Virus record (IMG/VR): IMGVR_UViG_3300010885_017259 | Span: 1 to 34,880 of that record | DNA: 34,880 bases | Strand: one strand, 5' to 3' | Source of the DNA: a virus | In this document: piece after piece, positions 1-34,880 of the stretch | How the letters are laid out: each line of letters begins with the position of its first letter | Numbering within the stretch: position 1 is the first letter of the stretch | Made by a program: the position numbers and the translations under genes | The notes under the pieces: model-generated | The model's database searches: none | Told to the model about the DNA's origin: nothing | Seen by the model: only the letters and a program-made list of their open reading frames with translations

Positions 1-11
1 AAACCATACGT

Positions 12-359
12 ATGTCAATAATTTATACTTACCAAAAGTCTAAAAAGAAAAGCAAGACCAAAAAGGAAATTGCTGAATATCAGGCATGGCTTGATAGCGT
101 CAACAATATGTCCACTGGCTTTTCTAAACTAAAACCTAAAGTGATAAATTCTGGTGTTCCGAAACTGACCACACCGGTTGGTCGTGAAACGCCAAAATAT
201 CCTAGTTTTGAAACGTTTGGTGGTTCTGCTACAAAACCAATTCAAGGTAAAATTTATACTGGTACTGCTATGAAGGGTATTGGCACTTTGCACAAAAGCA
301 ATGCGGTTCCTATATTTTCGGATGAGGAAGCTCGTGACCAGGCATTGATGCGGAGATGA
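12..359 (+). CDS. Conserved phage protein of unknown function
   Basis: A 115-residue basic protein whose N-terminus is lysine-rich (KSKKKSKTKKE, residues 9-19). The middle is low in predicted structure, and residues 60-100 are rich in Gly, Thr and Pro. I see no catalytic motif, signal peptide or membrane segment. The start is the first ATG in the window. The upstream gene is outside the window, so the ribosome binding site cannot be judged well. It ends about 50 bases before a sigma70-like promoter, so it probably closes the preceding operon. The Lys-rich head would suit nucleic-acid contact, but that is a guess; I do not recognise the family with certainty. Confidence 0.7.
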   Translation: MSIIYTYQKSKKKSKTKKEIAEYQAWLDSVNNMSTGFSKLKPKVINSGVPKLTTPVGRETPKYPSFETFGGSATKPIQGKIYTGTAMKGIGTLHKSNAVPIFSDEEARDQALMRR

Positions 360-407
360 ATACTAAAGTATTACTGTTGCTTTCACGCAACACCCGCCAA
401 AAAGTGC

Positions 408-435
408 TTGACTATCCTGCCAGTTTGTGTATAAT
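408..435 (+). promoter_or_regulatory. Sigma70-like promoter upstream of the Gp88-type gene
   Basis: TTGACT (408-413) and a perfect TATAAT (430-435) are separated by 16 bases. The start codon at 465 lies about 30 bases further on, with an AAAGGA ribosome site (454-459) between. It matches the host housekeeping sigma consensus in 11 of 12 positions, which fits expression before the phage late programme. A small inverted repeat (375-380 with 387-392) lies just upstream. Confidence 0.8.
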
Positions 436-464
436 GGTACCTATTGAGTTGATAAAGGACTGAA

Positions 465-1214
465 ATGAATTTGCTATCTACAGGTAACCCCAAAATTTTA
501 AAAGGTTTGGCACAAGGTTACAATACCTACATTTTACACCTGGCTCCTGCTGACTTGTCAGGTTATGAAACCTGCGCTAAACGTACCATTGGTTGCACAG
601 CTGCTTGCTTGAACCTCGCTGGTCGTGGCGGTATGTTCAAGCGTGGCGAATTTACCAACGTCATTCAAAAAGCTCGTATTCGCAAAACCAAAATGTTTTT
701 CGAAGACCGTATTACATTTATGAATTTGTTGGTTAAAGATATTGAATTGGGCATTAAACAAAGCAAACGCCTTGGCTTAACTCCTGTTTTCCGTTTGAAT
801 GGTACCTCTGACCTTGCTTTTGAAAAGTATGAGGTTAACCGCAATGGACAAACCTATTCAAACATTTTCTACGCTTTTCCTGAAGTGACATTTTATGATT
901 ACACCAAAATTCTTGGTCGTAAAATTAAAATGGTTCCCAATTATTCGTTGACATTTTCTGCCGCTGATGGTAATGATGCTGACGTTTATGCTGCCATTCA
1001 ACAAGGTTACAATGTTGCTACGGTGTTCGGTTTGAAAAAGACTGAACCAATGCCTGATAGCTACATGGGTCGTCCTGTTTTTAATGGCGATGAATCAGAC
1101 CTGCGGTTTCTGGATCCCAAAGGTGTTGTGGTCGGTTTGTATGCAAAAGGCAAAGCCAAAAAAGATACAACCGGTTTTGTAAAGTATCCAGTTCTAATGA
1201 TGAAAGCTGCGTAA
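465..1214 (+). CDS. Gp88-family phage protein (unknown function)
   Basis: A 249-residue protein resembling the phage 'gene product 88' family. The N-terminus reads MNLLSTGNPKIL and is followed by the cysteine cluster ETCAKRTIGCTAACLNLAGR (about residues 36-55), a spacing typical of that family. C-terminal segments such as VPNYSLTFSA and GYNVATVFG look like beta strands in a compact soluble fold. No catalytic activity is established for the family that I know of; the cysteines could bind a metal. The start is supported by AAAGGA at 454-459, and the gene follows a near-consensus sigma70 promoter, so it is likely expressed early. Its stop overlaps the start of the next small ORF by one base, showing translational coupling. 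Confidence 0.75.
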   Translation: MNLLSTGNPKILKGLAQGYNTYILHLAPADLSGYETCAKRTIGCTAACLNLAGRGGMFKRGEFTNVIQKARIRKTKMFFEDRITFMNLLVKDIELGIKQSKRLGLTPVFRLNGTSDLAFEKYEVNRNGQTYSNIFYAFPEVTFYDYTKILGRKIKMVPNYSLTFSAADGNDADVYAAIQQGYNVATVFGLKKTEPMPDSYMGRPVFNGDESDLRFLDPKGVVVGLYAKGKAKKDTTGFVKYPVLMMKAA

Positions 1215-1348
1215 TGATAAAAGAATTTTTCTTCTACCTCGATGCATGGAAATTTTGTAGAGATAATGACCTTCCCGTATCTCAAATTGTCCGTAAAAAT
1301 TGGAAAGTTTGGGAAGTTGATTTTGAAATGAATGAAATGGAGTCTTAA
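1214..1348 (+). CDS. Small 44-residue protein, unknown function
   Basis: A short ORF beginning at the ATG that overlaps the TAA of the Gp88-type gene (taATG) and ending one base before the next ATG at 1349. The product is 44 residues, rich in aromatic and charged residues (MIKEFFFYLDAW..., ending FEMNEMES). It has no signal peptide or known motif. Support comes from position: it fills the whole gap between two genes, has start/stop overlaps on both sides, and its 3' end supplies the ATGGAG ribosome site for the following lipoprotein gene. Function unknown. Confidence 0.6.
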   Translation: MIKEFFFYLDAWKFCRDNDLPVSQIVRKNWKVWEVDFEMNEMES

Positions 1349-1585
1349 ATGAAAAGATTGTTAGTTATCCCTTTAGTGTTATCTTTGGTTGCTTGCTCGT
1401 CAACACCAACCTATAAATTGTCCAATTATAAAGGCCCTGAAGCCATGGACCGAAACGAAGCAGTACAAGCTGCTAAACAATGTGTCTTTGCTAAGATGCG
1501 TCCAAATGTGGAATATATTTCCGTAAAAACCGATGCTGGTCCCAAAGTGATGGTGCCTGTGAATGTGCATTGCGAACCATTTTGA
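1349..1585 (+). CDS. Small phage lipoprotein
   Basis: A 78-residue protein with a classical type II signal peptide: MKRLL, a hydrophobic stretch, then lipobox LVAC with the lipidated cysteine at residue 16 followed by Ser-Ser. Serine at +2 suggests sorting to the outer membrane by the Lol pathway in a Gram-negative host. The mature part is about 62 residues with two further cysteines (near residues 46 and 75), which might form a disulfide in the periplasm. Lipoproteins of this size in phages can be outer spanins or superinfection-exclusion factors. The mature part is not especially proline-rich, so an Rz1-type spanin is only one possibility. The adjacent gene encodes an inner-membrane protein with a periplasmic-type tail, so the two may act together. 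Confidence 0.8.
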   Translation: MKRLLVIPLVLSLVACSSTPTYKLSNYKGPEAMDRNEAVQAAKQCVFAKMRPNVEYISVKTDAGPKVMVPVNVHCEPF

Positions 1586-1591
1586 TTGTAA

Positions 1592-1909
1592 ATGCCTAAT
1601 CAGAATACATTGGAACTAATTGTATTTGTTGGCATTTGTATTGTCATTCTTGGTTTTTTCTGGAAAATTATTGTTATTGGTATTACAATTCTTTTTTGTA
1701 TTGTAGTTCTTGCTAACCATACACCACCTACTGAAACCAAAATAGTTGTACCTCCTGTGGTTGTGCAACAAGAGGTTGTAATAGAACCGCAAAAAGTGAA
1801 CGACCCTCGCCGTGAGGAATACGTTCAAGGATGTGTAAGTTATGGATTCACCAAGAAATCTTGCGAAGATTATTGGGATGGAAAAATTGATAGTTTAATG
1901 GAGATTTAA
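1592..1909 (+). CDS. Small membrane protein with Pro/Val-rich tail
   Basis: A 105-residue protein with a long hydrophobic block (about residues 8-41, enough for one or two membrane spans). A Pro/Val-rich stretch follows (about 43-68, including VVPPVVVQQEVV) and then a charged C-terminal domain with two cysteines (GCVSYGFTKKSCEDYW). It starts six bases after the lipoprotein stop and ends one base before the next gene. The layout, a membrane anchor plus an extended linker plus a small Cys-containing domain, would suit a protein that reaches across the periplasm. No family was recognised. An inner-membrane partner of the upstream lipoprotein is an inference from adjacency only. Confidence 0.7.
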   Translation: MPNQNTLELIVFVGICIVILGFFWKIIVIGITILFCIVVLANHTPPTETKIVVPPVVVQQEVVIEPQKVNDPRREEYVQGCVSYGFTKKSCEDYWDGKIDSLMEI

Positions 1910-1910
1910 A

Positions 1911-2291
1911 ATGGGAACACGTAGTTTAACTTTTGTTTATGAAGAAAACAAACCAATTATCAACATGTATCGCCAATTCGATGGCTATCCAGAAGGTCAC
2001 GGCCAAGAACTGGCTGATTTTCTGTTGTCTGGTAAATTGGTAAATGGTTTTTCTGAAACTCAAACCGTGCAGTTTAATGGCATGGGTTGCTTGGCAGCTC
2101 AGATGATTGCCAACTTTAAGAAATCTGTAGGAGGTTTCTACATTTATCCTATTGAATCTAATTCATGTTGGCAAGATTATGAATACCACGTTTATGAAGA
2201 AACTGTGGTTATAAAGAATCCCGACCAAGTTATCTTTAATGGTACTTGGGAAGAATTCAAAGCTTTCTGTTGCGAAATGGCGACAGACTAA
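1911..2291 (+). CDS. Conserved phage protein (MGTRSLTFVY type)
   Basis: A 126-residue acidic, cytoplasmic-looking protein that begins MGTRSLTFVYEENKPIINMY, a start I recognise from many phage and some bacterial proteins of unknown role. It contains RQFDGYPEGHG (about 22-32) followed by helical and aromatic segments. There is no signal peptide or membrane segment. The ribosome site is ATGGAG (about 1898-1903), inside the end of the previous gene. Function is not known to me. It is the last gene before a second sigma70-like promoter. Confidence 0.75.
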   Translation: MGTRSLTFVYEENKPIINMYRQFDGYPEGHGQELADFLLSGKLVNGFSETQTVQFNGMGCLAAQMIANFKKSVGGFYIYPIESNSCWQDYEYHVYEETVVIKNPDQVIFNGTWEEFKAFCCEMATD

Positions 2292-2311
2292 GGCAACAAT
2301 GGCGATGCCTC

Positions 2312-2340
2312 TTGACAAACTCGCCTATTTGTGTTACACT
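2312..2340 (+). promoter_or_regulatory. Sigma70-like promoter for the MazG operon
   Basis: A perfect TTGACA (2312-2317), a 17-base spacer and TACACT (2335-2340), which matches TATAAT at four of six positions. It sits in the 80-base gap between two genes, with the next start (2372) about 30 bases downstream and a GGAG ribosome site at 2361-2364. It probably starts the run of overlapping genes from 2372 onward. Confidence 0.75.
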
Positions 2341-2371
2341 TGAAGTTCTTAAATTATATTGGAGTTATATT

Positions 2372-2800
2372 ATGGCCCGTGGAAAATCTACTAAACTAAA
2401 GCCCTTTCAGAAATTGTTGACCGTTATGATTAGCGGCAACCCAACAACAGTCGAAGAAATCGATGCCTTACTTGGCAAAGAAATCCAAATGTATCGCTTG
2501 TCGACCTACATTTGGCACATTAAGACCAATGCCGATGGCGTTGTTCGTGCAATCAAAGATGGTCGCAAAGTGACCGCTTATCAAATCGTTAACGTTCCTG
2601 ACGTTAAAAAATACATGAGTCGTGTTGGTATTACCAACAGTGGATTCGTAGCAGGTCAACCTGCACCAGCGCCTGTAACTAAGGCTAAGAAAACTAAGGT
2701 TGAGAAACTGGCTGACTTGTCTGCCACACCAATCGAAACACCAGTTATTGTTGAATCAGTAGCTGAGTTACAAGTGACAGAAATCACCGTAACGGAATGA
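2372..2800 (+). CDS. Conserved phage protein with helix-rich N-terminal domain
   Basis: A 142-residue protein. The start is placed at 2372 rather than further upstream because GGAG lies 8 bases before this ATG and a promoter precedes it; a longer frame would run through that promoter. Residues 1-85 form a compact basic domain (GNPTTVEEIDALLG, RLSTYIWHIKTNADGVVRAI, GRKVTAYQIVN) that reads like a small winged-helix or HTH-type fold. The rest is a low-complexity Ala/Pro/Thr/Glu tail. A DNA-binding or regulatory role would suit the first gene after a promoter, but that is inference. It overlaps the MazG-type gene by four bases (ATGA). Confidence 0.75.
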   Translation: MARGKSTKLKPFQKLLTVMISGNPTTVEEIDALLGKEIQMYRLSTYIWHIKTNADGVVRAIKDGRKVTAYQIVNVPDVKKYMSRVGITNSGFVAGQPAPAPVTKAKKTKVEKLADLSATPIETPVIVESVAELQVTEITVTE

Positions 2801-3072
2801 AAGATGTGCAAAAAGAAATCCTTCTGATTGCTCAAGAGGAATGTGCAGAGGTCACCCAAGCTATTTCTAAAGTGTTCCGTTTTGGTATTGAGGCCAAATA
2901 TAATGGCAAAACCAATCGTGAGCGCTTAACGGAAGAAGTTGGTGACCTTCTTTGCATGATTGATTTGATGGTTGAAAGAAAAATCATTGATGATACAAAT
3001 GTACATGAAGCTATGCTAGCTAAAAAAGCAAAATTACAAACTTGGTCAAATATCTTTGGAGAAAATAAATGA
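2797..3072 (+). CDS. MazG-like nucleotide pyrophosphohydrolase
   Basis: A 91-residue all-alpha NTP pyrophosphohydrolase-type protein. The signature is clear: EECAE (residues 14-18, EExxE) and EEVGD (46-50, ending ExxD), the acidic residues that hold Mg2+ in the MazG/dUTPase-like superfamily. Members hydrolyse NTPs or dNTPs to the monophosphate and pyrophosphate. Phage versions are thought to clean nucleotide pools or to act on alarmone-linked signalling; which substrate applies here is unknown. The length fits a single minimal domain. It is coupled by ATGA overlaps to both neighbours, an arrangement that implies co-translation. Confidence 0.85.
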   Translation: MKDVQKEILLIAQEECAEVTQAISKVFRFGIEAKYNGKTNRERLTEEVGDLLCMIDLMVERKIIDDTNVHEAMLAKKAKLQTWSNIFGENK

Positions 3073-3509
3073 GTTATATAATTACACTTGAGAACGATCC
3101 AGAAACTGGCGATTTGATTTTGCCATTGCCAGATGAATTGTTGAGAGAAGCTGGTTGGCAAACTGGCGACACTTTAGACTGGAAAGATAATGGTGATGGA
3201 ACATTCACTATGACTAAAAAAGAAGAAACTGAATGGGTACTTGTTGAAGCTATCTCTCAGTTCCGTGAACGCTATATGGTCGAAGTGCCAAAAGGCAAAG
3301 CAGAATGGGCTCTTGATACTGTAACCCTGAATGAAGCACAAGAATTTAGCCAAGAACATCTTGGTGAAGTGATTGTCTCTCACCGTGTTGTATCATTTGA
3401 TGAAGCCTTGGAAATGTGTGATAAAGATAATCACTATTGTAAAGATTGGGACAATGAGCACAAGATAAGCGCCTTCTTTACAAAGGAAGGCGTAAAGTAT
3501 GACGTATGA
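3069..3509 (+). CDS. AbrB/MazE-like N-terminal domain protein
   Basis: A 146-residue acidic protein. Residues 1-50 look like a swapped-hairpin AbrB/MazE-type fold: a short strand, GDLILPLPDELLREAGW, then GDTLDWKDNGDGTFTMTKK, matching the 'lP.el...gw..Gd.l.w...dg' pattern of that superfamily. Residues 55-146 form a separate, acidic alpha/beta region (FRERYMVEVPKGKAEWALD, EHLGEVIVSHRVVSFDEAL) with no motif I can name. AbrB-type domains bind DNA as dimers, often for autoregulation, but the acidic charge here argues for caution. It lies between the MazG-type gene and another conserved phage gene, overlapping both. Confidence 0.7.
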   Translation: MSYIITLENDPETGDLILPLPDELLREAGWQTGDTLDWKDNGDGTFTMTKKEETEWVLVEAISQFRERYMVEVPKGKAEWALDTVTLNEAQEFSQEHLGEVIVSHRVVSFDEALEMCDKDNHYCKDWDNEHKISAFFTKEGVKYDV

Positions 3510-4048
3510 ATATTTTTTACCTAGATCCTGATCCCAAAGTTTGTGCAGAGATGCACAACAACAAGCATACTGTAAAAATGATTATTGAGTATGCACAGCT
3601 TATGTCCACAGCTCATCGTCTGCTTGATGGCGAAGAATATATTGATATGACGGCTAATGGTCGCCGTATTAAACGCTGGCGCCTGCAAGATGAACGTGAA
3701 CAACAATTAATGAAGGCTTCACATATCAATCATCCATCGGCTATTTGGTGTCGTGACAATAAAAGCAATTATCTTTGGTTGTATGTAATGTGGACTCATT
3801 TGTTAGATGAATACACTTATCGCTATGATAAAATTCATGCTTGCTCTAGGTTAAAAACATTGCTAAGTTTTGCACCAAACAATATTACCACCGGTGATTT
3901 TTTTGCTCCTACGCCGGCGATGCCTGATGATGTAAAAGTTCCAGGAAATTCTTTGGCTTCTTATCGCAGTTACTATATAAACAACAAGGCGCATTTAGCG
4001 TCATGGAAAAAGCGTAATCAACCGGAGTGGTATAGTGCCCTTGTATAG
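3506..4048 (+). CDS. Conserved phage protein (MNIFYLDPDPKVCA type)
   Basis: A 180-residue protein with a well-defined N-terminal motif: MNIFYLDPDPKVCAEMH, then NKHTVKMIIEYAQLMSTAHR. The two histidines, Asp-8 and the Lys-Met pair look like conserved active or binding residues. Further motifs are HINHPSAIWCRDNKSNYLWL and PNNITTGDFFAPTPAMPDDV. I have seen this pattern in many T4-like phage genomes without an assigned function. It is soluble and has no membrane segment. Its end overlaps the next gene by 14 bases. Confidence 0.75.
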   Translation: MNIFYLDPDPKVCAEMHNNKHTVKMIIEYAQLMSTAHRLLDGEEYIDMTANGRRIKRWRLQDEREQQLMKASHINHPSAIWCRDNKSNYLWLYVMWTHLLDEYTYRYDKIHACSRLKTLLSFAPNNITTGDFFAPTPAMPDDVKVPGNSLASYRSYYINNKAHLASWKKRNQPEWYSALV

Positions 4049-4328
4049 TTTTTTAGACACCGAAACAGGTGAAGAATTTGAATCATTTATGAGCATTTCT
4101 GCTCGTGAAGAATATCTACAAACCAATCCAACAATTCATTCAGTTGTAACATCGGCTGCAATTGTTAGTGGAGTTTCCGTTACTGGTAAAGTGCCTGATG
4201 GATTCAAAGAAGTGCTTTCTAAAATTTCAGAGAATCACAAATCAAGTGAAGTTGCTAGTCGTCATGGCCAGCGTTCATCAAAAGAAATTAAGACCAAACA
4301 ATTGGTTGATAAACACATAGGAAGATAA
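4035..4328 (+). CDS. FmdB-like small phage protein lacking the zinc cysteines
   Basis: A 97-residue protein starting with GTG; GGAG at 4024-4027 lies 7 bases upstream and decides the start. The N-terminus (MPLYSFLDTETGEEFESFMS) resembles FmdB-type zinc-ribbon proteins, which open with MPxYxFxCxxCGxxFE, but here the cysteines are replaced, so no zinc site remains. The C-terminus has PDGFKEVLSKISENHKSS followed by a basic tail. Known in related phages as a hypothetical protein. The four-residue match to the FmdB opening could be chance, so the call is tentative. Confidence 0.7.
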   Translation: MPLYSFLDTETGEEFESFMSISAREEYLQTNPTIHSVVTSAAIVSGVSVTGKVPDGFKEVLSKISENHKSSEVASRHGQRSSKEIKTKQLVDKHIGR

Positions 4329-4330
4329 GT

Positions 4331-5023
4331 TTGGCATTTAATCATGTAAAATTGAAAGAGTTGGATTTCGATTTAAAAGCAATTACAACTGATAGTGGTC
4401 GTCAATATCTAACACCTGATGGCCATTCTTTCCCATCCGTAACCACAGTATTGTCGGATTATAATAAGAAGGCTTTATTTGAATGGCGTGAAAGAGTTGG
4501 TGCTGAAGAAGCAAATAGAATTGCAGCCAAAGCCTCAAGTCGTGGAACAAAGTTACATACAATATGTGAAAACTATTTGATGAATGAATTGACTCCTATA
4601 AAAATGACATCCATGATGCCAGATACCAAAGAGTTGTTTCTGTCTTTGAAACCACATATTGATACGAACATTGGTAACGTATATTCAATTGAACAAGCAT
4701 TGTATTCAACTCGCCTCAGATTGGCAGGCCGTGTTGATTGTATTGCAGAATGGAATGGCCAACTATCGGTGATTGACTTTAAAACTTCTACTAGAGAAAA
4801 GTCAGAAGAAGGTATTTTAAATTACTTCATGCAATGTACAGCTTATGCAACCATGTTTGAAGAAATTACACATAAACCAATCAATCAATTGGTGGTTGCT
4901 ATTGCAGTTGCTGATGGCAGTAATCAAATTTTTGTTAAAGAGAAAAGTCAACATTACATTGATTCTTTAGATAGTTACATTGCTAAGTATTGGAAGAAAA
5001 AGTATAAACAACAAGGTGGATAA
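4331..5023 (+). CDS. PD-(D/E)XK exonuclease (RecB/MGME1-like)
   Basis: A 230-residue nuclease. The order of motifs is that of the RecB/Cas4-like exonucleases: GHSFPSVTTVLSD near the start, SSRGTKLHTICENYL (about 69-83, the G..H...E helix), GRVDCIAEW with Asp-136, then VIDFKTS with Asp-149 and Lys-151 forming the D-x12-DxK metal site, and a later MQCTAYATMFEE helix. Such enzymes degrade DNA from ends, in phages during recombination, repair or host DNA turnover. It starts at TTG, supported by AGGAAG at 4319-4324 and by the absence of a better in-frame start. It sits two bases after the preceding gene and directly before a cupin gene. Confidence 0.85.
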   Translation: MAFNHVKLKELDFDLKAITTDSGRQYLTPDGHSFPSVTTVLSDYNKKALFEWRERVGAEEANRIAAKASSRGTKLHTICENYLMNELTPIKMTSMMPDTKELFLSLKPHIDTNIGNVYSIEQALYSTRLRLAGRVDCIAEWNGQLSVIDFKTSTREKSEEGILNYFMQCTAYATMFEEITHKPINQLVVAIAVADGSNQIFVKEKSQHYIDSLDSYIAKYWKKKYKQQGG

Positions 5024-5024
5024 A

Positions 5025-5390
5025 ATGCCAATTACACGTAAACAAGGTTTTATAGAAAAAGGTTGGGGACACGAACTTATTTGGGCCACGAATGATAAAT
5101 ATGCTGGTAAGTTGCTGAAGTTCAACAAAGATGCCAGATTCAGCATGCACTTCCATTCCGTTAAAGATGAAACATGGTATGTTTTGTCTGGTAAATTCGA
5201 AGTGAAATATATTCTAACCAAAGACGCTTCAATCAAGTCTCAAATTCTGGAACCAGGTTCTGTTTGGCGAAACGAACCTCTTGAACCTCATCAAATCATC
5301 TGCCTAGAGGAAGGCACAATCATAGAAGTTAGCACACCAGATTCCGTTGAGGATAACTATCGTGTGTTTCCTGGAGATTCTCAAAAATGA
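5025..5390 (+). CDS. Cupin-fold protein
   Basis: A 121-residue single-domain cupin. It has the two cupin signatures: FSMHFHSVKDETWYVLSGKF (residues 39-58; His-42, His-44, Glu-49) and, after about 20 residues, PGSVWRNEPLEPHQI (His near 88). These His/Glu residues would bind a divalent metal. The closest flavour is the C-terminal domain of mannose-6-phosphate isomerase / sugar-nucleotide enzymes, but the substrate cannot be read from sequence. The ATG at 5025 is chosen because AAGGTGGA ends 4 bases before it; a longer reading would extend deep into the exonuclease gene. It overlaps the next gene by ATGA. Confidence 0.8.
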   Translation: MPITRKQGFIEKGWGHELIWATNDKYAGKLLKFNKDARFSMHFHSVKDETWYVLSGKFEVKYILTKDASIKSQILEPGSVWRNEPLEPHQIICLEEGTIIEVSTPDSVEDNYRVFPGDSQK

Positions 5391-6058
5391 AAGTTTACAT
5401 AAGCAAGTATAGATATCACTGGATATCACCATATCATATCTTAGAAAAGGTTTGTTTTTGGGAAAAAGACAACGATGTGTTTTACAACCATGAAGAAAAG
5501 CCTGGTAACAAGTATGACAAATGGGTGAATCGTTTAAACCCTATCTGTAAAGCTTTACATAAGTTTTTAGATTTTGTTCATCCTAAAATTGACTATGTGA
5601 AGGTTGATAGATGGGACACTTGGTCAATGGATCACACCCTTGGTATGATTGCTTTGCCAATGTTGAAACAATTGCAAACAAGCAAACACGGTGCACCAAA
5701 TGTCGATGATGAAGATGTGCCAGATGAATTGAAATCCACTTCAGCTCCACCAAAAGAGAATGAATGGGATACAGATGAGAACTGGCATAAGCGCTGGGAT
5801 TGGGTAATGAATGAAATGATTTTTGCATTCGAACATCACCTTGACACTAAGTGGGAAGAAGCATATTCTAAAGGCAAATGGAGTACAAGAAGTGAAGCCT
5901 GTAAGTGGGATGAAAATAACAAACCAAAGATGTTTAAAATGGTTTACAATGATGACCACACACATGAAACTGATTATGAAGCTCTAAAGATTGTACATGA
6001 AAGAATTGCAAATGGTTTTAAGCTGTTTGGTAAGTATTATCGAAACCTTTGGGATTAA
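5387..6058 (+). CDS. Conserved phage protein, Trp/Asp-rich, unknown function
   Basis: A 223-residue acidic protein rich in Trp, His, Asp and Glu. Two recognisable blocks are KVDRWDTWSMDHTLGMIALP (about 68-87) and LKTSKHG-like plus DDEDVPDELKSTSAPP (about 105-120). The second is followed by WHKRWDWVMNEMIFAFEHH. I recognise this combination from aquatic T4-like phages, where it has no assigned role. There are no membrane segments or known catalytic motif, although the His/Asp/Trp clusters could bind metal. It is the last gene of the overlapping run that began at 2372. Confidence 0.75.
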   Translation: MKVYISKYRYHWISPYHILEKVCFWEKDNDVFYNHEEKPGNKYDKWVNRLNPICKALHKFLDFVHPKIDYVKVDRWDTWSMDHTLGMIALPMLKQLQTSKHGAPNVDDEDVPDELKSTSAPPKENEWDTDENWHKRWDWVMNEMIFAFEHHLDTKWEEAYSKGKWSTRSEACKWDENNKPKMFKMVYNDDHTHETDYEALKIVHERIANGFKLFGKYYRNLWD

Positions 6059-6073
6059 AAAAGAAAGGATAGG

Positions 6074-6637
6074 ATGAAAAGTAAACCAATACTTTTTAGT
6101 CTTATATTTGCAACTCTAATTATAACGTTATCGTTTGTAAATATAAACACATACAATTTGCCAATCAAAGCACCATTTAGCTCATTGGCACCAGATGTAA
6201 AAAAACAAATCACATGTCTAGCCGAAAATATCTATTTTGAAGCAGCACATGAACCTATTGAAGGCCAAACAGCAGTAGCTTTTGTTACATTCAATAGGTT
6301 ACAAACAGGCAACTATGCAAATTCAATATGTGAGGTCGTACAACAAAAAACTGGCAATGTTTGTCAATTTTCGTGGTACTGTGATAAGACTATTACCTCA
6401 AAGCGCTTGACAATCAAGCATACTCCGTTGTATAATGATATATTGGAGATGACCACAAATCTCTATTTAAATTTTGAAAGAACAAAAGATGTGACAAACG
6501 GAGCAACTTATTATCATGCTGATTATGTAAACCCTGAGTGGTCTAAACTTAAAAAGGAGAAACAAATTGGCAGGCATATTTTCTACAAAAGCAAAGGTGA
6601 CAAAATTGACAGAAACAAAGGAATTATCTATGAATAA
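6074..6637 (+). CDS. SleB-like cell wall hydrolase (probable endolysin)
   Basis: A 187-residue peptidoglycan hydrolase of the SleB/Hydrolase_2 type. Residues 5-24 form an N-terminal hydrophobic segment that can serve as a signal anchor (possibly SAR-type release). The catalytic domain shows CLAENIYFEAAHEP (the Glu at 56 is the likely acid), GQTAVAFVTFNR, SICEVVQQ and CQFSWYC. SleB-family enzymes act as lytic transglycosylases on the glycan strands. In a phage this position and domain point to host lysis. AAAGGATAGG precedes the ATG. Its end overlaps the following small membrane-protein gene, a pairing that is common for lysis genes. Confidence 0.85.
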   Translation: MKSKPILFSLIFATLIITLSFVNINTYNLPIKAPFSSLAPDVKKQITCLAENIYFEAAHEPIEGQTAVAFVTFNRLQTGNYANSICEVVQQKTGNVCQFSWYCDKTITSKRLTIKHTPLYNDILEMTTNLYLNFERTKDVTNGATYYHADYVNPEWSKLKKEKQIGRHIFYKSKGDKIDRNKGIIYE

Positions 6638-6842
6638 AGATTTGATTACAATATGTGTATCAATAATTATTGTTGTTTGTACCGCAATCATTGGTGCATT
6701 CATCTATAATATCAATGACAGAAACAACATGGCGAAAAACATTGAAGCAGCGATTGCTAAAGGTGTTGATCCGCTATCTGTAAAGTGTGCATATGAAACG
6801 CACACAAACCCAACCTGCATTACATATGCAATGAAAAAGTAA
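6630..6842 (+). CDS. Small membrane protein downstream of the endolysin
   Basis: A 70-residue protein with one N-terminal membrane span (about residues 5-27, ITICVSIIIVVCTAIIGAFI) followed by NDRNNMAKNIEAAIAKGVDP and two cysteines near the C-terminus. The ATG at 6630 has AAAGGA 7 bases upstream (6617-6622). An alternative TTG start at 6567 has an even better AAGGAGA (6554-6560) and would add 21 polar residues before the span. Two starts on a small membrane protein next to an endolysin recall dual-start holins, but a single span plus soluble tail does not identify it as one. Unknown function. Confidence 0.7.
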   Translation: MNKDLITICVSIIIVVCTAIIGAFIYNINDRNNMAKNIEAAIAKGVDPLSVKCAYETHTNPTCITYAMKK

Positions 6843-6856
6843 ACTAGGAGTATATT

Positions 6857-7129
6857 ATGGCTATCCAGCAAGTGAGTGTCAATCAATTATCTAACCCAGC
6901 CGACCGAGATAAACTATTAAAAGTTATCCGTGAATGTTCTGATGCGATGGTTCGAGCGTCAGCGGAGAAAGACTTTATCAAAGAAGCAACCGCTGATATC
7001 AGCAAACAATTACAGTTACCTAAGAAAATCGTTCAACGAATGGTTAAGGTTTACTGGAAACAAAATTACGATGAAGAAGTGGCAGTCCACGACCAATTTG
7101 AAACTTTATATGAAACGGTGGTGAAATAA
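6857..7129 (+). CDS. dsbA: DsbA-like dsDNA-binding protein
   Basis: A 90-residue helical, charged protein. The C-terminal half, PKKIVQRMVKVYWKQNYDEE followed by FETLYETVVK, matches the pattern of T4 DsbA (FNRLLALYHKDN... VELYDTVFSK). T4 DsbA binds double-stranded DNA at late-promoter regions and stimulates late transcription. Gene order supports the call: in T4, dsbA is followed by 33, 59 and 32, and all three follow here. The start has TAGGAG at 6845-6850. The stop overlaps the next ATG (taATG). It is not the disulfide oxidoreductase of the same name. Confidence 0.8.
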   Translation: MAIQQVSVNQLSNPADRDKLLKVIRECSDAMVRASAEKDFIKEATADISKQLQLPKKIVQRMVKVYWKQNYDEEVAVHDQFETLYETVVK

Positions 7130-7542
7130 TGCCTAAATTTATCTTAACATGTGAGCACGATTATCCTACTGGCTCAAGAAACACATTAGAGTTTGAAGCT
7201 GACTTTTTACCAACTGTACTCGAACACTTTAGACAATTCTTAAAAGGTTGTACATTTGAGTTTGATGGTGAGTTGGAAATTGTTGATGTTGACTATAGCC
7301 AAAAACCATCAGAAGATGAGTGTGAAGAAGATTATTCTGATTCAGGTTCACAAGTATTCAATACCATGGCTGGTAATTTAATTCAACCAAAACAAGATGT
7401 GACAACTGAAGACTTTTGGGGTGAAACTCCATCTATCGGTGCATTCAACACAAGCAGTTCTAAATGCCCTGTGTGTGGTTTGCCAGAATCAATTATGAAG
7501 CGTAGCGTGTGCTTTGATAAAAACTGTGGACTTAAAAAATAA
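7129..7542 (+). CDS. Acidic phage protein with C-terminal zinc ribbon
   Basis: A 137-residue protein. Residues 1-55 form a small alpha/beta unit (MPKFILTCEHDYP..., FKGCTFEFDGELEIVDVDY-like). A long acidic linker follows (EDECEEDYSDSGS), then a C-terminal zinc-ribbon-like site with Cys-113, Cys-116, Cys-128 and Cys-133 (CPVCG ... CFDKNC). It lies between dsbA and gene 33, where T4 has nothing, and overlaps both neighbours by one base. The location hints at replication or late-transcription work, but this is inference. I recall similar proteins from aquatic T4-like phages without a named function. Confidence 0.75.
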   Translation: MPKFILTCEHDYPTGSRNTLEFEADFLPTVLEHFRQFLKGCTFEFDGELEIVDVDYSQKPSEDECEEDYSDSGSQVFNTMAGNLIQPKQDVTTEDFWGETPSIGAFNTSSSKCPVCGLPESIMKRSVCFDKNCGLKK

Positions 7543-7766
7543 TGCCAACAAGAGATGAAATGGTTAAATTCGCCAAAGCAATTGATGTTATTGTTGCTAG
7601 AACGGATTACAATTACATTGAAGCCATTCTGGAACATTGTAAAGAAACCGGTCTTGAACTTGAGATTGCAGCTACTCTAGTAAACGCTAATCTGAAATCT
7701 AAGATTGAGAATGATGCAATGGATAATAATATGTTGAAAGAAAAGGGTGCTAGACTTCCTATATGA
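7542..7766 (+). CDS. 33: Late-transcription coactivator (gp33-like)
   Basis: A 74-residue protein matching the phage late-transcription coactivator family. The diagnostic run is DYNYIEAILEHCKETGLELE then LKSKIENDAMDNNMLKEKG, parallel to T4 gp33 (SYLEATTAFLEEN... EKIQSEAIDENLL). T4 gp33 binds the RNA polymerase flap and links it to the sliding clamp, so that late promoters fire on replicating DNA. It is shorter than T4 gp33 (112 residues), lacking the N-terminal extension. It sits just before gene 59 with an ATGA overlap, as in T4. TATAAATA-type sites elsewhere in this window are the expected targets. Confidence 0.88.
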   Translation: MPTRDEMVKFAKAIDVIVARTDYNYIEAILEHCKETGLELEIAATLVNANLKSKIENDAMDNNMLKEKGARLPI

Positions 7767-8356
7767 CTGGTTATGAAACCTTTGGTTTATATCAAGCACT
7801 TAAATTACACTTTACGCAAGAATCATATGACTTCTTTAAGTACAATGGTAAAACTAATGTAAGTGTGACCACATTCGACAATAGAAAAGACAAGTATCAT
7901 TTCCATAAACTTTCTCGTAGATTATCTCAAAAAGAAGATATGATTGATTTCATTGTTGCTAATCTTATTGAAGATGGAAATACTTGGGTCGGCTCTCTTT
8001 TGACAGAAGATGCTGAAGTGAATTATCGCAAGCACCAGAAGGTTATACAATCGATTTCCTATATTTTTGAAAATGAATGTAGGAATGTCTTTAGTGGACT
8101 TGATAATCCAAACGAAGTATTGAAGACAGAAGGTGACTATCCAATTCTACTTAAAAGTGGTCTAAGGAAAGAGATAAGCATTGAAACTGTTTGCCTATTA
8201 AATAATGTTCTCGGTTTTGTACCGATGTGGTCTCGAAAGATTGCTGACACAATACATTGGCCTAATTACAGGATGAAATTGCTCAAGTATGCCGCATTTC
8301 TTCCTAAGGATGATGTAAAATATAAGTTATTATTAAAGAAAGTATTAGATACATGA
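7763..8356 (+). CDS. 59: DNA helicase loader (gp59-like)
   Basis: A 197-residue basic protein collinear with T4 gp59 (217 residues). Matching segments include ETFGLYQALKLHF, YDFFKYNGKTNVS, NRKDKYHFHKLSRRL and FIVANLIEDGNTWVGSL, then a C-terminal helical half with KSGLRKEISIETVCLLNN. gp59 loads the gp41 helicase onto gp32-coated lagging-strand template and holds the polymerase until the helicase is in place. The gene lies two genes before gp32, with an HAD phosphatase inserted between them. It overlaps both neighbours by four bases. Confidence 0.88.
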   Translation: MTGYETFGLYQALKLHFTQESYDFFKYNGKTNVSVTTFDNRKDKYHFHKLSRRLSQKEDMIDFIVANLIEDGNTWVGSLLTEDAEVNYRKHQKVIQSISYIFENECRNVFSGLDNPNEVLKTEGDYPILLKSGLRKEISIETVCLLNNVLGFVPMWSRKIADTIHWPNYRMKLLKYAAFLPKDDVKYKLLLKKVLDT

Positions 8357-8838
8357 AGGTAACTAAAATTTATTTGGACATGGATGGTGTTCTTTGCCAT
8401 TTCCAAAAACGTTTCAATGAATTGTTTGGTGTACAATCATCCGAAGTTCGTAATCGTAAAAACTTTACTGAACATTGGCCATTGTTTGTTGCACAAGAAC
8501 AATTTGAAACACTTGAGTGGTTCCCAGGCGCTCATGAGCTTTTGGAATTTGTAAACGCTTCTGGAATTGAGATTGAGATTCTTTCTTCCTCAGGCGGTGA
8601 AAGATTCCATATCGAAGTTCAGAAACAAAAGAACCTGTGGTTGAAAAGTAAAGGTATTGATTATCCTGTCAATATCGTTCCGGGTCGTAAGTTTAAATCA
8701 GACTATGCAACACCGACCACAATTTTAATTGACGATACTGAGGATATTATTGTCAATTTCAACGCTGCTGGAGGTATTGGTATTCTTCACAAAGATATCA
8801 ATGAAACTTTAGACAGACTCAGGATTCTACTTAAATGA
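8353..8838 (+). CDS. HAD-superfamily phosphatase / 5'-nucleotidase-like
   Basis: A 161-residue HAD hydrolase. Motif I is YLDMDGVL with Asp-9 (nucleophile) and Asp-11. Motif II is the ILSSSG turn near residue 78. Lys near 116 (GRKFKSDYA) is motif III, and ILIDDTEDII is motif IV with the metal-binding acidic pair. The small size and the FPGAHELLEF cap region resemble phage 5'(3')-deoxyribonucleotidases and related HAD phosphatases; the substrate is not determined. It is inserted between gene 59 and gene 32 compared with T4. Nucleotide turnover would suit a replication block. Confidence 0.85.
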   Translation: MKVTKIYLDMDGVLCHFQKRFNELFGVQSSEVRNRKNFTEHWPLFVAQEQFETLEWFPGAHELLEFVNASGIEIEILSSSGGERFHIEVQKQKNLWLKSKGIDYPVNIVPGRKFKSDYATPTTILIDDTEDIIVNFNAAGGIGILHKDINETLDRLRILLK

Positions 8839-8841
8839 TAT

Positions 8842-8849
8842 ACTAAATA
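8842..8849 (+). promoter_or_regulatory. Possible NATAAATA-like promoter element before gene 32
   Basis: ACTAAATA in the 77-base gap before gene 32, two mismatches from TATAAATA but close to the CTAAATA variant of aquatic T4-like phages. The start codon is 67 bases downstream. No convincing sigma70 pair was found in the gap. The rest of it is AT-rich and could hold a gp32 translational operator. Confidence 0.3.
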
Positions 8850-8915
8850 ATGGTACATTATGATATTGTGGATAAAACTTATACTACGTAATACAATTTA
8901 TACAAGGAAAAATAT

Positions 8916-9803
8916 ATGACTTCATTTGCTAACCTCAAGCGTAACCGCAACTCATTTGAGAAGCTCTCAAAAGCGGTAGAAGCAACCTCAACAGGTTCAG
9001 ACGCAAACTCCAAAGATGACAATCGTTTCTGGCAACCAGAAGTAGATAAGGCAGGTAACGGCATGGCTGTTATTCGCTTCTTGCCTGCACCTGCTGTTGA
9101 TGGTGATGATGCACTTCCATGGGTTCGCACATTCAGCCACGGATTTCAAGGTCCAGGCGGATGGTTTATTGATAACTGCTTGACAACTCTTAATGAGAAG
9201 TGTCCAGTTTGTGAACACAATAACACATTGTGGAATTCAGGAATTGAAGCTAACAAAGATATCGCTCGTAAACAAAAGCGTAAACTATCTTATGTTGCTA
9301 ACATTTTGGTTGTGTCAGACCCTAGCAATCCTTCTAACGAAGGCCAAATCAAACTGTTTAAGTTTGGTAAGAAAATCTTTGACAAGATTACAGAAGCAAT
9401 GAATCCAGATTTTGCTGATGAAACACCAGTTAACCCATTTGATATGTGGGAAGGTGCTAACTTCAAGTTGAAGATTCGTAATGTCGAAGGCTATCGCAAT
9501 TATGACAAATCAGAATTTGCTGATGTGTCTGCTTTGTTTGATGGTAACGATGAGAAACTTGAAGAACTGTGGAAGAAAGAATTCTCTTTGAAGGATTTCA
9601 CAGAACGTAAAAACTTCAAACCTTATGACCAATTGAAAGGTCGTTTGGATAAGGTTCTTGGTTTTAGTGGTGCACCTATCGCTAAGACAAAGGCTGAAGA
9701 TACAGTTGCAACATTTAAAGATGATGTTTCTGTATTGGATAAACCAATTCAATCTGACGATGATGACCTGGATTATTTCAAGTCACTCGCTGAATCAGAT
9801 TAA
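8916..9803 (+). CDS. 32: Single-stranded DNA-binding protein (gp32)
   Basis: A 295-residue protein collinear with T4 gp32. The basic N-terminal LAST-like stretch (NLKRNRNSFEKL) would mediate cooperative binding. The zinc site is His-75 x12 Cys-88 x7 Cys-96 x2 Cys-99, the same His-x12-Cys spacing as in T4, inside the OB-fold core (WVRTFSHGFQGPGGWFIDNC). The C-terminus is acidic (QSDDDDLDYFKSLAESD), the segment that recruits replication partners such as gp59. It coats ssDNA during replication, recombination and repair. AAGGAA at 8905-8910 sets the start. An intrinsic terminator follows 20 bases after the stop. Confidence 0.95.
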   Translation: MTSFANLKRNRNSFEKLSKAVEATSTGSDANSKDDNRFWQPEVDKAGNGMAVIRFLPAPAVDGDDALPWVRTFSHGFQGPGGWFIDNCLTTLNEKCPVCEHNNTLWNSGIEANKDIARKQKRKLSYVANILVVSDPSNPSNEGQIKLFKFGKKIFDKITEAMNPDFADETPVNPFDMWEGANFKLKIRNVEGYRNYDKSEFADVSALFDGNDEKLEELWKKEFSLKDFTERKNFKPYDQLKGRLDKVLGFSGAPIAKTKAEDTVATFKDDVSVLDKPIQSDDDDLDYFKSLAESD

Positions 9804-9824
9804 ACAAATCCCATGCAAGTGTGC

Positions 9825-9849
9825 AACCCCGCTTCGGCGGGGTTTTTTT
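9825..9849 (+). terminator. Intrinsic terminator after gene 32
   Basis: Perfect 8-bp stem AACCCCGC (9825-9832) / GCGGGGTT (9837-9844) closed by a stable TTCG tetraloop and running into seven T residues (9843-9849). It ends + strand transcription between the convergent genes. The U-tract overlaps the stop codon of the minus-strand tape-measure-like gene. On the minus strand the hairpin lacks a following U-tract, so it looks one-directional. Confidence 0.95.
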
Positions 9850-11845
9850 ATGTGACTCTGCCAAACAAGGTAGTAAACACATCATCGAATGCTGATGGTA
9901 TGTTTGGAGTACCTTGAGTTCCTTGGCCACCGCCACCAGTTTTACTGTTGTTGTTGGTGGTATTATTGTTTATGATAGTTGTTCCCGCTTGACCAGCACT
10001 TGCAACTTCCATTGAAGCTGTTGTTAATGTGCTACCTGTTGATGGTCCAGTTGAACCAACCATACCAGCCGACCCAGTAGGCGTGGCAGATGAAGCTACA
10101 GATGCACCACCTAGGCCTGAATATTCTGCACCTCCAATTTTTCCAGTATTATAAGCTGTAGCCATGAGGGCAGCACTTTTACCAACAGATGCGCCAGCAA
10201 AAGCAAAATCAGTTGTATCTTTATTTTCTTTAAAGAATTTACTGGCACCGCCGACACCGCCATGATGAGCTGCATATAATTTTGCTGCAATGGACGACCC
10301 AGAATCTTCACCAGTAAGCACACCTCTTTTTTGTAAACCTTTTAAGTTCATATCGGTATAAGCGTTCATTAAATTTTCTTGTATGTCCGATGCTTTCTTA
10401 AAAGCATCAGCTGAATCTATGCCATTTTTTCCAGTCCAATTTGAAGGACTATAAACAGCATTTCTATCCGCACTTGTTCCTGGTTTTAAATATCCAAAAG
10501 TCTCTAAAGCTTGAGAGCCAAATTGATACTTACCAAGAAAACCAACTTTGTTATCAGCATCATATTTTCCACCACCTTCTCGTATACCAACCAATTCTTT
10601 ATATTTGGTATAATCAAATTTTTCAATAGTAGGTGTTTTTAATGTTTCTTTTGAAGCTCCAGGTATACTTGGTATTTTTGATGGCGCATTGGTGTTAGCT
10701 GATTGGCTATCAGCTTCTGGATTATATCGTGGCAAAGGTGGTGGTTCTGGTGCACCAATTTCAGCATCCATTCTGTCAGCAATTTTGTTCCGTTCTTGGC
10801 GGGCTTCTTCGACAACACGAGAATCTTTAATTTCAATAGCTCTTTTACCTAATGCTTCAGCCTCAGCAATTTTAGCTCGCAATTCATCTTTAGTCCTTAT
10901 TTCACCTCTAGTATAATCAGATACCTCTTCATCGGTCCTATCATCTTTTAATAGAGATTTTAAACCCTCATCAATACGTATTGTTCTAGCTGCAACTTTT
11001 GATGATTGACTACCTCTATCATCACCTACTCTTTCATTCATTTTTTGCGTAGTATTTGCTTCAGAATTTTTCTTATCAATTAAGTCCATTAACCATTTTG
11101 CAGCCAACAGGCCACCAACAAGGCCTAAAAATACTGGACTTGTTAGTAAAGGTAATAATGTACGAAATACGGTACTTATACCTTTAATAACATCTAAGCC
11201 AAGGCCAAATACTTTTACTAAATTATCTGGAGAAAATAATGCTCCCAATGTTGCAGTAATTGCTGAAACAATTGTTCCACCAAGTGTTAAAAGTGGTGCA
11301 AAAAGTGTTGATAAGAATCCTAAGATTCCAGTGTTCTTTTCTGGTTCTTTTGATGTTACTGGTGTTGGTGCCACACCTTTTTGTTTGCCAAATTGTGTCT
11401 CATAAGCAGCTTCATTCTCACTCGATTTCTTAAAGTACATGTCTGCTTTATTGGTTGCTTCACCGCCTTGCAGTTTAACCAACTTGATGACATTCTGTCT
11501 CATCACATTCATATCTCTGGCCATATCTGGTAGAGACATTGAATTTTTTGCAGCCACCCTAGTATTGTTACCCACAATACGCATCTCACTTGATAGAATA
11601 TCTATTTTAGATTCCATGTTTTGAGTTGAAATCTGTGGTGTTGGTGTAGATAGAGATGCAGGTGATGATTTTCCAGCAGTTGCAGAATATGTTTTGAAAA
11701 GAGAAGGTGCAATTGCAGCTGCTAAACCTTTTTGGTTGAACATCTGCCTTGGGTCAATTTTTTCAAGTGCTCTTTTACCCAAAGCCGACATTAAGCCGCC
11801 GCCTTTTTTCTTCTCTGATTTATAAATTTCTGCTAATCGTGACAT
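9848..11845 (-). CDS. Tape-measure-like tail protein with peptidoglycan hydrolase domain
   Basis: A 665-residue protein. Residues 1-160 are basic and helical. Residues about 173-262 hold long hydrophobic stretches (GILGFLSTLFAPLLTLGG, SPVFLGLVGGLLAAKWLM), typical of tape-measure proteins. A charged helical linker with a Pro-rich break follows (about 300-400). Residues about 410-560 form a lysozyme/lytic-transglycosylase-like domain: VGIREGGGKYDADN with Glu-423 as the likely catalytic acid, GFLGKYQFGSQALE, and AAKLYAAHHGGVGGASKFF. The C-terminus is Gly/Ser/Asn-rich. T4 gp29, the tape measure, is 590 residues, so the length suits a T4-sized tail. It directly follows the frameshift region of the gp26-type gene. 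Alternative: a hub lysozyme that is not the ruler. Confidence 0.75.
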   Translation of the reverse strand: MSRLAEIYKSEKKKGGGLMSALGKRALEKIDPRQMFNQKGLAAAIAPSLFKTYSATAGKSSPASLSTPTPQISTQNMESKIDILSSEMRIVGNNTRVAAKNSMSLPDMARDMNVMRQNVIKLVKLQGGEATNKADMYFKKSSENEAAYETQFGKQKGVAPTPVTSKEPEKNTGILGFLSTLFAPLLTLGGTIVSAITATLGALFSPDNLVKVFGLGLDVIKGISTVFRTLLPLLTSPVFLGLVGGLLAAKWLMDLIDKKNSEANTTQKMNERVGDDRGSQSSKVAARTIRIDEGLKSLLKDDRTDEEVSDYTRGEIRTKDELRAKIAEAEALGKRAIEIKDSRVVEEARQERNKIADRMDAEIGAPEPPPLPRYNPEADSQSANTNAPSKIPSIPGASKETLKTPTIEKFDYTKYKELVGIREGGGKYDADNKVGFLGKYQFGSQALETFGYLKPGTSADRNAVYSPSNWTGKNGIDSADAFKKASDIQENLMNAYTDMNLKGLQKRGVLTGEDSGSSIAAKLYAAHHGGVGGASKFFKENKDTTDFAFAGASVGKSAALMATAYNTGKIGGAEYSGLGGASVASSATPTGSAGMVGSTGPSTGSTLTTASMEVASAGQAGTTIINNNTTNNNSKTGGGGQGTQGTPNIPSAFDDVFTTLFGRVT

Positions 11846-12037
11846 TTATTTTGCCTTTTGTTGTTTCAATCTTTCTTTTTCTTCTTCTAAAAACTTCACT
11901 AACATATCAATATATACTTGTCGTTCCCAAGGTAACATATTATCCAATTCCGTCAAACTATATTTGTGGTGTTGCATTAACGCAAAATTAGTTTGATAGT
12001 AATTACCTAGGTTATCATAATTAAAATTTAGACGAAA
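11846..12037 (-). CDS. -1 frame extension of the gp26-type gene (putative tail-assembly chaperone T domain)
   Basis: An open frame of 63 codons in the -1 frame relative to the end of the gp26-type gene. It ends with TAA directly abutting the tape-measure ATG at 11845. The product would read FRLNFNYDNLGNYYQTNFAL and then MQHHKYSLTELDNMLPWERQ, ending in a charged helix. Between the frame's upstream stop (12071-12073) and the ATG at 11975-11977 there is no ATG, GTG or TTG. That internal ATG has no ribosome site, so independent translation would yield at most 43 residues. Slippage at 12034-12043 gives a 306-residue fusion. Best read as a frameshift product; the alternative is a 43-residue protein started at 11977. 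Confidence 0.65.
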   Translation of the reverse strand, partial: FRLNFNYDNLGNYYQTNFALMQHHKYSLTELDNMLPWERQVYIDMLVKFLEEEKERLKQQKAK

Positions 12038-12765
12038 AAATTTTGAATTCCCTCTACCTCGATTCTTTCCTCATATCCACACTTAGGACATTTAAAGTCC
12101 AAATCTTTTTTGATTTTTGGCATGGTTGAAAAGAAATTTTGAATCTTCTCTACATCATCTTGTTGCAAGTTCTCAATAAACTCCACAAGCTCTTCTTTTG
12201 GTGTATCTTTTGCATAATACATTTGGTTCTCATCGTAAATGTAATCAATACAATTCGCAATGATATCGATTGTCTTTTCTATATTGTTTTCAACTGATTC
12301 ATCATTGAATGATGTTTCAAAACTAGGATACTTCATAACAAGTCCAAGTTTTGGTGAAATAACAATTTTAGTAGAATGTTCTTTATCAATTGTTGGTTCA
12401 ATCTCCAACAATTTTAAATCAAACTTAACTAGACCACCACATGTTTTTTCTTCACCATCATCTTTTTTGACAATGTTGTTACAGTTGTATTTGAGGTTAA
12501 CTACCTCACCCACAGACCTAGCACGAAGCTGCATGAATAAGTGTTCAAGGTCGAATGTTGGTAATGTTTCAACATCCACATCTGATAAAATACAATTATT
12601 CAAAACTTGTTTGATAACACCAACTGTTTCTTTAACATCAGTTGATTCTGAAGCCATCATAAAAAGTTTTTGTTCTTTAACTAAGAACGGTCTAAATTTA
12701 ACCGTTTTTCCCGTTGAAATCAATTTAGTTTCATATACGGGCACATCAATTTTTGGTAAAGCCAT
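12028..12765 (-). CDS. gp26-type baseplate hub / tail assembly protein
   Basis: A 245-residue protein of the T4 base-plate (gp26) family type. The N-terminal block KFRPFLVKEQKLFMMASEST (residues 23-42), then LPTFDLEHLFMQLRARSVGE (68-87), are its conserved features. Cys-95/Cys-109 and Cys-226/Cys-229 (FKCPKCGYEE) could form a zinc site. T4 gp26 is 208 residues and takes part in hub assembly. Here the gene lies immediately upstream of the tape-measure-like gene and ends in a slippery run followed by an open -1 frame. That matches tail-assembly chaperones (lambda G, P2 E) that coat the tape measure. Both roles may be the same role in different phages. GAGGA precedes the ATG. Confidence 0.8.
   Translation of the reverse strand: MALPKIDVPVYETKLISTGKTVKFRPFLVKEQKLFMMASESTDVKETVGVIKQVLNNCILSDVDVETLPTFDLEHLFMQLRARSVGEVVNLKYNCNNIVKKDDGEEKTCGGLVKFDLKLLEIEPTIDKEHSTKIVISPKLGLVMKYPSFETSFNDESVENNIEKTIDIIANCIDYIYDENQMYYAKDTPKEELVEFIENLQQDDVEKIQNFFSTMPKIKKDLDFKCPKCGYEERIEVEGIQNFFV
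12034..12043 (-). promoter_or_regulatory. Candidate -1 ribosomal frameshift site
   Basis: Read on the minus strand, the 0 frame is CAA AAT TTT TTC GTC TAA. This holds two overlapping X_XXY_YYZ heptamers in the right phase, A_AAT_TTT and T_TTT_TTC, two sense codons before the stop at 12028. A -1 slip at either heptamer enters the same open frame that runs to 11846. No strong downstream hairpin was obvious by eye; only a weak TGATA/TATCA pairing was seen. Confidence 0.6.
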
Positions 12766-12780
12766 ATTATATCCTCACAT

Positions 12781-13575
12781 TTAAAATATTAATCTACTAA
12801 CTGGTGTAATCAGTCTTTCACTAATTGAGTTGCCAGCTTTGTCGAAGAATCTGGATGCTTTGTCTCCAAATAGTTGAGCTGCCGCAGCAGCAATATCATA
12901 TTGACCAGAATATACCACACGGTATTTTTGGTACGCAAATTGAACCGTCAATCGGTGAAATCCTTCTTCAGACCATGACAATGGCTGAGCAGCAATGGAA
13001 ATTGGATAAGCATCAATCATTTCCACCGCATAAATTTGTTTGATAAAATCATCATACTGAATAACCTTAATATTGGTCATGTAACCAGTACCAGTGTTAC
13101 CGCCTTTTGGAAAACGCAAGTTGTTGGTATCAGATGGCATAATTGCATCTAACCAGCGGTCAAATAACTTGCGCTCATAGAATTCGTTTGTGCATACAAA
13201 ATTTAATGCAAGCTGATTATATTGAGTTTGATATGGAACTTTAAATGTTGGTCCATAAATTTTAACATCAGTTGTTATTAATTCTCTACCTGGCAATTCA
13301 GCACTCTCACATTGTAAAGCTAGATATCTGGATATAGCTGCATTGCTAGTTTTAGATTGGCCGTCCGCAGATTCATTGCCTAAAATTTGATTAATAGCAT
13401 CTGAAACATCTGTTACAATTGTTGTTGGTAGATTTAAAAGTTTTTCGAGTGCTGATGATTTAACGAAATCATTAACGTATTGTGGAATAGGAAGAATAAC
13501 CTCGAAACGGTTGTTCTTTGCTAGACCATCTTTAGCTTTGATATTGGACAGAAATGATTGTGGTGTAAAAGCCAT
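12781..13575 (-). CDS. Tail tube-type protein, probable baseplate tube initiator (gp54-like)
   Basis: A 264-residue protein with the gp19-like tube fold signature: LALQCESAELPGRELITTDV (about 88-107), KIYGPTFKVPYQTQYNQLAL (about 109-128), then FYERKLFDRWLDAIM and a strand-rich C-terminal half (VIQYDDFIKQIYAVEMIDAYP). gp19 tube subunits are about 165 residues. The longer size and location next to hub and gp48-type genes fit gp54, the protein that starts tube polymerisation on the baseplate, rather than the major tube. The Ala-rich tail (AAAAAQLFGDK) is unusual. An AGAGGGA ribosome site precedes the ATG, which overlaps the stop of the upstream gene. Confidence 0.75.
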   Translation of the reverse strand: MAFTPQSFLSNIKAKDGLAKNNRFEVILPIPQYVNDFVKSSALEKLLNLPTTIVTDVSDAINQILGNESADGQSKTSNAAISRYLALQCESAELPGRELITTDVKIYGPTFKVPYQTQYNQLALNFVCTNEFYERKLFDRWLDAIMPSDTNNLRFPKGGNTGTGYMTNIKVIQYDDFIKQIYAVEMIDAYPISIAAQPLSWSEEGFHRLTVQFAYQKYRVVYSGQYDIAAAAAQLFGDKASRFFDKAGNSISERLITPVSRLIF

Positions 13576-14153
13576 TAGAATTTTCCCTCTGAGTCGGCAT
13601 AAACCTTACTTGTTGAAGCACCGACAAAACTTTCCATTGGTAATAATGCAGCTATATCCCACTCATCAGCTGTAATTTCCAAAAATCTGGAACCAACATG
13701 TGAATATAGATAACGTTTGATACATGGTTGCGCCTCAAATATCTTAGAAGCCGATGCCAATACGGCATAACTTAAACGTAATTTGGTGCTCTTATCAAAG
13801 TTTTTATTGGTCGCAAAACTACTCAATTTATCCAACAAAATCATCCGTTGCTTTGGGTGAATGTAATGTAAATTCAACCCTAAAAATCCGTCATTGTATT
13901 GTTCTATTGGTAGTACCAAAGGGAACCGGTCGTAGTATGGCAACGAAGCTTTCGTCTTGGGACTGTATGAATAGAAATACATTTTCCCAATTATGGTATT
14001 ATCCTTTAGACGGGTTCTATCCTGTAGTAATGCTTGTCTTGTGGGATTCAATTCAGTTATTTTAGATTGAAGCCACGAGCGTGCTTGGTTTGTTCTTGGT
14101 GTCAAACCTTGTTTCATCAACGATTGATTTATTCTGTCTAATAGATATGCCAT
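13575..14153 (-). CDS. Conserved phage protein, unknown function
   Basis: A 192-residue basic protein. The central block is IGKMYFYSYSPKTKASLPYY then RFPLVLPIEQYNDGFLGLNL and HYIHPKQRMILLDKL (about 54-110), a pattern I have seen in T4-like phage proteins of unassigned role. The C-terminal third has FLEITADEWDIAALLPMESF. There is no membrane segment. It lies between the gp4-type head-completion gene and the gp54-type tube gene, so a virion assembly role is likely. No ribosome site is visible; a TATAAATA octamer lies only four bases upstream of the ATG. Its stop overlaps the next ATG. Confidence 0.75.
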   Translation of the reverse strand: MAYLLDRINQSLMKQGLTPRTNQARSWLQSKITELNPTRQALLQDRTRLKDNTIIGKMYFYSYSPKTKASLPYYDRFPLVLPIEQYNDGFLGLNLHYIHPKQRMILLDKLSSFATNKNFDKSTKLRLSYAVLASASKIFEAQPCIKRYLYSHVGSRFLEITADEWDIAALLPMESFVGASTSKVYADSEGKF

Positions 14154-14157
14154 TGGT

Positions 14158-14165
14158 TATTTATA
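14158..14165 (-). promoter_or_regulatory. T4-type late promoter (TATAAATA), minus strand
   Basis: The + strand reads TATTTATA at 14158-14165, so the minus strand carries a perfect TATAAATA, four bases before the ATG at 14153. This is the T4 late-promoter -10 octamer. It overlaps the end of the gp4-type gene's intergenic gap. Transcription would start at or just inside the start codon, so the first gene may be read as a leaderless message. Confidence 0.65.
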
Positions 14166-14612
14166 TTAAAGTCCAAGTTCTTTTTCAGTCAATATTTGAA
14201 ATTGCCATCCATGTTCCTTACAGAATAGGTCGGCTGCTCTCCACTTCTCTTGGTTAATGGCGTAAGTTGCCGCCTCTTGAATGAATCGTTTTGTCTGCCG
14301 TTTCTGTACTGGCATCTTGGTTTGAGCGTTTGGCTTGACCTCAATCATTACAGTTTTTATCAGGCCAGTTTTCACTTTGAGTTTTGCAACAAAATCAGGG
14401 TAATACTTGTGCATTCTGTTGTCCACTGGAGACTTGTAAGGAATTGATAATTCTTCGGAAGCCCACCAAATCACGTTTGGATTGTCATCAAAATATTTCA
14501 TAACCCTGAGTTCCCACGAAGAACGATAAATGATGTTTGACGCATCTCCGTTATATTTCGCTGGGTTCTTTGGTTTGAATATTCCTTTGTATGTTTTATT
14601 TAAGGAAGTCAT
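14166..14612 (-). CDS. 4: Head completion protein, TnsA-like nuclease fold (gp4-like)
   Basis: A 148-residue protein collinear with T4 gp4 (150 residues). The N-terminus KGIFKPKNPAKYNGDASNII and YRSSWELRVMKYFDDNPNVI (about 29-48) match the gp4 pattern (GKFKVTNPSKYVGD... YRSLWERQVFRWFD). HKYYPDFVAKLK and TVMIEVKPNAQ supply the Asp and ExK residues of the TnsA-like nuclease fold. T4 gp4 works in head completion after packaging, before tail attachment. The start codon lies on the other side of a short divergent region shared with the gp48-type gene; no ribosome site is evident. Confidence 0.88.
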   Translation of the reverse strand: MTSLNKTYKGIFKPKNPAKYNGDASNIIYRSSWELRVMKYFDDNPNVIWWASEELSIPYKSPVDNRMHKYYPDFVAKLKVKTGLIKTVMIEVKPNAQTKMPVQKRQTKRFIQEAATYAINQEKWRAADLFCKEHGWQFQILTEKELGL

Positions 14613-14619
14613 ATAAATA
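14612..14619 (+). promoter_or_regulatory. T4-type late promoter (TATAAATA) for the baseplate operon
   Basis: A perfect TATAAATA in the 32-base divergent gap between the gp4-type gene (minus) and the gp48-type gene (plus). The start codon at 14645 is 25 bases downstream, with AGGAC at 14635-14639 as ribosome site. The octamer and spacing match T4 late promoters. It probably drives the whole + strand baseplate run. Confidence 0.85.
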
Positions 14620-14644
14620 TATAGTAAATTCTATAGGACCACAA

Positions 14645-15841
14645 ATGGCACTTTTCTCCTTAACGGACATAAATTTCAAACCGGACGCTACAAGAAATTT
14701 CAAATCATTGAATTCTTATAGTGTCGATAATAAAAGATATCCAATAGACCTTGGCGCAACAGATAAAGGACACTATATGATGTTTTTTATCAATGTCCAA
14801 AAACGAACACAATTTCAAGCTAATTATGATAACTCTGGTGCAAAGCCAGCGGTTCTAGAAAATGCAGAAAGAAATAAAAATAACACAATAGGAAGTGCCT
14901 TAGCAACTTTAGTTGAAGGTGCTCGTGAACTTGGTGATGAAATAACAAAAACTGGACCTGTAGCACGCCTGCTGGCAAATAATCGAGAAACTGTGGATGT
15001 GATTGATAAAGCTGTTGGTCAAGATTTCAGTGCTGGCATAAAAGAGCTGAAAGGTGGAAATCTCTTTCGTTCCATTAAAAGAACAAAAGATACAATTGCC
15101 TTGTATATGCCAGACACATTGAATTTTAATTATCAACAGAGTTATTCAGACGTTTCACTAACTGATGCTTTTGGTATACCGGGTGCTCTTGCTCAAGGTG
15201 CTGCGGCAGGTTTAGATGCTTACAATGATTATAAAGCAACAGGCAGAGTTAATCTTCAAAACATGTCTCCTTTTGCAGTTGCAGCTTTAACATCAAAATT
15301 TGGTGGTTCTCAAGGACCACTCTTTACTGCATTAACTTCGGCAACTGGTGGTGTGATTGCACAGAATCCACAATTAGAGTTAATTTATAGTAAGCCACAA
15401 TTTAGACAATTTAGATTTTCTTTTATGTTCTATCCAAGGAGTCAAAGAGAGGCTAGAGAAGTTATTGACATTATTGAAATGTTTAAATATCACCAAGCAC
15501 CAGAATTATTGAATGGTACTTATGGTAGATTTTTAGTTCCACCATCTGAATTTGATATTCAGTTTATGTATAATGGCCAAGAGAATGAAAACATTCCAAA
15601 AGTCTCAACATGCGTTCTGACAAATGTTGATATTAATTATGCACCAACAGGCACATTTGCTGCCTACGAAACGGCCGATTCCAATTCACCAACAAAAGGT
15701 GGAACAGGTATGCCAGTTGGTATTGGTTTAGACTTATCCTTTACTGAGACAGAAATTATTACCAAGAATTATTATAATCCAGCTTTAAGACGAAGCGCTT
15801 CAAGTGAAATTACTGGCGGCGGTGGCGGAGGAGCTCAGTAA
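14645..15841 (+). CDS. 48: Baseplate tail-tube cap protein (gp48-like)
   Basis: A 398-residue protein. The N-terminus SLTDINFKPDATRNFKSLNS and RYPIDLGATDKGHYMMFFIN match T4 gp48, which caps the baseplate and, with gp54, starts tube assembly. Residues 270-300 (FRQFRFSFMFYPRSQREARE) and the following GRFLVPPSEFDIQF reproduce the conserved tube-like fold. A Gly-rich tail ends the protein. The start at 14645 is chosen over an earlier in-frame ATG (14591) because the latter lies upstream of the TATAAATA promoter and within the divergent gene, while AGGAC precedes 14645. The stop overlaps the next ATG. Confidence 0.88.
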   Translation: MALFSLTDINFKPDATRNFKSLNSYSVDNKRYPIDLGATDKGHYMMFFINVQKRTQFQANYDNSGAKPAVLENAERNKNNTIGSALATLVEGARELGDEITKTGPVARLLANNRETVDVIDKAVGQDFSAGIKELKGGNLFRSIKRTKDTIALYMPDTLNFNYQQSYSDVSLTDAFGIPGALAQGAAAGLDAYNDYKATGRVNLQNMSPFAVAALTSKFGGSQGPLFTALTSATGGVIAQNPQLELIYSKPQFRQFRFSFMFYPRSQREAREVIDIIEMFKYHQAPELLNGTYGRFLVPPSEFDIQFMYNGQENENIPKVSTCVLTNVDINYAPTGTFAAYETADSNSPTKGGTGMPVGIGLDLSFTETEIITKNYYNPALRRSASSEITGGGGGGAQ

Positions 15842-16488
15842 TGGCAAAATACTTTAAACATTTCCCAAAAGTTTATTATACTCCAAACTCCGAAATGGAA
15901 TCTTTGGATGTTTTAACTAACATCACAACAAGATTTTCTTTTGAACAGGAGTTTAAGAAAAACAGTTCTGTTTATTATGAGTATAGTGTTGAAGATGGTG
16001 AAACACCTGAAATTGTTGCTGCTAAAATTTATGGTTCTTCCGAAAAACATTGGATTATTATGAACCTTAATGACATTGTTGATCCAATGTATGATTGGCC
16101 TCTTACACAAAGAAACGTTATTAAATACATTGAAGCTAAATATTCGGCCAATGCAGCTGCCGGTCAAACAGGTTACGAATGGGCGGTACAAACCACACAT
16201 TCTTATTATCGAATTGAAACACAAACAGAACCAGTTTCTGGTATATCTACGATAATTAAAAAAGAAATCGATTCTGCAACGTATGCTAATGTTGCATCTT
16301 CAACAACAACTTATACATTACCTGATAGTAATACCATAACGATTGATATTGGCAAAGAGTTTAAAACATATTATGAATATGAAGTTGAAGCTAATGATGC
16401 TAAAAGGTCAATCAAAATTTTAAAACCTGAATTAGTTGATGTTGTTGAAAAAGAATTTAAACGTGTGATTGTTGATATCATTGTATGA
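15841..16488 (+). CDS. 53: Baseplate wedge protein gp53
   Basis: A 215-residue protein with a typical gp53 layout. Residues 1-45 (YFKHFPKVYYTP, NITTRFSFEQEFKK) are followed by a LysM-like fold: YYEYSVEDGETPEIVAAKIY and SEKHWIIMNLNDIVDPMYDW, then PLTQRNVIKYIEAKY. T4 gp53 (196 residues) binds gp6/gp7/gp25 wedges together to close the baseplate ring around the hub. The C-terminal third is strand-rich. It overlaps gp48 by one base and gp27 by four. Confidence 0.9.
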   Translation: MAKYFKHFPKVYYTPNSEMESLDVLTNITTRFSFEQEFKKNSSVYYEYSVEDGETPEIVAAKIYGSSEKHWIIMNLNDIVDPMYDWPLTQRNVIKYIEAKYSANAAAGQTGYEWAVQTTHSYYRIETQTEPVSGISTIIKKEIDSATYANVASSTTTYTLPDSNTITIDIGKEFKTYYEYEVEANDAKRSIKILKPELVDVVEKEFKRVIVDIIV

Positions 16489-17819
16489 ACGAAAACCAGT
16501 TGCTACAACCTACAGATTTTGATATTCGGAGATTGGATCTGGTAACAAAATTTGGGTCAGTTGATTTACGTGGCATGTTTGAAGAAATCAACCTGTATGA
16601 TAGTATGTTGGCGCCATGTGCAACCGGCAATATGTTGATTGTCGATGCCATTGGCCTATCACAAAAATTACTATTAGATGGAACAGAATATTTGTTGGTG
16701 GAAATTGACAAGGGTGATGGCCTTTTTCCAATAAAAAGAAAGTATCGTGTTCATAGCCAAACAGATAGAAAAACTATGAATCAAACCAGTGAGAGTTATA
16801 TTTTAAAGTTTTCTTCGGAAGAATTAATTTTCTCTGAGCAACAAAGAGTCAGTCATTATTATGAAGGCACATATACGGAAATTATTTTGGCTATTTTTAG
16901 GGATTATTTAAAACCCGATAATGCAACATTAACTGGTGTTTATGACGCTTCAAATGGTTTGAATAAGGTAGTTATACCAAACTTAAAACCATTTGATGCT
17001 ATTCAATGGTGTGTCAAAAGAGCTTTAAATAATAATTCTAAACCAAATTTCATGTTCTTTCAAAACAATGATGGTTACAATTTAAGCACATTAGATACAA
17101 TTATGTCTAGTGAACCACTTTTAAATTTGACGTTCTCTGTTAAAAACTTGCCCGATGGAACATTAAATGAAGAAATGATTGGCGTTAGACACATGCAAGT
17201 AATGACACAATCGGACTTCATAAAAAATACTAGAGCTGGTGTATATTCTGGTAGTGTTGTTGGTTTTGATCCAGTAACTAGAACGTTGAAGAAGACAAGT
17301 TACACCTTCAATGATATATACGAAGGTTCGGCTCATGCTAATCGAAATAGAATTGTAGCAAAATCTCAAACCAAATATGGCAATAGTAACTATGATATGG
17401 ATAACTCCAGAAAAATATTTTATTTGGATACAACTGAGCGACAAACTACTGCATACATTAATGAAAATGATCCAGAGCCTTTGCAGAATCAAGACACTCC
17501 TCAACAATACATTTTTCAACGAGAATCAATTCTGCAAAATTTTGTGAGTCAACGATTAAGACTGGTTATTCCTGGTAACTTTGCGGTAACATCTGGAAAA
17601 ACATTGTATCTAAATGTACCACGTAGAGGTTTCGATTCAGATGATACAGATAATTTTGATGTTACGTTAAAGGGCAAATACGCTATTTTGGCTACAAGAC
17701 ATATGATACGACATAATAGGTTTGAAACCATTGTGGAAGCGGTAACAGATTCAACTGAAAGACCTGAATTTACTGCAAATCAGCAGGAGATGGATAAACA
17801 AATGGAATCGTTTAAGTAA
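16485..17819 (+). CDS. 27: Baseplate hub protein (gp27-like)
   Basis: A 444-residue protein corresponding to T4 gp27 (391 residues), the trimeric hub ring that carries the central spike and connects to the tail tube. The N-terminal half has IRRLDLVTKFGSVDLRGMFE, NLYDSMLAPCATGNMLIVDA and KRKYRVHSQTDRKTMNQTSE, consistent with the gp27 tube-like domains. VIPNLKPFDAIQWCVKRALN (about 165-184) is a recognisable gp27 block. The C-terminal part (about 340-420) contains LRLVIPGNFAVTSGKTLYLN. It overlaps gp53 upstream and the gp5-type OB protein downstream by one base. Confidence 0.88.
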   Translation: MNENQLLQPTDFDIRRLDLVTKFGSVDLRGMFEEINLYDSMLAPCATGNMLIVDAIGLSQKLLLDGTEYLLVEIDKGDGLFPIKRKYRVHSQTDRKTMNQTSESYILKFSSEELIFSEQQRVSHYYEGTYTEIILAIFRDYLKPDNATLTGVYDASNGLNKVVIPNLKPFDAIQWCVKRALNNNSKPNFMFFQNNDGYNLSTLDTIMSSEPLLNLTFSVKNLPDGTLNEEMIGVRHMQVMTQSDFIKNTRAGVYSGSVVGFDPVTRTLKKTSYTFNDIYEGSAHANRNRIVAKSQTKYGNSNYDMDNSRKIFYLDTTERQTTAYINENDPEPLQNQDTPQQYIFQRESILQNFVSQRLRLVIPGNFAVTSGKTLYLNVPRRGFDSDDTDNFDVTLKGKYAILATRHMIRHNRFETIVEAVTDSTERPEFTANQQEMDKQMESFK

Positions 17820-18937
17820 TGAAGACAGAATATAAACAACACCAAGGTATGTACCATGGTATCATTGAAGATATTGACGACCCGTTAAAACTGCATCGTT
17901 TGAGGGTTAGAGTTATTGAAATACACGATGATGATAAACAAAGAATTCCAACTACAACGTTGCCGTGGTTTCAGCCATTATTTGCAGTAAACAATTCTGA
18001 TAAAGCTTCTGCACCTAAACTTGGTGATTGGGTTTTGGTGTATTTTCCTGATCCTGATTCTGCACAATTCGGTTATGTGATGGGTGTAATTCCTGGTATT
18101 GTATCTGAAGAAGAAGTGCCAGAACTTGTGGTAACAGCAAAAAGACCAGTTAAACCGGCCGGTGATCCAGCGGGAAATGTAGGTTATCCCTCAACTGCAC
18201 CAACAGGTAGAAGTGTTGTCACGGGCACTGGTGTTGATAGAACAAACAACAAACTTATTCATGTTTGTGATATTACAATTGAAACAGACCGAGTTGTTGG
18301 TGCTGTAACAAGACAATTTAGTGAAGTTGTGGCCGCAATTAAAGCTGCAATAGCTGCTTTACTGAAGACTCTTGGAGCTACAGATAGGTCTGGCGAAGTT
18401 TTGAAACTTACTGAAATTGCTAAAAATATTGCAAGAGAAATAAAAAAAGTTACTGATTTTATTAAGGACATTAATCAAACAATTGCCGGTTATTTAAAAA
18501 TTGTTGCAAAGATTAGAGCAATGATTGCGTACATCTTAAACTTGCCTGCAAAATTATTAGCTGAGTTCCAACAATGTTTGGCCAACTTATATAAATCATT
18601 ACTTGCTGGTTTTACAACAGGTTTTGCTGATATTGGTTTAGTTTCTGATTTAAAAGAATTGGCCACTGCTGTTAATGAAGTTGGTACTGAAATTGCGGAA
18701 GTTGCTAAACAAGGTGCTATTTTGGCCAGTACGCCACAACAATTAGGTGCAGTTCTTGTGGCACCATCAAGTGCGGCCGACATTAAAGCATCCGAAACCG
18801 CATTTACAAATTACATGGCATCACCTACAGCATACAGTTCATTGGTGCCATCTACATCGTCTTTGACAGCATCAACAGAAGCAACAGCTATTTCTAATGC
18901 TAATATCACAGACCCAACTAATGCGAAACTGGCTTAA
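17819..18937 (+). CDS. 5: gp5-type OB-fold hub protein lacking the lysozyme domain
   Basis: A 372-residue protein. Residues about 9-95 are the gp5 OB-fold domain: GMYHGIIEDIDDPLKLHRLR, VRVIEIHD, LPWFQPLF and GDWVLVYFPDPDSAQFGYVM, which docks on the gp27 ring. A Pro/Gly linker follows, then residues about 140-310 with long amphipathic helices (VVAAIKAAIAALLKTLG, EIKKVTDFIKDINQTIAGYL, LPAKLLAEFQQCLANLYK). The T4 gp5 lysozyme domain and the beta-helix needle are both absent; the needle is encoded by the next gene. This is thus a split gp5. The helical part is unlike anything in T4 gp5 and has no assigned role. Confidence 0.85.
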   Translation: MKTEYKQHQGMYHGIIEDIDDPLKLHRLRVRVIEIHDDDKQRIPTTTLPWFQPLFAVNNSDKASAPKLGDWVLVYFPDPDSAQFGYVMGVIPGIVSEEEVPELVVTAKRPVKPAGDPAGNVGYPSTAPTGRSVVTGTGVDRTNNKLIHVCDITIETDRVVGAVTRQFSEVVAAIKAAIAALLKTLGATDRSGEVLKLTEIAKNIAREIKKVTDFIKDINQTIAGYLKIVAKIRAMIAYILNLPAKLLAEFQQCLANLYKSLLAGFTTGFADIGLVSDLKELATAVNEVGTEIAEVAKQGAILASTPQQLGAVLVAPSSAADIKASETAFTNYMASPTAYSSLVPSTSSLTASTEATAISNANITDPTNAKLA

Positions 18938-18942
18938 ATAAT

Positions 18943-19752
18943 ATGGCAATTACTAATGAATATTCTCCACCAGATTATAGTTGGAGACAAAGAGAGTCTG
19001 AGGCTTCGGTAGAAAATCCTCCAAAATATCCTGACAATAACGTTACACAAACAAAATCGGGACACTTATTTGAATTAGATGATACGTTTGACCGTGAACG
19101 TATCCGCATTCACCACAGAACAGGTACATTCATTGAAATGCATTCTAATGGTGATGAGACACATAAAATCGAAGGCGATGGTTATGAAATCATTGCTGGT
19201 AACAAATACGTACACATTACTGGATTTTGTAACATCACTATTGAAGGTGATGCTATTGTCAATGTTAAGGGCAATAAAACAGAATTGATTGAAGGCAATT
19301 TGAATCAAGTTGTTAAAGGTGATTACACACAAGTTGTTAAAGGTGAATCTAGAATTTTAGCCGATGGTAATATGACTGTTGGATGTGGTTCTGACTTTCT
19401 TGGTTCTCTGAGGTTAGTTACTGGTGACCACATGAGACTTGAGGGTGACCTATCAGTTAATGGTGGTATCTCCGCAACAAACATTACTAGCGAAAACTGG
19501 GTTGCAGCTGGCGTTGGTGTAAATGCAGGACCATCCGGTTTTGTTTCTATACTTGGTGGTTTGGCTGTAGGTTTTCCAATTGCTATTCCAGGTTCTGTGA
19601 CTGCTGCTGTGCAAGTTAAAGCACCACTTGGTTCATTTGGCACAATGTCAGCCGTATTGATGACTGATATGATTAATACAAAAATATTTGACACACATAT
19701 TCATATGGCTAAAGGTCCAACTTCTCCACCAATTTCTGGTCCAATGATTTAA
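18943..19752 (+). CDS. Central spike beta-helix protein with HxH tip
   Basis: A 269-residue protein equivalent to the gp5 C-terminal needle. After a short head (SPPDYSWRQRESEASVENPP) and DTFDRERIRIHHRTGTFIEM, residues about 65-150 are regular octad-like repeats (GDAIVNVKGNKTELIEGNLN, QVVKGDYTQVVKGES) as in the trimeric VgrG/gp5 beta-helix. The end reads FDTHIHMAKGPTSPPISGPM: His-252 and His-254 form the HxH motif that binds iron at the apex in P2 gpV-type spikes, followed by their T-S-P-P. The needle would puncture the outer membrane. T4 gp5 lacks this tip and uses the separate gp5.4. Confidence 0.85.
   Translation: MAITNEYSPPDYSWRQRESEASVENPPKYPDNNVTQTKSGHLFELDDTFDRERIRIHHRTGTFIEMHSNGDETHKIEGDGYEIIAGNKYVHITGFCNITIEGDAIVNVKGNKTELIEGNLNQVVKGDYTQVVKGESRILADGNMTVGCGSDFLGSLRLVTGDHMRLEGDLSVNGGISATNITSENWVAAGVGVNAGPSGFVSILGGLAVGFPIAIPGSVTAAVQVKAPLGSFGTMSAVLMTDMINTKIFDTHIHMAKGPTSPPISGPMI
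19306..19346 (+). repeat. 24-base tandem duplication in the spike repeats
   Basis: A 17-base word beginning CAAGTTGTTAAAGGT occurs at 19306-19322 and again at 19330-19346, a 24-base period that encodes one beta-helix octad (NQVVKGDY / TQVVKGES). The near-identity at DNA level suggests a recent duplication of a repeat unit, or a change of needle length. Confidence 0.7.
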
Positions 19753-19762
19753 GGAATATATT

Positions 19763-20620
19763 ATGGCTTCTTTGTTTTCCCGATTAAATTATAACTACGT
19801 AGATACCAATTCAGTTATTAGTGAATTATCTACTGAAGTAAGAACGACACTAGATTCTATGCCGAAGATGTTGACTTCTTGGCAAGCTGCTGATTTAGCT
19901 AATAATGATACTGGTGGTTACTTTATTAATCCTTGTGCTAATGTGACAAGTAATATTTGGAGTGTATCTAATAATTTGGTGAATGTTGCAAACTCACTAC
20001 AAGGCTCAGGTAATTTGACTGGTCTGTGGACTCATATTCGTAGCACCTTTGCTTACATCAGTAATAGCGCAACCGGTAACACACAAGCTGGTGACTTTCT
20101 CGCTCACACGAACAGAATTTCAGGTGTGACTTCTATAACAGTATCATCTGACCAAGGTGTTGCAAATTTACCACATTATGAGACTGCCGTTCAGACAGGC
20201 AAAGCAGTAGTCTCATTAATTTACCAAACAGAAGGTGTATCCAACAATGCGCCAATTATGGGCAACTTTACGAGTTTGTTTGTGGCTAATGATTTGATAT
20301 CAATCTACAATACTGTGGTCACATATGCAAATACAATTAACAGTAGTATTTCGATTTCAGGCTCTGGTAGCGAAATGGATCCATTCATTAGAACTTCCAA
20401 TTTGACATTCAACACAGTAAATGCCATAGCAACCACAGCTAATTCTGCTAACTCCATCTTCTATGACCGCAGAGTCCATGATGAGCAGTTTTATAAGAAT
20501 TCGTTAAGTATTCTTACAGACTACAAAAAGGCTCGTGGTGTTGGAAGTACAGGTCAAACAGAAGACTTTTTAATTAAAAATTATATTGGCTCAAGTAAAC
20601 TATTATCTAGGATAGGTTGA
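19763..20620 (+). CDS. Baseplate-operon protein of unknown function
   Basis: A 285-residue protein rich in Ser, Thr and Asn, with no cysteine cluster or membrane segment (MASLFSRLNYNYVDTNSVIS; PKMLTSWQAADLANNDTGGY; FYDRRVHDEQFYKNSLSILT). Alternating short helices and polar stretches suggest a virion protein. It sits between the spike gene and gp25, where T4 has no equivalent. A hub- or wedge-associated role is inferred from location only. It has a GGAATAT ribosome-like site before the ATG at 19763. Confidence 0.75.
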   Translation: MASLFSRLNYNYVDTNSVISELSTEVRTTLDSMPKMLTSWQAADLANNDTGGYFINPCANVTSNIWSVSNNLVNVANSLQGSGNLTGLWTHIRSTFAYISNSATGNTQAGDFLAHTNRISGVTSITVSSDQGVANLPHYETAVQTGKAVVSLIYQTEGVSNNAPIMGNFTSLFVANDLISIYNTVVTYANTINSSISISGSGSEMDPFIRTSNLTFNTVNAIATTANSANSIFYDRRVHDEQFYKNSLSILTDYKKARGVGSTGQTEDFLIKNYIGSSKLLSRIG

Positions 20621-20627
20621 ATAAATA
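20620..20627 (+). promoter_or_regulatory. NATAAATA late-promoter-like element before gp25
   Basis: AATAAATA, one mismatch from TATAAATA and matching the NATAAATA late-promoter pattern described for cyanophage S-PM2. It begins at the last base of the upstream TGA stop and lies four bases before the gp25 ATG, which has no close Shine-Dalgarno. The spacing would place the transcript start at the start codon. Confidence 0.45.
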
Positions 20628-20631
20628 GAAA

Positions 20632-21036
20632 ATGGCAATAGGAATAACCACAACCGTAAGAGAATATCGTGACTTGGATTTGAATTTTAAGATTCATCCA
20701 ATCAGGAAAGATATCAATAAACATACTGCTGAGATGGCGGTAATCAATTCCATTAAGAATTTGGTACTGACTCAGCATTATGAAGTGCCTTTTCAACCAG
20801 AAATTGGTTGTAATATCCAAAAGTTACTATTTGAACCTTTGGATCCAGTATCGGCAACTCTCATTCAACGTGAGATAACGCAAACAATTCAAAACTTTGA
20901 GCCTAGAGTTAGTGTCTCAAAGGTACAAGTATTTCCAGATTATGATAAGAATGGTTTTAGGATTGCGATGGAATTTTTCATTGTCAACAGAACCGAACCA
21001 GTAACAATACAATTTTTCTTAGAACGAGTACGATAA
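20632..21036 (+). CDS. 25: Baseplate wedge protein gp25
   Basis: A 134-residue protein of the gp25/gpW family (T4 gp25 is 132 residues). The blocks are clear: YRDLDLNFKIHPIRKDINK, AVINSIKNLVLTQHYEVPFQ, then PEIGCNIQKLLFEPLDPVSA and LIQREITQTIQNFEPRV. It lies in the inner baseplate, contacts gp6 and gp53 and triggers sheath assembly; the fold is lysozyme-like without activity. The adjacent order 25 then 6 is typical of contractile tails. The stop is followed immediately by the gp6 start. Confidence 0.95.
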   Translation: MAIGITTTVREYRDLDLNFKIHPIRKDINKHTAEMAVINSIKNLVLTQHYEVPFQPEIGCNIQKLLFEPLDPVSATLIQREITQTIQNFEPRVSVSKVQVFPDYDKNGFRIAMEFFIVNRTEPVTIQFFLERVR

Positions 21037-23088
21037 ATGGCACAAAATCGTTTACAGGTAACAGACCTTGATTTCGATACAATCAAGACCAACCTAAAAT
21101 CATTCCTAAAACAACAAACTGAATTCCAAGATTATGATTTTGAGGGTTCTGGTTTAAATGTTTTGGTTAATCTTTTAGCTTACAACACACACTATAATGC
21201 CTACTATCTAAACATGGTTGCCAACGAGGCATTCTTAGATACTGCCTTGTTGCGTGATTCTGTGGTTTCTCATGCCAAGACATTAGGCTATGTGCCTTAT
21301 TCTAAAACTGCACCTACAGCAACTATCAACCTAACAATCAATAGTGGTAACACAACATTGGATACATTAACTATTCCAAAGGGATATGTTTTTAATTCTA
21401 AGTTGGTAGATAAACGTATTTTTGGTTTTGTGGTTATGAATGGCGTTACTGTCACAAAATCTGACACCAGTTATTACTTTGAGAATTTAGAAATCAAAGA
21501 AGGCCAGTTATTGAATTACACTTTCAATTATGATGAGAGTGCTAATCCAAAGTCAATATTTACTTTGCCTGATATGGACATTGATACATCCACAATTACT
21601 GTATTGGTAAATCCATCCACAAGTAATACATCAACCACAGTTTATAACAAAGTAACAGATATTTTAGATGTTGGTGCTGACTCTGCCGTATTCTATTTGC
21701 AAGAATCTAAAGGCGGAAAATATCAAATCTATTTTGGTAATGGAACTGTTGGTCGTAAGATTGAAGATGGTTCTGTAATTTCAGTTGGCTATTTGTCAAC
21801 AAACGGCACGTTAGCCAACAAGGTTGATGGTTTCGGAATGTCTTCTGCCATTGGCCCTTACAGTACCGGTGTAATTCAAGTTGTTTCTGTTGCAGCTGGT
21901 GGCTCAGATAGAGAAACAGTTGATGAAATTAAATCAGCATCACCAGTTCAATTTGCCACGCAGAATCGTTTGGTCACCAAAGTTGACTATGAGTCTTACA
22001 TTAAGAAAAATTATCCAAGTATTGATTCACTATCAGTATGGGGTGGTGAAGATGAAATTCCACCAATCTATGGTAAAGTATTGATTTCTTTGAAACCAAA
22101 AGAAAACTACTATATCACAGAAACAGAAAAAACAAGAATTATCGATGAGATTATTAAACCAAAGGCCATCGTTTCAGTTAGTGCTGAAATTCGTGACCCT
22201 GAGTATTTGTATTTGATTCTAAACTCGGTTGTGAAATATGATGATAGAAAAACAACTCTTAATGAGAATACATTAAGAACTTCAATCAGGAACGCAATCA
22301 TTGGTTACAAAAATACTTACCTTAATAAATTTAATAGTATTTTCGCTCTCTCGAAATTACAAGACGAAATTGACCGTGTTAGCTTTAATGGTATCATTGG
22401 TTCAGAAACGATTGTCCGCTTACAGAAAAGATTTCAACCAGAAGTAGGAACAACGTCTAATTATACTATTAATTTTGGTGTGCCATTACATCGTGGCACA
22501 ATCACAAACAGAATGACCTCATCGGAGTTTACTACAGTTGATAGTAGTGGTGTTAGTCGTACTGCTGTCATTGAGGAAATTCCACAATCTTCAACAGGCA
22601 TTTCTTCTATCGAAATCTCAAACGCAGGCTATGGTTTTCAAACTGTGCCAACGGTAACAATTACTGGAGATGGCGTAGGCGCAACAGCTGTGGCCGTAAT
22701 CCAAAATGGTAGAATTGCAGAAATTAAAATGACAAACCGTGGCGTTGACTATAGCCGTGCGGTTGTTACAATCACGGCCGGCGGTGGTTATAACGCTGCT
22801 GCAGCGGCTGTGATTGACACAAAAGTTGGAACAATTAGAACAATCTATTACGATAGTACCGCCAATAGACAAGTTATAAATCCAAGTGTGGGTACAATCA
22901 ATTACTCCACTGGTGTTATCACTATTAACGATTTGAAAATTCTAGCAGTTGCTACTTCAGATGGTTTAATTCGTTTGAGTTTAGAATCTGAATCAGGTAT
23001 TATCGAATCTATTAGAAACACTATCATTACAATTGATGAGACCGACCCAGCAGCAGTTGCTACGCAATTATTAAAAGTTAATTCGTAA
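21037..23088 (+). CDS. 6: Baseplate wedge protein gp6 (baseplate J family)
   Basis: A 683-residue protein (T4 gp6 is 660). N-terminal LQVTDLDFDTIKTNLKSFLK and GLNVLVNLLAYNTHYNAYYL, then NEAFLDTALLRDSVVSHAKT (about 66-86), and ESYIKKNYPSIDSLSVWGGE near 313-332 are gp6/gpJ signatures. gp6 forms the iris-like ring that changes diameter during baseplate switching. Residues about 520-600 carry a GxGY-type repeat insertion (ISNAGYGFQTVPTVTITGDG; ITAGGGYNAAAAA) that is not part of T4 gp6. It overlaps the next gene by one base. Confidence 0.92.
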   Translation: MAQNRLQVTDLDFDTIKTNLKSFLKQQTEFQDYDFEGSGLNVLVNLLAYNTHYNAYYLNMVANEAFLDTALLRDSVVSHAKTLGYVPYSKTAPTATINLTINSGNTTLDTLTIPKGYVFNSKLVDKRIFGFVVMNGVTVTKSDTSYYFENLEIKEGQLLNYTFNYDESANPKSIFTLPDMDIDTSTITVLVNPSTSNTSTTVYNKVTDILDVGADSAVFYLQESKGGKYQIYFGNGTVGRKIEDGSVISVGYLSTNGTLANKVDGFGMSSAIGPYSTGVIQVVSVAAGGSDRETVDEIKSASPVQFATQNRLVTKVDYESYIKKNYPSIDSLSVWGGEDEIPPIYGKVLISLKPKENYYITETEKTRIIDEIIKPKAIVSVSAEIRDPEYLYLILNSVVKYDDRKTTLNENTLRTSIRNAIIGYKNTYLNKFNSIFALSKLQDEIDRVSFNGIIGSETIVRLQKRFQPEVGTTSNYTINFGVPLHRGTITNRMTSSEFTTVDSSGVSRTAVIEEIPQSSTGISSIEISNAGYGFQTVPTVTITGDGVGATAVAVIQNGRIAEIKMTNRGVDYSRAVVTITAGGGYNAAAAAVIDTKVGTIRTIYYDSTANRQVINPSVGTINYSTGVITINDLKILAVATSDGLIRLSLESESGIIESIRNTIITIDETDPAAVATQLLKVNS

Positions 23089-25592
23089 TGTCAGATTTTA
23101 AAAATTCAATTCTTGTAAATCAACAAGTTCCTGAGTATGTTCGGGAAGAATATCCATTATTCGTAAACTTTTTAGAAGCTTACTATGAGTTCCTTGAAAC
23201 TAAACAAGGTACTCAACAAAATGATTTGGTGACTCAGGCTAAAAGCCTAAGATATGTTTCTGACGTAGATGACTCAATTGATGCGTTTGGAGAAAGTTTC
23301 GTATCAAACTTTGCAACGCTTTTGCCACAAGCAGAACAAATTGATAAGGCATTTTTAATTAAGAATGTTTTGCCATTGTACCTTTCAAGAGGTAGTGAAA
23401 AGTCTTTCAGTCTATTATTCAAAATCTTATATGGTGAAGAAGTCCAATTTACTTTACCAAAAGACAATATTCTTAGAGCTTCGGTTGGTGATTGGGATGT
23501 TGAAAATGTACTTAGAATTGATATTGATGTTTATTTAACATTTGTTGATGACGTAGAAACAACCACATTTTACTTAGCACAACAGGCACTTATAACTGAC
23601 ATTCGTGTATATGAAAATGGTGTTTTGTTGAATAGTGGATATGCTGTACGTAAAGAAACTAAAAAATTAATCTTTTATACTGCACCATCTGTAGGAACAG
23701 TTGTCAAAGTATATTATCCAAGTTTTGACTTTGACGCATTTAATTCCAGAAGAATTATTGGTACAACATCTGGTGCCAGTGCAATTGTTGAACGTGCCGC
23801 ACCAAGATTGATTACACAACAAACAGCCATTGAATTATACATCAATACCAAGAATTTAGATGGCACATTCCTAAATGCTGAAGAAATTACCTGTGAGATT
23901 ATTGGTGATGATGGAACAACATTAATCACCATTGGTTCTAACACCATCTCTACTGTTAACCTAATCAATGTTATCAATGGTGGCGCAAGTTACAATATTG
24001 GCGACCAAGTTCCAATTAATGGTGGCGGTTTTACAACCAGAGCAGAAGCTATAGTTAATTCTATTTCAACAGGTTTTGTGGACGCAATGAATGTCCGTTT
24101 TGGTGGTGCAGGATTCCAATCAGGTGATGATTTTAAAGGATTTGGTCCAAGTGGTACAGTTGTTACTGGTGCGATTAATACGGTTGACACAAGCGGTACA
24201 CTTAGTCCAAACACATTCACTTTGTTTACTGATGTTATCTCTACGTATTCTAGTATATTAATTTCAAATACAAACTACGGATTTCCAGCTAATGTAATTC
24301 CAACTGGTGAAAATGCAAGTACAAGAATTGTTGATGCGTTGTCCAGAACAACATTGACCTCATTAGGTCCAATCACCAATGTATCCATTCTTTCATCAAA
24401 TTCTTCAAGTAATAATATAACATATAATGCTAACAGTCCTTTGGCTATTGCTAACACAAACGTTAGATTAAAAGACTTTGGTTCTTTAGGTAGGATCAGA
24501 ATTAATGCTGGCGGTCAAGGTTATAAAAAAGGCGATGAAGTTGTCTTTGGTGTAAACCCACCATCAACAACAGGTGCAGGTGCTGCAGCTGCGGTAACTA
24601 ATGTCAGTTCAACGGGTGCAATTACTAGGATTGAATTTGGTCCTTCCAGAATTCCAGGTACCGCAAACGCATCATCTGGTGGTATTATAGTTACTGGCAC
24701 TGGAACAAACTTCACATCTGATTTGTTCGTTGGTGACCAGATTATGATTAATTTGGAAGCTCGTTACATTAACAGTATTACATCAACAACATCGTTCAAT
24801 GTCAATGTAGCATTTACTAAAACATCCACATTCGCAAAAGTTGGTGTATATGACCGAGATTTAATTGGTGGCCAAGGTTACGTACAAGACAATTTCCCAT
24901 CTATTACCATTTCTTCTGCAAACACATCAGCAGTAAATGCTAATGTGCAGATTGTTTCTATTATGGGCGACTCAGAGTTTATTAGTGGTAACACATCTAC
25001 AGTTGTTGGCCAGATTCAATCAATTCGTGTGACTGACACCGGTTCGGGATATGAGTTCTTGCCTGCGGTTGATTTATCACAGTCTGGAGATGGAACTGCG
25101 ACTGCTGAGGCTGTGATTGAAAGGTCTTATGTTTCATTCCCAGGTAAATGGAATAGTTCAGAAGGTATTCTGTCCTCATTGGATAGAAAACTTGAAGGTC
25201 TAAATTACTACATGGACTTTGTCTATGTGACATCCGTACAAGTTGAATTCTCCAAATATAAAGATATCTTAAAAGGATTGTTACATCCAGCTGGTTTCAA
25301 ACAGTATGCTGAGTATCCAATCAACAAGGTTATTGACACAAACGTTAGTATATCCTCAAGTAAAGTTACTTCAGTTTCTGGCACAGTCAATGTCAATAGT
25401 TCTATCCACGTAACGGGCACTTTGACCAAATTTGTTACGGCCAACAGTCGTGGCATCCTAACAGTTGGTTCAAACATTTCTGTAAATAACCAAATCAGAA
25501 CAGTTAATGCTATTACAAGTAATACATCTTTAACTGTATCCAGTGCATTTACAACCAATGCCAACACACAATCTTTGATAATTGTAACATAA
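23088..25592 (+). CDS. Large baseplate wedge protein in the gp7 position
   Basis: An 834-residue protein. The N-terminus VPEYVREEYPLFVNFLEAYY (residues 13-32) is a pattern known from aquatic myovirus virion proteins. A helical domain with FLIKNVLPLYLSRGSEKSFS and LLFKILYGEEV follows. Residues about 300-700 contain repeated Gly-rich units (GGASYNIGDQVP, GGAGFQSGDDF, GGQGYKKGDEVVFG, GGQGYVQDN, TGSGYEFLPAV). Two segments share the VTGTGTNF...GDQI pattern. Its place between gp6 and gp8 is that of T4 gp7 (1032 residues), but I see no direct sequence match to gp7, so homology is not claimed. Confidence 0.8.
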   Translation: MSDFKNSILVNQQVPEYVREEYPLFVNFLEAYYEFLETKQGTQQNDLVTQAKSLRYVSDVDDSIDAFGESFVSNFATLLPQAEQIDKAFLIKNVLPLYLSRGSEKSFSLLFKILYGEEVQFTLPKDNILRASVGDWDVENVLRIDIDVYLTFVDDVETTTFYLAQQALITDIRVYENGVLLNSGYAVRKETKKLIFYTAPSVGTVVKVYYPSFDFDAFNSRRIIGTTSGASAIVERAAPRLITQQTAIELYINTKNLDGTFLNAEEITCEIIGDDGTTLITIGSNTISTVNLINVINGGASYNIGDQVPINGGGFTTRAEAIVNSISTGFVDAMNVRFGGAGFQSGDDFKGFGPSGTVVTGAINTVDTSGTLSPNTFTLFTDVISTYSSILISNTNYGFPANVIPTGENASTRIVDALSRTTLTSLGPITNVSILSSNSSSNNITYNANSPLAIANTNVRLKDFGSLGRIRINAGGQGYKKGDEVVFGVNPPSTTGAGAAAAVTNVSSTGAITRIEFGPSRIPGTANASSGGIIVTGTGTNFTSDLFVGDQIMINLEARYINSITSTTSFNVNVAFTKTSTFAKVGVYDRDLIGGQGYVQDNFPSITISSANTSAVNANVQIVSIMGDSEFISGNTSTVVGQIQSIRVTDTGSGYEFLPAVDLSQSGDGTATAEAVIERSYVSFPGKWNSSEGILSSLDRKLEGLNYYMDFVYVTSVQVEFSKYKDILKGLLHPAGFKQYAEYPINKVIDTNVSISSSKVTSVSGTVNVNSSIHVTGTLTKFVTANSRGILTVGSNISVNNQIRTVNAITSNTSLTVSSAFTTNANTQSLIIVT

Positions 25593-25595
25593 ATA
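25588..25595 (+). promoter_or_regulatory. NATAAATA late-promoter-like element before gp8
   Basis: CATAAATA, matching NATAAATA with one mismatch from the T4 octamer. It overlaps the stop codon of the upstream gene and lies six bases before the gp8 ATG. No Shine-Dalgarno is visible before that ATG. Part of the match comes from the TAA stop, so chance is possible. Confidence 0.4.
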
Positions 25596-25601
25596 TAGTT
25601 C

Positions 25602-27167
25602 ATGGCAACAAATTACACATCAAAAAAACTACCTTTGAATAGTGCTGAGAGGTTTAAAAACTCTTTTAGCGATACTAATCCATCAATTGAATACGTCTTC
25701 ATTGGTGGCCACTTGGCATATGCTAATGAGGCATCTCCAAATTCAATCGTAGAAACCATCTCAAATGAAAAAACAGTTTGGGACAATATGTTTGCAGCTA
25801 AAAAGATTACTGCAAATGACGTAGAACATGTCATTCCAAGAGTTAATTGGACGGCAAATACAAAGTACCGCCAATATGACGATACTATCGATTTGGGAGA
25901 TTTGATTACATCTAATGTAAGTCAGAATCTAAAGCCAATGTATGTTATTACCACGGCTAAGAATGTTTACAAGTGCCTGTCTAATAATTCAACGGCTAAC
26001 TCCACAATTGAACCAACAGGTGATTACACCACTTCAAATGGTGTTATTTCAACTGCCGACAGTTATATTTGGAAGTACATGTTTAATGTGCGTTCTTCCA
26101 ATAAGTTTTTAACTAACGATTGGATTCCAACACCAACAAGGTCTGAAACTGCAAGCACATTGTCTGACTATAGTTTAGATGATACAGGTGTGGTTGCTGG
26201 CGAGGTAACAACCGTGGTTATTCAAACTGGCGGTACAGGTTACTATCATAACGTTATTACTTGTTCTGCTTTTGGAACAGGTTGCACAATTCTAACATTG
26301 GCCAATACAACTAATGTTTCTGCTAACATGTCTGTTGCGGGAACAGGTATTCCAGTTGGTGCATTTATCTCCAACTTAGATTCACCAAACAATAAGATTA
26401 CATTGTCTTCTGCCACTACGGCTAATGGCGGTGGTGCCGCATCAGCAAACAATTTGTCTATCTCTACAAGAATTTACTTTGACGGAGATGGCACTTTGGC
26501 AGCTGCATCAGCAACTGTCTCTAATGGTGCAATCAATAAGATTACAGTAACTACGATTGGTGCTGGTTATACTTATGCTAACGCCATCATCTTTGGTTCT
26601 GGAACTAATGCAACTGCTCGTTGTATCATTGCACCAAAATATGGCCATGCAAAAAATCCAATTAAAGATTTGCTTGCTACAAACGTAATGGTTGCAAGCA
26701 AGATTGGTGAAGTTGATTCTACAGAAAGTGGTTTAATTTCTGTTGATACTTCATTCAGACAAATCGGCCTGCTAAGAAACCCACATAAATATGGCGTTAC
26801 ATCGGCAGCAAACAATTCTACAGCTAATGCTGTTATTTCACAGGCGAGAACTATTACATTGACTGCGGGTTCATCATATTCTCTTAATGAATATGTTTAC
26901 CAAGGTGCTTCAGTAAATACAGCAACAGCATATGGTTATGTTTATTCTCAGACCTCTACATCAGTTAAATTGACAAGAACACAAGGAACATTTGTGGTTG
27001 GTGCTTCTTTAACTGGAACAACTTCAGGTGTATCGAGAACAATCGTTTCACAAACAAATCCAGAATTCGAACCCTATTCTGGTGACATTCTCTATGTTGA
27101 GAATGCGGCCAAAACTGATAGAGCAGATGGCCAAGCAGAAAATATTAAATTTGTAATACAGTTTTAA
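25602..27167 (+). CDS. 8: Baseplate wedge protein gp8
   Basis: A 521-residue protein (T4 gp8 is 334). The N-terminal 170 residues carry gp8 signatures: PSIEYVFIGGHLAYANEASP, VWDNMFAAKKITANDVEHVI, PRVNWTANTKYRQYDDT, then VYKCLSNNSTANSTIEPTG and SYIWKYMFNV. gp8 is a dimeric wedge protein bound to gp7 and gp10. The extra length comes from GxGY-type repeat insertions (GGTGYYHNVITC, GAGYTYANAIIFG) at about 205-345 and a strand-rich C-terminal part that ends in DILYVENAAKTDRADGQAEN, also typical of gp8. Confidence 0.92.
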   Translation: MATNYTSKKLPLNSAERFKNSFSDTNPSIEYVFIGGHLAYANEASPNSIVETISNEKTVWDNMFAAKKITANDVEHVIPRVNWTANTKYRQYDDTIDLGDLITSNVSQNLKPMYVITTAKNVYKCLSNNSTANSTIEPTGDYTTSNGVISTADSYIWKYMFNVRSSNKFLTNDWIPTPTRSETASTLSDYSLDDTGVVAGEVTTVVIQTGGTGYYHNVITCSAFGTGCTILTLANTTNVSANMSVAGTGIPVGAFISNLDSPNNKITLSSATTANGGGAASANNLSISTRIYFDGDGTLAAASATVSNGAINKITVTTIGAGYTYANAIIFGSGTNATARCIIAPKYGHAKNPIKDLLATNVMVASKIGEVDSTESGLISVDTSFRQIGLLRNPHKYGVTSAANNSTANAVISQARTITLTAGSSYSLNEYVYQGASVNTATAYGYVYSQTSTSVKLTRTQGTFVVGASLTGTTSGVSRTIVSQTNPEFEPYSGDILYVENAAKTDRADGQAENIKFVIQF

Positions 27168-27176
27168 AGGCAATTT

Positions 27177-30100
27177 ATGGCGCAGAACTACAATGTTAAT
27201 CCCTACTATGACGACTACGATGAAACCAAACAGTTTTATCGTATCTTGTTTAGACCAGGTCGTGCAGTCCAGGCTCGTGAATTAACACAGTTACAAACAT
27301 CACTACAAAAACAAATTGAGCGTTTTGGCCAAAGCATCTATAAAGAAGGTTCAATCGTTGTTCCTGGTGGTCAAGCTGTTGATAATAAGTACAACTATGT
27401 TAAATTGACGGCATCATATGGTGCTAATACTTCTGACACTAAAATTTCTTCGTTGATTAATGGAACGATTAGAGGTTTAACTTCTAACGTAAAAGCTATT
27501 GTTGTTAATTCTATCAGTTCAACATCTGGTGGTGACCCATCAACCATTTACGTAAAATATACAGCATCACAACCATATTCTGGTGGTTCTAACACAGTCT
27601 TTCAGGCTGGTGAGTTAATTACCACACAATCAGGCAATGTGACATTACAAGTTGCAGCTACTACTCCAACTGGTGTAGCTACTGCGTTTTCTGTATCATC
27701 TGGTGTTGTATTCACTAAAGGTGTGTTTGCTTATTTTGATAGTCAAACTTTAATTGCAGAAAAATATGCTTTGGCCAATAATACTATCATTGGTTTCCAA
27801 GTAACAGAATCAACTGCTACATCTGCACAATACACTTCATTACTCGACCCAGCTGTTGGTGCAAGTAACTATATTGCCCCTGGCGCTGACCGTTATAAGA
27901 TTGCATTGGACTTGGCTACACGTCCTGTCACATTTAATGCTAACGATGACCCTAACTTCATTGAATTGATTAAAATTGAAAATGGTGAAGTCATTTCTCA
28001 GAACTTGGATCCACGATACAGTATCTTGGGTGACACATTTGCTAGAAGAACATATGATGAATCTGGCAACTACATTGTAAAACCTTACACATTGAATATC
28101 ATTAACCACTTGAAGACCAGTAATGTCTCAAGTAATGGTTACTATGAGGCTGCTAATGGTGGTGATGATAACAAGTTAATGACTATCATTCAGCCAGGAA
28201 AAGCATATGTTCGTGGTTATGAAGTTGAGAACATTCGAACAAAATATACTATTGGAAATAAAGCTAGAGATTATGCTAACGTAAATAATGGTGTAGTTAG
28301 CACAACAATTGGTAATTATATTTACGTCACTGGTTTGAGTTCAATTCCCGATTTGTCGTTGTTGCCATCTGTGTCATTCTATGACCGATATACTGTGACT
28401 GCTGGTTCTCCTAGTGGTACTTCTATCGGTACTGGTAAAATTAGAGCCATGGAATTTAGTTCTGGAACAGCAGGCACTACAACTGCAATTTACAAGTGCT
28501 GGTTGTTTGATGTTTCTATGACGCCTGGTTATGTCTTTGAACGTGATGTTAAACAGTTATTTGTTGATAATGCTGGTTACGTAGATTTTACTGCTAACAT
28601 TTCACCAACACAAATTGCACTATCTGGTTCTGTTTCAACAACAAACGGAAGTAATGTAATTACCGGTGCTGCTACATTGTTCTCTAATGAAATAACAGCT
28701 GGCGACTATATTTCAATTAACAGTTTATCTTATAGAATTACATCTGTTACTAATGCGGTTAGTTTGCTTGTAGCTACAGCGCCAACAGCAAATCAAAGTG
28801 GTTTAATTGCTTACTATGATACAGCTGCATATAATGACACACAATACTTGGCGCATTTGTTTGAGTTGCCATATTCAACAATTAAAACAGTTGACCCAAC
28901 AAACTTAGAAACTTCTTATGGCGTTAAACGTTCATATGCAAGAACATTGTCTTCAAATACAGTAACAATTTCAGCTGGTACTGATGAGACATTTGACAGT
29001 ATTGCTACATCTTCTTACATCTTAGTTGTTAAGAGTGGTACAAACGCTGGTCAGTATTTGAATCCAACAACTTTTGTGACACGAGCAGTTGGCGGCACTT
29101 CTGTTACTATTAACCTTGCTGCTTTGTCAAACTCGCCTGCCAATGTATCAGCCTATGCTACTGCTGACGTGGCACTTGTTGGCAAACTTACAAAGACAAA
29201 TACTGCGGCAGACAAGAAAACTAAAACTTTGGTGTCTGGTGCCACAATTGATTATACCGATGCCAATACTGCTCAGGCAACTGTCGTGTCTTTAGGTAAG
29301 GCTGACGTCTATAAACTAACATCTGTAATGATGTCTCCAGATGCGTTTGGAACTGCGTTTAACACGACTGGAGACGTTGACATTACTGACAGATATGAAT
29401 TAGACAATGGCCAAAAATTAACGTATTATGGCCTTGGCAAAGTTAGACTGAAAGCTGGTTCACCAAAACCGACTAACCCAATTCGTATTACCTTTGATTA
29501 CTTTACCCATGGTTCTGGTGATTACTTCTCGGTAAACTCATATACTGGAATTGCCTACAAAGATATTCCTACATTTACCGATAATAGAAAAACTTACCAA
29601 CTAAGAGATTGCTTGGACTTCAGACCAAGAATCAATGATGCTGGCACAGGATTCACTGGAGCTGGTGCTGTTGTAAACGACTTCATTGATCCATCTAGCG
29701 ATGTTCTAACTGATTATTCTTATTACTTGCCAAGAACTGATAAGATTGTCCTCGATAAGAATGGCATATTTTCTATTGTTGAAGGTATTAGTTCTTTAAA
29801 TCCTAAAGAGCCAAATGTGTCTGATGATACAATGCCTTTGTTTGTAATTAAACAAAAACCATATGTGTTTGATATTACTTCTGATATTGAAGTAACAACT
29901 ATCGATAATCGTAGGTACACAATGCGTGACATTGGTCGTATCGAAAACCGTGTTAAAAATTTGGAATATTACACAACATTGAATTTGTTGGAGAAAGACA
30001 CACAATCTTTACAAATTCAAGATTCAAATGGTTTTGACCGATTCAAAAATGGTTTTGTTGTAGATAACTTTGCTGGCCATGGTGTTGGTGATGTTTATAA

Positions 30101-33100
30101 CCGTGACTATGGTGTTTCTATTGATTACACTAAGAAAGAATTGAGACCTCTTTCCAAAACACAATTTGTTCCGTTGCAAGAAATTAATTTAACAACACCA
30201 GCAAGAACTGCAAACAATTATGTTTTAACAAACGATTTGATTACTTTGCCATATACTGACGTTTCATACATTAAAAATGAAAAGGCAAGTAAGACAGAAA
30301 ACATTAACCCATTTAGTGTTATCACATGGACTGGTTCTATCAAGTTGGATCCACCATCAGATATCTGGTTTAGTGAAGAAGAATTGCCGATGGTTGCTAA
30401 AAATGAAAATGGCAACTATGACCAATTCGGTGCTACCTCACAATCTAAGGGTACATATAATGCAGTTTGGGGTAATTGGAGAACCAACTATTACGGCAGC
30501 CAAAGAACAGACGATAGGACAGGTCTTGACTATGCTGTTTCAGAAGGACAAGATACTAAAACAAACAATGATTTGGTAACAAATTCTGCTCTTGTTCCAA
30601 AAATGCGCTCAGTAAAAATTACATTTACTGCTGAAGGAATGAAACCTAAGACAAGAGTTAATATATTCTTCGATAACATCAATGTTACAAACTATTGTAA
30701 TAGCATCAATACAAATCCTATTGGCGCTAACTCTGCATTGGCCGCTGCAGCTACTGCAAACTCACAAAACTTGATTACTGATGAAACAGGTAAACTTACA
30801 GGTGAGTTTCACTACTTAGCTAATTTGTTTAACTTGCCAACTGGTGAATCAACGTTTGTCGTAACAGATTCTACAGCTGGTGGTACTGACTTTGAAACTT
30901 TTGCTGTTGCAAAATTTAACTCAAATGGCCAGTTGATTAAGAAACCGATTCCAGCTGCACAAGTTATTTTGGAACCACCTCCAACTTATGTTGCATCGGC
31001 ATATGTTGCTGAATATGTTGAACCAGATCCTGCTCCAGCTCCTGTGCCGCCAACGCCAGATTATCTGGATGTGACTTATCGTTACGCCTTTGGCCGCAAT
31101 CCTGCACCTAATGAAAAACAATATTGGTATGATTCTTTTTCTAAGCAAGTTACCAACAAAGGTTATGCAAGTATTAATGCTTTGATTAGCGCTTCTAGTG
31201 TTGCTGGTGGCGCTTTTGTTGACGTTGGTGCAATTTCTCCTGACTTAATTACAGTTGGCGATTATAATACAGCAGCTGCTGATTTGTATGCACTTACGAA
31301 ACAAATTACTGATGCAGGTATTAGGAATAATGAACAAGGCAGAAATGGTGTTAACGGAATTACGGAAATCCATTTAAACAATGGCGGAACAAAAGAAGTA
31401 GCTTCTGATTTTACAGCTAAACAAATTACATATGCAATTGCAGCTATAAACGGTGCTGTACCTAACGCAACTAATACAAGTAATTATTGGAAAGGTGATG
31501 CTCAGTCAGCTGTACTTACAACAGTTAAGGCAGAGCCCACTGCTGGTTATTCTTATGGTGCAAATTGTTTGTCTGCTGGTGGCATGGACCCATTAGCGCA
31601 ATCATTCTTTATCAATACACCAATCTACTTGTCTAAACTTGATGTTTACTTCTCAAGTAAAGATGATACTATTCCAATGCGTGTTCAAATTCGCAAAATG
31701 GAAAACGGTGTTCCTGGTTCGTTTATTTTGCCATCATCTGAAGTTGTTGTTTATCCTTCTAATATTAATACATCAACTGACGGAAGCACAGCAACATCAA
31801 TCAGTTTTGAAAGTCCAGTATTCTTAGATTCTGGTGAATATGCCTTCGTTCTATTGTCTGATTCTATTAACTACAGAGTTTGGATTGCACAAGTTGGTGA
31901 ATATGACATTTTAACTAATGCATTTATTTCTGAACAACCATATATTGGTGTATTGTTCAAATCACAAAATGCTTCAACGTGGCAGGCTGACCAATTTCAA
32001 GATATGAAGTTTAATTTGTATCGTGCTGAATTTAATACATCTGTAACTGGTGTTGTTGAGTTTAATGTTGATGATGGATATTATGACGGAATCTCTTTGG
32101 GTATTGACCCATTTGAGGTTTACGCAAACTCAAATATCATGCGTGTGATTCATCCAGCACATGGCCAAGTTACAGGTTCTTCAATCAAACTTAATGGTTT
32201 CCCATTAAATGGTAATCTGATTAATTCATCTGCTAACTCTAAGTTCTTTGGTATCAATGTAAGTTCGTTGAATTCTCAAACATTCACAATTGATAATGTA
32301 ACATTAGATTCATACACAATCACATTGCCATCTAATGTGTCGAATGCTATTACGCAAACAACACGTACTGGTGGTGCTAGCATTCAAGTTACATCAGACT
32401 TTGCATATGACACTTACTATCCTGTAATCTCTGCCGTTGTGCCATCCGGTACAACATTGGTTAATAAGATTAAGACGACCAGCTCATCCACATATGCCGT
32501 TGATTCTGCATTCACTACAATTGCATTAGATGATGTAAACTTTAATTCTACTAAGACATTGGCAAGTAATGTGAATAAACAAGTTGCAATGAGCAACACT
32601 AATCCGTTTATTCATAGAATTGAGTTCTCAACGTCTTCTAGCTTGGTTTCACCAGTAATTGACACTAAACAAATTGGTGGTGTGTTTGCTCGTAACTTGA
32701 TTAACAACCCAACTTACAGCACACAAAATAAAATCTCTGCAAATGATATTGTTACTATTGCTAATGCTAATAACATTATCTTTACTCAAGTGTCTGGTGC
32801 TCAAGGCCTGATTACACTATCTGGTTCACAAGACAAGATTAATGCTACATCAATTATTAAGGGTACATACATTAATGTTACCGCTAATAACGGTGTAAAT
32901 GCTGGTCAATACCGAGTGATTGATGTTACAAACGCTGGTGCAAATATTTCTGTGTATAATGTAAGCACACAAAACGTATCCACAAATGCAACTGCAACAT
33001 ACACTATCACAAATGGTAGAAATTTCATTGCAGAAGAAGCCGCATATGATGGATCAGCCTACTCTAAATACATTACAAGAGAAATCGACTTTACTAACCC

Positions 33101-33392
33101 ATCTACTGCGTTTAAGTTCTACGTAGATGTGGCCAAACCAACAAACGCTAATATCAAGTTCTATTACAAGATTAGTGAAGTTGGCGATACAGTTGATTTG
33201 AGAGAAAAAGAATATACTGAAGTTACCGGTGTAACTGTTCAAGATTATCTTGGTGGTGAATTTAATGAAGTAGAAAAATTGGTAGAAAACCTTCCACAGT
33301 TTGATGCAATCGTATTTAAGATTGTATTCTTGTCTGATGATAGTTCTCAGATACCAAAATGTAAAAACCTACGTTTAGTTGCATTGGCATAA
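27177..33392 (+). CDS. Giant baseplate/fibre-base protein, DUF4815-type, with DUF4214-like segment
   Basis: A 2071-residue virion protein. The N-terminus FYRILFRPGRAVQARELTQL and QKQIERFGQSIYKEGSIVVP identify a DUF4815-type phage tail module. Residues about 500-560 include the ITGAATLFSNEITAGDYISI unit shared with other wedge proteins. Residues about 1262-1292 are a Pro-rich linker (EPDPAPAPVPPTPDYL) leading into YRYAFGRNPAPNEKQYWYD, a DUF4214-like segment. After that, GGMDPLAQSFFINTPIYLSK begins a jelly-roll-like domain seen in many phage baseplate proteins, followed by fibre-like repeats. The place after gp8 corresponds to T4 gp9-gp12, so it may replace several of those. AAAGG precedes the ATG. 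Confidence 0.82.
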   Translation: MAQNYNVNPYYDDYDETKQFYRILFRPGRAVQARELTQLQTSLQKQIERFGQSIYKEGSIVVPGGQAVDNKYNYVKLTASYGANTSDTKISSLINGTIRGLTSNVKAIVVNSISSTSGGDPSTIYVKYTASQPYSGGSNTVFQAGELITTQSGNVTLQVAATTPTGVATAFSVSSGVVFTKGVFAYFDSQTLIAEKYALANNTIIGFQVTESTATSAQYTSLLDPAVGASNYIAPGADRYKIALDLATRPVTFNANDDPNFIELIKIENGEVISQNLDPRYSILGDTFARRTYDESGNYIVKPYTLNIINHLKTSNVSSNGYYEAANGGDDNKLMTIIQPGKAYVRGYEVENIRTKYTIGNKARDYANVNNGVVSTTIGNYIYVTGLSSIPDLSLLPSVSFYDRYTVTAGSPSGTSIGTGKIRAMEFSSGTAGTTTAIYKCWLFDVSMTPGYVFERDVKQLFVDNAGYVDFTANISPTQIALSGSVSTTNGSNVITGAATLFSNEITAGDYISINSLSYRITSVTNAVSLLVATAPTANQSGLIAYYDTAAYNDTQYLAHLFELPYSTIKTVDPTNLETSYGVKRSYARTLSSNTVTISAGTDETFDSIATSSYILVVKSGTNAGQYLNPTTFVTRAVGGTSVTINLAALSNSPANVSAYATADVALVGKLTKTNTAADKKTKTLVSGATIDYTDANTAQATVVSLGKADVYKLTSVMMSPDAFGTAFNTTGDVDITDRYELDNGQKLTYYGLGKVRLKAGSPKPTNPIRITFDYFTHGSGDYFSVNSYTGIAYKDIPTFTDNRKTYQLRDCLDFRPRINDAGTGFTGAGAVVNDFIDPSSDVLTDYSYYLPRTDKIVLDKNGIFSIVEGISSLNPKEPNVSDDTMPLFVIKQKPYVFDITSDIEVTTIDNRRYTMRDIGRIENRVKNLEYYTTLNLLEKDTQSLQIQDSNGFDRFKNGFVVDNFAGHGVGDVYNRDYGVSIDYTKKELRPLSKTQFVPLQEINLTTPARTANNYVLTNDLITLPYTDVSYIKNEKASKTENINPFSVITWTGSIKLDPPSDIWFSEEELPMVAKNENGNYDQFGATSQSKGTYNAVWGNWRTNYYGSQRTDDRTGLDYAVSEGQDTKTNNDLVTNSALVPKMRSVKITFTAEGMKPKTRVNIFFDNINVTNYCNSINTNPIGANSALAAAATANSQNLITDETGKLTGEFHYLANLFNLPTGESTFVVTDSTAGGTDFETFAVAKFNSNGQLIKKPIPAAQVILEPPPTYVASAYVAEYVEPDPAPAPVPPTPDYLDVTYRYAFGRNPAPNEKQYWYDSFSKQVTNKGYASINALISASSVAGGAFVDVGAISPDLITVGDYNTAAADLYALTKQITDAGIRNNEQGRNGVNGITEIHLNNGGTKEVASDFTAKQITYAIAAINGAVPNATNTSNYWKGDAQSAVLTTVKAEPTAGYSYGANCLSAGGMDPLAQSFFINTPIYLSKLDVYFSSKDDTIPMRVQIRKMENGVPGSFILPSSEVVVYPSNINTSTDGSTATSISFESPVFLDSGEYAFVLLSDSINYRVWIAQVGEYDILTNAFISEQPYIGVLFKSQNASTWQADQFQDMKFNLYRAEFNTSVTGVVEFNVDDGYYDGISLGIDPFEVYANSNIMRVIHPAHGQVTGSSIKLNGFPLNGNLINSSANSKFFGINVSSLNSQTFTIDNVTLDSYTITLPSNVSNAITQTTRTGGASIQVTSDFAYDTYYPVISAVVPSGTTLVNKIKTTSSSTYAVDSAFTTIALDDVNFNSTKTLASNVNKQVAMSNTNPFIHRIEFSTSSSLVSPVIDTKQIGGVFARNLINNPTYSTQNKISANDIVTIANANNIIFTQVSGAQGLITLSGSQDKINATSIIKGTYINVTANNGVNAGQYRVIDVTNAGANISVYNVSTQNVSTNATATYTITNGRNFIAEEAAYDGSAYSKYITREIDFTNPSTAFKFYVDVAKPTNANIKFYYKISEVGDTVDLREKEYTEVTGVTVQDYLGGEFNEVEKLVENLPQFDAIVFKIVFLSDDSSQIPKCKNLRLVALA

Positions 33393-33393
33393 T

Positions 33394-33606
33394 ATGGAAT
33401 ACAAAGTAGAAGGCCACCCTGACCTGGTCAGGGATTCTAAAAGCAAAGCGATTATTAATATCAATCGTGGTGCTATGATGGAACATAAGTATAAAAAAGA
33501 TATGAAAACAACTGTCGAATCCTTATCTGATGAAATAGCATCAATAAAAGATGAATTCAGAGAAATCAAAGCTCTGTTACAACAGATTGCGTCTAAAGGA
33601 CAATAA
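33394..33606 (+). CDS. Small coiled-coil protein after the giant baseplate gene
   Basis: A 70-residue charged protein starting MEYKVEGHPDLVRDSKSKAI. Residues 31-66 (KKDMKTTVESLSDEIASIKD and on) form a predicted amphipathic helix with heptad spacing, so an oligomeric coiled coil is likely. The ATG at 33394 is chosen because it follows the upstream stop by one base; the longer frame would lie inside that gene. The stop overlaps the next start (taATG). Similar small genes lie here in related phages, without a function known to me. Confidence 0.7.
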   Translation: MEYKVEGHPDLVRDSKSKAIININRGAMMEHKYKKDMKTTVESLSDEIASIKDEFREIKALLQQIASKGQ

Positions 33607-33866
33607 TGGCAATTAATCAACTAACCACGGCAAATACATTCCAACAATGGTTGGGTGCTTCACAGTCTTTAATCACTACGACCAACAACTTAACAGATGG
33701 TGGTAACTCAGCAACATTCTATGCCAACACAAATGTGACAGTTGGTGGCAATTTAAATGTTACAAAACTTACAGGTTCTGCTAATACAGCAATTTACGCC
33801 AACATTGCTAATGCGGCAACAGTATCAACTGGCGACAGTCTTGCCTTTGCAATAGCATTAGGCTAA
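33606..33866 (+). CDS. Short fibre-like structural protein
   Basis: An 86-residue Asn/Thr/Ala-rich protein (MAINQLTTANTFQQWLGASQ; TNVTVGGNLNVTKLTGSANT). The VGGNLNVT motif is common in phage tail-fibre N-terminal parts. It may be a short fibre adapter or the remnant of a longer fibre. It is coupled to the upstream small gene by a one-base overlap and ends one base before a TATAAATA promoter. Confidence 0.65.
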   Translation: MAINQLTTANTFQQWLGASQSLITTTNNLTDGGNSATFYANTNVTVGGNLNVTKLTGSANTAIYANIANAATVSTGDSLAFAIALG

Positions 33867-33874
33867 TATAAATA
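33867..33874 (+). promoter_or_regulatory. T4-type late promoter (TATAAATA) for the fibre genes
   Basis: A perfect TATAAATA in the 29-base gap before the gene at 33896. The start codon is 21 bases downstream, with TAAGGAT (33881-33887) as ribosome site. Octamer, spacing and location match a late promoter for the fibre genes that follow. Confidence 0.85.
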
Positions 33875-33895
33875 CGGCATTAAGGATATCAAAAC

Positions 33896-34216
33896 ATGGC
33901 CAATTCTTTTAAAAATTATCACGTTAAAAATGCAAACACAGCTGCACAGACTATATTTACTGCTGGCGCTGGTGTTCAAGCAACAGTCATTGGCATGAGT
34001 ATTGCTAATATGACTACAGCACCAATTAGCGCTAACGTATTCATTACAGTTAGTGGCACAGACTATTTTATGGTTAAAGAAGCAACCATTGCAGTTGGTG
34101 GTGCTTTAGTTCCAATTGGTGGAGACCAAAAATTGGTACTAGAAGCAACTGATGCAATCAAAGTTTCAGCAACTGCCAACGCAGACGTTATTTTATCGGT
34201 GCTGGAGATTAGTTAA
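33896..34216 (+). CDS. Small beta-rich virion protein
   Basis: A 106-residue protein with mostly beta-strand character and no cysteine: SFKNYHVKNANTAAQTIFTA, GVQATVIGMSIANMTTAPIS, then a conserved DYFMVKEATIAVGGALVPIG and KLVLEATDAIKVSATANADV. I recognise this pattern from aquatic T4-like phages, where it is annotated as virion or hypothetical. The DYFMV..A.I..G..L...G..KLVLE plan reads like a small jelly-roll. It follows a TATAAATA promoter and precedes the tail fibre, so a fibre-attachment or decoration role is plausible. Its stop overlaps the next ATG (taATG). Confidence 0.75.
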   Translation: MANSFKNYHVKNANTAAQTIFTAGAGVQATVIGMSIANMTTAPISANVFITVSGTDYFMVKEATIAVGGALVPIGGDQKLVLEATDAIKVSATANADVILSVLEIS

Positions 34217-34880
34217 TGTATATCGGTAATACACCATCCACATCAGCTTTCATATCATTGACCGAAAGGTTTAATGGTGATAATACGACAACGGCTTTTA
34301 CATTATCACGAACAGTTTATGCTACTGGTGATATTGAAGTTATCGTTAACAATGTCCAACAAGACCCATTTACGGCTTATACTGTAAGTGGAACAACACT
34401 TACGTTTGACGGTGCTCCATCGTCCGGCACTGGTAACATTATTGTCACATATAGAAACAGTATCATAAGTAAATTTGTACCTAGTGATGGTACAGTTGTA
34501 ACAGCATCTATTGCCGATGGTGCAATCACTGGTGCCAAAATTGCAGCCTATACGATTCCATCTTCCGATTTAAGTAATACTGGTGTGACATTCGGTTCTT
34601 ATGGTGGCGCAACACAGATTCCAGTTGTTACAGTTGGCATAGATGGTCGTGTGACCTATGCAGCCAATGTAGCGTTTAGTGCGGTACCAACATACTCAAG
34701 TGGACCATTTGCGGTTGGTAACACATCTGGTGCAATTGCCAATACTTCATTAGATGTATATGGTGGTGTTGCTATGAACGTAGTAACATTGGCAACTTCA
34801 AGTAATACGATTAACGTAGCACTTGCAAATTACTTTGTTGTAAATCCAGCAGGAACAACAGCATTTGTATTCACTGGTGC
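34216..34880 (+). CDS. Tail fibre protein, N-terminal part (runs off the window)
   Basis: At least 221 residues, with no stop before the window ends. Residues 13-75 contain SLTERFNGDNTTTAFTLSRT, YATGDIEVIVNNVQQDPF and YTVSGTTLTFDGAPSSGTGN, the domain found at the start of many aquatic phage fibres. DGTVVTASIADGAITGAKIA and then FGSYGGATQIPVVTVGIDGR are further fibre-type repeats. The receptor-binding tip is outside the window. The start overlaps the upstream stop (taATG). Confidence 0.85.
   Translation, partial: MYIGNTPSTSAFISLTERFNGDNTTTAFTLSRTVYATGDIEVIVNNVQQDPFTAYTVSGTTLTFDGAPSSGTGNIIVTYRNSIISKFVPSDGTVVTASIADGAITGAKIAAYTIPSSDLSNTGVTFGSYGGATQIPVVTVGIDGRVTYAANVAFSAVPTYSSGPFAVGNTSGAIANTSLDVYGGVAMNVVTLATSSNTINVALANYFVVNPAGTTAFVFTG

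Follow-up and report, generated by a model that had tools for sequence, protein, structure and literature searches.

The window, i.e., the whole stretch of 34,880 nucleotides analyzed here, encodes on its minus strand a gp26-type protein that matched PF12322 (T4_baseplate; E = 2.1e-62) and phrog_150 (E = 1.9e-68). The gene has T4-like neighbors, with tail tube, gp2, and gp4 types upstream and a gp48-like cap and a gp53 wedge beyond. The features at and around the gene are as follows.

12781..13575, minus strand: upstream tail-tube-like gene (phrog_45 tail tube, E = 5e-34)
12028..12765, minus strand: gp26-type gene, predicted short tail-assembly chaperone (TAC-N), 245 aa
12049..12054, minus strand: Shine-Dalgarno (SD)-like GAGGGA, candidate frameshift stimulator
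12037..12043, minus strand: second heptamer, A_AAT_TTT, in phase, not conserved, rejected as the slip site
12034..12040, minus strand: slippery heptamer T_TTT_TTC, in phase, predicted -1 frameshift site
11846..12034, minus strand: -1 frame extension (TAC-C), 62 codons plus stop, the "gp51" of database annotations
11846..12765, minus strand: predicted frameshift product, 306 aa (gp26 residues 1 to 244 plus 62)
9848..11845, minus strand: next gene, probable tape measure, 665 aa

We found no tape measure family match for the downstream open reading frame (ORF) at 9848-11845. Based on its position, its length, hydrophobic stretches near residues 174 to 250 (hydropathy), and a lytic domain that is lysozyme-like (residues 408 to 553; phrog_27932, E = 6e-23), we conclude that it probably encodes the tape measure protein. 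The length of its probable counterpart varies widely in relatives, from about 530 to over 800 codons.

The gp26-type gene ends with CAA (12045-12043) AAT (12042-12040) TTT (12039-12037) TTC (12036-12034) GTC TAA (12030-12028) and thus contains the two in-phase slippery heptamers that an earlier note on this DNA had read there. Open from 12070, the -1 frame ends at a stop codon (TAA, 11846-11848) that abuts the ATG at 11845 of the 665-codon ORF, as the note had also described. A slip at T_TTT_TTC leaves 62 codons to be read (12034-11849); the 63 codons counted previously hold only for a slip at A_AAT_TTT, and the 306-residue length given for the fusion is correct. The predicted junction peptide is ...GIQNFFRLNFNYD.... 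ATG, GTG, and TTG are all absent from the -1 frame upstream of the ATG at 11977, in line with the earlier reading, which erred in calling that ATG the only one in the extension (others lie at 11938 and 11905). In a codon-shuffle control, the chance that the final ten codons of a single gene contain T_TTT_TT[C/T] was ∼0.006, even before the open, conserved -1 frame is taken into account. Two other in-phase runs of this kind occur in the window, at codon 20 of 1592-1909 and codon 130 of 3506-4048, both away from gene ends; we saw no sign of a role for either.

A tblastn search with the extension recovered 512 phage records, mostly of cyanophages but also of phages of Vibrio, Sinorhizobium, Methylophilales, Pseudomonas, Caulobacter, and Pelagibacter. 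At E values of up to 1, the search also picked up Aeromonas phages and, in Acinetobacter phage Acj9, the C terminus of a full-length gp51. IMG/VR was searched with gp26 and with the extension, not with the heptamer, and together with reference genomes this provided 127 usable loci, which clustered at 85% into 69 junctions. A second set comprised 77 further loci, some of them from contigs already in the first set. A D508-type search found no relatives. The extension lay in the -1 frame relative to gp26 in every locus with both parts, and no natural in-frame gp26-extension fusion occurred among the retrieved loci.

In all 69 junction clusters (<85% identity), an in-phase T_TTT_TT[C/T] is accompanied by an open -1 frame, although this and the other counts and p-values overstate independence because the loci are related by descent. 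Among the further loci, 74 of 77 share the same register, 1 has TTTTTTA, and 2 have a stop directly after TTC; the -1 frame is open in these loci as well. The earlier note had proposed conservation of the heptamer as a check, and the T run was indeed found in both sets; because it was kept in every retrieved relative, chance is removed as an explanation. In one of these relatives (L218), the site reads T_TTT_TTA, so that the second Phe becomes Leu while slipperiness is kept. Codon usage at the site is strongly constrained across 62 aligned junctions. The codon preceding the T run ends in T in all 62 (AAT, AGT, GAT, or GCT, encoding N, S, D, or A), the first Phe codon is TTT in all 62 (gp26 background, 0.73), and the second is TTC in 57 (background, 0.27). 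Synonymous identity at the three slip codons was 1.00, 1.00, and 0.85, versus an expected 0.48 to 0.60, and no other such run of fixed synonymous sites was found nearby in this alignment.

The two heptamers fared differently in this comparison. A_AAT_TTT is present in only about half of the relatives, and a -1 frame stop lies 5′ of the T run in 13 of 62 (TGA directly 5′ in L002 and L132, and two codons 5′ in eleven others). In these 13 relatives a slip at A_AAT_TTT is excluded, and entry into the -1 frame must therefore occur at the T run, which fixes the slip at T_TTT_TTC. Of the two candidate sites put forward earlier, we thus retain the second and reject the first.

Two cases depart from this pattern. 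In Vi01-like Ackermannviridae (L006, 3729-3899; L143, 3283-3441; L231-L247), the -1 frame again carries a conserved extension, but the sequence at the site, GA[A/G] ATT TTC AT[T/C] TAA, is not a canonical heptamer; in several of these loci a -1 stop lies directly upstream of the site. Stenotrophomonas phage IME-SM1 (L141, about 3210-3225) has five Ts, compared with six in its relatives. As a result, the annotated gp26 of this phage ends in a foreign tail, and the extension falls in the +1 frame. The five-T run is probably a homopolymer error, or else a real variant.

The extension has the properties of a protein-coding sequence from its first codon on. By itself, it matched phrog_634 ("baseplate hub assembly catalyst"; E = 1.5e-26). 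The -1 frame is free of stops in 66 of 66 aligned loci, and the other two frames are interrupted in all 66. Its codon-position entropies over these loci (0.77, 0.49, and 1.17 bits) show the greatest variation at third positions, a coding pattern, so that frame conservation, a further check suggested in the earlier note, is borne out. Residues are conserved from the first codon of the extension (e.g., NYY.TNFA), upstream of the first usable ATG. A model of the extension alone was of moderate confidence (pLDDT, 72.5), and a structure search with it returned no meaningful match.

A second conserved element lies upstream of the slip site. GG at positions -11 and -10 before the heptamer is invariant in 62 of 62 junctions, mostly in the context GARGGN. 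In the GAGGGA of the window, 9 nt separate the last conserved G from the heptamer, which is within the range of 8 to 11 nt over which an internal SD sequence preceding a slippery heptamer stimulates -1 frameshifting (PMC6321510). Predicted anti-SD pairing at GARGG averaged -5.75 kcal/mol, versus -1.42 kcal/mol elsewhere in gp26 and -4.48 kcal/mol after synonymous recoding (summed Z of -8, but a mean rank of only 0.39), and GAG is used in 47% of cases at the element versus 19%. Part of this pattern reflects protein constraint, since the Gly at this position is conserved in most T4-type gp26 proteins. The arrangement resembles that of dnaX, where an SD-like sequence also precedes the heptamer at stimulator spacing. 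Unlike dnaX, which has a downstream hairpin, the junctions studied here have no conserved downstream RNA structure: over 40 loci, the mean folding z score was -0.55, and a 22-sequence alignment showed no consensus base pairs downstream. Exceptions with z scores of around -2.5 to -3.2 (cyanophages P-HM1, S-MbCM7, and P-SSM2) are not general. The conserved SD-like GARGG, a candidate stimulator, and the lack of downstream structure are possibly new.

Profile comparisons (hhalign) linked the short form and the fusion to two different T4 genes. A virtual fusion of gp26 and the extension (61-member alignment) aligned with four T4-type gp51 proteins over its whole length (248 columns, E = 1.6e-23). 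T4-type gp26 matched the first part of the fusion only (E = 8.5e-27), and T4 gp26 and gp51 proved to be paralogues of each other (E = 1.9e-14). From this pattern, it follows that gp26 corresponds to the short and gp26 plus extension to the long tail-assembly chaperone, and that T4 has both as two genes. T4 gp26 and gp51 are thus direct homologues of the proteins described here, gp26 resembling the short form and gp51 the whole fusion; the difference is that T4 has separate full-length genes 26 and 51 and no slippery site, whereas here there is one gene with a predicted frameshift. The 34.9-kb record contains a single gp26-type match, with the extension in the -1 frame only; as the record is a fragment, a second copy may lie outside it. 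An FF motif is common to gp26 of the relatives and of T4, but T4 and Roth04 encode it as TTC TTT, which is not slippery, and in T4-type gp26 generally FF is either TTC TTT or absent. The heptamer is therefore lacking where two genes exist, and T4 and Roth04 are a natural control for selection on the slip site.

The T run and -1 frame are kept in phages KVP40, AS-szw, phiN3, OLIVR5, Milchi, S-CRM01, and Mosig. Because KVP40 and AS-szw, both members of the Straboviridae, retain the frameshift layout, the distribution suggests that a gene duplication replaced the frameshift within this family. We see about an even chance for the broader proposition that T4-related phages outside the T4 branch generally make the gp26/gp51 chaperone pair with an SD-stimulated T_TTT_TTC frameshift without downstream structure and that duplication took its place in the Straboviridae (KVP40 and AS-szw versus T4, Acj9, and AS-gz).

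A structure comparison was among the checks suggested in the earlier note. The AlphaFold2 model of gp26 was well resolved (pLDDT, 88.8), and its most probable Foldseek match in the PDB was the tail-assembly chaperone (TAC) of HK97 (gp13, 2ob9; probability 0.82), although with a weak E value of 0.73 over 63 columns. The next matches, 3fgx (probability 0.72) and YqbN (0.33), were also poor, with E values of 0.7 to 2.3 among these hits; no other PDB match had a notable probability. Sequence searches of solved structures yielded nothing relevant. The model may point to the same chaperone fold as in HK97 TAC but does not prove it.

Taken at face value, the databases favor a different account, in which the extension forms a small gene of its own, translated from a dedicated start or by re-initiation after gp26, and the T run is a mere Phe-Phe motif. 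Many GenBank phage records annotate the extension as a separate "gp51" or "baseplate hub assembly catalyst," others leave it unannotated, and none of the GenBank phage regions examined contained a joined frameshift CDS. KVP40, phi-ST2, S-CRM01, Cygsa01, and PH4 (L148, 2486; L142, 3331; L149, 2489; L139, 3223; L143, 3295) have a TAATG at the end of gp26, in which the stop codon and an ATG overlap; this favors a separate start in KVP40, S-CRM01, Cygsa01, and PH4; in KVP40, phi-ST2, and S-CRM01 it occurs together with the T run. In such phages, re-initiation may add to or replace the frameshift product and yield a free extension peptide. For the locus as a whole, this account conflicts with the lack of any start codon before the ATG at 11977 and with the conserved residues upstream of it. 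That ATG is absent in several relatives, and annotated "gp51" starts vary among relatives even though the protein upstream of them is conserved. Anti-SD pairing at the first extension ATG averaged +0.65 kcal/mol (3% at or below -4), compared with -5.8 kcal/mol at gp26 starts (90% at or below -4), and so the earlier statement that it lacks a ribosome site stands. The missing SD alone is not decisive, because pairing at tape measure starts is also weak (mean, -2.0 kcal/mol). The synonymous fixation of the T run would remain unexplained by a separate gene, and in T4 gp51 a single chain comprises both parts; we regard this account as quite improbable.

The frames might also be joined by slippage of RNA polymerase rather than of ribosomes, since the conserved element is a homopolymer run within coding sequence. 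Runs that support transcriptional slippage are typically longer than the six Ts present here. The ribosomal heptamer phase X_XXY_YYZ is kept in all loci and the SD-like element lies at the spacing of a ribosomal stimulator (range from PMC6321510), and we rate polymerase slippage as less probable still. Finally, the frame break could be an assembly or sequencing error in the homopolymer, the gene being really one frame, and the differing T-run length in the IME-SM1 record shows how this might arise. The same frame relation recurs in all two-part loci, from many unrelated samples as well as sequenced isolates, and this independent evidence refutes the idea, to which we assign only a negligible likelihood. 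We conclude that a programmed -1 frameshift making a long tail-assembly chaperone is the best explanation and, judged from sequence comparison, a highly probable one.

Frameshifting in tail chaperones is textbook biology. Given a slip site, a -1 frame, conservation of both, and kinship to T4 gp26 and gp51, all directly apparent in the sequences, we infer slipping, its rate, a role for GARGG, and chaperone action as follows. Most ribosomes would stop at the TAA at 12028-12030 and release gp26 (TAC-N, 245 aa). A minority would shift back by one base at T_TTT_TTC, with both tRNA-Phe re-pairing with UUU, and read 62 more codons to make the 306-aa fusion (TAC-NC). As in dnaX, the GARGG 9 nt upstream probably makes slipping more frequent, and downstream RNA structure is apparently not needed. 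By analogy with lambda gpG/gpGT, many short copies would coat the tape measure protein, the extra domain of a few long copies would recruit tail-tube subunits, and both chaperones would leave the finished tail. The assignment of gp26 as the "G" part and of the extension as the "T" part, made in the earlier note, is supported by the heptamer, the -1 frame, and the missing start and ribosome site. The lambda slip site is G_GGA_AAG, not T_TTT_TTC, and the present system further differs in its upstream SD-like element and in a PF12322 family protein that, at 245 aa, is larger than gpG.

Chaperones of this kind are known from lambda (gpG/gpGT) and other long-tailed phages (Xu, Hendrix, and Duda 2004; reviewed in PMC5009743), and the 2016 review described the frameshift as widely conserved "except T4" (PMC5009743). 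The earlier note considered a frameshift not to be a standard description for T4-like phages, a view that is out of date. According to two papers that cite it (PMC10885494 and PMC12846349), the study of Vladimirov, Gautam, and Davidson 2022 (Virology 566:9-15) identified T4 gp26 and gp51 as tail-assembly chaperones. As cited in the PRFect paper (PMC10885494), T4-like phages have two chaperone genes, a short one and a long fused one, in place of a frameshift; as cited in the Adele paper (PMC12846349), TAC-N genes of T4-like phages have poly-T slippery sites. The Vandenendeviridae and Andersonviridae (PMC12846349) similarly have a conserved poly-T -1 frameshift near the TAC-N end, routinely misannotated, with a -1 frame open to the tape measure gene, but they are other phage families and their slip motif is GTTTTT. 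To judge by the papers citing Vladimirov et al. 2022, the finding is correct but largely anticipated; with the principle already published, the gain lies mainly in breadth, in locating the slip site exactly, and in a candidate stimulator.

The frameshift explains why cyanophage-like genomes have a tiny "gp51" ORF with shifting annotated starts. In these genomes "gp51" would be the tail end of a frameshifted protein, and many records therefore need correction. It also connects gp26 and gp51, the hub-assembly proteins of T4 that have long been puzzling, with lambda G/GT and removes the "except T4" exception of reviews. Close relatives rely on either a frameshift or two genes, and so the proportion of short to long chaperone may be compared between natural designs; if duplication did replace the frameshift within the Straboviridae, these phages would allow two natural means of setting one protein ratio to be compared.
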